NCBI GenBank assembly: GCA_022447205.1
Contig: JAKVBQ010000009.1
Coordinates: 44,986-94,387 of the forward strand
Direction of reading: 5' to 3'
Origin: Phycisphaerales bacterium
GTDB taxonomy: Bacteria > Planctomycetota > Phycisphaerae > Phycisphaerales > SM1A02
Length of the DNA: 49,402 nt
Position 1 is the first letter of the stretch. Every line of letters begins with the position of its first letter. The position numbers and the translations under genes were made by a program. The notes beneath the pieces were generated by a model, which worked only from the letters and a program-made list of their open reading frames with translations, was not told where the DNA came from and did no database searches. Positions 1-49,402 of this stretch are shown one piece after another.

Positions 1-794
1 CCCTTGATGATGTTCGAGGGAAGCGCGAACTGGAGATCGCCCCGCGGCGGTCCGATCGTCTTCGACAGTTCGCGAGGAGCGAGCAGGCCGATCACCCGAC
101 CATCAAGGTCGACGAGGGGGCCGCCGAACGCCTCCGGATGCATGGGCAGCGCGGCCTGGAGGTAGGAGGCCGACAGCTTCTCCTGGTAACAGTCCCGTGA
201 AGGCGTCGCGCTCAGGATCCCCGGTGCGAGGAACCGCTCGATCCCGAACGGATCTCCGATCGCGACCGTCCAGTGCCCCGGTTTCATCTCGCTGCTGTCA
301 CCCCAGTCGACCTCCAGCAGGCGCGGTCGTCTTCCGTCCACCGGCACCACGATCCTGAGGAATGCCAGGTCGAGCGTCGGCTCCGCACCGACCACGATCG
401 CGAGGGCGTGGAGCTTGTCGCTGGTCTCCACGTCGAAGGCATCCGCAAGGGTTCCGTCGGCCTTGAGCAGGGGGCTTCTCGCGGTGACCAGGATCGCCTG
501 CTCCTCGTCGATGCAGAAGCCCGTGGTCGCGGCGATCCTGCGGTAGCCCGGGTACCGATCGTCGGTGACCGACACCATCCAGCCGTCCTCGTCCGATGTC
601 CGGTCGGCAGCGGCATCCTTGACGTACGCCCCGATCGAGGCGACGCAGGGTGTGTTCTTCTCGGCGATCCTCGTGAACTCGGCCTGCATTCGGCGGGCTT
701 GTGACGGGGTTTCGGTCGGAGGGGAGGCATCCTGCGCGGACAGCGCGCTCGATGTCGCGATGCATGCCAGGAGTCCGATCACGTTCAGTCGCAT
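1..794 (-). CDS. HtrA/S1C-like serine protease homologue, catalytically degenerate, 3' end outside window
   Basis: The frame is open from the ATG at 794 to the window edge (264 codons, no stop). Residues 1-20 form a signal peptide with a likely cut after Ala-Leu-Ser-Ala, so the protein should be exported. The chymotrypsin-fold landmarks of the HtrA family are recognisable: an Ile-Leu-Val-Thr strand near 101, Leu-Asp-Leu-Ala-Phe-Leu at 141-146 (the catalytic-Asp strand), and Phe-Gly-Gly-Pro-Leu-Val-Asp at 223-229. Only the Asp remains of the triad. The His loop reads Thr-Ala-Arg-Ser, and Phe223 occupies the position of the nucleophilic Ser in the usual Asn-Ser-Gly-Gly-Pro-Leu. It is therefore probably a non-catalytic protein-binding relative. 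A GAGGA ribosome site lies upstream. It follows the dioxygenase gene on the same strand by 44 bases. Whether a PDZ domain follows cannot be seen. Confidence 0.75.
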   Translation of the reverse strand, partial: MRLNVIGLLACIATSSALSAQDASPPTETPSQARRMQAEFTRIAEKNTPCVASIGAYVKDAAADRTSDEDGWMVSVTDDRYPGYRRIAATTGFCIDEEQAILVTARSPLLKADGTLADAFDVETSDKLHALAIVVGAEPTLDLAFLRIVVPVDGRRPRLLEVDWGDSSEMKPGHWTVAIGDPFGIERFLAPGILSATPSRDCYQEKLSASYLQAALPMHPEAFGGPLVDLDGRVIGLLAPRELSKTIGPPRGDLQFALPSNIIK

Positions 795-838
795 GGTGAC
801 GTTCCTCTTCCGCTTCCGGAGGCATCGTTCCGAACGAA

Positions 839-1576
839 TCAGGACGTGCAGTCGCCCCAGGCACCCAGCAGGATGCTCAGGTCGAGCCCGTCCACGAGGC
901 CATCACCATTGATGTCGGTCGAAGGATCGTCCGTTCCCCAGAAACCGAGGAGGGCCGAGAGGTCGGAGCCATCGACGGCGTCGTCCTGGTTGACGTCACC
1001 GGGACATGGGTTGACACCCGGCTCGTCGATCTGGAATCGATAGGTCGCGAGGATCTCGCCGTCCGGGAGTTCCTCGATGACGAGGACCTCAAGGGAACGG
1101 TCATGCCAGGGGTCGGAGTCATTGAGGGGATCGTCGGGGAAGTACAGCTGGGTGGTGAGCACATCGTCGATCTCGCCCTGGACCTTCACGTGGATGTGCT
1201 TCGGTCGCCCGGGGTACACGCCGGGGAGGTTGGTGACGAGGATGTATTCGCCGCGTTCATCCGCGAACTGCTGTCCGCGGAACCTGTAGTCCTCGCTCGC
1301 GTTGTCGTAGATGCCCAGGCTGTCCGCCTGCCAGAAGTCGAGCCAGGCACCCGGAATCGGAAGGCAGTCGTGTCCGACCACTTCACCGACGATCGTGAGT
1401 CTTGGTCCTTCGGTCGGGATGTAGAGATCCGTCCGCTCGGGAGCACCGATCCGGTAGAACGGTCCTTCGATGTTCGGGATGGTCGGATCACACTCCTCAC
1501 CGGAGTCCGCCCCGAGGAGTGCGAGCCCGAGCAGGATCGGGAGCACCACCAACTTGCCTTGAAGTGTCGTTCTCAT
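839..1576 (-). CDS. Secreted intradiol ring-cleavage dioxygenase-like protein with C-terminal dockerin-like repeats
   Basis: This 245-residue protein has an N-terminal export signal (about residues 1-24) and an intradiol dioxygenase fold at about 55-180. All four Fe(III) ligands of the catechol/protocatechuate dioxygenase family can be placed: Tyr90 (Gly-Ile-Tyr-Asp-Asn), Tyr121 (Pro-Gly-Val-Tyr-Pro-Gly), and His127 and His129 (Arg-Pro-Lys-His-Ile-His), with the conserved Arg124. Residues 191-243 carry two calcium-loop repeats rich in Asp-Gly and Asp-Leu, bracketed by Cys191 and Cys243, as in dockerin-like tails of planctomycete secreted proteins. The start at 1576 was chosen because the signal peptide follows it; upstream codons in frame encode unlikely charged sequence. 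Oxidation of an aromatic compound outside the cytoplasm is the family-based expectation; the substrate is unknown. Confidence 0.85.
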   Translation of the reverse strand: MRTTLQGKLVVLPILLGLALLGADSGEECDPTIPNIEGPFYRIGAPERTDLYIPTEGPRLTIVGEVVGHDCLPIPGAWLDFWQADSLGIYDNASEDYRFRGQQFADERGEYILVTNLPGVYPGRPKHIHVKVQGEIDDVLTTQLYFPDDPLNDSDPWHDRSLEVLVIEELPDGEILATYRFQIDEPGVNPCPGDVNQDDAVDGSDLSALLGFWGTDDPSTDINGDGLVDGLDLSILLGAWGDCTS

Positions 1577-1736
1577 GCTGCCTGCATCATCGCACCAAAA
1601 CCTTCGGGAGGGGAGTGTCTTCTCGTGGAACGCGATTCTTTTCCTTTCGACCTCCTGCCGGACCGAAAAAACCCGGGCGTCGGTGCGCTCGCGACGATTT
1701 CCAGACATTCGTCGTTTTCTCTTCGGATCGGGCAGG

Positions 1737-1742
1737 TATCCT
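1737..1742 (+). promoter_or_regulatory. Candidate -10 element before the beta-helix gene
   Basis: TATCCT stands 5 bases before an ATG at 1748 and 23 before the preferred ATG at 1766. Transcription would start at about 1748-1749, giving a leader of about 17 bases that holds the GAGGAG ribosome site. No convincing -35 is visible. Confidence 0.35.
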
Positions 1743-1765
1743 CGGCCATGCGAGGAGCACACACC

Positions 1766-3211
1766 ATGCGATGCCGATTCCCTTCCACGTTCGTCTTGCT
1801 CGCGGCCTCTTCCGTCGCCTGCGGTGACGTCATCACCGTCGATGATGACGGCCCTGCCGATTTCGAACGCATCCAGGATGCGATCGAGGCGGCATCGACC
1901 GGTGACGAGATCGTCGTCTCTCCCGGCTTCTACATCGAGAACCTCGACTTCCTCGGCAAGGGGATCGTGGTGCGTTCGGTGGAGGGACCGCTCGAGACCT
2001 CGGTCAAGTCGCTGCCCGACTCCGGCCTGCCGACCGTCACCTTCGCCTCGAAGGAGAACGCCTCCGCACGGCTGGAGGGCTTCAAGCTCGGAGGCGGCTC
2101 CGGGGCGATCATCAACGATCCGGTCTTCGGACCCTCACTCGCCGGTGGGGGGATCTACTGCTACGAGGCATCGCCCCGCATCGTGAACTGCGAGGTGGTC
2201 GGGGTCGCGATCGAAGGACATGGTGCAGGCATGCTCGTCATGCGTTGCAGTCCTGAGATCGAATCCTGCCGCTTCATCGGAGGCATCGCCGACGGACACG
2301 GTGGTGGGATGTACATCCTCGACAGCTCCTCCCCGACGATCACCAACTGCACCTTCGAGGGCAACCGGGCCGCCTGGGGGGGAGGCATCACCTGCACGGT
2401 GGATTGTGACCCCGTGCTTCGCGAGTGCACCTTCGTCGAGAACGAGGCATACAACGTCGGTGGTGGCATGTACGTTCGTTCCAGCAGCAGTCCGACGCTG
2501 GACAACTGCTCGTTCATCGACAACATCCAGGTTGGGAATCCCGTTGCCGGCGGGGCCGCCTTCACCACCTACGGAAGCGGCAACGGCGGGGGCCCCTGCT
2601 TCCCGGTGTTCGAGCAGTGCTTCTTCGAGGGCAACGACGCCCAGTCCAACGGTGGTGCGGTGCATGCCGCCTACTCCGGGAACATCTCACTGAACAACTG
2701 CGAGTTCGCCCGGAACCGGGCCGGTGATCGAGGCGGTGGCGTCTACGTCATCGGGCATCCCGAGGCACCGACGTCGGTCGTCATTCGAAACTGCGTGCTC
2801 GAGGGCAACACCGCCAAGGGTGATGGTGGTGGGATCGAGAGCAGGACCGCGACGGTCACCATCGATGCCTGTTCGATCTCCGGGAACATCGCGGGTGGGT
2901 CGGGCGGCGGTTGCCTGTTCGAGGCGAGCGAGTCCTCCGTGGTCACGGACACCACGATCTGCACCAACATGCCAGACCAGGTCTCGGGCCTCTTCACCGA
3001 CGGCGGAGGCAATCACATCGGTGACTTCTGCGACTCGGACTGCCCGGGCGACATCAGTGGGGACGGCGTCGTCGACGGCGCGGACCTGACGGTACTGCTT
3101 GGTCAGTGGGGTGCGTGTTCGAAGATCGAGTGTCCGGGAGACCTGACCGGGGACGGCCAGGTCGATGGTGCTGATCTCACCGTTCTGCTCGGTGAGTGGG
3201 GGCCTTGCTGA
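1766..3211 (+). CDS. Secreted right-handed beta-helix protein with two dockerin-like repeats
   Basis: This 481-residue protein has a signal peptide ending near Ser-Val-Ala-Cys-Gly, then an opening segment (Ile-Thr-Val-Asp-Asp-Asp-Gly-Pro-Ala-Asp-Phe) typical of NosD/pectate-lyase-like beta-helices. Repeating coils follow, with the pattern Asn-Cys-x-Phe-x-x-Asn-x-Ala-x-x-Gly-Gly-Gly at about 110-400. Two nearly identical C-terminal units (Cys-Pro-Gly-Asp ... Asp-Gly-Ala-Asp-Leu-Thr-Val-Leu-Leu-Gly ... Cys) form separate Cys-bracketed calcium loops. The family binds or cleaves polysaccharide, but no catalytic residues can be assigned, so it may be a surface adhesin. The ATG at 1766 has GAGGAG 8 bases upstream; an in-frame ATG at 1748 is the alternative. 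It is divergent from the dioxygenase gene, which carries the same kind of tail. Confidence 0.85.
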   Translation: MRCRFPSTFVLLAASSVACGDVITVDDDGPADFERIQDAIEAASTGDEIVVSPGFYIENLDFLGKGIVVRSVEGPLETSVKSLPDSGLPTVTFASKENASARLEGFKLGGGSGAIINDPVFGPSLAGGGIYCYEASPRIVNCEVVGVAIEGHGAGMLVMRCSPEIESCRFIGGIADGHGGGMYILDSSSPTITNCTFEGNRAAWGGGITCTVDCDPVLRECTFVENEAYNVGGGMYVRSSSSPTLDNCSFIDNIQVGNPVAGGAAFTTYGSGNGGGPCFPVFEQCFFEGNDAQSNGGAVHAAYSGNISLNNCEFARNRAGDRGGGVYVIGHPEAPTSVVIRNCVLEGNTAKGDGGGIESRTATVTIDACSISGNIAGGSGGGCLFEASESSVVTDTTICTNMPDQVSGLFTDGGGNHIGDFCDSDCPGDISGDGVVDGADLTVLLGQWGACSKIECPGDLTGDGQVDGADLTVLLGEWGPC

Positions 3212-3238
3212 GCACTGGCCCGGGACCATCTCGGTGAA

Positions 3239-3311
3239 TGGAGCGTACCGGGCTCGAACCGGTAACCCCTGCCTTGCAAAGGCAGTGCTCTCCCAATTGA
3301 GCTAACGCCCC
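3239..3311 (-). tRNA. tRNA-Ala, anticodon UGC
   Basis: The 73-base cloverleaf folds fully. The 7-bp acceptor stem contains the G3-U70 wobble pair that identifies alanine tRNAs, the D arm is GCTC/GAGC, the anticodon stem CTGCC/GGCAG carries loop TTTGCAA (anticodon TGC), and the T arm has TTCGAGC. The 3' CCA is not encoded. Confidence 0.97.
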
Positions 3312-3324
3312 GAGAGGAGGGATG

Positions 3325-3330
3325 AGTATA
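3325..3330 (-). promoter_or_regulatory. Candidate -10 element of tRNA-Ala
   Basis: On the minus strand TATACT (5 of 6 consensus bases) lies 13 bases before the mature 5' end of the tRNA, a suitable distance for a start about 7 bases upstream of it. The -35 region is weak. Confidence 0.45.
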
Positions 3331-3395
3331 CCCTCAACGCGAAGGCGCATCGGGTGGATTCAGGAAACTGGTCCCTCGGGTTCGCCTTCCGATGG

Positions 3396-4814
3396 TTATT
3401 CGGCATCCCCATCGCCTGCGTCGCCTTCGGCGACGGTTTCCGGCGTGGGTGCGTCCTCGTCCTCATCGGCGGGGGGGTACTTCTCACGTGGCCCCAGCAG
3501 GTCGATCCTGCGCGGCTTGATCACGTTGAGCTGGAGCGTGCCGTCGTAGCTGCTGTCCCCCAGGACACCGACCAGCAGTCCGGTCATCGCGGCGATGTCG
3601 AACCGGTCATCGGGTTGGATGTACGCGATGGTCTGTCCGCCGGAGGGGTCCTGCAGCCTGAACAGCATCGGCATCGTGCCCTGTCCGCTGAAGACGATCG
3701 AGGCGTTCAGTTCACCCACCATGTCATAGGGTGCCCGGGCATCGAGCGCGACGCGGGTGGCGTTGATGTTCTCGCGATCGACCAGTGTGCGCTTCCGCAT
3801 CTCCCGAAGGCGCGTGAGGTGGTCCTGGACCTCGATCTTGAGGGCAAGGACCTCGGCTCGTGAGGTGGCGGTCCCCCGTTCCACGTCCGTGACATCATCA
3901 CGACGGGCGAACTGGATGAACTGCTGCTGGAGCAGCTCGAGTTCCGCGGATTCGATGCGTTCCTTGAGGATCGCTCGGAAGGAGGTGTCGAGGGCGGCAA
4001 GCTTTGCCGCACGCTCCACGTCGGCAGGGATCTCGATGGTCTCCTCATCGGTGGTCTCGGCCGCGACGACCTCTTCGGTGGTGGTGTTCGTCGTGTCGGT
4101 GGTGGTGTCGTCGCCCGCAGCGGTGGTCGCCGCCGGCGTCTCATCGGAGGCATCGGTCACCGCGGTCGGGGTCGCATCGACATCCTTCGCGTCGGTCGGC
4201 TTGGGCATCCGGGCTGCGAGTTCCTCCGCGGTCGCCTTGCGGAGCCAGACGGCGTTGATCCATGCTTCCTGGGTGTTCGGGATTCGGACCTGCCACTTGG
4301 GGGGGTCACCGGCGTTCGTTGACGGGATCTGCTTGATCAGTTGGAGCTTCGTGCCCACGGCAAGCGGGGGATCCAGTCCCTCCCAGCTCATGCTCGGGTT
4401 GTTGTCCTTCATCATGTGGGGTGCGCTGAACGTCGCACGTCGCTTGACGGTGCCGACCCCATCGGGTGACCCGAGTACCTCGACGTCGATCGAGTCCGCG
4501 ATGACGTAGCCGAATGCATTCTTGAATGCCGGCGTGTCGGTGCGGACACGTGCCCATCCGAAACGTTCATAGAGAACGTGGATGAGGTCGCCTTCCTTCA
4601 CCTGGAAGAAGGGGTATCCGCCTTCGACGCTGGCGGCGGTGCGGACGTTGATGTTCGTCCCCTTGCCGTCCTTGACGAGTGCGTAGTAGGCGGTGGGTGC
4701 CTCCGTCGTCGTGCCCGTCTCGACAGGTGCGTCCTGCGGTGCGGCAGGTGCCTCCATGGCGGTCAGGCTGATGGCGAAAAGGCATGAAACACTGAGAATG
4801 GTGATCGTTCGCAT
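3396..4814 (-). CDS. Exported SH3-like domain protein with Thr/acidic linker and coiled region
   Basis: This 472-residue protein has a signal peptide at 1-25. A bacterial SH3-like module follows at about 42-110 (Gly-Thr-Asn-Ile-Asn-Val-Arg-Thr, then Gly-Asp-Leu-Ile-His-Val-Leu). A second possible SH3-like segment covers about 120-195. A low-complexity Thr/Asp/Glu linker runs at about 205-255, a charged helical stretch at about 258-340, and an acidic tail closes the protein. SH3 modules of this type usually bind peptidoglycan or proteins in the envelope. No enzyme domain is visible. It is divergent from the TolC-like gene with only 46 bases between the starts. Its function is unassigned. Confidence 0.8.
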   Translation of the reverse strand: MRTITILSVSCLFAISLTAMEAPAAPQDAPVETGTTTEAPTAYYALVKDGKGTNINVRTAASVEGGYPFFQVKEGDLIHVLYERFGWARVRTDTPAFKNAFGYVIADSIDVEVLGSPDGVGTVKRRATFSAPHMMKDNNPSMSWEGLDPPLAVGTKLQLIKQIPSTNAGDPPKWQVRIPNTQEAWINAVWLRKATAEELAARMPKPTDAKDVDATPTAVTDASDETPAATTAAGDDTTTDTTNTTTEEVVAAETTDEETIEIPADVERAAKLAALDTSFRAILKERIESAELELLQQQFIQFARRDDVTDVERGTATSRAEVLALKIEVQDHLTRLREMRKRTLVDRENINATRVALDARAPYDMVGELNASIVFSGQGTMPMLFRLQDPSGGQTIAYIQPDDRFDIAAMTGLLVGVLGDSSYDGTLQLNVIKPRRIDLLGPREKYPPADEDEDAPTPETVAEGDAGDGDAE

Positions 4815-4820
4815 GCGCTC

Positions 4821-4826
4821 ATCCTA
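4821..4826 (-). promoter_or_regulatory. Candidate -10 element, near-leaderless start of the SH3 gene
   Basis: TAGGAT on the minus strand ends 6 bases before the ATG at 4814, so transcription should begin at or next to the start codon. There is no Shine-Dalgarno-like sequence in between. Confidence 0.35.
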
Positions 4827-4846
4827 CCGATCGCTGCGGACGCTGC

Positions 4847-4852
4847 TAGCAT
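4847..4852 (+). promoter_or_regulatory. Candidate -10 element, near-leaderless start of the TolC-like gene
   Basis: TAGCAT ends 8 bases before the ATG at 4861. It lies back to back with the SH3 gene's element in a 46-base divergent intergenic region. Confidence 0.35.
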
Positions 4853-4860
4853 CCGAGATC

Positions 4861-6702
4861 ATGGCCGGGTTTTCCACCAGAAACGTCATCCGTCTCCGTT
4901 CGAGCCTGCTCCGTTCGGGGGTGATGCTCGGGGGTCTCTTCTGGGTGGGCTGCGACGCGCCGTCGCCCTTCTTCCAGGATCGTGGAGACGAACTCCTCCA
5001 GGCCAGCATCGAGCAGGCCCGGGTCCGGCAGACTGCTCGGCTGGAACAGGAATCCGCCCCGCAGAGACCTGACAAGGGGATTTCCGATGTCGAGCGTGCT
5101 CTGGAACCGCGCCGCCAGGAACTGGATCGACTCGGCCCGCAACCGGCGCGGCCCGGGACCCCCTTGGATCTCGGGGTCGACCTCCTCGGTCAGGCCCAGC
5201 AGGAGGTCACCCTCTCGCTGGAAGCCGCTGTTTCCAGCGCAATTGAGCATAACCTGACGGCACGGTCGGCCCGGCTTGGCGAGGCGATCAGCGAGGCTGA
5301 CGTGGTCCGGGCCGAAGCGGTGTTCGACGCCGTCTTCTTCGCCGACTTCGACTTCCGCCGCCTCGATCAACCGCAGATCGTCGCCTCGACGTTCGGGGTC
5401 CCCCTTTCGACCCCGACACTCTCGAGTCGGGAGTGGGGGATCGACACCGGTCTGCGCAACCAGCTGTCCACCGGTGGTGCGATCGAGCTGTCGACGCGTT
5501 TCGGCGAAAACGACATCGCCGATGCCGACGGCATCTCGTTCGAACCGGATCCCGCCTGGTCCTCTGCCGTCTCCCTCGGACTCACCCAGCCGCTCCTGCG
5601 CGGGTTCGGGAGCGACATCGCGCGTTCGGAGATCCGATTGGCGCGGAACGCCGCGCGCACGTCGACCGAGGATCTTCGGGAGCGCCTGATGACGGTGATC
5701 GAGGAGACCGAATCCAGCTACTGGGATCTCGTCCTCGCCCGTCAGCAGCTCGGTGCAACCCAGTGGCTGCTCGATGTCGGGGTCGGCGTTCGTGACATCC
5801 TCGAGAGGCGGCGCGGGATCGACGTGACCGAAGCGAATCATGCGGATGCCGTTGCGACCGTCGAACGACGCAAGGGTGACCTGATCCTCGCGCAACGCAA
5901 CCTGCGTGCGGCGAGCGACCAGCTCAAGTCGATCATCAACGCACCCGACCTGCCCGTCGGTGACGAGACGCTGGTGGTGCCCGGTGACTGGATGACCGAC
6001 CAGCCGATCACCTACGGCCTCAAGGAGGCGATTTCGATCGCGATCGATCGTGCCCCCTCGGTGCGTCGTGCACTGCTCTCGATCGATGATGCCTCGGTCG
6101 GTGTCGTCGTCGCGGACAACGCCCGGCTGCCCCGCCTTGATCTCCAGGCCCAGATGCGCTGGAACGGTCTCGATTCCGGTTTCTCCGAGTCATACGGGGA
6201 CCTCGGCAGTGGTGACTACATCGACTACCTGATGGGACTGCAGTTCGAGCAGGCGATCGGGAACCGGGCGGCGGACGCCTTCTTCCGTCAGGCCCGGCTG
6301 CAGCGGACCGCATCCGTGGTGAACTACGAACAGTCGATCCAGCGGACCGTCCTCAGGGTGAAGAACGCGCTGCGCGATGTCCGGACGAACCACGTGCTGG
6401 TGGATCAGTACCGCGCGCTCCGACTCGCCCAGGCGGAGAACCTCCGTGCACTGCAGGTCGACGAGCGAACCAAGGCGGGGCTCACGCCGGAGTTCCTGGC
6501 CTTGAAGTTCCAGCGTCAGGAGGGACTGGCCGTCGCGCAGGTTCGCGAGGTCCAGGCACTCGTCGACTACAACAGTTCGATCGCCCGGCTCTTCCGGGCC
6601 ATGGGCATCGGCCTGCAGATGAACCGCATCGAGTTGCGGATCAACGACACCACGCCACTGGAAAGCGCGTTCGTTCCCCAGGACGAGGGAGGGGATCGGT
6701 GA
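4861..6702 (+). CDS. TolC-family outer membrane efflux lipoprotein
   Basis: This 613-residue protein matches outer membrane efflux proteins, which form trimeric channels for tripartite pumps or type I secretion. The N-terminus is hydrophobic and ends in Gly-Gly-Leu-Phe-Trp-Val-Gly-Cys, a lipobox, so it is probably acylated. The first conserved repeat begins at about residue 120 (Val-Thr-Leu-Ser-Leu-Glu-Ala-Ala-Val, then Ala-Ile-Glu-His-Asn-Leu), and long amphipathic helices rich in Ala, Arg and Glu continue to the end. It is longer than typical TolC (about 430-490 residues) because of an N-terminal linker of about 90 residues. No inner-membrane pump or adaptor gene is adjacent. Its stop overlaps the next start (GTGA), so the two are translationally coupled. 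Confidence 0.85.
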   Translation: MAGFSTRNVIRLRSSLLRSGVMLGGLFWVGCDAPSPFFQDRGDELLQASIEQARVRQTARLEQESAPQRPDKGISDVERALEPRRQELDRLGPQPARPGTPLDLGVDLLGQAQQEVTLSLEAAVSSAIEHNLTARSARLGEAISEADVVRAEAVFDAVFFADFDFRRLDQPQIVASTFGVPLSTPTLSSREWGIDTGLRNQLSTGGAIELSTRFGENDIADADGISFEPDPAWSSAVSLGLTQPLLRGFGSDIARSEIRLARNAARTSTEDLRERLMTVIEETESSYWDLVLARQQLGATQWLLDVGVGVRDILERRRGIDVTEANHADAVATVERRKGDLILAQRNLRAASDQLKSIINAPDLPVGDETLVVPGDWMTDQPITYGLKEAISIAIDRAPSVRRALLSIDDASVGVVVADNARLPRLDLQAQMRWNGLDSGFSESYGDLGSGDYIDYLMGLQFEQAIGNRAADAFFRQARLQRTASVVNYEQSIQRTVLRVKNALRDVRTNHVLVDQYRALRLAQAENLRALQVDERTKAGLTPEFLALKFQRQEGLAVAQVREVQALVDYNSSIARLFRAMGIGLQMNRIELRINDTTPLESAFVPQDEGGDR

Positions 6703-7673
6703 CCGATCGCGTCCTCCAGCCGACCGAGGAGGGCATCGGCATCGCCGCGGAACGGATCCGGTCCGGAGGCCTCGTGGGCATGCCGACCGAAACCGTCTAC
6801 GGACTGGCCGCCGACGCCGGTGACGAGCGGGCGGTCGGCCGGATCTTCGCGACGAAGAACCGGCCGGCGGACAATCCACTGATCGTGCATGTCGCCGACG
6901 TCGAGCAGGCTCGACCACTCGTCGATGCCTGGTCGGACACCTGCGACGACCTTGCCGGACGATTCTGGCCGGGCCCCCTCACCCTCGTCCTTCGACGGAG
7001 CGGGCAGGTCGGTGACCTGGTCACCGCCGGACACGACACGGTCGCGCTGCGTTCACCCGACCACCCCGTCGCCTCGGGCCTGATCCGCGCCACGGGGCGT
7101 CCGATCGTCGCGCCGAGTGCGAATCGAAGCGGGCACGTGTCGCCGACCGACGCCGCACACGTGCTCCAGGAGTTTCCCGACGAGGACTTCCCGGTCCTCG
7201 ATGGTGGCCCCTGCGTCCACGGGATCGAGTCCACGATCGTCGCGATCGATGACGATGTTCCGTTCGTCCTCAGGCCGGGTGCGATCACCCTCTCCGCGCT
7301 CCGTGAAGTCCTCGGTCGCGTCGAGGCTCCGGTGATCGGCGAACAGGGTGCCGCGCCCGGGACCGCGCTGCATCATTACGCACCGGTCACGCCCGCCACC
7401 CTGGTCCGGACCGATGAACTCGATGAACTTCTCGCGGAGAGCGAGGTGCCGGTGGTGGTGCTCTCGATCGGTCCCCGCGAGGCGGACCCGCCGCACAGCG
7501 TCATCGAGATGCCCGAGGATGCGGAGGGCTACGCTCGCGTCCTCTATCGCACCTTCCGCGAGGCGGATGCGCTGCGCGCCTCGGTTCTGATCGTCGAGAT
7601 GCCGCCACTTGCCGGCGGGCTCTGGCGTGCGGTCAACGATCGCCTGCGACGTGCCTGCGTCCTGCGTGACTGA
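6699..7673 (+). CDS. sua5: L-threonylcarbamoyladenylate synthase, Sua5 type
   Basis: This 324-residue cytoplasmic enzyme makes threonylcarbamoyl-AMP from threonine, bicarbonate and ATP for t6A37 modification of ANN-decoding tRNAs. The YrdC domain occupies about residues 10-200, with Gly-Gly-Leu-Val-Gly-Met-Pro-Thr-Glu-Thr-Val-Tyr-Gly-Leu, Lys-Asn-Arg-Pro-Ala-Asp-Asn-Pro-Leu and Pro-Ser-Ala-Asn-Arg-Ser-Gly. The linker motif His-His-Tyr-Ala-Pro near 226 is followed by the C-terminal Sua5 domain, which separates Sua5 from the shorter YrdC/TsaC. The start is GTG, overlapping the preceding TGA by 4 bases. Partner genes tsaB, tsaD and tsaE are not in the window. Confidence 0.93.
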   Translation: MTDRVLQPTEEGIGIAAERIRSGGLVGMPTETVYGLAADAGDERAVGRIFATKNRPADNPLIVHVADVEQARPLVDAWSDTCDDLAGRFWPGPLTLVLRRSGQVGDLVTAGHDTVALRSPDHPVASGLIRATGRPIVAPSANRSGHVSPTDAAHVLQEFPDEDFPVLDGGPCVHGIESTIVAIDDDVPFVLRPGAITLSALREVLGRVEAPVIGEQGAAPGTALHHYAPVTPATLVRTDELDELLAESEVPVVVLSIGPREADPPHSVIEMPEDAEGYARVLYRTFREADALRASVLIVEMPPLAGGLWRAVNDRLRRACVLRD

Positions 7674-7696
7674 ATCTGGATTCGTCGCTGCCGCGT

Positions 7697-9361
7697 CTAC
7701 TGCATCGGGATGCGTGCGTCGTTGCGTGCTCCGCATTCGATCGCGGTCTCGTAGCCCGCGTCGACATGCCTGAAGATGCCCATCAACGGGTCGTTGGTCA
7801 GGACCCGTTGCAGCCTGCGTGCCGCGGCGTCGGTGCCGTCCGCCACGATCACCTGGCCTGCATGCTGGGAGAAGCCGATGCCGACGCCACCGCCGTGGTG
7901 GAAGCTGACCCAGCTCGCACCCGAGGCGATGTTGGTCGCGAAGTTCAGAAGCGGCCAGTCGCTGACCGCATCCGTGCCGTCGAGCATGCCCTCGGTCTCC
8001 CGGTTGGGGCTTGCGACGCTGCCGCAGTCGAGGTGGTCGCGACCGATCACGATCGGCGCCTTCACCTTGCCGGTCCGCACCAGTTCGTTGAAGAGGATGC
8101 CCGCCTTGTCCCGCTCACCCAGTCCGAACCAGCAGATCCGGCAGGGAAGCCCCTGGAACGCGACACGCTCCTCCGCCATGGTCAACCAGCGATGGAGGGA
8201 GGTGTCCTCCGGGAAGAGTTCCATCAGCGCGCGGTCGGTGACCTTGATGTCCTCCGGGTCTCCGGAGAGGGCGCACCAGCGGAAGGGGCCTCGTCCGAGG
8301 CAGAACTGCGGTCGGATGTAGGCGGGGACGAAGCCGGGGAAGTCGAAGGCCTGCTCGAACCCGTTGTCGAGCGCGCGCTGCCTGATGTTGTTGCCGTAGT
8401 CGAAGGTCTTCGCACCTGCGGCCTGCATCTTCACCATCAGGCGGACATGTTCCTCCATGCCGTCCATCGAACGGACGACGTAGCCTTCCGGATCCGACTC
8501 ACGCAGGGCGTCCGCCTCCTCCCGTGAGAGGTCCGCCGGGTAGTACCCGTTCAAGGTGTCGTGTGCCGACGTCTGGTCGGTGAGGGTGTCGGGGACGATG
8601 CCGCGTGCATCGAGTCGTCGGAGAAGGTCGATCGCGTTGCCGACGTAGCCGATCGAGAGCGCCTTCTTCTCGTCGCGCCAGGCGAGCGCCCGATCGATCG
8701 CCGCGTCGAGGTCATGTTCGATCTCGTCGAGGTAGCGGTCGTGGACGCGCTTCTCGAGTCGTTCGATGCAGACATCCGCCATCAGGCAGGTGCCTTCATT
8801 CATCGTGATCGCGAGTGGTTGCGCGCCACCCATGCCGCCGCAGCCCGCGGTCACGTTGAGGGTGCCGGCGAGGGTGCCGCCGAAGTGCTGGCGTGCACAC
8901 TCCGCATACGTCTCGTAGGTGCCCTGGAGGATGCCCTGGGTGCCGATGTAGATCCAGGATCCCGCAGTCATCTGGCCGTACATCATCAGGCCCTTGGCGG
9001 CGAGGTCGTCGAAGTGTTCCTGGGTCGCCCAGTGGGGGACGAGGTTCGAGTTCGCGATCACGACCCTCGGTGCGTCCTCGTGGGTCTTGATGACGCCGAC
9101 GGGCTTGCCGGACTGGACCAGCAGGGTCTCGTCGACCTCGAGCTCCTTCAGGGTGGCGATGATCGCGTCGTACGCCTCCCAGCTGCGCGCCGCCTGTCCG
9201 CGTCCACCGTAGACGACCAGGTCCTCCGGTCGTTCCGCGACCTCGGGGTCGAGGTTGTTCATGAGCATGCGCATCGCACCCTCCGCCTGCCAGCTCTTGC
9301 AGGAGAGGTCGGTGCCTCGGGGTGCGTGGATGACTCGGGTGCCGGTCGGTGTGCTGCTCAT
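7697..9361 (-). CDS. hutU: Urocanate hydratase
   Basis: This 554-residue protein has the usual family length. It converts urocanate to imidazolone propionate, the second step of histidine degradation, using tightly bound NAD+. The sequence shows the NAD-binding segment [11 protein letters not shown], an early [10 protein letters not shown] block, and the C-terminal block [11 protein letters not shown]. It starts 19 bases after the hutH stop on the same strand, so the two form one unit. hutI and hutG are not in the window. Confidence 0.96.
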
Positions 9362-9380
9362 GCCCGCATTCTAGCGCGCA

Positions 9381-10898
9381 TCACAGCATGCCAGAGGCGA
9401 TCAATTCCGCGATCCGGGCGATATCGGGGGAGGGGGCGCGATCCTGGGTCAGGGGCGGGACCACCGTTCGCACGTGCTCGACGATCGTCTCCACGCCATC
9501 ACCTGATCGAAGTGGGCGTTGATGCTCCATCGCCTCCGCCATCACGAGGAGTTCGATCGCGATCACGTCCCTGGCCAGGGTGATCGCATGGCGGGAGAGG
9601 AGCGCGGAGGTCGCGCCCATCGAGTTGTAGTCCTCGATGCCGGCCGAGGTCGGGACGTTGCCGACACTGGCGGGGTTGGCGATCGTCTGCAGTTCGTTGC
9701 AGAGCGCGGCCGCGGTGTACTGCGCGATCATGTAGCCCGAATGCAGGCCGGGCTCGGGGGCGAGGTAATGGGTGACCGGGTTCTCCGTGTCGTGTCCGGA
9801 AAGGACCCAGTAGACCCGGCGTTCGGCGATCCCGGCCACGTGCACCAGCGCGATCCGCAGGGAATCAAGCGCGATCGCGAGCGGCATGCCGTGGAAGTTC
9901 CCGCCGGAGAGGATCGCACCGTCCTCCGGGAAGACCAGGGGGTTGTCGGTCACCGCACCCAGTTCGCGTTCGATCACCACCGCGCACGATTCGATCGCAT
10001 CCATCGCCGCGCCCAGGACCTGGGGGGCGGCTCGAAGGCAGTAGGGATCCTGGACCCGTGGGTCATCCTCGCTGTGCGCCTCGACGATCTCGCTGCCCGA
10101 GAGGAGATCGAGGGTCCTTCGGGCGACCTCGATCTGCCCGGGTTGGCAGCGGACCGCGTGGATCCGTGGGTCGAACGGTCCATGCGAGGCGCGGCATGCG
10201 TCAAGGCTCAGCGCGGTCGCCCCGATCGCGGCGTTCACCAGGATGCGCGCATCGTTGATGCAGAGCGCGCCACTGGCTGCCATCAGGTGGGTGCCGTTGA
10301 GGAGGGCGAGCCCTTCCTTCGCTTCGAGGACCAGTGGTTCGATTCCGCGTTCCTGCATCAGCTCCGCGGTGGCCTGTTCCCGTCCGTCGACCAGGCACGT
10401 GCCTTCCCCGATGAGGCAGAGGGCGATGTGTGCGAGCGGTGCAAGATCACCGGATGCGCCCACCGAGCCTCGGGAGGGCACCACCGGGATCACGTCCTCG
10501 CCCAGGTGCCAGACCAGGCGTTCGATCGTCGCGGGCTGGACCCCGGAGTGGCCGCGGGCCAGACTTGCCGCCAGGAGGAGCATCGTGCCTCGAACAACAG
10601 CCTTCGGAAGCGGCTCACCGGTTCCCGCGGCATGACTTCGCACGATGTTTCGCTGGATCTCGCGCACCTGCTCCAGTTCGATGCGGACTCGCGAGAGCGA
10701 TCCGAACCCGGTGTTCAGTCCGTAGACCGGATCCGCCGCATCCGCGGCGCTCGCGACCTGGGCGCGTGCGGCGACCACGGCCTCCCTGGCCTCGCCGGTG
10801 AGCTCGACTCCGGCCTGCTGCCGTGCGACCGAGACCACCTGTTCGATGCTCAGGGGGGTGCCGTCAAGAGGGACCGTTTTGATTTCATGCTCGCTCAT
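9381..10898 (-). CDS. hutH: Histidine ammonia-lyase
   Basis: This 505-residue enzyme deaminates histidine to urocanate. The autocatalytic MIO cofactor triad Ala148-Ser149-Gly150 sits in Gly-Ser-Val-Gly-Ala-Ser-Gly-Asp-Leu-Ala-Pro-Leu. The N-terminal Tyr-Gly-Leu-Asn-Thr-Gly-Phe-Gly and the later Gly-Gly-Asn-Phe-His-Gly motifs are also present. The ATG at 10898 gives the normal family N-terminus; the open frame reaches further upstream but into unlikely sequence. hutH precedes hutU. No Hut regulator is nearby. Confidence 0.96.
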   Translation of the reverse strand: MSEHEIKTVPLDGTPLSIEQVVSVARQQAGVELTGEAREAVVAARAQVASAADAADPVYGLNTGFGSLSRVRIELEQVREIQRNIVRSHAAGTGEPLPKAVVRGTMLLLAASLARGHSGVQPATIERLVWHLGEDVIPVVPSRGSVGASGDLAPLAHIALCLIGEGTCLVDGREQATAELMQERGIEPLVLEAKEGLALLNGTHLMAASGALCINDARILVNAAIGATALSLDACRASHGPFDPRIHAVRCQPGQIEVARRTLDLLSGSEIVEAHSEDDPRVQDPYCLRAAPQVLGAAMDAIESCAVVIERELGAVTDNPLVFPEDGAILSGGNFHGMPLAIALDSLRIALVHVAGIAERRVYWVLSGHDTENPVTHYLAPEPGLHSGYMIAQYTAAALCNELQTIANPASVGNVPTSAGIEDYNSMGATSALLSRHAITLARDVIAIELLVMAEAMEHQRPLRSGDGVETIVEHVRTVVPPLTQDRAPSPDIARIAELIASGML

Positions 10899-10923
10899 CG
10901 ATGTCACCAGCCTACGGCGTTTG

Positions 10924-10929
10924 TAGACT
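10924..10929 (+). promoter_or_regulatory. Candidate -10 element before the membrane protein gene
   Basis: TAGACT ends 7 bases before the ATG at 10937, which fits near-leaderless transcription. The region 10899-10936 also holds the divergent hutH promoter. Confidence 0.35.
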
Positions 10930-10936
10930 GGCCGCC

Positions 10937-11881
10937 ATGGCACCCTCCAATGACCAACCGTCCCGCCCTCCCTTGCCGGTTCGCCTGTTCATGCTCGTGG
11001 CGGCACGGAACCCCCTCGACATGGAGCACTGCCATGTCGACCACGCCCCTCCGGTCCGCTATGCCTACCTGTTCTCCGGGCTCTTCGTGGCCTATCTCGC
11101 CACGCTCCCGGTCATCGATGCCCTCCGCTCGGACCAGGGCGGTGCTGCGTCGATCCTCTCCGAGGCCTCCTCGCCGTTGCTCGGCCTGTTCGCACTGATG
11201 GCGCTGGTCCTGGTCTACCTGATCATGGGCGGTTTCCTGGCTCGTCACCTCAATGGTGCCGTCGCCCTCTTCGTCGTGGGCGTCGGCTTCTCCTTCCTTT
11301 CCGCCGGCATGGGTGGCATTCACCAGTTCGCCTGGTCGGACGCCTCGCCGTGGCTGCTCGGGGTCGAGACGGTGTGCTGGGCGTTGGCGACCTTCTACCT
11401 CGTCTGGGCGTTGAATCGTTCATCGGGGGGGCTGCCCGACGTCCCTCACGACTGGAAGACCGAGCCGATCGGTTCCTGGGCGTCCCTCAGCTCCAAGCCC
11501 TCGCTTTCCGCACTGGCCTGCAGCCTCATCGTGCTGCCGGTCGCCTGGGTGCTCCTTGCAGATGATTCGCACGGGCAGGTGCTCGGTGCGGTCATCCTGG
11601 CCTCCTTCCTCGCCGGCATGGCGGGGCGCGTCGCCGCGCCGAAGCTCGATCCGATCCTGATCTATCCCGGCGTGGTGCTTGTCGGTGGACTCGCGCAGCT
11701 GGTCGTCGTCAGCGGATGGAGCGGTTCGCTTGCCGATGCCCTCGTCGAGCAGACCGTGCCTCGATTCCTGTACGTGATGCCGATCACGTGGGTCGCGGGT
11801 TCCCTGGCCGGCGTCTCCATGGGGGTGGGCTGGGCGCGCAGCTTCATCAGCGAGCCTCCGGGGACCGTCGCCGACAACTGA
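10937..11881 (+). CDS. Polytopic inner membrane protein of unknown function
   Basis: This 314-residue protein has about eight hydrophobic spans, beginning with Tyr-Leu-Phe-Ser-Gly-Leu-Phe-Val-Ala-Tyr near residue 38 and ending with Ala-Gly-Ser-Leu-Ala-Gly-Val-Ser near 290. A hydrophilic loop near 165-185 (Pro-His-Asp-Trp-Lys-Thr-Glu-Pro) separates the two groups of spans. I do not recognise a transporter signature. It is followed after 68 bases by a sugar kinase in the same direction. The start was chosen because a -10-like hexamer lies just upstream and the upstream in-frame sequence overlaps the hutH promoter region. Confidence 0.75.
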   Translation: MAPSNDQPSRPPLPVRLFMLVAARNPLDMEHCHVDHAPPVRYAYLFSGLFVAYLATLPVIDALRSDQGGAASILSEASSPLLGLFALMALVLVYLIMGGFLARHLNGAVALFVVGVGFSFLSAGMGGIHQFAWSDASPWLLGVETVCWALATFYLVWALNRSSGGLPDVPHDWKTEPIGSWASLSSKPSLSALACSLIVLPVAWVLLADDSHGQVLGAVILASFLAGMAGRVAAPKLDPILIYPGVVLVGGLAQLVVVSGWSGSLADALVEQTVPRFLYVMPITWVAGSLAGVSMGVGWARSFISEPPGTVADN

Positions 11882-11949
11882 AGTCCTGAACCCGGCACCT
11901 CTCGTCTTCCATTCTCGAGCAACCCTCGACAAACAGAAAGCCCAGAACC

Positions 11950-12864
11950 ATGTCCCTGATCGTCACCGGAACGCTTGGCATCGACACCATCGACACTCCG
12001 CACGGTGGAGCGGAACGGGTACCCGGCGGGTCCGCCTCCTACTTCGCGGCGGCGGCCAGTGCCCAGGGACCGGTCCGACTGGTCGGTGCGGTGGGGGGCG
12101 ACTGGCCCGCGGAACACCGTGTCCTGCTCGAGTCCTTCAACAACGTCGATCTCGCCGGCCTCGAGCAACGCTCGGACAGCAGGACGTTCGCCTGGGGCGG
12201 TCGCTACCTCGACAACATGAACGTCCGTGAGACGACCTTCACCGAACTCGGCGTGCTCGAGGAAGCGCCTCCCGAGGTCCCCGAGTCGTTCCGGGACAGT
12301 GAACTCGTCTTCCTCGCGAATTCCCATCCTTCGGTGCAGGCTTCCTTCCTCGACCAGCTTCCCGAGCGTCAGCTTTCGGTCATGGACAGCATGGACCTCT
12401 GGATCGAGATCGCGAATCCGGAACTCCACGCCCTGCTTGAGCGAGTCGATGGCGTCATGATCAACGACTCCGAGGCGGAACAGCTCACCGGAGTCAGCAA
12501 TCCCTTCACCGCCGCGCGCAAGGTGCTCGACCTCGGACCGAACTTCGTGATCATCAAGAAGGGCGAGCACGGAGCGATCCTCGTTCATCGGGACGGCACC
12601 GCCCTGGTTCCCGCCTATCCCGCCGGAAGCGACCAGGTGGTCGACCCCACCGGAGCCGGCGACAGTTTCGCGGGTGGCTTCATGGCGTATCTCGAACGAA
12701 CGGGTGGCCGTGACTTCAGTGCGATCCAGTCGGCGCTCGCCTGGGGAACGGTCACCGCGAGTTTCACGCTCGAATCCTTCGGTCTCGATGGATTGAAGAA
12801 CCTGACCATCGACCAGCTCGAGGAGCGCGTCGAGATCCTCCGTGCTGCTGCCCGGATCGGATGA
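11950..12864 (+). CDS. PfkB-family carbohydrate kinase
   Basis: This 304-residue cytoplasmic kinase has the ribokinase fold. The N-terminal Gly-Gly-Ser-Ala-Ser-Tyr-Phe-Ala (near 26-33) is the PfkB sugar-binding signature. Asp-Pro-Thr-Gly-Ala-Gly-Asp-Ser-Phe-Ala-Gly-Gly near 232-243 carries the anion hole and the catalytic Asp238. The Asn-Asp-Ser-Glu-Ala-Glu segment is the conserved metal/phosphate block. The substrate cannot be read from sequence; sugars or nucleosides are both possible. It lies 36 bases before the peptidase gene, in the same direction. Confidence 0.9.
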   Translation: MSLIVTGTLGIDTIDTPHGGAERVPGGSASYFAAAASAQGPVRLVGAVGGDWPAEHRVLLESFNNVDLAGLEQRSDSRTFAWGGRYLDNMNVRETTFTELGVLEEAPPEVPESFRDSELVFLANSHPSVQASFLDQLPERQLSVMDSMDLWIEIANPELHALLERVDGVMINDSEAEQLTGVSNPFTAARKVLDLGPNFVIIKKGEHGAILVHRDGTALVPAYPAGSDQVVDPTGAGDSFAGGFMAYLERTGGRDFSAIQSALAWGTVTASFTLESFGLDGLKNLTIDQLEERVEILRAAARIG

Positions 12865-12900
12865 TGTCATGTCCCTGACGGGACGATCGGAGTTACAGGC

Positions 12901-15027
12901 ATGCCCCTGCGAATCATGAGTACCGCGGTCCTTTCTTGCTGCCTCCTGCTGACGACCGGCCTTGCGCTTGCGTCGCCGGCCTCGATCTCCTGGGATCGAT
13001 ACGAGGACATCCCCGGAGCGGACAAGGTCCAGGCGGCACAGGCCACCTCGCGACGCCTCGTCCGTTCCGCTTCGGGAGGTTCCGTCCGCTGGGATGTCGA
13101 GAACGGACGTGCCTGGACCCGGTCCGGCGACCAATGGGTCGTCCTTGACCTGGCGACCGGCACCGAAGTGGACGCCGCCGATCAGGACCCGCCGGAAGCC
13201 GCGGAGCGTCAGCGACGTCGCGGTCGGCGGGGGGGGATGGTCGATCGACCCGCTCGTGGTCGCCAGGCCACCCGCATGCAGTCGCCGGATGGCGCCATGA
13301 CCGCCATCCATCGCGACCACAACGTCATCCTCAGCAGGAAGGACGGCAGTGAGATCGCGGTGACCACCGAAGGTGATTCGAGAAATCGCTTCGGAACCGC
13401 GAGCTGGGTGTACGGCGAGGAACTCGGCCAGCAGACCGCGATGTGGTTCTCGCCGGACTCGAAGAAGCTCGCCTATTACGCCTTCGATGTCACCGACGTC
13501 CCCGACTACTACCTGCTCGGGGGACTGACCGACCTTCGGACCGACATCATGGACGAGGCCTATCCGAAGCCCGGCGATCCGAATCCGATCGCCAACCTGC
13601 GCATCCACGACATCGAGAGCGGCAAGGACATCGCCGTCGATGTCGGGGACGATGACGACCAGTACGTCTACGACATCGAGTTCTCGCCGGACTCGGAGCA
13701 CCTGCTCTACCGACGCATGAACCGCCACCAGAACGTCCTCGAGGTCGTCATGGTGGATCCCGAGACCGGTGAGTCCCGGGTCCTGATCCGCGAGGAACAG
13801 CCGACCTGGGTCGCCCATGATTCGGAACTCCGCTGGCTCGCCGACGGCCGACGCTTCCTCTGGGCTTCGGAACGGAGCGGCTTCCGGACGTTCGAGCTGT
13901 GGGATCTCGAGGAACCCGAGGGTCGTCTGGCGACCCTTGGCGACGGCACCTTCCCGACCGAACGGATCGCTCGCATCGACGAGGACGAGAACCTGCCCGG
14001 TGGTGGGACCCTCTACTTCTCCGGGTACGGCGACGAGCATCCGATGAATCTGCAGCTGTACTCGGTCAATTTCGACGGCAGCGATCTGACCCGGATGACC
14101 GGGGACGCCCTCAATCACTCGAACTTCGACATCGCTCCGGACGGTTCCGGTGTCGTCGCGACCGGTCAGACCTGGGAATCGGCGCCGGAGAGCATCCTCT
14201 ACGGCAAGGACGGCATGCGCATCAAGACGCTTGCCACGTCCGATCTCTCACGTCTCGAGGCTTCGACGAGACGCGCCTCGGAACTCTTCAGCTTCGAGAC
14301 CGAGGACGGTACCGAGACCTGCTACGGCCGGATCCACTATCCGGACGACTTCGACCCCGGTCGGAAGTGGCCGATCCTCGTCGACGTCTACGGCGGTCCC
14401 GAGTCACGAGCCCTGAGGAACAACTACGAGATCTCCAATCCGGTGACCGAGTTCGGACTGGTCGTGGTGCAGATCGACAATCGCGGCACCGAGGGACGCG
14501 GCAAGGCGTTCGAGGGTGCGACCTACCTCAAGCTCGGCCAGGTGGACCTCGGTGACCAGGCGCACGGCGTGAAGACGCTCCTCGAGCGACACGACTTCCT
14601 TGATGGAGACCGCGTCGGGATCACCGGTCACTCCTACGGTGGGTACATGAGCGCCCTTGCGGTCCTGCGCCACCCCGATGTCTTCCATGTCGCGGTCGCG
14701 GGTGCCCCGGTCACCGACTGGCGCAACTACGACACGATCTACACCGAGCGCTACATGCGGACCCCCGGCGAGAACAAGCTCAACTACGACCTCGGGAGCT
14801 GCGTCAAGCTCGCGAACCGTCTCGAGGGAGAGCTTCTGGTCCTGCACGGCATGATCGACGACAACGTGCACCCGTCCAATGCGTGGCAGCTGGTGAACGC
14901 GCTCCAGTCGAAGAACATTCCCTTCGAGATGCAGTTCTTCCCCAACGCGACCCACGGGATCTACTCGCCGGCCTCTCGTTCGGCGAAGTGGTCCTTCCTG
15001 GTGGAGCACCTGGTCGGGGAGGAGTGA
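12901..15027 (+). CDS. S9 family dipeptidyl peptidase (DPP-IV-like), exported
   Basis: This 708-residue protein has a signal peptide at about 1-25, a DPP-IV-type beta-propeller at about 60-430, and an alpha/beta hydrolase domain to the end. The catalytic triad is complete: Ser578 in Gly-His-Ser-Tyr-Gly-Gly-Tyr, Asp653 in His-Gly-Met-Ile-Asp-Asp-Asn-Val-His, and His685 in Asn-Ala-Thr-His-Gly. The family removes X-Pro or X-Ala dipeptides from peptide N-termini. A short Arg/Gly-rich stretch lies near residues 102-122. GGAG precedes the start by about 9 bases. The stop lies just before the murQ start, so the two are probably co-translated; both could serve recovery of peptide or cell-wall fragments. 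Confidence 0.93.
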   Translation: MPLRIMSTAVLSCCLLLTTGLALASPASISWDRYEDIPGADKVQAAQATSRRLVRSASGGSVRWDVENGRAWTRSGDQWVVLDLATGTEVDAADQDPPEAAERQRRRGRRGGMVDRPARGRQATRMQSPDGAMTAIHRDHNVILSRKDGSEIAVTTEGDSRNRFGTASWVYGEELGQQTAMWFSPDSKKLAYYAFDVTDVPDYYLLGGLTDLRTDIMDEAYPKPGDPNPIANLRIHDIESGKDIAVDVGDDDDQYVYDIEFSPDSEHLLYRRMNRHQNVLEVVMVDPETGESRVLIREEQPTWVAHDSELRWLADGRRFLWASERSGFRTFELWDLEEPEGRLATLGDGTFPTERIARIDEDENLPGGGTLYFSGYGDEHPMNLQLYSVNFDGSDLTRMTGDALNHSNFDIAPDGSGVVATGQTWESAPESILYGKDGMRIKTLATSDLSRLEASTRRASELFSFETEDGTETCYGRIHYPDDFDPGRKWPILVDVYGGPESRALRNNYEISNPVTEFGLVVVQIDNRGTEGRGKAFEGATYLKLGQVDLGDQAHGVKTLLERHDFLDGDRVGITGHSYGGYMSALAVLRHPDVFHVAVAGAPVTDWRNYDTIYTERYMRTPGENKLNYDLGSCVKLANRLEGELLVLHGMIDDNVHPSNAWQLVNALQSKNIPFEMQFFPNATHGIYSPASRSAKWSFLVEHLVGEE

Positions 15028-15029
15028 GC

Positions 15030-15866
15030 GTGCCGGAGCTTCCGCCGGATCGATCCGACGTGGCGACCGAGGCCCTGCACCCGGCGAACCGTGACCTTGC
15101 CTCGGGCTCGCTCGAGGAGTCGATCGACCTGGTCGCGGACGACCACATGATCGTCGTCGATGCGCTGCGGAACGCACGGGAAGCCCTGGCCGGGCTGATC
15201 GAATCGGTGGTGGACGCCCTTGGTCGGGGTGGTCGACTGGTCTACGTCGGTGCGGGGACCAGTGGTCGCCTCGGGGTCCTGGATGCCTCCGAGTGCCCGC
15301 CGACGTTCAACTCCGATCCCGAGGACGTCATCGGTCTGATCGCGGGCGGAGACCCCGCCCTGCGGCGTTCGAGTGAAGGGCGTGAGGATGAACCCGACGG
15401 TGCCCATCCGGAGCTGGATGCACTCGGGCTCGGGTCGGATGACGTGCTGGTCGGCATCGCGGCCGGGGGAACGACGCCGTACGTCCTCGGTGCGATCAGC
15501 GAGGCCGCACGACGTGGTGCCGCGACCGGATTCATCAGCTGTTCACCGCGTGAGGCACCTGAAGGGTGCAGGCACCTCGTCGTTCTCGACACCGGTGCGG
15601 AGCTTCTCGCCGGTTCGACGCGACTCAAGGCGGGGTCGGTGACGAAGCTCGCGCTCAACACCATCACGACCGTCGCCTTCGCGCGCCTGGGGAAGGTGCG
15701 CGGCAATCTCATGATCGACCTGCGTGCGACCAACGACAAGCTTCATGATCGGGCGATCCGCATCCTCATGCGGCTCTTCCCGGGACTCGACAGGGCCGAG
15801 GCGGCGCGGGAGCTCGCACATGACGATGGCGTCCTGCGTGCCACCGTCGAGCGACTCGAGGCCTGA
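15030..15866 (+). CDS. murQ: N-acetylmuramic acid 6-phosphate etherase
   Basis: This 278-residue SIS-domain enzyme cleaves the lactyl ether of MurNAc-6-phosphate to give GlcNAc-6-phosphate and lactate during cell-wall recycling. The signature Gly-Ala-Gly-Thr-Ser-Gly-Arg-Leu-Gly-Val-Leu-Asp-Ala-Ser-Glu-Cys-Pro-Pro-Thr-Phe is intact. Asn-Leu-Met-Ile-Asp-Leu-Arg-Ala-Thr-Asn-Asp-Lys-Leu, typical of the C-terminal half, is also present. The start is the GTG at 15030 with GGGGAGGA about 7 bases upstream; a GTG at 15024 overlapping the peptidase stop is also in frame. It is slightly shorter than E. coli MurQ (298). anmK and a muropeptide importer are not in the window. Confidence 0.93.
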   Translation: MPELPPDRSDVATEALHPANRDLASGSLEESIDLVADDHMIVVDALRNAREALAGLIESVVDALGRGGRLVYVGAGTSGRLGVLDASECPPTFNSDPEDVIGLIAGGDPALRRSSEGREDEPDGAHPELDALGLGSDDVLVGIAAGGTTPYVLGAISEAARRGAATGFISCSPREAPEGCRHLVVLDTGAELLAGSTRLKAGSVTKLALNTITTVAFARLGKVRGNLMIDLRATNDKLHDRAIRILMRLFPGLDRAEAARELAHDDGVLRATVERLEA

Positions 15867-15897
15867 CCCCGTTCGTTCAAGGCCGCACGGGCATGAG

Positions 15898-15925
15898 AAA
15901 AGCCCCACGCCAGGCGTGGGGCTTT
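15898..15925. terminator. Two-way intrinsic terminator between murQ and the HU gene
   Basis: A perfect 12-bp stem (AAAGCCCCACGC with GCGTGGGGCTTT, loop CAG) is flanked by A residues on one side and T residues on the other, so it can end transcription from both converging genes. Confidence 0.85.
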
Positions 15926-15967
15926 CGGGAAGTCTCGTGTGTACGCAACGAGAAGGAACGGACCTGA

Positions 15968-16447
15968 TCAGATCTGGTCGTTCAGCTTCTTGAGTGCGCG
16001 AGCGCGAACCTTCTTGGATGCGGGCTTGGCAGCGAACCACTGCTCTTCGCCCGTGAAGGGGTTGATGCCCTTGCGACGCGGCTTGGCCGGCGCCTTCTTG
16101 ACGGTCATCTTCAGTCCCATGAACTTGACGATGCCGCACTTCTTGAGATCGGCGACGCACATCTGCTCGAGAGCGTCGAACATGCCCATGACTTCCTTGC
16201 GCGTGCAGTCGCAGGCCTCGGCGATCGCCGTGATCTGCTGGCTGCGGGTACGCGGGGTCGCGGAGGCAGTGATCTTCTTCGGACCGGTTGCAGCCTTCTT
16301 GGCGGGGGCCTTCTTCTTGGCGGTGCTGCGACGGGTCGTCTTCTTCTTCGTGGTGGTACGACGGGCGGTTCGCTTCGCGGCCTTCTTGGCAGGTCGGCGG
16401 GCAGCCTTACGGGTGGTCTTCTTCTTCTTCGCGGTCTTCTTGGCCAT
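15968..16447 (-). CDS. HU/IHF-family DNA-binding protein with histone H1-like Lys/Ala/Arg tail
   Basis: This 159-residue protein is a fusion of two parts. Residues 1-60 are almost entirely Lys, Ala, Arg, Thr and Pro, with Ala-Lys-Lys-type repeats as in histone H1-like proteins. Residues 60-159 form an HU-fold domain: Arg-Ser-Gln-Gln-Ile-Thr-Ala-Ile-Ala-Glu opens it, Leu-Lys-Lys-Cys-Gly-Ile-Val-Lys-Phe leads into the arm, and Gly-Ile-Asn-Pro-Phe-Thr-Gly-Glu matches the HU arm consensus (Arg-Asn-Pro-x-Thr-Gly). It should compact or bridge DNA. AGGA lies about 10 bases before the ATG. The gene has its own promoter and terminator, suggesting a single-gene, well-expressed unit. Confidence 0.88.
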   Translation of the reverse strand: MAKKTAKKKKTTRKAARRPAKKAAKRTARRTTTKKKTTRRSTAKKKAPAKKAATGPKKITASATPRTRSQQITAIAEACDCTRKEVMGMFDALEQMCVADLKKCGIVKFMGLKMTVKKAPAKPRRKGINPFTGEEQWFAAKPASKKVRARALKKLNDQI

Positions 16448-16501
16448 AGTGCAGAATCCTTTCGCATTCTCCCCCGTCCAAATGCGGTGGGAGCGCGCGA
16501 A

Positions 16502-16529
16502 AGATAATCCCCCCCGGCGCACGGCACAA
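16502..16529 (-). promoter_or_regulatory. Candidate sigma70-type promoter of the HU gene
   Basis: On the minus strand TTGTGC (16524-16529) and TATCTT (16502-16507) are separated by 16 bases. The transcription start would lie about 45-50 bases before the HU ATG. Confidence 0.45.
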
Positions 16530-16582
16530 GCCGATCAGCCGAGAAAAATAGGGGTTTTCACTGATTACCTGAATTCGTCGTT

Positions 16583-17389
16583 TCAGGTCCCGGCGACCGT
16601 GGAACCGTCATTGTCCTCCTGGGCACCACTTCGGGCCAGTGCTTCGAGGTCCACTTCGCCTTCGAAATCCGGCTCTTCGAACCCGTTCTCGACCGGACAA
16701 AGGGCGGCAGGAGGAGCCGCCGGTGAGGTCTCGACCATTCGGATGGTGAGTCCCAAAGGGCCTGCAAAAACCGTCGTTTCCGCGTCCAGAGGCGTGCTTC
16801 GGCAGGGGAGGCCGTCTCCTCCGAGGAGATCAGATTCGCACATCGAAACTGTTCGCCAGCCTCCCTTGAACGGAAAAACGGCCGCGTGGAGCGGTTCGAT
16901 CTCGGCATGCTGGACCTGGACATCACAGGTCTCCGAGGATCCGATCGTGAACCCTCTTCTCCGGTTCATCCGGATGACCCTCGGCAGCCCCCCGCCAGCT
17001 TCCTCGAGGAGCAGCACGGCGTCCGGGGCATGGGTTTCTTGCGTGTCCCCAGGCTCCATTTCGAGACTTGCCGCACCGTTCGCCCCATGGGCGGTCCGCT
17101 CGTCCTCGAACCAGATGTAGCCCGCACCCAGTGAAATCCACTTCCCGGGGCTCAGTTCCCCCGAATGGATCCTGCCGTCTTCGTTCCACACCCCTCGACT
17201 CGAGCCGAGGTCGGCGACGACCCAGCGATCCCCGTACGGCAGGAGAATGGCGTGGTGCCGGCTGACCGAAGGCGCATCGAGTCGAATCGAGGCGGATGCA
17301 CTGCGTCCCAGGGTGTAGCACTTCCTCGGGTCGAGTTCGAGTTCGAGCATCACGATGCCGTCTTCCTTGGCGATCGAGATTCGTGGCAT
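16583..17389 (-). CDS. Tandem FHA-domain protein, paralogue 1
   Basis: This 268-residue, apparently cytoplasmic protein lacks a signal peptide or membrane span. The first FHA domain (about 8-95) is canonical: Leu-Gly-Arg-Ser, Ser-Val-Ser-Arg-His-His and Asp-Leu-Gly-Ser-Ser-Arg-Gly are the phosphothreonine-binding landmarks. The second (about 122-220) keeps the frame (Thr-Ile-Gly-Ser-Ser, Pro-Leu-His-Ala-Ala-Val-Phe) but lacks the binding Arg and the Ser-Arg-x-His motif, so it probably does not bind phosphothreonine. The C-terminus is acidic. It lies 168 bases downstream of a paralogue with the same architecture. No kinase or phosphatase gene is adjacent, so the partner is unknown. Confidence 0.88.
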   Translation of the reverse strand: MPRISIAKEDGIVMLELELDPRKCYTLGRSASASIRLDAPSVSRHHAILLPYGDRWVVADLGSSRGVWNEDGRIHSGELSPGKWISLGAGYIWFEDERTAHGANGAASLEMEPGDTQETHAPDAVLLLEEAGGGLPRVIRMNRRRGFTIGSSETCDVQVQHAEIEPLHAAVFPFKGGWRTVSMCESDLLGGDGLPCRSTPLDAETTVFAGPLGLTIRMVETSPAAPPAALCPVENGFEEPDFEGEVDLEALARSGAQEDNDGSTVAGT

Positions 17390-17557
17390 GAGAGGCTCCT
17401 GGTCGGGGGGGACACCGTTTCATCGGCCTGAAGGACCGGCACCTTGACCTGCGCCGGCCTTTTCGCGTCCTTCTCGACCAGATACGTTCTTCGCGCGGGC
17501 GTTCCGGGTGAAAAACCGGAACTTTCGATCTCCAGCGTCGATCGGGCAGGCTCCGTC

Positions 17558-18319
17558 CTAGTCCAGGTCCACGTCCCACTGCTCGTCGACTTCCGGGACC
17601 TCGGTGTCGTCCTGGAGGGGCGTGTTCCGGTCCGGGGTGGGGGCGTCGCTTCTCGGTTCGGTGGTTCGGGGGACGATGGTGTTGAGCAGCTGCATCTCAA
17701 GGGGGCCAGCGATGGTCGGCGTACCCGACCGGATCCTGGTGGATCTGGTCGGGTTGCTGTCCCGGTCGAGTACCGAGCCTTCGTCCAGCATCGTGACATG
17801 CCAGGTGTTCGAACTCTGGAAGACCACCGCATGAAGCGGTGTGATGCCGGGGCCCTGCATGCCGATGTTGCAGCTGTCACTGGTTCCGATCGAGAATACC
17901 TTGCTCCCGACCAGTGCGAATGCCTTTCTGGCGCCGGTCTCCCGGTGCTGGATCCTCAGGATGGAGAGGGGTTGGGCATTCTCCTCGAAGGCATCGGCGT
18001 GATGCGGTGTTCGCTTGTTCCCCGCCTCGTCGAAGAACCAGAGCGTGGTCGGGCCGATCCCCACCCCGGTCTCGTTGTCAAGTATGCACTCACGCTCGAC
18101 ACTGCCATTGATGAGCAGTCCCTTGTTCGAGCCCAGGTCGGACAGTCTCCACTGGCCTTCGTATTGGAAGAGGAGTGCGTGGAGACGGCTGATCGAACCC
18201 GCATCGAGACGGACTTTCGCGTCGTCGCTTCGACCGATGGTGTAGCCCCTGCCCGGAACCAGATCGAAGTCGAGGAGTGGGGTCCCGTCCTTTGCGCGTT
18301 CTATCAGTATGCTCGCCAC
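17558..18319 (-). CDS. Tandem FHA-domain protein, paralogue 2
   Basis: This 253-residue protein mirrors its downstream neighbour. The first FHA domain (about 10-95) has Ile-Gly-Arg-Ser, Ser-Ile-Ser-Arg-Leu-His and Asp-Leu-Gly-Ser-Asn-Lys-Gly. The second (about 125-215) is degenerate (Ile-Gly-Thr-Ser, then Thr-Pro-Leu-His). The tail is rich in Pro, Thr and Asp and ends with a run of acidic residues. The start is GTG at 18319 with GGGGA just upstream. The shared layout points to a local duplication. The 168-base spacer at 17390-17557 shows no separate gene. Confidence 0.87.
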   Translation of the reverse strand: MASILIERAKDGTPLLDFDLVPGRGYTIGRSDDAKVRLDAGSISRLHALLFQYEGQWRLSDLGSNKGLLINGSVERECILDNETGVGIGPTTLWFFDEAGNKRTPHHADAFEENAQPLSILRIQHRETGARKAFALVGSKVFSIGTSDSCNIGMQGPGITPLHAVVFQSSNTWHVTMLDEGSVLDRDSNPTRSTRIRSGTPTIAGPLEMQLLNTIVPRTTEPRSDAPTPDRNTPLQDDTEVPEVDEQWDVDLD

Positions 18320-18366
18320 GAGTCCCCACTTTCCTGACGTCGGACGGTCTTCGCCGCCCCTTCACG

Positions 18367-19716
18367 TCAGTCCATCGTTGATCCAACTTCCGGTCTGACC
18401 ACGGGACGACCGACCGAATAGTAGGTGAAACCATGGTCCTTCATCGTCGAGGACCTGAAGATGTTCCTGCCGTCGAAGATCACCGGGGCCTGCAGCATGG
18501 CGCAGACCCGATCGTGATCGGGGGAGCGGAACTGGCTCCATTCCGTGCAGATGATGAGGGCGTCGCACCCTTCGAGGCACGAGTACATGTCCTTCGCGTG
18601 TTCGACATCCGGCAGGGCCGTTGCCAGGTTCTCCATGGCGACCGGGTCGAACGCCCTGCACACGGCGCCCGCTTCCATCGCCTTCATCATCAGGGTGAGG
18701 GAGGGGGCTTCCCGGATGTCGTCCGTGTTCGGCTTGAATGCGACTCCCCAGAAAGCGAGCTTCCTGCCGACCAGCTTGCCCTCGAAGTGTTGTTCGATCT
18801 TGTCCCAGAACCGGAGGCGGTGCGCCTTGTTGACTCGATGGACGGCCTCGTTCAGCTCGCAGGTATAGCCGACCTCCCGACCCATGCCGCAGACCGCAAG
18901 GGTGTCCTTCGGGAAGCAGCTGCCTCCATACCCGAGACCGGGGTGGAGGAACTGGTTGCCGATGCGCTTGTCCGCGCACATGCCCTCGCGCACGCTGCTG
19001 ATGTCCGCACCGTAGTGTTCGCAGAGGTTGGACAGTTCGTTGACGAAGGAGATCTTGCAGGCGAGCATCGCGTTCGACGCGTACTTGACCATCTCGGCGG
19101 ATCGGACATCCATCACGTGGATCGGGTTGCCCTGTCTGACGAACGGGTCGTAGAGCTCCCGCATGATCCTTCCGGCTTCCTCGGTCTCGACCCCGCAGAC
19201 CACCCGGTCCGGTTTCATGAAGTCGTCGATCGCAGCGCCTTCCTTCAGGAATTCGGGGTTGTCCGCGATGTGGAAGGGTGTGCTGGTGCCCGCCTCGATG
19301 ACTTCCTTGACCTTGTGGGAGGTGCCCACGGGAACCGTGCTCTTGACCACGATCAGCTTCGGAGGCGTGTCAGGCCCCAGACGCTCGAGTTCCACCGCGA
19401 TGTCCTTCGCCACTTCGAGCACGTACTGGAGATCCGCCGAGCCGTCCTCGTCACTTGGTGTGCCCACGCAGATGAAGATGACTTCGGCATGCTCATAGGC
19501 ACTGTGCTTGTCCGTCGTGAAGTCAAGCCTGCCCGCCTTGATGTTCCGCGTCATCATCTCGCTCAGGCCCGGTTCGTAGATGGGGCTCCGGCCCTGGCGG
19601 AGGACGTCGATCTTGGCCTCGTCGATGTCGAGGCAGGTCACGATGTTGCCGGTTTCCGAGAAGCAGACTCCGGTGACGAGTCCTACATATCCGGTGCCAA
19701 CCATGGTCAGTCGCAT
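18367..19716 (-). CDS. ugd: UDP-glucose 6-dehydrogenase
   Basis: This 449-residue enzyme oxidises UDP-glucose to UDP-glucuronate with two NAD+, supplying precursors for exopolysaccharide or lipid glycans. The N-terminus has the Rossmann motif Val-Gly-Thr-Gly-Tyr-Val-Gly-Leu-Val. The catalytic Cys is in Gly-Tyr-Gly-Gly-Ser-Cys-Phe-Pro-Lys-Asp-Thr, and the C-terminal domain has Trp-Gly-Val-Ala-Phe-Lys-Pro-Asn-Thr-Asp-Asp. GDP-mannose dehydrogenase is a related alternative, but the length and C-terminal domain favour Ugd. GGAGAA lies about 8 bases before the ATG. No polysaccharide cluster surrounds it. Confidence 0.93.
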   Translation of the reverse strand: MRLTMVGTGYVGLVTGVCFSETGNIVTCLDIDEAKIDVLRQGRSPIYEPGLSEMMTRNIKAGRLDFTTDKHSAYEHAEVIFICVGTPSDEDGSADLQYVLEVAKDIAVELERLGPDTPPKLIVVKSTVPVGTSHKVKEVIEAGTSTPFHIADNPEFLKEGAAIDDFMKPDRVVCGVETEEAGRIMRELYDPFVRQGNPIHVMDVRSAEMVKYASNAMLACKISFVNELSNLCEHYGADISSVREGMCADKRIGNQFLHPGLGYGGSCFPKDTLAVCGMGREVGYTCELNEAVHRVNKAHRLRFWDKIEQHFEGKLVGRKLAFWGVAFKPNTDDIREAPSLTLMMKAMEAGAVCRAFDPVAMENLATALPDVEHAKDMYSCLEGCDALIICTEWSQFRSPDHDRVCAMLQAPVIFDGRNIFRSSTMKDHGFTYYSVGRPVVRPEVGSTMD

Positions 19717-19740
19717 GGGGGTGTTCTCCAGTCCGTGCCC

Positions 19741-19746
19741 ATGATA
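19741..19746 (-). promoter_or_regulatory. Candidate -10 element of ugd
   Basis: TATCAT on the minus strand would start transcription about 18 bases before the ATG, leaving a short leader that includes the GGAGAA ribosome site. The -35 is not clear. Confidence 0.35.
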
Positions 19747-19799
19747 TGGATTTCGTCCGGTGGAGGCTGCGTTGCCGGGTCATCGCGACGAACCACCCG

Positions 19800-20306
19800 T
19801 CACGATCCCGGGATATCCGCTCCCTCGATTGCCAGCAGCGCCCGCTTCGTCCGGGTCTCGATTCGATCGGTCTTGCTGCTGCCCGCGAATCCACCGAGCC
19901 CCCCGTTCGAGGAGACCACTCGGTGGCAGGGTGTGATGATCGGTTGCGGGTTGTGCCTCATCGCCTGGCCTGCCGCTCTCGCCGCACTGGGGCTTCCCGC
20001 TTCACTGGCGAGCCGGGCGTAACTCAGGCAGCGCCCATGCGGGATCCGCCGGGCAGCGGCCCAGCAGGCGATGTGAAAGGGGGGTGCCTTCGGGAGGGGG
20101 ATGTCGCTGAAGTCAGTGACTTCCCCGTCGAATTGTCGCTTCAGCCGATCCGTGAGGTCCGGGAGCAGTGACCGGTCCAGTCTTGCCGATGGTGGAAGCG
20201 GTGTCCCGAACCCCACCCAACCGGTTCGGATGCTTCCGTCATCGGCCTGAATGAGGTGGAACGACCCGACCGGGGTCTCGAGCACCCTGTACCTGTCGTG
20301 GCTCAT
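19800..20306 (-). CDS. ogt: Methylated-DNA--protein-cysteine S-methyltransferase
   Basis: This 168-residue suicide enzyme transfers alkyl groups from O6-alkylguanine in DNA to its own cysteine. The acceptor Cys127 lies in Ile-Thr-Pro-Cys-His-Arg-Val, and the downstream Gly-Gly-Leu-Gly-Gly-Phe-Ala-Gly and the helix-turn-helix segment Arg-Ala-Ala-Gly-Gln-Ala-Met-Arg-His-Asn-Pro match the family. The start at 20306 gives a typical short N-terminal domain; the open frame runs upstream into the neighbouring gene. It follows the EEP gene on the same strand by 19 bases. Confidence 0.93.
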   Translation of the reverse strand: MSHDRYRVLETPVGSFHLIQADDGSIRTGWVGFGTPLPPSARLDRSLLPDLTDRLKRQFDGEVTDFSDIPLPKAPPFHIACWAAARRIPHGRCLSYARLASEAGSPSAARAAGQAMRHNPQPIITPCHRVVSSNGGLGGFAGSSKTDRIETRTKRALLAIEGADIPGS

Positions 20307-20325
20307 GACTCGGCACCTGCTGTTC

Positions 20326-21747
20326 TCAGCCGCCCGGTCGGACATCGACGGAGATCGCAAGATGGTCGCTCGGCACCTCTTCCGGGACACCATGCTTGCG
20401 CCGCCAACGATCACCGAGCTGGTTCGTGTCGACCACCAGTGAGCGGCTGACCCTGCATCGACCTCCGACCAGGATGAAATCAAGCCGGCCCGGGACGAAC
20501 GATTGCCCCGGTTTCTCCCAGGTCGTCGTGGCATCGCCTGCGGGTCGGATCGGTTCCGTCACGGTCAGGTTCGAACGATCCGGGGCGAGTCCCTCGGCCA
20601 GACGATCGAGCACGGTGGAGGTTCCGACAAGGTTGAGGTCGCCTCCGATGACCACCTGGTCAGGCTTGATCCGCGCCACCGCGGTTCGAACGGCCTCGTG
20701 GATCGCATCGACCTCGCTTCTGCGCTTCTGGTCCTCGCTCGAGCCCAGGCGGCCACAGCACTTGAGGTGGACACTGACCACCAGGACCTCCTGTCGGTCG
20801 ATCCGTGCCAGCCCGCCAACCGCTCGGACAAACCGCTTCGACCCTCTCGGGTCCAGTGCGGAGACCTTGGCCAGTTCCGGGACCGGTTCCAACGGGTGTT
20901 TGGAGACCACGGCGACTCGAAGCGAACCTCCCGACAGGATGGCGTTCCAGGCCTGATCGCCGTCGATGCGATCGAACCATGCCTTCAGTTCCTCCGGACC
21001 TGACTTCGAGGGGAGTTCCTGGAGCAGGACCAGATCAGGTTGGAGTGCTTCGAACGTCCTGGCGAACGGGCCGGGATTCTCGAAGAGCGCACCGCGTTCC
21101 CCGTTCCAGCTGGTGATCCTGATGTCATTCGTGGGTTCCGCCGGGTCGTGGATGACGGGCAACCCACGGCTTGCGCTCCTGCTCTTGAGCTCGTGGCTGA
21201 ATGCTGGACACGCGGTGGGGGTCCCGTTCGAGGCGATGGTGATCACCTGACCGTCGAAGCTCCTGCCCCTGAAGGCGGGCAGCCGATCCATGCGGATTTC
21301 GAAACGATCGCTCCCGTGGGTGGGCATTGCCACCACGCCGAGTGCATCGGTGGTCGTCCGGGTCTCGTTTCGACCGTTGAAACCGATCAGCGCGGATCCG
21401 GAGTCGAAGGAGCCGTCCTTGGTGTCACGCGGGCTGAACATCACGATCGCGTCCACGCCGGGCATGCCTGCGCTGCCCTCACGCCCCGTCCGGTCGGATC
21501 CGTCCAGATCCAGCTCGATCCTGAGCTCTCGATCCAGGCCCTGGAGGGTGGCTGGCCGGGCCAGGTCGATCTGGAGGTAGACGAAGTGGGGGTCCTCGGC
21601 GACTCGGACGGCCTTGACCATCCCGTCCTCGGGGCCTGTGGCGACCGGAGCGGAGGTCCAGTCCTCGAATCCTCCATCCATGACCCGGGCGATGTCGGCC
21701 TGTCCGGACAGGAGGAACAACGGCAGAAGCAGCAGATGATTCAACAT
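20326..21747 (-). CDS. Exported endonuclease/exonuclease/phosphatase-family protein with N-terminal beta-sandwich-like domain
   Basis: This 473-residue protein has a signal peptide at 1-17. An N-terminal domain of about 190 residues (Asp-Gly-Gly-Phe-Glu-Asp-Trp; Phe-Val-Tyr-Leu-Gln-Ile-Asp-Leu) resembles carbohydrate-binding or DOMON-like modules. The EEP domain from about 205 has Leu-Leu-Gln-Glu-Leu-Pro (metal Glu), Ser-Val-His-Leu-Lys, Gly-Gly-Asp-Leu-Asn-Leu (metal/catalytic Asp-Asn), Leu-Asp-Phe-Ile-Leu-Val and the terminal Ser-Asp-His-Leu-Ala, so the active site is intact. It may hydrolyse phosphodiesters of nucleic acid, lipid or sugar outside the cytoplasm; the substrate is not deducible. 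It is divergent from glyA with 29 bases between the starts. Confidence 0.85.
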   Translation of the reverse strand: MLNHLLLLPLFLLSGQADIARVMDGGFEDWTSAPVATGPEDGMVKAVRVAEDPHFVYLQIDLARPATLQGLDRELRIELDLDGSDRTGREGSAGMPGVDAIVMFSPRDTKDGSFDSGSALIGFNGRNETRTTTDALGVVAMPTHGSDRFEIRMDRLPAFRGRSFDGQVITIASNGTPTACPAFSHELKSRSASRGLPVIHDPAEPTNDIRITSWNGERGALFENPGPFARTFEALQPDLVLLQELPSKSGPEELKAWFDRIDGDQAWNAILSGGSLRVAVVSKHPLEPVPELAKVSALDPRGSKRFVRAVGGLARIDRQEVLVVSVHLKCCGRLGSSEDQKRRSEVDAIHEAVRTAVARIKPDQVVIGGDLNLVGTSTVLDRLAEGLAPDRSNLTVTEPIRPAGDATTTWEKPGQSFVPGRLDFILVGGRCRVSRSLVVDTNQLGDRWRRKHGVPEEVPSDHLAISVDVRPGG

Positions 21748-21764
21748 GTCATAGAGGGTACCGC

Positions 21765-21770
21765 TACGAT
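21765..21770 (+). promoter_or_regulatory. Candidate -10 element, near-leaderless start of glyA
   Basis: TACGAT ends 6 bases before the ATG at 21777. On the other strand TACCCT (21755-21760) stands 7 bases before the start of the divergent EEP gene, so the two candidate promoters are closely interleaved. Confidence 0.35.
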
Positions 21771-21776
21771 CTCGTC

Positions 21777-23096
21777 ATGAGCACCACCGTCAGCACGAAA
21801 TCAGCGTTTTCCGGAGCACCCGACACCATGGACCAGATCTCCGCCGACGTTCTCGAACACATCGGTTCCCGGGACCCTGAAGCCGCCCGCATCCTCGCCG
21901 AGGAGGCACGGCGCCAGGAGACCACCCTCGAGCTGATCGCCAGCGAGAACCACGTCTCGAGCACCGTGATGCACTCGGTCGGGACCTGGATGACCAACAA
22001 GTATGCCGAGGGCTATCCAGGGAAGCGGTACTACGGAGGCTGCACCTGGCATGACGCGATCGAGGATCTCGCTCGGGATCGGGCCAAGGCACTCTTCAAC
22101 TGTGCGTTCGCCAACGTGCAACCGCATTGCGGCGCCAACGCGAACATCGCCGCGTTCATGGCGTTGCTCAAGCCGGGTGACACCGTCCTCAGCCTTCCGA
22201 TCAAGTCCGGGGGGCACCTGAGTCACGGCCTGAAGCCGAACTTCTCCGGCACCTTCTACAACATCGTCGACTACGACCTCGATCCGGAGACGGAACGACT
22301 CGACTACGACGCGATCCGAGCCATCGCCCGGGAGTGCAAGCCTCGGTTGATCATCTGCGGCTACTCCGCGTATTCGAGGACGATCGACTTCGCCGAATTC
22401 AGGTCGATCGCGGACGAGGTCGGCGCGTACCTGATGGCTGACATCGCTCACATCGCGGGCCTGGTCGCGTCGGGCGTCCATCCCTCACCGTTCCCGCATG
22501 CGCACGTGGTCACCACGACCACCCACAAGACCCTTCGTGGCCCCCGTGGTGGTCTGGTCCTCTCCGACGACGAGGAGATCGCGAAGCTGGTCGATCGCAA
22601 GGTCTTCCCGGGAAGCCAGGGCGGTCCGCTGATGCATGCGATCACCGGCAAGGCGATCGCCTTCGGCGAGGCCCTGACGCCCGAGTTCCGGTCCTACCAG
22701 GAGCAGGTCGTCGCGAACGCGCGCGCGCTGGCGGAGGCTCTGGTCGAGAAGGGCTATCGACTCTGCTCCGGCGGAACCGACAACCACCTGATGCTCGTCG
22801 ATCTTCGAGGACGTGATGCCGATCTGACCGGCGCCGATGCGGAACGATGGCTCGAGGCCGCCGGCATGATCGTCAACAAGAACGGCATTCCGAACGACCC
22901 CCGTCCTCCGATGGTCACCAGCGGCCTTCGGCTCGGCACGCCCGCGCTGACCACTCGTGGACTCAAGGAGCCGGAGATGGTTCGCGTCGCGGACTGGCTC
23001 GACCGCGTCATGACCTCGAAGGGTGACGAGGCCGTCTGTGATGCCGTCCGCGAGGAGATCCGGGTCTTCTGCGGTGACTTCCCCCTTCCTCACTGA
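21777..23096 (+). CDS. glyA: Serine hydroxymethyltransferase
   Basis: This 439-residue PLP enzyme interconverts serine and glycine with tetrahydrofolate, feeding one-carbon metabolism. Diagnostic segments are Leu-Ile-Ala-Ser-Glu-Asn-His-Val-Ser, Tyr-Ala-Glu-Gly-Tyr-Pro-Gly-Lys-Arg-Tyr-Tyr-Gly-Gly, Asp-Ile-Ala-His-Ile-Ala-Gly-Leu and the PLP lysine Lys251 in Thr-Thr-Thr-Thr-His-Lys-Thr-Leu-Arg-Gly-Pro-Arg-Gly-Gly. The start at 21777 has a -10-like hexamer just upstream; an internal ATG at 21828 preceded by GGAG is a credible alternative giving the more usual length. A small unknown gene follows after 31 bases. Confidence 0.96.
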   Translation: MSTTVSTKSAFSGAPDTMDQISADVLEHIGSRDPEAARILAEEARRQETTLELIASENHVSSTVMHSVGTWMTNKYAEGYPGKRYYGGCTWHDAIEDLARDRAKALFNCAFANVQPHCGANANIAAFMALLKPGDTVLSLPIKSGGHLSHGLKPNFSGTFYNIVDYDLDPETERLDYDAIRAIARECKPRLIICGYSAYSRTIDFAEFRSIADEVGAYLMADIAHIAGLVASGVHPSPFPHAHVVTTTTHKTLRGPRGGLVLSDDEEIAKLVDRKVFPGSQGGPLMHAITGKAIAFGEALTPEFRSYQEQVVANARALAEALVEKGYRLCSGGTDNHLMLVDLRGRDADLTGADAERWLEAAGMIVNKNGIPNDPRPPMVTSGLRLGTPALTTRGLKEPEMVRVADWLDRVMTSKGDEAVCDAVREEIRVFCGDFPLPH

Positions 23097-23127
23097 CCTC
23101 GGGGCTCCCCGGCGGAAAGGTGTCCTG

Positions 23128-23646
23128 ATGAGCGATTCCGAGGACCAGGCGTTCGCGATGCCCAAGGAGGACCCGATCTTCGCACATGCGCGGGTCGAGT
23201 GTCCTGCCGGCACCGAGTATCCATTGGAGGATCTGCTTCCGATCGTGGTTGGTGCGCACCTCCGTGCGGAGCTGTCGGATCGGCCGATTGGTGACCGCAT
23301 CGCGCGTCACATTCGATCGATCCGTCGGAACAACGACCTGCCCGTGGATGAAGGCCTGCTTCCAGTCGTCGTCAGTGACATCTGGTACCTCAACGACAGC
23401 GACCTCATGCTGCAGCCGGCGATCGTGATCGGCGAACCCGGCGTCAATGCCGCGACCGCCCACTGGGCCGCCCGGATCCCCAAGGCGTTCAGCTTCGAGA
23501 ACTCGCACCAGGTCCTGATGGACCTCGAGGGCCCGTTCCCGGTCGCCTGCATGTGGGGTGTCGATCACGCACGGACCGAGGTCGCGGCCGACCACTTCGA
23601 ACGCAGGTACCTCGGTCCCTGGCTGGAATCGGTCGCTGCGATCTGA
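23128..23646 (+). CDS. Conserved hypothetical protein downstream of glyA
   Basis: This 172-residue protein has no signal peptide, membrane span or motif that I recognise. It is mixed alpha/beta in character, with Trp-Tyr-Leu-Asn-Asp-Ser-Asp-Leu near 90 and Gly-Pro-Phe-Pro-Val-Ala-Cys-Met-Trp-Gly-Val-Asp-His-Ala near 138-151. The ATG at 23128 follows AAAGGTG at a suitable distance and lies 31 bases after glyA, so it is probably in the same transcript. The codon pattern resembles its neighbours. Its function is unknown. Confidence 0.75.
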   Translation: MSDSEDQAFAMPKEDPIFAHARVECPAGTEYPLEDLLPIVVGAHLRAELSDRPIGDRIARHIRSIRRNNDLPVDEGLLPVVVSDIWYLNDSDLMLQPAIVIGEPGVNAATAHWAARIPKAFSFENSHQVLMDLEGPFPVACMWGVDHARTEVAADHFERRYLGPWLESVAAI

Positions 23647-23689
23647 TCGGAGCGACGGTTGTTCGACTGATGTCGTTCGCGGGGAACGA

Positions 23690-23968
23690 TCACCTCATCG
23701 CAGTGACGAGGTTGACGGCGGCATCGCCATCGATCTCGAAGTCGACGTCCTCATAGACGGGAGCCATCGGCTCCTCGACGGGGATGACCTCGATGGCTTC
23801 GGTCCCGGCGACTGCCGTCGAGGCATCGTCGCAGGTCTCGTCCGAACCACATGAAAGAAGACCTTCGATGCATTCGCAATCACAGCCCGTCAGTCCTGCC
23901 GCAGTGAGGGCGGCAAGCATGATGAAGGCGCAGCTGAAGCGGTTGCCCACCGGATGAAGATTCGTCAT
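23690..23968 (-). CDS. Small Cys-rich lipoprotein, hypothetical
   Basis: This 92-residue protein has a hydrophobic leader ending in the lipobox Leu-Thr-Gly-Cys29. The mature part opens with Cys-Asp-Cys-Glu-Cys and has further cysteines at Leu-Leu-Ser-Cys-Gly and Glu-Thr-Cys-Asp. The rest is acidic. AAGGGA lies 8 bases before the ATG. It should be membrane-anchored at the cell surface or in the periplasm. The cysteine cluster could form disulfides or bind metal; nothing further can be said. Confidence 0.7.
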   Translation of the reverse strand: MTNLHPVGNRFSCAFIMLAALTAAGLTGCDCECIEGLLSCGSDETCDDASTAVAGTEAIEVIPVEEPMAPVYEDVDFEIDGDAAVNLVTAMR

Positions 23969-24130
23969 GTCCACGTTCCCTTGTGTAGCCGTTTCTCGTG
24001 TCGGCTCAGGGAGGGTACCCCTCGGCCAGGTGATTATCCATCTAAAAATGCTCAGGTTCGGTGAGATCGTGTTCTCCGCCCCGGGCGGCGTGCCCTTGGG
24101 CCTCTTTGGGCGCTTTCAGGCGGTCTTGGG

Positions 24131-24179
24131 TGCGTTTGAAACGCAGGCACCCCCGCTCGAGTTCGAACGGGGGTGCCTG
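24131..24179. terminator. Overlapping inverted repeats, probable terminator of the Sel1-repeat gene
   Basis: A 12-bp perfect stem (24144-24155 with 24168-24179, loop of 12 that itself contains TTCGAA) overlaps by two bases a second dyad, TGCGTTT-G-AAACGCA, at 24131-24145. It lies 38 bases beyond the stop of the Sel1 gene on the minus strand. The flanking T run is poor. The rest of 23969-24216 shows no gene. Confidence 0.65.
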
Positions 24180-24216
24180 GAGCGTTCATAGGCGGGTTTT
24201 CGATGCCTGGATGCGT

Positions 24217-25437
24217 TCAGGGGGTGTCGGTGTCGTCGAATTCGAACGACGCGATCGAGCTGCTGGTCTCTTCGTCGCTCCCAACCGGTCCCTGCATCAT
24301 CTGGAGACGTTCTGCGGCGATCGCCAGTCCCTGGTCTGCAGCGGTTCTCAGCCACATCGTCGCCAGCTCGACATCCTGGGGAACACCTTCTCCCTTGATG
24401 TACATGAGTGCGAGGTTGTTCTGTGCGGAGGCAACGCCCTGGTCTGCTGCAAGCTGCAGGTAACGAGCGGCCTGCTCGAAGTTCTGCTCGGTGCCAAGGC
24501 CTTCATGGCACATCATGCCGAACGTGGCCTGTGCGATCGGGGTGCCCGCATCAGCGGCATTCCCGATCAGTGTCGCCGCGAGCGTCACGTCCTGGTCGAA
24601 GGCGATGCCCTCGAGGTACATCCAGCCCAGCATGAAGTCGGCCTCGGCGCATCCGTTGTCGGATGAACGGAACAGCCACTCCGCGGCGGCATCATGGTCC
24701 TGGGAGACCCCGACACCGTCGTAGTACATCAGTGCCAGGGAAGCCTGTGCGGAGGCATCACCCTGTTCTGCCGCCATGCCGAACCAATGTGCGGATTGCT
24801 CGTCATTCTTCTCGACTCCTCGGCCTTCGTAGCAGAGCGTGCCCATCATCTCCTGAGCATCCGCATTGCCCTTGCTGGCCGAGCGTTCGAACCAGCGCGC
24901 GGCTTCCTTCTCATCCGCCTGGCAACCGGATCCCACGAGGTACATCATGCCGAGATGGTTCTCCGCTGCTGCGTGGCCCTGCCTTGCCGCACGGTCGAAC
25001 CATTCGGTCGCCGAGTCACGGTCGATTCCGGTTCCCCTGCCTTCGAAGTACATCATGCCGAGGCTGTTCTGGGCCGGTGCATGGCCCTGTTCCGCGGACT
25101 TGCGGTACCAGTCGAACGCCACGACGTCATCGGCGTCGACGCCTTCGCCATGCTCGTGGAAGCTGCCGACGTGGAACTGGGCCTCCGGATCGCCGGCTTC
25201 GGCGAGCAGGGTCCATTCCTCGATCGTGATGTCGTCGGTGAACTGCTCCACGTCGGCCTGGTCGGTGGTCGTGATCACGGGTGCATCCGCGGACACGACC
25301 GTCGAGCCTTCGATCGAATCGTCGCCTGTCGTGGTGTTCAACGAGGAACAACCGGACAGACCGATGCCGAGAAGGAGTGTGGAGAAGAGGGGAAGAGCGG
25401 TGTTGTTGTAGTAGGACATGGAACCGGAGATCGACAT
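24217..25437 (-). CDS. Sel1-repeat lipoprotein
   Basis: This 406-residue protein has a lipoprotein signal ending in Gly-Leu-Ser-Gly-Cys near residue 30, an Asp/Thr-rich linker, and then eight consecutive Sel1-like repeats of 36 residues (pattern Ala-x-Ala-Gln-x-x-Leu-Gly-x-Met-Tyr-x-x-Gly-x-Gly) with a partial ninth, covering about 85-380. Sel1 solenoids bind proteins and often act in envelope assembly or signalling. The start could be 25437 or 25419; neither has a strong ribosome site, and a short CCGAG/CTCGG hairpin abuts the first. Confidence 0.87.
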   Translation of the reverse strand: MSISGSMSYYNNTALPLFSTLLLGIGLSGCSSLNTTTGDDSIEGSTVVSADAPVITTTDQADVEQFTDDITIEEWTLLAEAGDPEAQFHVGSFHEHGEGVDADDVVAFDWYRKSAEQGHAPAQNSLGMMYFEGRGTGIDRDSATEWFDRAARQGHAAAENHLGMMYLVGSGCQADEKEAARWFERSASKGNADAQEMMGTLCYEGRGVEKNDEQSAHWFGMAAEQGDASAQASLALMYYDGVGVSQDHDAAAEWLFRSSDNGCAEADFMLGWMYLEGIAFDQDVTLAATLIGNAADAGTPIAQATFGMMCHEGLGTEQNFEQAARYLQLAADQGVASAQNNLALMYIKGEGVPQDVELATMWLRTAADQGLAIAAERLQMMQGPVGSDEETSSSIASFEFDDTDTP

Positions 25438-25537
25438 GATCCGAGGCTCGGTTTTTCGTTCCTTCGCGAAACGCCCCCTTTTCGTTCGGTCTGTGCGGTG
25501 TTTGTGGGCTGCCATGCCACCTTGCGGGCGGCGGCGA

Positions 25538-26623
25538 TCAGAGTGCTGCCAGCCGCCTGGCGACATCGAGTTCGATCAGGGCCTCCACCAGCGGTGTCAT
25601 GCGGCCCTGCATCAGTTCGCCGAGGTTGAAGGAGCTGCCGAGCCGATGATCGACCGCGAGGTTCTCCTTGTACCGGTAGGTTCTGATCTTCTCCGCCCGA
25701 CCGCCGGATCCGATCATCGAAGCCCGTTCCCGGGCCCGTTTCTCATCGAGTTCCTTCTGCTGGCGCTCGTAGAGTCGTGCGCGGAGCAGGCGCCAGGCCT
25801 TTTCCCGGTTCTGGGCCTGGGACTTCGTCTCCTGCATGCGGACTTCGATTCCCGTCGGTTGGTGGATCAGGTGGACGGCGGTCGCCACCTTGTTCACGTT
25901 CTGCCCTCCGGGCCCCTGGGCGGTGGTGATCGATTCCTTGACGTCGCTGCGATCGAGTTCGACCGCGACCTCCTCTGGCTGGGCGAGGACCGCGACGGTG
26001 GCCGTCGAGGTGTGGATCCGGCCCTGGGCTTCCGTCGCGGGGACCCGCTTCACCTGGTGGGTGCCGCCTTCATAGCCGAGCTCGCTCCATGCACCCTCGC
26101 CCTCGAGTTCAGCGATCACGCTCTTGGCGCCACCCTTCTCACCCGGCTGGAGGTCGAGGATCTCGAAGCTCCACCCCCGACTGCCTGCGTAGCGCTGGTA
26201 CATCTCGAGGAGGTCACCGGCCCAGATGCCGGCTTCATCACCACCGACTCCGGCCCGGATCTCGAGGATCATCGCCCCGACCGCCTTGTCTTCCGCGGTG
26301 ACGAGTTCGGTCTTCACGGCCTCGATGAGCGACATTCGCCTGGTCTTCAGTGCCGGGAGCTCCTCCCGGGCGAGGCCGATCAGTTCCTCGTCCTCTCCGG
26401 CCTGGATCGCTTCCTCGAGTTCACTGGATTCCGCCTCGATCCGCCGGACCTCCCGCCAGCGAAGGACCGGGCCTTCCAGCGCGGCACGCTTGATCGAAAG
26501 GGCGCGGACCCTGGTGTGATCGCCGAGGACTTCAGGATCAAGCAGTTGCGAGGCGATCGCCTCGAACTGCTCGTCCATCTCATCAAGTCTTCTGGCGAGA
26601 TTGTCCGGGACCGAATCGCTCAT
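25538..26623 (-). CDS. prfA: Peptide chain release factor 1
   Basis: This 361-residue protein has the normal RF1 length. It recognises UAA and UAG and triggers peptide release. The stop-codon tripeptide Pro-Ala-Thr (in Arg-Val-Pro-Ala-Thr-Glu) marks RF1 rather than RF2 (Ser-Pro-Phe). The catalytic Gly-Gly-Gln lies in Gly-Pro-Gly-Gly-Gln-Asn-Val-Asn-Lys. It follows rpmE, an order common in bacteria. prmC, the methylase that often follows, is absent; a Sel1 gene comes next. Confidence 0.96.
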   Translation of the reverse strand: MSDSVPDNLARRLDEMDEQFEAIASQLLDPEVLGDHTRVRALSIKRAALEGPVLRWREVRRIEAESSELEEAIQAGEDEELIGLAREELPALKTRRMSLIEAVKTELVTAEDKAVGAMILEIRAGVGGDEAGIWAGDLLEMYQRYAGSRGWSFEILDLQPGEKGGAKSVIAELEGEGAWSELGYEGGTHQVKRVPATEAQGRIHTSTATVAVLAQPEEVAVELDRSDVKESITTAQGPGGQNVNKVATAVHLIHQPTGIEVRMQETKSQAQNREKAWRLLRARLYERQQKELDEKRARERASMIGSGGRAEKIRTYRYKENLAVDHRLGSSFNLGELMQGRMTPLVEALIELDVARRLAAL

Positions 26624-26650
26624 GGTTCACCAGGTCACGATGCCAAGACA

Positions 26651-26678
26651 ACAGCCGTGCCTGGTGTGGCACGGCTGT
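26651..26678. terminator. Hairpin between rpmE and prfA
   Basis: A perfect 11-bp stem (ACAGCCGTGCC / GGCACGGCTGT, loop of 6) sits in the 77-base spacer. It lacks a T run on the minus strand, so it may act as an attenuator or mRNA-processing site rather than a full terminator. Confidence 0.5.
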
Positions 26679-26700
26679 ACTGGTTTCGGTTGAAATGGTG

Positions 26701-26928
26701 CTACTTCTTCTTCTTGTTCTTGAAGTAGTCGCCCTGGAACTTCTTCTGGAAGCGTTCCACGCGTCCCGTCGTGTCGACGAACGAGCTGTTGCCCGTGAAG
26801 AAGGGGTGGGAGCCCGACCAGACCTCGACCGCCATTTCCGGGACGGTGGCGCCAACGGTCATGACATGCTCTCCTCGGAAGAAGACCTTGCAGTCAGGGT
26901 GCCACTCGGGGTGTGTGTCCTTCTTCAT
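26701..26928 (-). CDS. rpmE: Ribosomal protein L31, zinc-independent form
   Basis: This 75-residue protein begins Met-Lys-Lys-Asp-Thr-His-Pro-Glu-Trp-His-Pro, the L31 N-terminus. It continues through Val-Trp-Ser-Gly-Ser-His-Pro-Phe-Phe-Thr-Gly, typical of the family, to a Lys-rich tail. Only one cysteine (Asp-Cys-Lys) remains where zinc-type L31 has a CxxC pair, so it should not hold zinc. It is a structural protein of the large ribosomal subunit. prfA follows on the same strand. Confidence 0.95.
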   Translation of the reverse strand: MKKDTHPEWHPDCKVFFRGEHVMTVGATVPEMAVEVWSGSHPFFTGNSSFVDTTGRVERFQKKFQGDYFKNKKKK

Positions 26929-27054
26929 GTCTGGACTCCGGGGTCGTTGGAAGTGTATCGGACGGTACTCACGGAGCGTACCTGCCAGGCAGCTCCGAGC
27001 CGCGCATCCTAGGGGAATATCCGCGCAAGGGCAATCCTCAAGCTCTCGAAAGCC

Positions 27055-27082
27055 TTGACCGATGAAGAGAGATGGGTATCCT
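27055..27082 (+). promoter_or_regulatory. Promoter of tRNA-Asn
   Basis: TTGACC (27055-27060) and TATCCT (27077-27082) with a 16-base spacer form a good sigma70-type promoter. Transcription would start about 12 bases before the mature tRNA. Confidence 0.65.
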
Positions 27083-27101
27083 TGCCCGTCTGAAAACTCA
27101 A

Positions 27102-27174
27102 TCCCCTGTAGCTCAATTGGTAGAGCGAGCGGCTGTTAACCGCTAGGTTGCTGGTTCGAGTCCAGCCGGGGGAG
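27102..27174 (+). tRNA. tRNA-Asn, anticodon GUU
   Basis: The 73-base cloverleaf has acceptor stem TCCCCTG/CGGGGGA, anticodon stem AGCGG/CCGCT around loop CTGTTAA (anticodon GTT), and T loop TTCGAGT. CCA is not encoded. Confidence 0.97.
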
Positions 27175-27178
27175 TTCC

Positions 27179-27209
27179 AGGCCTCCTTCACGGCGATGGG
27201 GGCCTTTTT
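27179..27209 (+). terminator. Intrinsic terminator of tRNA-Asn
   Basis: The stem AGGCCTCC / GGGGGCCT (one G-T pair, 11-base loop) is followed directly by a run of T residues, only 4 bases after the tRNA 3' end. Confidence 0.85.
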
Positions 27210-27374
27210 CTTGCCATCAGGAGGGGTTGGGGCGATCCGTCCCCAGGGGGTCTCCAGAGGCGACGGAAGGGGCAGCCGGATGGCGTCGGGCGCACAGGGC
27301 TCATCGCTCGAAGCGCACGTCGTCGACGGCACCTTCAAGACTGCCGCGCACACCCGATCTGAATAATCGAGGGC

Positions 27375-27380
27375 TATGAT
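27375..27380 (+). promoter_or_regulatory. Candidate -10 element of the GAPDH-arsJ unit
   Basis: TATGAT (5 of 6 consensus) ends 8 bases before the ATG at 27389, so the mRNA would be leaderless or nearly so. I see no convincing ArsR- or PhoB-type operator beside it. The remainder of 27210-27374 holds nothing recognisable. Confidence 0.4.
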
Positions 27381-27388
27381 CATCTCTC

Positions 27389-28423
27389 ATGAGCACTCGT
27401 CTCGGCATCAACGGTTTCGGTCGCATGGGACGCCTGGTGGTTCGCGCCCTGCAGCAGCACCCCGGCCTCGAACTCGTCCACGTCAACGAGCCGAAGGGTG
27501 GTGTCGACTGCGCGGCCCATCTCCTCGAGTTCGACACCGTCCACGGTCGATTCGACGGCACGGTGTCGGTCCTCGACGGTGGTCTCGAGATCGACGGTCG
27601 TCGGGTCGGCTTCAGTGAACACGACGAGCCGGGAGCCGTGCCCTGGGACGAGGCTGGTGTCGACCTGGTGCTCGAGTGCAGTGGTCGCTTTCGGACCATG
27701 GCGCTGCTCGAACCCTACTTCGAGCGCGGGGTGCGCAAGGTGGTGGTCGCGGCGCCGGTGCATGACGAACGGGTGCTCAACATCGTCATGGGGTGCAACG
27801 ATCACCTCTACGACCCTGATGTCCACGACATCGTCACCGCGGCCAGCTGCACGACGAACTGCATCGCGCCGGTGGTCAAGGTGCTGCACGAGGCGATCGG
27901 CATCGAACGCGGCTCCATCACGACGATCCATGACGTGACCAACACCCAGGTGGTCGTCGACGCCCCGCACAAGGATCTGCGTCGTGCGAGGAGCGCGCTC
28001 AACGCCCTGATCCCGACCTCGACCGGATCGGCGACCGCGATCACCCTGATCTACCCGGAACTCAAGGGCAGGCTCGACGGCGTCGCGGTCCGGGTCCCGC
28101 TCCTGAACGCGTCCCTGACCGACTGTGTCTTCACCCTTGCTCGTGAGACCACCGTGGAGGAACTCAACGGGTTCTTCTCCAGTGCCGCCGAGCATGGCTT
28201 GAAGGGGATCCTGGGGTGCGAGACCCGTCCGCTGGTCTCGACCGACTACGTCAACGACACCCGCTCCGGCATCGTGGACGCGCCCTCGACGATGGTGGTC
28301 GACGGTTCCATGGTGAAGGTCCTCGTCTGGTACGACAACGAGTACGGCTACGTCCACAGGATGGCCGAACTTGCATCGAAGGTCGCTTCCGGGATCGCGA
28401 CGACCCGTTCGGCGAAGGCATGA
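27389..28423 (+). CDS. Glyceraldehyde-3-phosphate dehydrogenase, ArsJ-associated type
   Basis: This 344-residue enzyme has the NAD-binding [10 protein letters not shown] and the catalytic Cys154 in Ala-Ala-Ser-Cys-Thr-Thr-Asn-Cys. The stretch [15 protein letters not shown] differs from housekeeping GapA (Tyr-Thr-x-Asp-Gln). The stop overlaps the next start (ATGA), and that gene is arsJ. In the known pathway this GAPDH uses arsenate in place of phosphate to make 1-arseno-3-phosphoglycerate, which ArsJ exports. A role in central glycolysis as well cannot be excluded. Confidence 0.92.
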
Positions 28424-29649
28424 ACGTCCGCAGCTACGCCCTCGTGACCGGCGCCTACTGGGCGTTCACCATCACCGACGGCGCGTTGCGCATGCTGGTC
28501 CTGCTCCATTTCGCGTTCCTCGGGTACGACCCGCTGACCCTTGCCTTCCTCTTCCTGCTCTACGAGTTCTGCGGGGTGGTCACGAACCTCTGCGGAGGCT
28601 GGCTCGGCACCCGGTTCGGCCTGCGGTCGACGCTGCTGTCCGGGCTTGCACTGCAGGTCGTGGCCCTGGTCGCCCTGTCCTTCGTGAACCGGGCATGGCT
28701 GCCCTGGGTCAGTGTCGTCTGGGTGATGGGGGCGCAGGGCATGTCGGGGATCGCCAAGGACCTCACCAAGATGAGTGCGAAGAGTGCGCTCAAGTTCATC
28801 GTCAAGGACGCTGATCGGGACGTCGAACACTCCCGGCTCTTCACCTGGGTGGCGGTCCTCACCGGATCGAAGAACACCCTGAAGGGCGTTGGCTTCTTCG
28901 TCGGTGGCGGGCTCCTCGCCTGGCTCGGATTCACCACCGCCCTGTGGGCGATGGCGGGGGGGCTGTTCGTCGTCCTCTGTCTCGGCCTGCTTCTGGTCAC
29001 CGACCAGCTCGGCACGCTTCGACAGAAGCCATCGATCCGAACGATCCTCTCGAAGTCCCCGGCGATCAATCGCCTCTCCCTGGCGCGCTTCTTCCTCTTC
29101 GGTGCACGCGACATCTGGTTCGTGGTGGGGCTGCCGCTCTATCTCTACGAGGTGCTCGAGTGGTCCTTCGAGGGGGTGGGTGCGTTCATGGCCTGCTGGG
29201 TGATCGGATACGGCCTCGTGCAGTCACTGGCACCGAGGTTCGTCGCGCGAGGTGGCCGTGTCGTCGAGTCCGCCCGTCTCTGGGCGCTGGCGCTCGCTCT
29301 GGTCACCTTGTCGATCGCCCTCGCGACCACCCTCGGCCTGCGCCCGGAACGCTCGATCCTCGTCGGACTCGCCGTCTTCGGCGTGGTCTTCGCGATCAAT
29401 TCGTCGATCCACTCCTTCCTGATCCTCGCCTACACCGACGACCGGGACGTGGCATTGGACGTCGGCTTCTACTATTCCGCGAACGCAGCCGGACGCCTGG
29501 CCGGCACCCTGTTCTCCGGTCTCGCCTACCTCGGAGGCGGCATCACGGCGTGCCTGTGGACCTCGGCCGCGTTCCTGCTGGTCGCATGGTGCTGTTCTCT
29601 GGCATTGCCCGGAACGACATCTGCCGGTGAGCTCGCCGGCGAATCGTAG
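28420..29649 (+). CDS. arsJ: Organoarsenical efflux MFS transporter ArsJ
   Basis: This 409-residue major facilitator protein has about 12 membrane spans. The block [10 protein letters not shown], followed by [20 protein letters not shown], is the pattern I associate with ArsJ. Its start overlaps the GAPDH stop by ATGA, so translation is coupled. Known ArsJ exports 1-arseno-3-phosphoglycerate, which then breaks down outside the cell to release arsenate. No arsR, arsC or acr3/arsB lies in the window, so this is a minimal two-gene unit. Confidence 0.88.
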
Positions 29650-29652
29650 AAT
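29647..29652 (+). promoter_or_regulatory. Candidate -10 element overlapping the arsJ stop
   Basis: TAGAAT overlaps the TAG stop of arsJ and ends 6 bases before the ATG at 29659, so the next gene may be transcribed from its own near-leaderless start. Confidence 0.35.
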
Positions 29653-29658
29653 GGGGGC

Positions 29659-32034
29659 ATGATGATGCCCACCCTGATCCTGTTCGCCGCTGCCTCCATG
29701 GCTGCGAGTCCGCCGCCCCTCGAGATCGGAACGGAGCGGCAGCTCTTCGTCGATCACCACCTCGTCGATTCGATGAGCGCTGTCGACTTCGTGCTCGGCA
29801 CCCCGCGCGACGAAGGGCCGGTCTTCACGTTCGACCGGATCTGGGAGGGACCGTTCTGTGGCTACTCCACGGTCATCCGGGATGGCGACCGCTTCCTTCT
29901 CTACTACCGCGGGCTCCCGGAGGCGGGCGCGGACGGTTCGAATCGCGAGACCACCTGCGTCGCCTTGAGTGACGACGGGATCACCTGGACGCGACCGAAC
30001 CTCGGCCTGCACGAGGTCGACGGCTCCCGTGAGAACAACGTGATCCTCGCGAACGTCGCGCCGGTGACCCACAACTTCAGTCCCTTCCTGGACACTCGGC
30101 CGGGCGTCGACCCCGCGAAGCGTTTCAAGGGTCTCGGTGGGAGCGAGGCCTCCGGACTCGTCGGCTGGACCTCGCCGGACGGTCTCCACTGGACGAGGGT
30201 CCGCGAGGAACCGCTGGTGACCGGCGGCATGTTCGACTCCCAGAATGTCGCCTTCTGGTCGGAGGCCGAGCAGTGCTACATCTGTTACCTGCGGACCTGG
30301 ACGGGCGAGGGCTACTCCGGGTTCCGAACGGTGAGTCGTTCGACCTCGCCCGACTTCATCACCTGGAGCGAACCGGTCACGATGACGTTCGGCGAGGGCG
30401 GTCTCGAACACATTTACACCAACCAGACCCATCCCTACTTCCGCGCGCCACAGGTCTACATTGCGATCGCGGCACGCTTCATGCCCGGACGACAGGTGCT
30501 CTCCGACGCGGACGCGGAACGACTCGGGGTGAATCCCCGCTACTTCAAGGACTGTTCCGATGCGGTGCTGATGACCTCGCGTGGCGGAACGAGCTACGAC
30601 CGGACGTTCCGGGAGGCGTTCATCCGCCCCGGGATCGGCCTCGGCAACTGGGTGTCGCGCTCGAACTATCCGGCGCTCAACATCGTCCAGACCTCGCCCA
30701 CCGAGATGTCGCTCTACGTCAACCAGAACTACGCCCAACCGACCGCGGAGCTGCGTCGCTACTCGATGCGGCTCGACGGACTGGCCTCGGTCCGTGCCGG
30801 ACACGACGGTGGCGAGCTGCTGACGAAGCCGCTGGTCTTCGCCGGGGACCGGTTGGAAGCGAACTTCGCGACCTCCGCGGCGGGTGGCATCCGGCTGGAA
30901 CTGCAGGACGCGGACGGCACGCCGATCCCCGGCTTCACCCTCGAGGACTCGATCGAACTGATCGGGAACGAGATCGCGCGCGACTTCGCCTGGCGCGGCG
31001 CTTCCGACCTCGGGGCCCTGGCCGGCACGCCGGTGCGACTTCGTTTCGTCCTTCGGGATGCCGACCTCTTCTCATTCCGTTTCGTCGATGATCCAGAGGT
31101 GCTCGAGGTCAAGCGGATCCCGAGCGATGCACCGCATGCTGCGTTCACCGATCTCCTGGCGGTGGGGGACCGGCTCTACTGCACGTTCCGGGAGGGTGAC
31201 GACCACGTGCACGGTGCGGATGGCCGGATCAGGATCGTGCTGCGCGAAGGCGACGGACCCTGGAGCTCGGTCGGTCTCCTCGAACTCCCCGGCATCGACC
31301 TGCGTGATCCGAAGCTGTCCCTCGCCCCCGACGGCCGGATCATGGTGTCGCTCGGCGGTTCCCGCTACGTGGATCGTGTCCTGCAGGATCGGAAGTCGAT
31401 GGTGAGTTTCTCCGATCAGGCGGGCAACACCTTCGAGCCACCGGTGCCGGTGGTGATCGATGAGTCGGTGCGCACGCCGAACGACTGGCTCTGGCGGGTG
31501 ACCTGGCATGACGGTGTCGCTTATGGCGTCGTCTACCAGCGTGCGGACGACGGCTGGCGGATCCAGCTCCTCCAGACCATCGATGGCGTCCACTACGACC
31601 ACGTCACGCGCCTCGCCGTGCCCGGCGAACCCAACGAGACCACGCTGCGCTTCACCGACGACGGCACGATGGTCGCGCTCATCCGGCGTGAAGGCGCCGA
31701 TCACCGTGCGGTCTTCGGTCGGGCCCGACCACCGTATGTCGACTGGTCGTTCACCACGCTCGAGAAGGCGATCGGCGGACCGGACCTGATCGAAGACGAG
31801 AGCGGCGACTGGTGGGTGTCGGGGCGTGACTACGCGGAGGGGACCCGCACGTTCGTGGCCCGACTCGGTCGCGACGGCAGGCTCCACGACACCGTCTTCC
31901 TGCCGTCCGCCGGTGACACCAGCTATCCCGGTCTGGTGCTCGAGGGCGACCGCCTGCTCGTGAGCTACTACTCGAGTCACGAAGAGCGCACGGCGATCTA
32001 CCTGGCGGAGCTCATGCTCCCCCGATCCCGTTGA
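29659..32034 (+). CDS. Large exported double beta-propeller protein, glycosidase-like
   Basis: This 791-residue protein has a short signal peptide (cut near Ala-Ser-Met-Ala-Ala-Ser). Residues about 20-380 resemble the five-bladed GH43/GH32-like propeller found in many planctomycete proteins (Gln-Leu-Phe-Val-Asp-His-His-Leu-Val; Ser-Asp-Asp-Gly-Ile-Thr-Trp-Thr-Arg-Pro; Ser-Pro-Asp-Gly-Leu-His-Trp-Thr). A beta-sandwich-like segment follows (about 380-475), then a sialidase-like propeller (about 490-791) with repeated Asp-Gly-Arg turns. Three ATGs in a row make the exact start uncertain. It probably acts on or binds a sugar outside the cytoplasm; I cannot assign catalytic residues. Confidence 0.8.
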   Translation: MMMPTLILFAAASMAASPPPLEIGTERQLFVDHHLVDSMSAVDFVLGTPRDEGPVFTFDRIWEGPFCGYSTVIRDGDRFLLYYRGLPEAGADGSNRETTCVALSDDGITWTRPNLGLHEVDGSRENNVILANVAPVTHNFSPFLDTRPGVDPAKRFKGLGGSEASGLVGWTSPDGLHWTRVREEPLVTGGMFDSQNVAFWSEAEQCYICYLRTWTGEGYSGFRTVSRSTSPDFITWSEPVTMTFGEGGLEHIYTNQTHPYFRAPQVYIAIAARFMPGRQVLSDADAERLGVNPRYFKDCSDAVLMTSRGGTSYDRTFREAFIRPGIGLGNWVSRSNYPALNIVQTSPTEMSLYVNQNYAQPTAELRRYSMRLDGLASVRAGHDGGELLTKPLVFAGDRLEANFATSAAGGIRLELQDADGTPIPGFTLEDSIELIGNEIARDFAWRGASDLGALAGTPVRLRFVLRDADLFSFRFVDDPEVLEVKRIPSDAPHAAFTDLLAVGDRLYCTFREGDDHVHGADGRIRIVLREGDGPWSSVGLLELPGIDLRDPKLSLAPDGRIMVSLGGSRYVDRVLQDRKSMVSFSDQAGNTFEPPVPVVIDESVRTPNDWLWRVTWHDGVAYGVVYQRADDGWRIQLLQTIDGVHYDHVTRLAVPGEPNETTLRFTDDGTMVALIRREGADHRAVFGRARPPYVDWSFTTLEKAIGGPDLIEDESGDWWVSGRDYAEGTRTFVARLGRDGRLHDTVFLPSAGDTSYPGLVLEGDRLLVSYYSSHEERTAIYLAELMLPRSR

Positions 32035-32055
32035 CTGCTTCTTTTTCGTTCGCCT

Positions 32056-33303
32056 TCACTCCGAGGCGTCGACTTCGCCCGGCGTGAACTCGAGCAGGGC
32101 GTGGCTCTCTTCCTCGGGAAGTTCCTCGACGCTCTTCAGCTTGCGTTCCATCGCCCGGGTTCGGGTGCCGGTCTCGCTGATCGTGTTCTGTGCGGTCTTG
32201 AGCTGCTTGCCGAGCTTGTCGAGGACGTCGCCGAACTTGCCGAACTCGGTCTTCACCGCGCCGAGCACCTCCCAGACCTCGCTCGAACGCTTCTCGATCG
32301 CGAGGGTGTGGAAGCCCATGCGCAGGGCGTTGAGGATCGCGCTGAGGGTGGTGGGGCCCGCGATCGTGATGCGCAGCTGGTTGAGCTGGTCGACGACCTT
32401 CTGCCGGCGCAACGCCTCCGCGTAGAGACCTTCCGTCGGCAGGAAGAGGATGCCGAACTCCGTGGTGTGCGGTGGAGCGACGTACTTCTCGCGGATCTCC
32501 TTCGCCGCGTTGATGATGCCGGTCTCGAGTCCCTTCGCGGCGAGTTCGACCGCTTCCGGATCGGCGCGTTCCTGCGCCTCCTGCAGGCGGATGTAATCCT
32601 CCTGCGGGAACTTCGAGTCGATCGGCAGCCAGACCTGTTCCTGGTTGGCGGTTCCGGGCAGGCGGATCGCGAATTCGACGTGTGCGTTGGAACCGGGGAT
32701 CGGCTTGACGTTCGCCTCCCACTGGGTGGCCGTCAGCATCTCCTCGAGGATCGCGCGCAGCTGGACCTCGCCCCAGGTGCCGCGGCTCTTGACGTTGGTG
32801 AGCACCTTCTTGAAGTCGCCGACGTCCTCCGCCAGCTGCTTCATCTCGCCGAGGCCCTTCTGGACCGACTCCAGTCGTTCGCCGACCTGCTTGAACGCCT
32901 CGCCGAGGCGCTTCTCGAGCGTGCCCTGCAGCTTCTCGTCGACGGTCTTCCGCATCTCGTCGAGCTTCTTCTCGTTGCCCTCGCGGAGCTGGGTGGCCTG
33001 CTTCGCCTGTTCCTCGCGCATGCCCTTGAGCTGGAGGACCAGGGTCTTCCCGAGCTGCTCGCTCACGGAATCGAGTCGCTTGCCCATCTCCTCACGAAGC
33101 TGGGCGGCGCTCTTCTCACGGCCTTCACGCGAGCGTTCGAACTCGTCGCGCATCGAGGTCTCCTGCCGCCGGACGAGTGTCTCGAGGGCCTCTTCCACCC
33201 CGGTCGCGTTGTCCGGACCGGCGTTGCCCCGCATCACCTTCACGAAAGCGGCAGTGCCGAGCAGGCAGCCGATCGCGGCAAGGATCAGGGTGATGAGTTC
33301 CAT
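32056..33303 (-). CDS. rmuC: RmuC-family DNA recombination protein
   Basis: This 415-residue protein has an N-terminal membrane anchor (about 3-21). A long charged coiled-coil covers about 35-165, and the RmuC domain follows (Lys-Ser-Arg-Gly-Thr-Trp-Gly-Glu-Val-Gln-Leu near 165, then Leu-Pro-Ile-Asp-Ser-Lys-Phe-Pro and Phe-Leu-Pro-Thr-Glu-Gly-Leu-Tyr-Ala-Glu-Ala). RmuC proteins limit rearrangements at inverted repeats and have a restriction-endonuclease-like core. The tail is acidic. The ATG at 33303 was chosen because the membrane segment begins there and a -10-like hexamer stands 6 bases upstream. Confidence 0.93.
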   Translation of the reverse strand: MELITLILAAIGCLLGTAAFVKVMRGNAGPDNATGVEEALETLVRRQETSMRDEFERSREGREKSAAQLREEMGKRLDSVSEQLGKTLVLQLKGMREEQAKQATQLREGNEKKLDEMRKTVDEKLQGTLEKRLGEAFKQVGERLESVQKGLGEMKQLAEDVGDFKKVLTNVKSRGTWGEVQLRAILEEMLTATQWEANVKPIPGSNAHVEFAIRLPGTANQEQVWLPIDSKFPQEDYIRLQEAQERADPEAVELAAKGLETGIINAAKEIREKYVAPPHTTEFGILFLPTEGLYAEALRRQKVVDQLNQLRITIAGPTTLSAILNALRMGFHTLAIEKRSSEVWEVLGAVKTEFGKFGDVLDKLGKQLKTAQNTISETGTRTRAMERKLKSVEELPEEESHALLEFTPGEVDASE

Positions 33304-33309
33304 GGTTCG

Positions 33310-33315
33310 ATGATA
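33310..33315 (-). promoter_or_regulatory. Candidate -10 element, near-leaderless start of rmuC
   Basis: TATCAT on the minus strand ends 6 bases before the ATG. It lies beside a near-perfect inverted repeat at 33319-33343 that covers the spacer region of this promoter. Confidence 0.4.
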
Positions 33316-33318
33316 CCT

Positions 33319-33343
33319 CCCCACCCGTCATGACGGGGTGGGG
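33319..33343. repeat. Near-perfect inverted repeat upstream of rmuC
   Basis: CCCCACCCGTCA and TGACGGGGTGGGG pair around a central TCATGA, with one extra G in the right arm. It could be an operator for rmuC or a second hairpin behind katG. Confidence 0.5.
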
Positions 33344-33410
33344 AGATGATTCTGACCGATGCTGTCCACCATTCCGGTCATTCAGATCAGGAACAGTGCC
33401 GCCCTGACGC

Positions 33411-33442
33411 GACCGCCCCGCAGCAGGAGCGGCGGGGCGGTC
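33411..33442. terminator. Hairpin downstream of katG
   Basis: An 11-bp perfect GC-rich stem (GACCGCCCCGC / GCGGGGCGGTC) with a 10-base loop lies 34 bases beyond the katG stop. There is no T run, so termination strength is uncertain. Confidence 0.6.
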
Positions 33443-33476
33443 GCAAATTAGTGATTTCGGGCAGGGATGCGTCCGG

Positions 33477-35726
<2,250 letters not shown>

Positions 35727-36242
35727 TCAATCCGTGGCGCAGGTCTCCGGTTCGGCGACACCGCGGACCGCGTCGATGACGCGCAGCGCCTCGTCCACGC
35801 TTCGCGTGAAGGGCAGGTCGTTGATCAGGGCGTGTCGGACGTTGCCGTCGGGGTCGATCAGGAACTGGCTCCGCAGCGCGACCGCGTCGTTGAGCAGGAC
35901 CTCGTAGGAACGGGCGATCGACTTGGTGAGGTCGGCGACCAGCGTGAAGTCGAGCTGACCGACGCCGCCCTGGTCGGTCGAGGCGTTTCGCCATGCCTGG
36001 TGGGTGAACTGGGAATCGATCGAGATGCCGATGATGTCGCAGCCGCGTTCCGCGAACTCGGCGACCCGTGCATTGAACGCCATGATCTCCGCCGGGCAGA
36101 CCGGCGAGAAGTCGAGCGGGTAGAAGAGGAGCAGGGTGTAGCGACCCTTCTGGTCCGCCAGCTTGAACTCGCCGATCGAATTGTCGGGGAGGACCGCGGG
36201 TGCGGTGAAGTCGGGGGCGGGGTTCGTGACGAGTGCGCTCAT
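35727..36242 (-). CDS. 2-Cys peroxiredoxin, AhpC/TSA family, short C-terminus
   Basis: This 171-residue thiol peroxidase has the peroxidatic Cys49 in Tyr-Pro-Leu-Asp-Phe-Ser-Pro-Val-Cys-Pro (the family usually has Phe-Val-Cys-Pro-Thr). The probable resolving Cys168 lies in Glu-Pro-Glu-Thr-Cys-Ala-Thr-Asp only three residues from the end, whereas usual AhpC proteins (about 187 residues) continue past it with a helix that makes the enzyme prone to overoxidation. AAGGAG stands 5 bases before the ATG. It forms a probable peroxide-defence operon with katG. No OxyR or PerR gene is nearby. Confidence 0.93.
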   Translation of the reverse strand: MSALVTNPAPDFTAPAVLPDNSIGEFKLADQKGRYTLLLFYPLDFSPVCPAEIMAFNARVAEFAERGCDIIGISIDSQFTHQAWRNASTDQGGVGQLDFTLVADLTKSIARSYEVLLNDAVALRSQFLIDPDGNVRHALINDLPFTRSVDEALRVIDAVRGVAEPETCATD

Positions 36243-36311
36243 GGCTGCTCCTTGGTGTTCTGCTGCGGTGGTCTGCTTCGGTCGGTTTCGCCGATCGTCC
36301 GACGGTCGGGC

Positions 36312-36317
36312 ATTCTA
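36312..36317 (-). promoter_or_regulatory. Candidate -10 element of the peroxiredoxin-katG unit
   Basis: TAGAAT on the minus strand lies about 70 bases before the peroxiredoxin ATG. A TTGAGA at 36338-36343 is 20 bases away, too far for a normal -35. The remainder of the 243-base divergent gap shows no gene. Confidence 0.3.
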
Positions 36318-36485
36318 GGGGATCGAACCCGTCCGGATCTCAAGGCCGGAGGTTCAGCATCAATTGTGGATTGCCGGCCGTTTCCGCCGCAGGAGCGTTC
36401 CTTGCCTCCCGTCAGGCGGGGTCCGGCGCGGTCTTGATTGCAGCCTGCTTCGCCAGCGCCGATGATCCCGTGAAAGGAAACCGCC

Positions 36486-37643
36486 ATGCTCGACTCACTT
36501 GCCTGCGTCCTCCTTGCCACGCTCCTCCAGACAGCCACCGACACGCCGCCGGAGATCGACGGCACCGAGCTGCCCTCCGTGAGGCTCGAGGTGCCGGACA
36601 ATCATGGTGGACTGAACCTTTTCCAATTCAGCCCCGACGGCACGCTGCTCGCGGGTGCGACCGGCGTCGGCACCATGACCTCGGATGGCGTCAGCGAGAC
36701 GTTCGGCGGGGAGGTCCTGCTCTGGGACCCCGTGGCCGGCTCGATCAGCAAGGTGTTCGGGGCCCATCGAACGACGCCCACCACGCTCGCATTCTCTGCC
36801 GACGGTGCTCGACTGCTGAGCTACAGTCGCGAGGATCACAATGCACGACTCTGGTCGGTCCCGGATGGACGACTGATCGCGGACGTGTCACTGGGTGGTC
36901 CCGGCTCGAGGAAGCAGCCGCCCGTCCTGAGTCCGGACGGGAGCACCGTGCTCCACCTCGCCGAGCGGACGCTCGAGCTCGGGAAGGGCATCGAGGTCTC
37001 GTACCTGGTCGAAGCCTGGCACCTCGAGGAGGGTCGTCGCCTGTGGACCCGCTCCGTCGAGGAACCCACCGCACAGTTGGACGTGTGGTTCGACATCTCG
37101 CCTGACGGGAAATCGGTCGCGCTCTCGAGTGTCAAGATCCTCTGGGCCGCCGTTGGCGAGGAGGCGCGCGGCGCGTACCTCGAAGGGGCGCATGAACTGC
37201 TGTCCCTCGAGTCCGGAACGCCGATCTGGTCGGTGCCCCTCGACCTGCGAAGCAGCAAGCGACGGCACCCCGGCAAGCAGCTCCTCTTCACGCCCGATGG
37301 TTCCGGTGTCCTCATGGTCGATCGCGAGACGATGCACCACTACGCCGTTGCCGACGGCAGTCCGGTCGGCGAGCCGATCGATCTCGAAGCCGATGAATCG
37401 GTCGAAGGCATCCATTTCTCGGCGGACGGCGACCACTTCATGGTGACCCGTTTCTTCGATCGAAGCCTCGAGGTTCGTCGCTTTCCCAGTGGCGAGGAGC
37501 GCTTCCGAGTCGCCTTCGACTTCCCTGCGAAGCTCAACGATCCCGGGCCGGCGCCGGATCTTCGACGGGTGGCGGGCCGGATCGGTTTCTCCGACCCTGC
37601 GGTGATCGATCTCGCCAGCGGCTTCGCCGCGAACCCCGAGTAG
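36486..37643 (+). CDS. Exported WD40-like beta-propeller protein
   Basis: This 385-residue protein has a short leader (residues 1-20, Leu-Ala-Cys-Val-Leu-Leu-Ala-Thr-Leu-Leu). Repeats of the WD40/YVTN type then follow: Phe-Gln-Phe-Ser-Pro-Asp-Gly-Thr-Leu-Leu-Ala, Leu-Ala-Phe-Ser-Ala-Asp-Gly-Ala-Arg-Leu-Leu, Asn-Ala-Arg-Leu-Trp, Phe-Asp-Ile-Ser-Pro-Asp-Gly-Lys and Leu-Phe-Thr-Pro-Asp-Gly-Ser. This suggests a propeller of six or seven blades that mediates protein contacts. No enzyme motif is seen. AGGAAA precedes the ATG by 7 bases. It stands alone between the katG unit and an RNA-binding protein. Confidence 0.8.
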   Translation: MLDSLACVLLATLLQTATDTPPEIDGTELPSVRLEVPDNHGGLNLFQFSPDGTLLAGATGVGTMTSDGVSETFGGEVLLWDPVAGSISKVFGAHRTTPTTLAFSADGARLLSYSREDHNARLWSVPDGRLIADVSLGGPGSRKQPPVLSPDGSTVLHLAERTLELGKGIEVSYLVEAWHLEEGRRLWTRSVEEPTAQLDVWFDISPDGKSVALSSVKILWAAVGEEARGAYLEGAHELLSLESGTPIWSVPLDLRSSKRRHPGKQLLFTPDGSGVLMVDRETMHHYAVADGSPVGEPIDLEADESVEGIHFSADGDHFMVTRFFDRSLEVRRFPSGEERFRVAFDFPAKLNDPGPAPDLRRVAGRIGFSDPAVIDLASGFAANPE

Positions 37644-37755
37644 TCAGGCCGGTCACGTTCCCCGGAACCCGAGCGGCGACGCGAGGTCGTCGCCATCCAT
37701 CGGATCGTCGACACGTCGGTCCTGGATGTCTGTACTCCGTGTGCCCTCAAAAGAA

Positions 37756-37783
37756 ATCGAGCTCGTCGATTGACGAGCTCGAT
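37756..37783 (-). terminator. Intrinsic terminator of the RRM gene
   Basis: A 12-bp perfect stem (ATCGAGCTCGTC / GACGAGCTCGAT, loop of 4) is followed on the minus strand by a T-rich TTCTTTT. It lies 64 bases beyond the RRM gene stop. Confidence 0.8.
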
Positions 37784-37846
37784 GGAAGTTGTCTTGTCGA
37801 ACCTTCGGGCGCGATGGTCCCGGCAGGTCGCGCTGGGAAGCGATGC

Positions 37847-38134
37847 TTACCAGTCGTTGCGACGAGGACCACGTCCGCCACCACCGCGATTTTCGGTCTT
37901 CGCGCGGGCTTCGTTGACGTTCAGGGTTCGGCCATCAAGGTCGGTGCCATGAAGTGCTTCGATGGCAGCGCTTGCGGCGCTGTCGGGCATCGAGACGAAT
38001 GCGAAGCCGCGGGGGCGACCAGTTTCACGGTCGGTGATCATGGTGACCTCTTCGACGTCGCCATGAGCGCCAAAGACCTCGCGAAGCCTGTTTTCATCGG
38101 TGTCGAAGTTGATGTTGCCTACGTAGATTTTCAC
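37847..38134 (-). CDS. RRM-type RNA-binding protein
   Basis: This 95-residue protein is a single RNA recognition motif. RNP2 is Ile-Tyr-Val-Gly-Asn-Ile (3-8) and RNP1 is Arg-Gly-Phe-Ala-Phe-Val-Ser-Met (42-49), with the aromatic residues needed for base stacking. A short Gly/Arg tail follows. Bacterial proteins of this kind bind single-stranded RNA and are often cold- or stress-induced. The gene has its own terminator, and the 150-base region upstream is AT-richer than its surroundings, which fits an independent promoter or regulated leader. Confidence 0.95.
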   Translation of the reverse strand: MKIYVGNINFDTDENRLREVFGAHGDVEEVTMITDRETGRPRGFAFVSMPDSAASAAIEALHGTDLDGRTLNVNEARAKTENRGGGGRGPRRNDW

Positions 38135-38284
38135 TTTGATGTTCCTGGGTTGTTGATTGAAATGAGAACGCCCAGTGTAGCGTCTTTGGTCGAAGTCTGG
38201 AGGTTTGTCGCCTTTTCGGCTGCGAGGGGCGCTTTCGGGTCGCCTTTGACTTCCCTGAACAAGATCAACGAGGGGCAGCCGGGC

Positions 38285-39031
38285 TCAGTCGTCGAGCGGT
38301 CCACCGTTCGCAGTCGTCACGTGTTCCGACTCCAGCAGCTTGCCGAGAATCGTCGGCCATTCGTCCGATGAGACCCTCGTCAGTTCCACGACCAGGGACG
38401 TGGTCGAGAGGGTTTCGTCGATCGTGCAGGAACGGATCTTGTGGCGGATGCCGAGCTCGTCAAGCGGCACCTGCCAGGCGCTCATCGGCGCGTGCGTCGA
38501 ATTCAGCGAGATCTTGAGGCGTCCTCGACCGTTCTGACTGAACCGGCTGGGGCCTCTGCCCGGACGCGCGTTGTTCGTGATCTGCGTCTGGAAAAGCAGG
38601 ATGAGGACCGTGGCCCCGATCACCATGGTGCCCACGCTCGCGACCAGGAAGTTCTGGTTTCCGGTTGCGAGGCCGATGACGACCGAGAAGATCACGAACG
38701 CCGCATCCATCGGTTCCTTGATCGGGGTGCGGAACCGGACGATCGCCAGGGTGCCGAAGAGTGTGAATGCCGCGGCGAGGTTCGTCCCCACGGCCATCGT
38801 CGCCATGGCGATGAGGGGTGAGATGAGTACCAGTGTTCGCCAGAGCCTGGTGGTCGGCTTGTCGCGATGCGCCAGGAGGTGGAGCATTGCCACGACGAGA
38901 CCGAACACGGTCGCGAGGACCAGCGTGTAGGTGGTTCCCGCGAAGGTGATCTGTTCGACCACCCCTGTCTCGTCGGTCATGGTGTTCATGATCCCGTTGA
39001 ACTCGTCCATGGTCTGGTGGGGCTCCGTCAT
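38285..39031 (-). CDS. DUF4956 membrane protein
   Basis: This 248-residue protein has four membrane spans at about 25-160 and a cytoplasmic C-terminal domain. The conserved block Thr-Leu-Ala-Ile-Val-Arg-Phe-Arg-Thr-Pro-Ile-Lys-Glu-Pro is the DUF4956 hallmark. In other bacteria the family commonly neighbours CotH kinases and VTC-type polyphosphate polymerase domains; here CotH is upstream on the same strand and no VTC protein is present. The start at 39031 was chosen because it overlaps, as ATGA, the end of a 16-codon reading frame that begins just after a -10-like TACACT. Other candidate starts are a GTG at 39052 and an ATG at 39010. Confidence 0.85.
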   Translation of the reverse strand: MTEPHQTMDEFNGIMNTMTDETGVVEQITFAGTTYTLVLATVFGLVVAMLHLLAHRDKPTTRLWRTLVLISPLIAMATMAVGTNLAAAFTLFGTLAIVRFRTPIKEPMDAAFVIFSVVIGLATGNQNFLVASVGTMVIGATVLILLFQTQITNNARPGRGPSRFSQNGRGRLKISLNSTHAPMSAWQVPLDELGIRHKIRSCTIDETLSTTSLVVELTRVSSDEWPTILGKLLESEHVTTANGGPLDD

Positions 39032-39078
39032 CGATCCCGGGAGGAATCGCACTGTTCTGCCTTGTTTCGGCGGGTCAT
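39028..39078 (-). CDS. Possible 16-codon leader reading frame coupled to the DUF4956 gene
   Basis: ATG at 39078 opens a 16-residue frame (Met-Thr-Arg-Arg-Asn-Lys-Ala-Glu...) whose TGA overlaps the DUF4956 ATG. TACACT (39090-39095, minus strand) lies 11 bases before its ATG, so an mRNA starting there would begin almost at this codon. Translation of it would control initiation at DUF4956. It may equally be a chance frame. Confidence 0.3.
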   Translation of the reverse strand: MTRRNKAEQCDSSRDR

Positions 39079-39116
39079 GCGTGCGGTGGAGTGTAGACGA
39101 TCCTCACCCACCAGGG

Positions 39117-40976
39117 TCAGCGGTTTGATTCCTTCGGCGGGTCGCCCTTCAGCGTCTCGTGTTCGAGGAGGAACTTCCGGCGCGCGGCCGAGTTCGCCTT
39201 GATGGAGTTCTGTGGGCCGTAGAGGCTTGATTCGAAACGTTCCCGTCCTTCGAGGAACGGGTCCTTCTCGACATCCTCGATGATGAGGTCCCGCCACAGG
39301 TCGATTCGCCTGCCGAGTTTCGCCCAGTCCAGTTCCTCCATGGCCAGGGCCTTCACCCTGTCGAGATAGAGTGCCCGCCATTCCTCGACGGCGAGGATGC
39401 GAACAATGACCGGTCGGATGTCGATGTCGTTCTCGTAGGCGAGTGGCGACAGGGTTGCGAGGTTCCCGCCACGGCCACCACCTCGACGGCCGCCCCTGCC
39501 TCGCCTGCGATCCTGGTTCTCCTGGCCTTGCGGGGGAGCAGGTCGGGTCTCGTCGCCCCGTCGGTCCTGCCCGCGACGCGGTCGATCGAGTCCGGGCCTG
39601 TTGCGTGTGTCCCCGGTGTCCCGTTCCTGGTTGGGCGGGGGGCCGCCGGGACCTCCGAAGCCGCTGGGACCATCGGGTCCGCCGGGACCACCGAAGCCGC
39701 CGGGACCACCGGGTCCGCCGGGTCCACCGGGTCCGCCGGGTCCACCGGGTCCGCCGGGACCACCGGGTCCGCCGGGACCACCGGGTCCGCCTGGACCACC
39801 GGGTCCGCCTGGACCACCCGGGCCACCGGGTCCGCCTGGACCACGGCTTCCCCCGAACGTCTCGTTGTTGTCGTAGTGGACGAGGTGGAAGATGTCCTCG
39901 GGATCCTTGTAGATGTAGTAGTCACTGCCTCGGCTGTAGTAGCCGTCCGAGTCCATGAAGACGTTGTCCAGGGCGAGGAACCAGATGACCTCATCGATGG
40001 CGAGATGACGCGGGAGCACGTCCTTCAGTTCCTCGTCCGGTGTCTCGCGCAGGATCCGGCAGATCTCGACCAGGTCCTCCCAGTCCTTCTCGTCGGCGGA
40101 ACCGGTCTTCAGTTCGTACCCGTTCTTGTACGCCTCGATGTCCTCCCCGAGGTAGCGAAGTGCGCCGCCACCGGAAAAGTCCGGGGGCACCTTCCACCGT
40201 ACGCCCTTGCTGCTGTCCCAGTGTTCCTTGGTGAAGTCCTTGTTGATCTGCTGGACATTGCCGTAGACCCCGAGGTACGTGCCGTTCACAACGACCTTGA
40301 CGAAGTTCGCCTTGGGCGCAGGGAGATACTCGCCGGCGATGTTCGAGAAGAGGACCTCCCGCATGACGGTCGGGTCGCCGTTTGCATTCAGGAGGTTGAG
40401 TGTTCGGTACCCCTTGAGGCGAAGGTCGTCGTCATAGGCATCGATCGAGATGCCGAAGGACTTCTTCTCGGGGTGGTCGAATGATGTGTTGCCGCGGTAG
40501 GAGATGCCGACTTCCCCGATGGACCTGCCGTCCATGGAGAGCGTTCCAGGAACTTCCGCATCGGTGCCGTGGAAGACCGTCAGCTCGTCATGCCAGTCGT
40601 CCTCAGGGAACTCGATGAACAACGTGTGCAGGGCATCGATGTCGTAGAGACCGCTGTCTTCAAAGCGTCTGACATCATCGTCGTTGAGGCTGATCCGATC
40701 CGGGGCGTCCTGGGGCCGGACACGGTTTCCGGCATCTTCGTCCGCCCCGGGTCGCTTGCGTCTCGTGCGTCGTTCCATCCCGGAGAGGGCTTCGCGTGCA
40801 CGCTCGCGCTCGTCCCGGTCGAGCCTGTCGTCTCCATCGACATCGAACTCTTCATGAATCGGGATGTCCTGGAATCTCGGTCCGTTGGGTTGGCCCTGTC
40901 CGAAGGCACTCGAACCGATGGCAATGCAGGCAAGGAGACTCAATGTCCCGTGAACATGACATGGTGCAGGCTTCAT
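39117..40976 (-). CDS. CotH-family protein kinase with EF-hand and Gly-Gly-Pro repeat insert, exported
   Basis: This 619-residue protein has a signal peptide at 1-27 and a canonical EF-hand loop at 45-56 (Asp-Val-Asp-Gly-Asp-Asp-Arg-Leu-Asp-Arg-Asp-Glu). A Lys/Arg-rich stretch follows, then a CotH domain from about 95: Gly-Ile-Ser-Tyr-Arg-Gly-Asn-Thr-Ser, Lys-Lys-Ser-Phe and Leu-Asn-Leu-Leu-Asn-Ala-Asn-Gly-Asp-Pro-Thr. The metal-binding/catalytic segments are Asp-Asn-Val-Phe-Met-Asp-Ser-Asp-Gly-Tyr-Tyr and His-Tyr-Asp-Asn-Asn-Glu-Thr-Phe-Gly. Just after these, a collagen-like Gly-Gly-Pro tract (about 376-445) and an Arg/Gly/Gln-rich region (about 445-500) separate the last 110 residues. Known CotH proteins phosphorylate secreted proteins. 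AGGAAGAG precedes the ATG. Confidence 0.9.
   Translation of the reverse strand: MKPAPCHVHGTLSLLACIAIGSSAFGQGQPNGPRFQDIPIHEEFDVDGDDRLDRDERERAREALSGMERRTRRKRPGADEDAGNRVRPQDAPDRISLNDDDVRRFEDSGLYDIDALHTLFIEFPEDDWHDELTVFHGTDAEVPGTLSMDGRSIGEVGISYRGNTSFDHPEKKSFGISIDAYDDDLRLKGYRTLNLLNANGDPTVMREVLFSNIAGEYLPAPKANFVKVVVNGTYLGVYGNVQQINKDFTKEHWDSSKGVRWKVPPDFSGGGALRYLGEDIEAYKNGYELKTGSADEKDWEDLVEICRILRETPDEELKDVLPRHLAIDEVIWFLALDNVFMDSDGYYSRGSDYYIYKDPEDIFHLVHYDNNETFGGSRGPGGPGGPGGPGGPGGPGGPGGPGGPGGPGGPGGPGGPGGPGGPGGPGGFGGPGGPDGPSGFGGPGGPPPNQERDTGDTRNRPGLDRPRRGQDRRGDETRPAPPQGQENQDRRRGRGGRRGGGRGGNLATLSPLAYENDIDIRPVIVRILAVEEWRALYLDRVKALAMEELDWAKLGRRIDLWRDLIIEDVEKDPFLEGRERFESSLYGPQNSIKANSAARRKFLLEHETLKGDPPKESNR
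39641..39850. repeat. Nine-base tandem repeat coding Gly-Gly-Pro
   Basis: Repeats of CCGGGTCCG/CCACCGGGT-type 9-mers inside the CotH gene encode about twenty Gly-Gly-Pro units on the minus strand. Such a tract can expand or contract by slippage and is also a likely assembly trouble spot. Confidence 0.9.
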
Positions 40977-41153
40977 TTCAGTGGTCTCTTCCTGGAGGGA
41001 GATGCTTGGATCGAACCTTCTGATTCATTGCGTGTTCGCTGACTCGGGGGACAGTTTACTGTCAAGAAGCCGGTCTCCCGCCCTCATATCGAGTGTTTCA
41101 GGCGCTCCCATGGTGTTTTTCGTATCCGGATACCATGCACCCGGAGGTCACCC

Positions 41154-41993
41154 ATGATCAGGCTCGCTGCAATCGCATTCGTGTTTCTTCTGCTGCCGGG
41201 GATCCTCCGGGCGCAGGAAGACCATCAGGAAACCGTACCGGAAGCGACTGCCACGACAGCCGGCGCTCCTGAAGAGGGCGCTGTGGAAGATCGATGGGTG
41301 CCGCTCTTCAATGGTCGTGATCTTGCCGGCTGGACCCCCAAGATCGTGGGGCATGCTCTCGGTGAGGATCCCTACCGCACCGTTCGTGTCGAGGATGGGA
41401 TGATTCGCATCGGGTACGAAGGGTATGAGCCGCCCTTCAACGGTCGATTCTGCCACCTCTTTCACGACAAGTCGTTTTCGCGATACCGCCTTCGCGTCGA
41501 GTACCGCTTTCATGGTGACCAGGTGGAGGGCGGTCCGGGTTGGGCATGGCGCAACAGTGGGGCGATGCTGCATTGCCAGGACCCGAAGACCATGGGATTG
41601 AAACAGTCCTTTCCGGTCTCGGTGGAAGGCCAGTTCCTCGGTGGCGATGGGAGTGCGAAGCGCAGCACCGGAAATCTGTGCACGCCGGGAACGAACGTCG
41701 TGATGAAGGGGGAGCTCGACCGACGCCACTGCATCAATTCCTCTTCCGAGACCTGTCATGGAGACGACTGGGTCGTGGCGGAGTTCGTTGTCGATGGCGG
41801 CGGGACCGTGAAGCACTTCATCAACGGCAAGCTCGTTCTTGAGTACGAACAGCCTCAGCTCGACCCGAATGATGGTGATGCTGGGAAGCTCATTGATGGT
41901 GACGACCTGGTCCTGACCTCCGGCTGGATCGCCCTCCAGGGAGAGAGCCATCCCATTGACTTCCGCAAGGTGGAGATCCTCGAGCTTGAATGA
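41154..41993 (+). CDS. Exported DUF1080 (3-keto-disaccharide hydrolase-like) protein
   Basis: This 279-residue protein has a signal peptide at 1-20 and an acidic Thr/Ala/Glu linker. A DUF1080 concanavalin-like domain follows, opening with Val-Pro-Leu-Phe-Asn-Gly-Arg-Asp-Leu-Ala-Gly-Trp and ending with Gly-Trp-Ile-Ala-Leu-Gln-Gly-Glu-Ser-His-Pro-Ile-Asp-Phe-Arg-Lys-Val. The family is abundant in planctomycetes, and some members hydrolyse 3-keto-glycosides. GGAGG lies 7 bases before the ATG. A perfect 12-base palindrome (GTATCCGGATAC, 41122-41133) stands in the promoter region. The 177-base gap to the divergent CotH gene holds nothing else recognisable. Confidence 0.9.
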   Translation: MIRLAAIAFVFLLLPGILRAQEDHQETVPEATATTAGAPEEGAVEDRWVPLFNGRDLAGWTPKIVGHALGEDPYRTVRVEDGMIRIGYEGYEPPFNGRFCHLFHDKSFSRYRLRVEYRFHGDQVEGGPGWAWRNSGAMLHCQDPKTMGLKQSFPVSVEGQFLGGDGSAKRSTGNLCTPGTNVVMKGELDRRHCINSSSETCHGDDWVVAEFVVDGGGTVKHFINGKLVLEYEQPQLDPNDGDAGKLIDGDDLVLTSGWIALQGESHPIDFRKVEILELE

Positions 41994-42023
41994 GTTCGCT
42001 GGGTCGTGGGCCTGCTCGCCGGG

Positions 42024-42482
42024 TCAAAGCCAGGGCGCTTCGTTCTCGTCCTCTTCGTCTTCCTCTTCGTCTTCCTCTTCCTCTTGCCCTCGTCTCAAAC
42101 CCCGTCGTTTTCTCTTCTTCTCGACGTACTCTCCGAAGTCGGGGTCCTGAGCCTGGCTTCGATAGATCCTGATTCTTGAGAGGAACCATGACCAGAGCAC
42201 GAGTGCGACCAGGCTGATCCCCGCGTAGACATACCACATGTTGGGATCGTTCATCTGGTTCTTCAGCACCAGTGAGCCACTGGCGACGAACATCAGCGCG
42301 GCAATGCCGAAGCCACCTGCGAAACCGATCACGAGTGCCCAGGTGATGCCCGGTGTCTTCAGCACACGTTCGAGGTTCGAGAGGGTGTCGTCCTCCTCCG
42401 GGAGTCCGGGTGCCACCGGTTCCTGGTTCGGCGTGTTCCTGCGCCATGGGGGGATCGAATTGGGAGCTTCGTCTTTGCTCAT
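42024..42482 (-). CDS. Small membrane protein with acidic tail, hypothetical
   Basis: This 152-residue protein has a Pro-rich N-terminal cytoplasmic segment and two membrane spans (about 46-68 and 82-103). A basic stretch follows (Lys-Lys-Arg-Lys-Arg-Arg near 122), then a tail with a run of Glu and Asp residues. It lies 67 bases behind the GspE-type ATPase on the same strand. No family is recognised. The start at 42482 begins Met-Ser-Lys-Asp-Glu; an ATG at 42506 is also possible. Confidence 0.7.
   Translation of the reverse strand: MSKDEAPNSIPPWRRNTPNQEPVAPGLPEEDDTLSNLERVLKTPGITWALVIGFAGGFGIAALMFVASGSLVLKNQMNDPNMWYVYAGISLVALVLWSWFLSRIRIYRSQAQDPDFGEYVEKKRKRRGLRRGQEEEEDEEEDEEDENEAPWL
42041..42087. 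repeat. TCTTCC/TCGTCT-type simple repeat coding an acidic tail
   Basis: Pyrimidine-rich trinucleotide repeats on the plus strand encode Glu/Asp runs near the C-terminus of the small membrane protein on the minus strand. Confidence 0.8.
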
Positions 42483-42549
42483 CTTGTGCATCCGATCCAA
42501 TGCCACTTTCGAGCGTGGAGGCGGCTGTTCCGGGTGAGGAGGTTGTGGG

Positions 42550-43716
42550 TCAGGTCACACGATACACTTCTTCGAGTGTCGTGATGCCGCGTTTGAGCAG
42601 CGAGAAGCCCTCGTTTCGCAGTCCGTGGTAGCCGCGATCGTTGAGGAACTGCCGGAGCTCCGCATAGCTCGCCGAATCGGCTTTGACGATGTCGTTGAGT
42701 TCATCGTCGACCTCGATCAGTTCGAAGATGCCGGTCCTGCCTCGGAATCCCGTGCCGTTGCATTTCGCACAGCCCACCGAATTGTAGATCGAGACATCGT
42801 CCGTGGGATTGCAGCTGAGAAGGGTGTTCAGGTCCGGATCGTACGGTGCCTGCTGCCTGCAATAGGCGCAGAGCTTCCTGACCAGCCTCTGGGCGAGCAG
42901 ACCGTCGAGTGCGGATGCGACGACGTATCGCTCAAGACCCATGTCGAAGAGACGCACGAACGTCTCCATCGCGCTGTTGGTGTGGATCGATGAGAGGACC
43001 AGGTGTCCCGTCAGTGCGGACTTGAACGCGATGTCCGCTGTCTCGCCGTCCCGCATCTCGCCCACCAGGATCACGTCCGGATCCTGTCGCAGGATCGAGC
43101 GCAGGCCGCTCGCGAAGGTGAAGCCGATCTTCTGGTTGGTCTGGCCCTGGATCACATTTGGGAATCGATATTCGATCGGATCCTCGAGGGTCGTGATGTT
43201 CCTGCTGTCCGCATCGATCTCGTTGAGGATCGAATAGAGGGTCGATGTCTTGCCGCTTCCCGTCGGTCCGGTGATCAGGAGCATGCCCAGGGACCTGCTC
43301 GAGATCGTTCGTACCTTGTCTCGCAGTTCCTTCGACAGACCGATCGCCTTGAGGTTCAATGTCGCGCCATCCCGGATCAACAGGCGCAGCACGACCTTTT
43401 CGCCGTGTTCGGTCGGAAAGGTCGACATCCTGACGTCGATCGTCTGTCCGTCGAATTCGAACCTGAACGTACCGTCCTGGGGGAGTCGCCTCTCCGCGAT
43501 GTCCACGTTCGCCATGACCTTGAGCCTGCTGGTGAAGGATTGCCCCAGTATCAGTGCGAACGGAGGGCGATCCACGAGCACGCCGTCGATCCTGAACCGG
43601 ACCCTGACCTCCTCGCTTCGCGGTTCGATGTGGATGTCACTTGCGCCGTTCTTGACCGCGCGTTCCAGAACACGGTCAACGAGTTGAACTGTCTTGGCTT
43701 CTTCCTGGTCGGCCAT
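42550..43716 (-). CDS. GspE/PilB-type secretion ATPase lacking the N-terminal domain
   Basis: This 388-residue hexameric motor ATPase of the type II secretion/type IV pilus class has Ala-Ser-Asp-Ile-His-Ile-Glu-Pro near 25, Walker A Gly-Pro-Thr-Gly-Ser-Gly-Lys-Thr, the Asp box Leu-Glu-Asp-Pro-Ile-Glu-Tyr, Walker B Ile-Leu-Val-Gly-Glu-Met-Arg-Asp and the His box Leu-Ser-Ser-Ile-His-Thr-Asn. The zinc tetracysteine is complete (Cys-Ala-Tyr-Cys ... Cys-Ala-Lys-Cys). The N1/MshEN domain that makes usual family members about 500-570 residues long is absent. The ATG at 43716 has GGAGA about 10 bases upstream; a TTG at 43740 is also open. No pilin or inner-membrane platform gene is adjacent. Confidence 0.92.
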   Translation of the reverse strand: MADQEEAKTVQLVDRVLERAVKNGASDIHIEPRSEEVRVRFRIDGVLVDRPPFALILGQSFTSRLKVMANVDIAERRLPQDGTFRFEFDGQTIDVRMSTFPTEHGEKVVLRLLIRDGATLNLKAIGLSKELRDKVRTISSRSLGMLLITGPTGSGKTSTLYSILNEIDADSRNITTLEDPIEYRFPNVIQGQTNQKIGFTFASGLRSILRQDPDVILVGEMRDGETADIAFKSALTGHLVLSSIHTNSAMETFVRLFDMGLERYVVASALDGLLAQRLVRKLCAYCRQQAPYDPDLNTLLSCNPTDDVSIYNSVGCAKCNGTGFRGRTGIFELIEVDDELNDIVKADSASYAELRQFLNDRGYHGLRNEGFSLLKRGITTLEEVYRVT

Positions 43717-43828
43717 CTGGTGTTCGTCTCCGTGGAGCAACCCGTCCTGCGGGATGTGGGTGACACGTCCGTCGATCAGATGATAGTCCGCCCCGGCGCA
43801 GGATGGTGCGGGGGTGCGTTGCAGTGGG

Positions 43829-45214
43829 TCATGGACCCTTCTGGTCGGTTTCCCGATGTCCGGGATCCCACAACGGTTCCGCGACCTTGAGGACTGGCCG
43901 CGCTTCCACGGTGATCTTCTGGTCGAGATCGATCGCCTCGGTCCTCAGTTCCTCGACGAGATCGGGATGCTGCTCCGCCCGGTTCCATTGCTCCGAGATG
44001 TCGACTTCCAGGTCGAAGAGCGTTCCCGGTTCGAGAAGAAGCTTCCACTTGCCACGCCTGATACCGGCGAGTTTCCCCCTTGCCGTGTAGTAGAGGAAGG
44101 CTTCCGTCGGCGAGACTCCGCCCGGAACCCCCATGAGCAGGGGCGTGATGTCATGGCCATCGATCACGCGATCCCGTGGGATGTCCGCACCGGTCATCGT
44201 CGCGATGGTCGGCAGGAGATCCATCGTGGTCGCCACCTCCCGGCAGACCGTGCCCGGCGGGATCCGTCCCGGGCTCCATGCGACGAAGGGGACGCGCTGT
44301 CCACCTTCCTGGTTCGAACCCTTGCCACCCGCGAGCGGTCCGGCTGAGCCGCCGTGTGCCTTGAACGGAAGCCAGGGTCCGTTGTCGGTGGTGAAGATCA
44401 GGATCGTGTCGTCGGCGACACCGTTTCGTTCGAGTGCGGAACGCAGCTCGCCCACGCTCCAGTCGATCTCCTCGATGACGTCGCCATAGAGCCCTCGTGG
44501 GCTTCGCCCCTCGAAGTCCTCCGATGCGTAGATCGGGATGTGCGGCATCGAGTGGGGGACGTACACGAAGAACGGTTCGTCGGCATGCCGGTCGATGAAG
44601 GCGACCGCCTCCTCGGTGCATCGCCTGGTGAGGAGCCGCTGGTCGGGTTCCCACTCGATGATGTCCTTCTGTCGCATGAGTGGAAGACTGTGCTTGTAGT
44701 TGTTGCCCGGCTTTCGGTGGAACTGACTCATGTCGTTCGAATAGGGGACGCCGAAGAAGACGTCGAATCCCTGATCGGTGGGGAGGAGGCCTTCACGATG
44801 GCCCAGGTGCCACTTGCCGAAGCAGCCCGTCGCGTAGCCATGCTCCGAGAGCATGTCCGCGATCGTGACCTCGTCGACATGAAGACCGTAGTCATATGCA
44901 GGAAAGATCACGTGCTCGTGCATGCTGACGCGCTTGGGATAACACCCGGTCAGGAGTGCGGCTCGCGAAGGGGAGCAGACGGGTGAAGCGACGTAGAACT
45001 GGGTGAGCTTCATGCCTTCCGCGGCCATCCGGTCGATGTGCGGGGTGTGGATCGTCGGGTTGCCGAAACAGGACAGGTCCCCGTAGCCCTGGTCATCGGT
45101 GAACATGATCACGACATTGGGTGGTCGATCCTCTTGTTCACCGGCGGAGCTGGCGCCGGAGTGGGCATTCGAGGCCGTGCATGCGAGAACCGCGGTGATC
45201 AGGGTGTTCTTCAT
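43829..45214 (-). CDS. Exported type I sulfatase (arylsulfatase A-like)
   Basis: This 461-residue protein has a signal peptide at about 1-24. Asp40-Asp41 (Met-Phe-Thr-Asp-Asp-Gln-Gly-Tyr-Gly) bind calcium, and the formylglycine motif Cys80-Ser-Pro-Ser-Arg84 followed by Ala-Ala-Leu-Leu-Thr-Gly is intact, so the enzyme should be active after maturation. Gly-Lys-Trp-His-Leu-Gly and Phe-Thr-Thr-Asp-Asn-Gly are further family motifs. It hydrolyses sulfate esters, probably of algal or animal polysaccharide. No maturase or carbohydrate-active cluster is adjacent. It starts divergently from the EEP gene, with 87 bases between. Confidence 0.94.
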   Translation of the reverse strand: MKNTLITAVLACTASNAHSGASSAGEQEDRPPNVVIMFTDDQGYGDLSCFGNPTIHTPHIDRMAAEGMKLTQFYVASPVCSPSRAALLTGCYPKRVSMHEHVIFPAYDYGLHVDEVTIADMLSEHGYATGCFGKWHLGHREGLLPTDQGFDVFFGVPYSNDMSQFHRKPGNNYKHSLPLMRQKDIIEWEPDQRLLTRRCTEEAVAFIDRHADEPFFVYVPHSMPHIPIYASEDFEGRSPRGLYGDVIEEIDWSVGELRSALERNGVADDTILIFTTDNGPWLPFKAHGGSAGPLAGGKGSNQEGGQRVPFVAWSPGRIPPGTVCREVATTMDLLPTIATMTGADIPRDRVIDGHDITPLLMGVPGGVSPTEAFLYYTARGKLAGIRRGKWKLLLEPGTLFDLEVDISEQWNRAEQHPDLVEELRTEAIDLDQKITVEARPVLKVAEPLWDPGHRETDQKGP

Positions 45215-45301
45215 GCCTCGAACGGTAGCATGTACCGCAGTGATCCGATCCGGCCGGTCAGCCGGAACCGAAAGCGAACCCTCCACCTGGAGCTTCCATC
45301 C

Positions 45302-46240
45302 ATGCCACGACTCTCCCGCATGAACCTGCCTGCACCGATCGCGCTCCTCCTGGCGGTGTTCTGCTCCGGTATCGCCTCCGGCGCCGAGCCGATGGAGGTC
45401 TCCGTGATGACGTTCAACATCCGCTACGGCACGGCTTCGGATGGCGAGCATGCGTGGCCGCATCGCAAGGAGACCGTGGCTCGTTTCATCGGTGAGAGCG
45501 CGCTCGACTTCGTCGGCATCCAGGAATCCCTGGCGAGTCAGACGACCTTCCTTCGCAAGGAGGTCGGTGGCACCTACGACATGATCGTGCGCACCAGGGA
45601 ACGCGTTGATGGCAGGGGCGAGGCGACGCCACTGCTCTATCGGAAGGACCGCTGGGAACTGGACCCCGAACGGCACGGCACGTTCTGGTTGTCACTGACC
45701 CCGGAGGAACCCGGATCGAAGTCCTGGGACAGCAGCCTGCCTCGCATCGCGACCTGGGGCCGTTTCACCGAACGCACGACCGGTCGGCCGATCTGGGTGT
45801 TGAACACGCACTTCGATCATCGTTCCGCTCCGGCACGACACGAGGCCGGACGTCTGATCGCGCGTCGCCTGGGGGAGCTCGTCCCGGCAGGCGAACCGGT
45901 GGTGGTGCTCGGTGACCTCAATGCCAGGCCGGACACACCGCCCCTGCAGGCCCTGCAGGCAGGGGCCGGTGAACGACCGATCCTCCTGATCGATGCCTGG
46001 AAGTCGACCAACCCGGACGGCAGGCACCCCTGCACCTTCAATGGCTGGGGCGAAGGCATGGAAGGGCGTCGCATCGACCATGTCCTGGTCTCCCCGGGTG
46101 TCGAGATCCTCGCGTGCGACATCGAACGGGAGAGGATCGACGGTCGACCGATCTCCGACCACTGGCCGGTCCGTGCGAACCTCAGGGTGCCCGAGACTTC
46201 GAAGGGTTCAGTCGATCGTCCGGTACCAGAACCAGGTTGA
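45302..46240 (+). CDS. Exported endonuclease/exonuclease/phosphatase-family protein
   Basis: This 312-residue protein has a signal peptide at about 1-28 (Ala-Ser-Gly-Ala-Glu). The EEP active site is complete: Thr-Phe-Asn-Ile-Arg-Tyr, Gly-Ile-Gln-Glu-Ser (metal Glu), Asn-Thr-His-Phe-Asp-His, Gly-Asp-Leu-Asn-Ala, Ile-Asp-His-Val-Leu-Val and Ser-Asp-His-Trp-Pro-Val. Lipid or phosphate-ester hydrolysis is as likely as nuclease activity. GGAG lies 9 bases before the ATG. The 3' end overlaps the converging GNAT gene by 33 bases. Confidence 0.9.
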   Translation: MPRLSRMNLPAPIALLLAVFCSGIASGAEPMEVSVMTFNIRYGTASDGEHAWPHRKETVARFIGESALDFVGIQESLASQTTFLRKEVGGTYDMIVRTRERVDGRGEATPLLYRKDRWELDPERHGTFWLSLTPEEPGSKSWDSSLPRIATWGRFTERTTGRPIWVLNTHFDHRSAPARHEAGRLIARRLGELVPAGEPVVVLGDLNARPDTPPLQALQAGAGERPILLIDAWKSTNPDGRHPCTFNGWGEGMEGRRIDHVLVSPGVEILACDIERERIDGRPISDHWPVRANLRVPETSKGSVDRPVPEPG

Positions 46241-46681
46241 GTCGCCGTCGCCTTCGGGATGTCCGTCACCGAAGCCGAGCTCCCGGTAGAGCTTCTGGGC
46301 CTGCACGTTGGTCTTCGTGACTTCGAGTGTCAGCTTGCCGCAGCCATGGGCGCGTGCCCGTTCCTCGAGCCGTTCGATCATCCTTCGCCCCAGTCCCAGG
46401 CTCCTCGCCTGCTCGGCGACGAAGACGTCGTGCAGGTTGGCCGTGATTCCCGGAAGGAAGCTCGAGATCGTGAACTGGCAGAGTGCGTAGCCGATGGCAA
46501 CATCCGTATCGTCCCAGGCCAGAAACGCGAAGATCGTCGGGTGGCTGGCGAGCATGGCGTCCAGCCTTTCCGCGTGGTCATCGGGAAGGCGCACGTCGCT
46601 GATCACGGCGAAGTCCCGGTTCAACCTCACGATCGCGGCACGATGCTCCGGGTTCCCAAGATCTGCTTCGCTGATGATCAC
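46208..46681 (-). CDS. GNAT-family N-acetyltransferase
   Basis: This 157-residue protein has the acetyl-CoA loop motif Gln-Ala-Arg-Ser-Leu-Gly-Leu-Gly-Arg-Arg-Met near 90-100 and the C-terminal Asn-Val-Gln-Ala-Gln-Lys-Leu-Tyr-Arg-Glu-Leu-Gly-Phe. The preceding strand ends with His-Asp-Val-Phe-Val. The substrate is unknown. The start is a GTG. It is divergent from the aminotransferase gene. Confidence 0.92.
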   Translation of the reverse strand: MIISEADLGNPEHRAAIVRLNRDFAVISDVRLPDDHAERLDAMLASHPTIFAFLAWDDTDVAIGYALCQFTISSFLPGITANLHDVFVAEQARSLGLGRRMIERLEERARAHGCGKLTLEVTKTNVQAQKLYRELGFGDGHPEGDGDSTWFWYRTID

Positions 46682-46734
46682 GGTGAATTCCTTCTGCTGG
46701 GAGGCCGACGCGGGGTGGGTGCTCGGTCATAGGG

Positions 46735-46740
46735 TATCTT
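46735..46740 (+). promoter_or_regulatory. Candidate -10 element of the aminotransferase gene
   Basis: TATCTT would start transcription about 34 bases before the ATG at 46781. The leader contains AGGAG 7 bases before that ATG, so this gene, unlike several neighbours, has a conventional leader. Confidence 0.4.
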
Positions 46741-46780
46741 CCCTGCAACGAGACACCATGCCCAGTTCAGGAGCCCGTCG

Positions 46781-48163
46781 ATGGCCGAGTCCGATTCTCC
46801 CGCAGACCTCAGATCGATCGAGATGCCCGCTTGCACGCACGTGCCGGTTCCATACGAAGGGCCCGCCTACGAGGATGTCCTCTCGATGCGTCGAGAGTTC
46901 CTCACGCCGGCGCTCCTGACCTACTACCAGCAGCCATTGATGATCGTCGAGGGACACATGCAGTGGCTCTTCGACCACACCGGACGCAGGTATCTCGACG
47001 GTCTGGCCGGCATCGTGACGGTTTCCGTCGGGCACTGTCATCCGAAGGTGGTGGATGCGATCCGGGAGCAGTCCGAACGGCTCCAGCACGCGACGACGAT
47101 CTATCTTCATCCGAACATCGCGGAGTACGGGAAGCGACTCGCCGGGACCTTTCCCGCAGGCAGTGGCCTTGGCGTGCACTACTTCACGAATTCAGGCAGC
47201 GAGGCGAATGAACTGGCAATGCTGATGGCCAGGGTCCACACCGGGAACCACGAGATCATCGCCCTCCGCAACGCCTACCACGGCATGACCAACGAGGCCA
47301 TGGGGCTGTGCGGACTGCACACCTGGAAACAGAACTACGCCAGTGGATTCGGGATCAAGCACGCCAGGTTCCCCGATCGCTACCGAGGACCGCATGGCTA
47401 CGACGATCCGGAGGCGGGTGCCAGGTACGCGGAGGAGGTCATCGACCTGATCAGCTACGGGACCACCGGCGCGATCGCCGGATTCATCGCCGAGCCGATC
47501 CAGGGGGTGGGGGGGACCTGCGAACTGCCGGATGGCTTCCTGCCTCCGGTCTACGACGCGGTCCGGGCTGCGGGCGGCCTCTGCATCTCGGACGAGGTCC
47601 AGACCGGTTTCGGTCGCACCGGTTCCGCGTTCTGGGGTTTCGAGAACCACGGGGTGGTCCCGGACATCGTGACCATGGCCAAGGGCATCGGCAACGGCAT
47701 TCCGCTCGCCTGCTGCACCACGCGTGCGGAGATCGCGGAGTCGATGACCGATCGAATTCACTTCAACACCTTCGGTGGCAACCCCGTCTCGATGGCCGCG
47801 GCCATGGCGACGATGGACGTCCTGCTCGAGGAGCGGGTCCAGGAGCGTGCCGCTCGGATCGGGGCGCACCTGCGTGCTGGTCTCGATGATTTGCAGTCAC
47901 GGCACGACGTCCTCGGTGATGTCCGGGGCCGCGGTCTGATGCTTGGTCTTGAATTCGTCGAGGACCGGGATTCAAAGCGGCCCGCACCATCGATCGCCAC
48001 CATGGTTGTGGAACGGTCGCGAGAACTCGGCCTGCTGCTCGGCAAGGGCGGCCTGCACGGCAACGTGATCCGGCTCAAGCCACCGATGTGCTGGACCGAG
48101 GAGGATTGCGAATTCGCCTGTGCGGTGCTCGATCGATGCCTGGATGAGGCGGATTCCGCGTGA
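46781..48163 (+). CDS. Class III aminotransferase, AGXT2-like
   Basis: This 460-residue PLP enzyme has Thr-Asn-Ser-Gly-Ser-Glu-Ala-Asn-Glu near 136-144 (phosphate binding), the PLP-ring Asp in Cys-Ile-Ser-Asp-Glu-Val-Gln-Thr-Gly-Phe-Gly-Arg (268-279) and the Schiff-base Lys301 in Met-Ala-Lys-Gly-Ile-Gly-Asn-Gly. Its overall pattern resembles alanine-glyoxylate aminotransferase 2; related omega-aminotransferases with beta-alanine, ornithine or phosphoethanolamine substrates cannot be excluded. The stop abuts the stop of the converging CDF gene with no bases between. Confidence 0.92.
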   Translation: MAESDSPADLRSIEMPACTHVPVPYEGPAYEDVLSMRREFLTPALLTYYQQPLMIVEGHMQWLFDHTGRRYLDGLAGIVTVSVGHCHPKVVDAIREQSERLQHATTIYLHPNIAEYGKRLAGTFPAGSGLGVHYFTNSGSEANELAMLMARVHTGNHEIIALRNAYHGMTNEAMGLCGLHTWKQNYASGFGIKHARFPDRYRGPHGYDDPEAGARYAEEVIDLISYGTTGAIAGFIAEPIQGVGGTCELPDGFLPPVYDAVRAAGGLCISDEVQTGFGRTGSAFWGFENHGVVPDIVTMAKGIGNGIPLACCTTRAEIAESMTDRIHFNTFGGNPVSMAAAMATMDVLLEERVQERAARIGAHLRAGLDDLQSRHDVLGDVRGRGLMLGLEFVEDRDSKRPAPSIATMVVERSRELGLLLGKGGLHGNVIRLKPPMCWTEEDCEFACAVLDRCLDEADSA

Positions 48164-49093
48164 TCACGCGGAGTCGGATCCGTCCTTCGATTTGCGTGCC
48201 TCGGCTTCGATGAAGACGCGCTTGATGTCCGGGTGCGCGGCCCTGATGTCCTTCGTGAGCCGGTCGACCGACTGCTCGATCGCTCCGGCATCAAGACTGT
48301 CCTTGAAGTCCACGCTGATGTTGAGGAGCACGTAGTGCGGTCCCATGTGCAGGGTCAGCACCTCGTTGACCGTCTCCACCGCATCGAGGACGTCGGCCCG
48401 CCTGGTCACGTCCTCGACGAGTTCGGGAGTCGCGGCTTCGCCGATCAGGAGCGACTTGGTCCGGATGGCGAGCATCACCGCGGTGATGCCGAGGACAACG
48501 CCGATCGAGATCGAGGCGATGCCGTCGAAGACCGGCATCTCGAGGACCTGGCTCAGGGTGAGTCCGACCGCCGCGAGGATGAGGCCCAGCATCGCCGCAC
48601 TGTCCTCGAAGAGCACCACGAACGTGGTGGGGTCCTTCGAGGCCTGGACCGATTCCATGACACCACGTGTTCCCATCTGCTTCCGGAATTCACGCCAGGC
48701 GAACCACCATGCCACGCCCTCGAAGATCATGGCCGCGCCCAGCACGATGTAGTTCACCATGGGTGAGGTGATCTCCTCCGGGTGCAGCGTCCGGTGAATC
48801 CCCTCGTACATCGAGATGCCCGCACCGAGTGCGAAGATCAGGATCGCCACCACGAACGACCAGAAGTAGATCTCCTTGCCGTGGCCGAAGGGGAAGCGTG
48901 GGGAGGCCGGCTTCGCGCCTCGTTTGAGGCCGTGGAGGAGGAGGACCTGGTTGCCGGTATCGACCACCGAGTGGATGCCTTCGGCGAACATCGCGGCCGA
49001 TCCGGTGATCGAGGCCGCGACGAACTTGGTGATCGAGATCAGACCATTGCCGATCAGAGCGGCGTAGATGACGACTTTTGATCCGTGTGCCAT
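48164..49093 (-). CDS. Cation diffusion facilitator, SLC30A9-like
   Basis: This 309-residue transporter has about six membrane spans and a cytoplasmic ferredoxin-like C-terminal domain. The TM2 site is His-Ser-Val-Val-Asp (HxxxD). In TM5 the usual HxxxD is replaced by Val-x-x-x-Asp (Val-Val-Leu-Phe-Glu-Asp-Ser-Ala-Ala-Met), as I recall for the SLC30A9/ZnT9 branch. Phe-Pro-Phe-Gly-His-Gly-Lys follows TM2, as usual. It should move divalent metal (zinc or manganese), or may use altered chemistry because of the missing His. A -10-like TACCCT stands 6 bases before the ATG. Confidence 0.9.
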   Translation of the reverse strand: MAHGSKVVIYAALIGNGLISITKFVAASITGSAAMFAEGIHSVVDTGNQVLLLHGLKRGAKPASPRFPFGHGKEIYFWSFVVAILIFALGAGISMYEGIHRTLHPEEITSPMVNYIVLGAAMIFEGVAWWFAWREFRKQMGTRGVMESVQASKDPTTFVVLFEDSAAMLGLILAAVGLTLSQVLEMPVFDGIASISIGVVLGITAVMLAIRTKSLLIGEAATPELVEDVTRRADVLDAVETVNEVLTLHMGPHYVLLNISVDFKDSLDAGAIEQSVDRLTKDIRAAHPDIKRVFIEAEARKSKDGSDSA

Positions 49094-49099
49094 GCGGAC

Positions 49100-49105
49100 A
49101 GGGTA
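49100..49105 (-). promoter_or_regulatory. Candidate -10 element, near-leaderless start of the CDF gene
   Basis: TACCCT on the minus strand ends 6 bases before the ATG at 49093. The preceding PEP-CTERM gene stops 27 bases upstream of that ATG. Confidence 0.3.
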
Positions 49106-49120
49106 CCTTGACCGGACCGG

Positions 49121-49402
49121 TCATGGCCTCGAAAGACGACGACGCCCCCCGGTGGCGGGGCGGGGGCTGCATGGTCGGGGGGGGGACGTGTCCCCGGGGG
49201 GGGGGGTGCGGGGTGAGGCCCGACGTCGGCGCATCGAGAGTCCGCCCAGTCCGAGGAGCGCCAGGGCACCGGGTGCGGGGATCTGCTCGTAGCTGTAGTC
49301 GACCGTGAAGTCGTCGATGATGACGTCCATCGGGGAGCCACCATTGCGTGCGGCGAAGCCGAAGCCCCAGTTGCTGGTGTCCAGCCCGCCGGGCCAGGTG
49401 AA
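49121..49402 (-). CDS. PEP-CTERM sorting protein, C-terminal part only (5' end outside window)
   Basis: The frame is open from the window edge. It reads through Asp-Phe-Thr-Val-Asp-Tyr-Ser-Tyr-Glu-Gln-Ile-Pro-Ala-Pro-Gly, a short hydrophobic span (Ala-Leu-Ala-Leu-Leu-Gly-Leu-Gly-Gly-Leu) and Arg-Arg-Arg-Arg: the PEP-CTERM signal that exosortase systems recognise. After the Arg cluster the frame runs another 33 residues of Pro/Arg/Ser through two long G/C runs (near 49180 and 49196-49207) before a stop. Such tails normally end within a few residues of the Arg cluster, so a length error or slippage in these runs is possible. Confidence 0.75.
   Translation of the reverse strand, partial: FTWPGGLDTSNWGFGFAARNGGSPMDVIIDDFTVDYSYEQIPAPGALALLGLGGLSMRRRRASPRTPPPGDTSPPRPCSPRPATGGRRRLSRP

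Follow-up and report, generated by a model that had tools for sequence, protein, structure and literature searches.

The window analysed here is a stretch of 49,402 nucleotides from a Phycisphaerales bacterium, in which the ORF calls place a CotH-family kinase and a DUF4956 protein side by side on the reverse strand, 64 bases apart. The features of the pair, in window coordinates, are listed below in the order in which they are read for each gene.

39117-40976, reverse strand: CotH-family kinase of the EF-hand/GP-loop subfamily, 619 aa (Pfam CotH; match to 5JD9 with E 6.5e-16, alignment A4)
40899-40976, reverse strand: putative Sec signal peptide, residues 1-26 (by eye, a hydrophobic stretch ending AFG-Q)
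40809-40844, reverse strand: EF-hand-like loop DVDGDDRLDRDE, residues 45-56 (pattern match; single, unpaired, before the core)
39855-40631, reverse strand: kinase core up to the D-x-N-E-T-F motif, residues 116-374 (D344 and D369; alignments A3 and A4)
39447-39854, reverse strand: GP-rich loop insert, residues 375-510 (between the two segments that align with 5JD9, the first up to its residue 257 and the second from 272; alignment A4)
39636-39851, reverse strand: 24 perfect Gly-X-Y triplets, mostly Gly-Gly-Pro, residues 376-447 (repeat search and shuffles)
39465-39515, reverse strand: Arg/Gly stretch, residues 488-504 (translation)
39150-39446, reverse strand: helical C-terminal part of the kinase, residues 511-609 (this second segment pairs with 5JD9 272-354)
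38285-39052, reverse strand: DUF4956 protein, 255 aa, predicted membrane domain plus ACT-like C-terminal domain (Pfam, hydropathy, low-confidence model, Foldseek)
38729-38737, reverse strand: R106-F107-R108 motif of DUF4956 (Arg conservation)
38294-38527, reverse strand: predicted ACT-like domain, residues 176-253, strand-helix-strand-strand-helix-strand (low-confidence model and Foldseek)

Both families exceed their Pfam cut-offs, CotH (PF08757) with E 1.3e-39 (137 bits against 23.8) and DUF4956 (PF16316) with E 4.3e-9 (36.7 bits against 30.6), and the DUF4956 match and the spacing bear out the preliminary description, made from the letters of the window, in which DUF4956 follows CotH on the same strand. 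Of the CotH-VTC-DUF4956 module, the locus thus holds an adjoining CotH and DUF4956 on one strand and no VTC. The whole genome, which is 95.15% complete and could still hide a VTC gene in the missing stretch, contains one DUF4956 gene, no VTC match and three CotH genes; at the insert site, the two further CotH proteins show gaps of 23-24 residues. That VTC is usual elsewhere and absent here, as had been proposed, agrees with the name lists of a 294-genome phylum sample, in which 74 of the 81 genomes with DUF4956 also have VTC. As to the surroundings, the clustering of flanking frames at 34 loci was dominated by apparently antisense frames; a sulfatase-like frame lies near five of these loci, the window included, an ABC-transporter-like frame near six, and a further cluster is also found in six.

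Judged by alignment, the CotH-type kinase core is intact. D344 and D369, counted along the alignment with B. cereus CotH, correspond to D224 and D247 of 5JD9 and are invariant in 10/10 rows of alignment A4, so that the active-site segments earlier described as complete do contain both catalytic-type aspartates. The C-terminal segment matches 5JD9 272-354 with 19.8 bits and, taken by itself, E 0.0026, and the kinase is probably exported; the structure model of the whole protein (mean pLDDT 33.5) was too poor for use. The Bacillus CotH spore-coat kinase (5JD9/5JDA) shares with the window kinase the core, both aspartates and alignable N- and C-terminal parts, but it has a loop of about 14 residues where the window kinase has 136 residues rich in Gly, Pro and Arg, it lacks the added N-terminal EF-hand-like loop, and its neighbours are spore-coat genes, whereas the window kinase adjoins DUF4956. 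With a constant offset of four from the 5JD9 numbers, D344 and D369 would be equivalent to D228 and D251 of B. subtilis CotH. The mutants D228Q and D251A of that protein are reported as inactive in the excerpts of the B. subtilis paper (PMC7821199).

The loop DVDGDDRLDRDE conforms to the 12-residue PROSITE EF-hand pattern, with ligands at positions 1, 3, 5, 9 and 12. When the N-terminal region was shuffled 2000 times, 0.75% of the shuffles matched the pattern, and Pfam EF-hand gives no match in the window kinase up to E 1. All 18 insert-bearing proteins tested, among them the window kinase, have one such loop ahead of the core, and it is present in 52 of the 54 subfamily members whose core is preceded by more than 60 residues, versus 2/36 other CotH proteins. 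The EF-hand loop that had been noticed near the N-terminus is a conserved trait of the subfamily.

The insert lies directly after the metal-binding Asp motif, which is the place of the activation segment in protein kinases, and it ends at residue 510 by alignment A4, which we preferred, or at 520 by the tail profile. Both the Gly-Gly-Pro tract of about 70 residues and the Arg/Gly region, earlier placed after the HYDNNETFG-type segment, are present. An assembly artefact or an oddity of the window locus can be dismissed, because other genomes, among them G069 of the same genus, carry the insert at the same position. In the order sample, with its 17 insert-bearing loci, a close relative that lacks the insert did not turn up; a VTC gene does lie beside the kinase in two of these loci (G033 and G105), and there the insert is real.

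The features of the pair are not peculiar to the window locus, they are common to a Planctomycetota EF-hand/GP-loop CotH subfamily. In the CotH tree, rooted at midpoint, 53 of the 64 rows belong to this subfamily and are set apart by a branch supported at 100/99, and the window kinase falls within this group and carries both the EF loop and the Gly-rich loop after D-x-N-E-x-F. The median loop is 92.5 aa in the 52 measured members (22-275 aa) and 25 aa in 34 others. For 34/56 subfamily genes, a DUF4956 gene on the same strand lies no more than 1.5 kb away (21 without VTC, 13 with VTC); the remaining 22 have none within that distance, partly owing to contig ends, and the pairing is therefore not universal. 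The loop measures at least 54 residues at all 12 measurable loci of the 13 with VTC, and the 21 VTC-less loci also carry a long Gly-rich loop. Since it is present with and without VTC, the loop is not a stand-in for VTC, and the idea of the insert as a VTC replacement was rejected. Hence, the preliminary reading stands as far as it described a kinase paired with DUF4956, with an EF-hand-type loop and without the usual VTC, while its proposal of a tether accompanying VTC loss is not supported.

Both arginines of R106-F107-R108 are identical in 105/105 unique DUF4956 sequences collected. The DUF4956 model has a mean pLDDT of 56.8 (about 63-81 in the ACT-like domain), and Foldseek with the C-terminal domain retrieved ACT domains and the MgtC C-terminal domain 7qa5 (rank 16), with NikR first. 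DUF4956 may bear a weak resemblance to MgtC, in which several membrane helices precede an ACT-like domain, the arrangement predicted for DUF4956, and some DUF4956 relatives match weakly and co-linearly over nearly the whole Pfam MgtC model (PF02308). However, these matches, in 4 of 10 scanned DUF4956 proteins, stay below the cut-off (up to 29.7 bits against 31.4), none of the four adjoins a CotH, and no match was obtained in any of the five scanned CotH-paired proteins (window, L171, L263, L276, L163). A direct hhalign comparison of DUF4956 with MgtC gave P 0.0015 with a probability of 17% (VTC control P 0.41), and weaker values in global mode (P 0.01, 1.9%). Unlike MgtC, the DUF4956 set is characterised by Arg-x-Arg.

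It is already known from the excerpts of two papers that CotH, a polyphosphate polymerase and DUF4956 form a module among the accessory genes of Gram-positive pel clusters (PMC7112168, PMC12345266). In Streptococcus intermedius, these are SIR_1594 (CotH), SIR_1593 (polymerase) and SIR_1592, an MgtC-plus-ACT protein (PMC12345266), the last of which we infer to be a DUF4956 protein from the gene lists of both papers; PMC12345266 is not among the papers found to use the word DUF4956. Loss of SIR_1594 or SIR_1592 lowered aggregation by more than 50% in 10% artificial sputum medium, and the same excerpts mention no decrease for SIR_1593 (PMC12345266). All four accessory mutants were still Pel-positive, and the two deletions had opposite effects on the amount of Pel, which, as far as the excerpts go, speaks against a simple linear pathway (PMC12345266). 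As predicted for the window pair, a secreted CotH and an MgtC-plus-ACT membrane protein are encoded together, but the window pair lacks VTC, has the EF-hand and the GP loop in addition, and shows no pel-type domain among its nine scanned flanking genes. According to the excerpts of this 2025 paper, the three-gene synteny was not found outside pel loci (PMC12345266); we found it at three Planctomycetota loci, with no Pel family in the scanned flanking genes (8, 3 and 3). The naturally VTC-less pair suggests that a widespread core of two proteins may lie behind the phenotypes seen in S. intermedius. In the literature searched, which took in few subscription papers, we found no earlier description of the EF-hand/GP-loop subfamily, no text joining "CotH kinase" with Planctomycetes, no paper combining DUF4956 and "VTC domain", and none on a CotH kinase with "polyphosphate polymerase" in an operon. 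As far as these searches reach, the subfamily, the loop site, the VTC-less pairs and the invariant DUF4956 arginines are new.

The window pair is a widespread variant of the known three-gene module, here without the polyphosphate-polymerase gene. To hypothesize, CotH and DUF4956 would be the core of a two-gene envelope phosphorylation module with VTC as an option, to which we assign a probability of about 0.5, the biochemical function being predicted from sequence. The kinase would act outside the cytoplasm and phosphorylate envelope or matrix proteins, calcium would steady or anchor its N-terminus, and the flexible GP loop would cross or flank the mouth of the active site and so limit substrate entry. 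DUF4956 would sense a cytoplasmic ligand via its ACT-like domain and exert control across the membrane, either over the kinase or over its supply of phosphate, while VTC would be a third part without which the pair persists.

The GP loop could instead be neutral low-complexity padding at a permissive surface loop, in a pair with no special calcium or phosphate link. We regard this as unlikely, even though the loop is highly variable in length and sequence and 35 of 44 inserts have a net charge between -3 and +3 (+4 for the whole window insert), because the loop is at least 50 aa in all 33 measurable of the 34 DUF4956-paired subfamily members, against 16-30 aa in the 10 measurable of 20 DUF4956-paired CotH frames outside the subfamily, and because it is depleted in Ser/Thr/Tyr (median 4.1% versus 15.6% in the core, n = 44). 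The scarcity of these residues also disfavours an autophosphorylation tail, and the near-neutral charges leave a strongly positive polyphosphate binder unsupported. That the insert forms a collagen-like triple helix, trimerising the kinase or tying it to the matrix in the manner of the structural tether of the preliminary reading, seems decidedly improbable. The window's run of 24 perfect triplets (72 residues) was equalled in 0/500 shuffles, and 14/44 inserts, the window's included, exceed shuffles in collagen-type periodicity (p < 0.05, uncorrected); however, the other 30 do not, so that Gly-X-Y is not conserved across the family, and the underlying DNA (39639-39830) is a minisatellite with periods of 18, 36 and 54 bases. 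Moreover, Gly at the X or Y position destabilises triple helices and, to our knowledge, stabilising hydroxyproline is not to be expected in bacteria. The collagen-like repeat in the window is a local expansion.

A further possibility is that the module still uses polyphosphate, supplied by PPK1 where VTC is missing. PPK1 is indeed present in 35/37 genomes checked, the window genome included, but it does not track VTC loss, being found in 20/21 genomes with a VTC-less pair and 12/13 whose locus includes VTC (the two exceptions, G257 and G207, represent one of each class), and we consider this supply improbable. On the best kinase tree, the VTC label needs five changes, at least two of them forced by starred branches, and on the DUF4956 tree only one change is forced. 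Because eight VTC-less loci have DUF4956 proteins that stand apart as a long-branched type of their own, some of these pairs may be partner swaps and not cases of VTC loss. A bolder proposal, to which we give little credence, is that DUF4956 is the supply line of the exported kinase, its invariant Arg-x-Arg letting phosphate, nucleotide or polyphosphate through the inner membrane or gating its passage, metered by the cytoplasmic ACT-like domain, with the GP loop as an oversized activation segment and VTC only adding polyphosphate in some lineages. If true, it would explain where an extracytoplasmic CotH obtains its phosphate donor, and the ATP source is listed among the unanswered questions in the excerpts of the B. 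subtilis CotH paper (PMC7821199).

For the envelope phosphorylation module with optional VTC, a naturally VTC-less pair would mean that the kinase and its membrane partner are separable from polyphosphate synthesis, and the pair singles out two arginines and one loop as targets for mutation.

The genome from which the window comes measures 3.25 Mb in 86 contigs and is 95.15% complete, the window lying on contig 86, and the genes around the pair under study are as follows.

39117-40976, minus strand: CotH-family kinase, 619 aa, 64 bases from the DUF4956 gene, Pfam cut-off passed
38285-39052, minus strand: DUF4956 protein, 255 aa, 64 bases from the CotH gene, Pfam cut-off passed
41154-41993, opposite strand: 3-keto-disaccharide hydrolase-like gene, upstream of and divergent from CotH

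A hydrolase-like gene of similar sequence is likewise upstream of and divergent from CotH in a fetched stretch of the same genus (L006, 3066-3869), so that both genomes of the genus share it. A small protein with a Glu/Asp-rich tail (42024-42506), whose gene contains DNA repeats (42038-42085) and adjoins a type II/IV secretion ATPase gene, gave no match in a Pfam scan.

For the structure comparison, a profile was built from ten family members and a threshold of E 0.001 was used. One solved relative, B. cereus CotH (5JD9), was matched at this threshold or better. It aligns in two collinear parts, the first over chain residues 22-257 (44.8 bits) and the second over 272-354 (19.8 bits; E 0.0026 when taken alone). 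The insert, a Gly/Pro/Arg-rich stretch at kinase residues 375-510, therefore replaces about 14 residues directly after the second catalytic-type Asp. Counted along the pairwise alignment, D224 and D247 of 5JD9 are D344 and D369 of the window kinase, which by a constant offset of four would correspond to D228 and D251 of B. subtilis CotH, whose mutants D228Q and D251A are reported as inactive in the available text of PMC7821199. The preliminary description had called the CotH active-site segments complete, and this holds, as the core is intact and both catalytic-type Asp residues are present in comparison with 5JD9.

Relatives with the same core have the loop at the identical site (order sample, 151 genomes). 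Of 392 phylum genomes searched with the core alignment (A3), 68 matched at E 1e-25 or better, a number that takes in other kinds of CotH too. CotH frames were scored in 101 sources (40 + 60 fetched stretches and the window), which, because the stretches were picked from search hits, are not a random sample. The subfamily comprises 55 frames scoring at least 285 bits and L174, a relative shortened by a contig end, 56 together. In a careful tree of 64 rows, rooted at the midpoint, a branch supported at 100/99 has 53 of the 55 high scorers on one side and, on the other, L295 and L296, which have the EF loop but a short, Gly-poor gap; score and tree therefore agree incompletely. The EF-hand loop precedes the core in 52 of the 54 members having more than 60 residues there, against 2 of 36 other CotH. 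Loop length has a median of 92.5 (range 22-275) in 52 measured members, 45 of them at 39 or more, against 25 (range 16-39, one at 39) in 34 other CotH, among which several tandem genes that share a locus (L304, L305, L313) do not count as independent. At these three loci (genomes G187, G160 and G331, respectively) four to five CotH frames stand in a row near VTC and DUF4956, and in L172 (G082) DUF4956 adjoins a very long CotH frame, which exceeds 2000 aa before the stretch ends.

Regarding composition, the run of 24 collagen-like Gly-X-Y triplets in the window is the longest among 44 inserts, followed by 12 and 11, and triplet periodicity is above shuffles (p<0.05, uncorrected) in 14 inserts and not in the other 30. 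In these 44 inserts Ser/Thr/Tyr content is low, at a median of 4.1% where the core has 15.6%, and net charge is inside +/-3 for 35 of them. We read the insert as a flexible Gly/Pro-rich loop, minisatellite-expanded in the window lineage.

VTC, the polyphosphate-polymerase-like third partner, was found in 7 and DUF4956 in 30 of the 151 genomes of the order sample; in the phylum sample (294 genomes) the counts were 77 for VTC, 81 for DUF4956 and 88 for CotH, with name lists giving VTC and DUF4956 together in 74 genomes, VTC alone in 3 and DUF4956 alone in 7. A same-strand DUF4956 within 1.5 kb, distances being lower bounds because they were taken between stop-to-stop frames, accompanies 34 of the 56 subfamily genes, 21 without VTC and 13 with it, VTC standing between CotH and DUF4956 in 12 of the latter (G234 is the exception). 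The earlier proposal that the insert is a tether replacing VTC was not upheld. Of the 21 genomes with a VTC-less pair, 17 were covered by the VTC search (all but G441, G465, G502 and G459): 15 gave no match anywhere, several assemblies being incomplete, and in G129 and G257 VTC sits on a different contig. The VTC label requires 5 changes on the kinase tree (36 rows, quick method), at least 2 of them forced by starred branches, and 4 on the DUF4956 tree (34 rows), at least 1 being forced. VTC may have been lost from the pairs, a view that draws on how widely the three-gene form occurs, since the trees have no inferred root. In the DUF4956 tree, eight VTC-less loci (L163, L202, L260, L262, L264-L267) have proteins that group on a long branch of their own, and therefore replacement of the partner is possible there. 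In L176 (G084) and L177 (G122) VTC adjoins DUF4956, and CotH was not found within the 14 kb stretch.

The locus is a variant of a known module. In Gram-positive bacteria, CotH, polyphosphate polymerase, DUF4956 and DUF4832 genes are described as contiguous with pel genes (PMC7112168, available text). According to the available text of PMC12345266, aggregation of S. intermedius in 10% artificial sputum medium fell to less than half when SIR_1592 or SIR_1594 (CotH) was deleted; mutants of SIR_1593 (polymerase) aggregated, with no decrease mentioned there; Pel was still produced in all these mutants, its amount being higher without SIR_1592 and lower without SIR_1594. That these two genes mattered and the polymerase gene had no reported effect under those conditions, as far as that text goes, fits the natural VTC-less pairs, without being proof. 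The same text reports that the three-gene order was not found outside pel loci; in the present data it is also seen in Planctomycetota. Pel families had no Pfam match among 9 window flanking genes scanned, nor among 8 at G033, 3 at G207 and 3 at G434, three Planctomycetota loci with this order; the genes scanned are part of the flanking genes there, and some gave no Pfam match at all.

The window DUF4956 protein has several hydrophobic stretches by hydropathy, and in its two-sequence AlphaFold model, of mean pLDDT 56.8, the C-terminal end forms a strand-helix-strand-strand-helix-strand domain (pLDDT ~63-81), for which Foldseek listed NikR first, ACT domains, and, at rank 16, the C-terminal domain of MgtC (7qa5). 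Pfam MgtC matched 4 of 10 DUF4956 proteins scanned, over at least 115 of 121 positions and all below the cut-off; none of the four adjoins CotH, and none of the 5 CotH-paired proteins scanned matched. Alignment of DUF4956 with MgtC by hhalign gave a local P of 0.0015 (probability 17%) and a global P of 0.01 (1.9%), the VTC control giving 0.41. On these results a relationship of DUF4956 to MgtC is suggestive. SIR_1592 is described as an MgtC membrane domain plus ACT (PMC12345266, available text); from its position next to CotH and the polymerase we take it to be a DUF4956 protein, and the MgtC-plus-ACT reading would then already be in print. Arg106 and Arg108 are identical in all 105 unique DUF4956 sequences collected, a set in which Planctomycetota and the hits of a single profile, seeded by the window protein, are over-represented. 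At L183, L185, L186 and L188-L198 the fetched stretches contain DUF4956-type frames of 248-485 aa and neither CotH nor VTC; all are from the window's family except L192, and the Pfam models for MgtC or Na/H exchangers also matched some of the frames weakly.

The gene pair, the conserved core, the site of the loop and the EF-type loop can be read directly from the sequence, and the hydrophobic and ACT-like layout of DUF4956 is seen in a model of low confidence. The kinase would be exported, its EF-type loop would bind calcium, and it may phosphorylate envelope or matrix proteins under the control of DUF4956; that DUF4956 might supply or gate the phosphate donor is the least supported step. The overall reading is based on the gene pair and not on MgtC. 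The EF-hand loop and the GP-rich loop mark a subfamily of Planctomycetota CotH, and the variant is real, conserved and modestly interesting.
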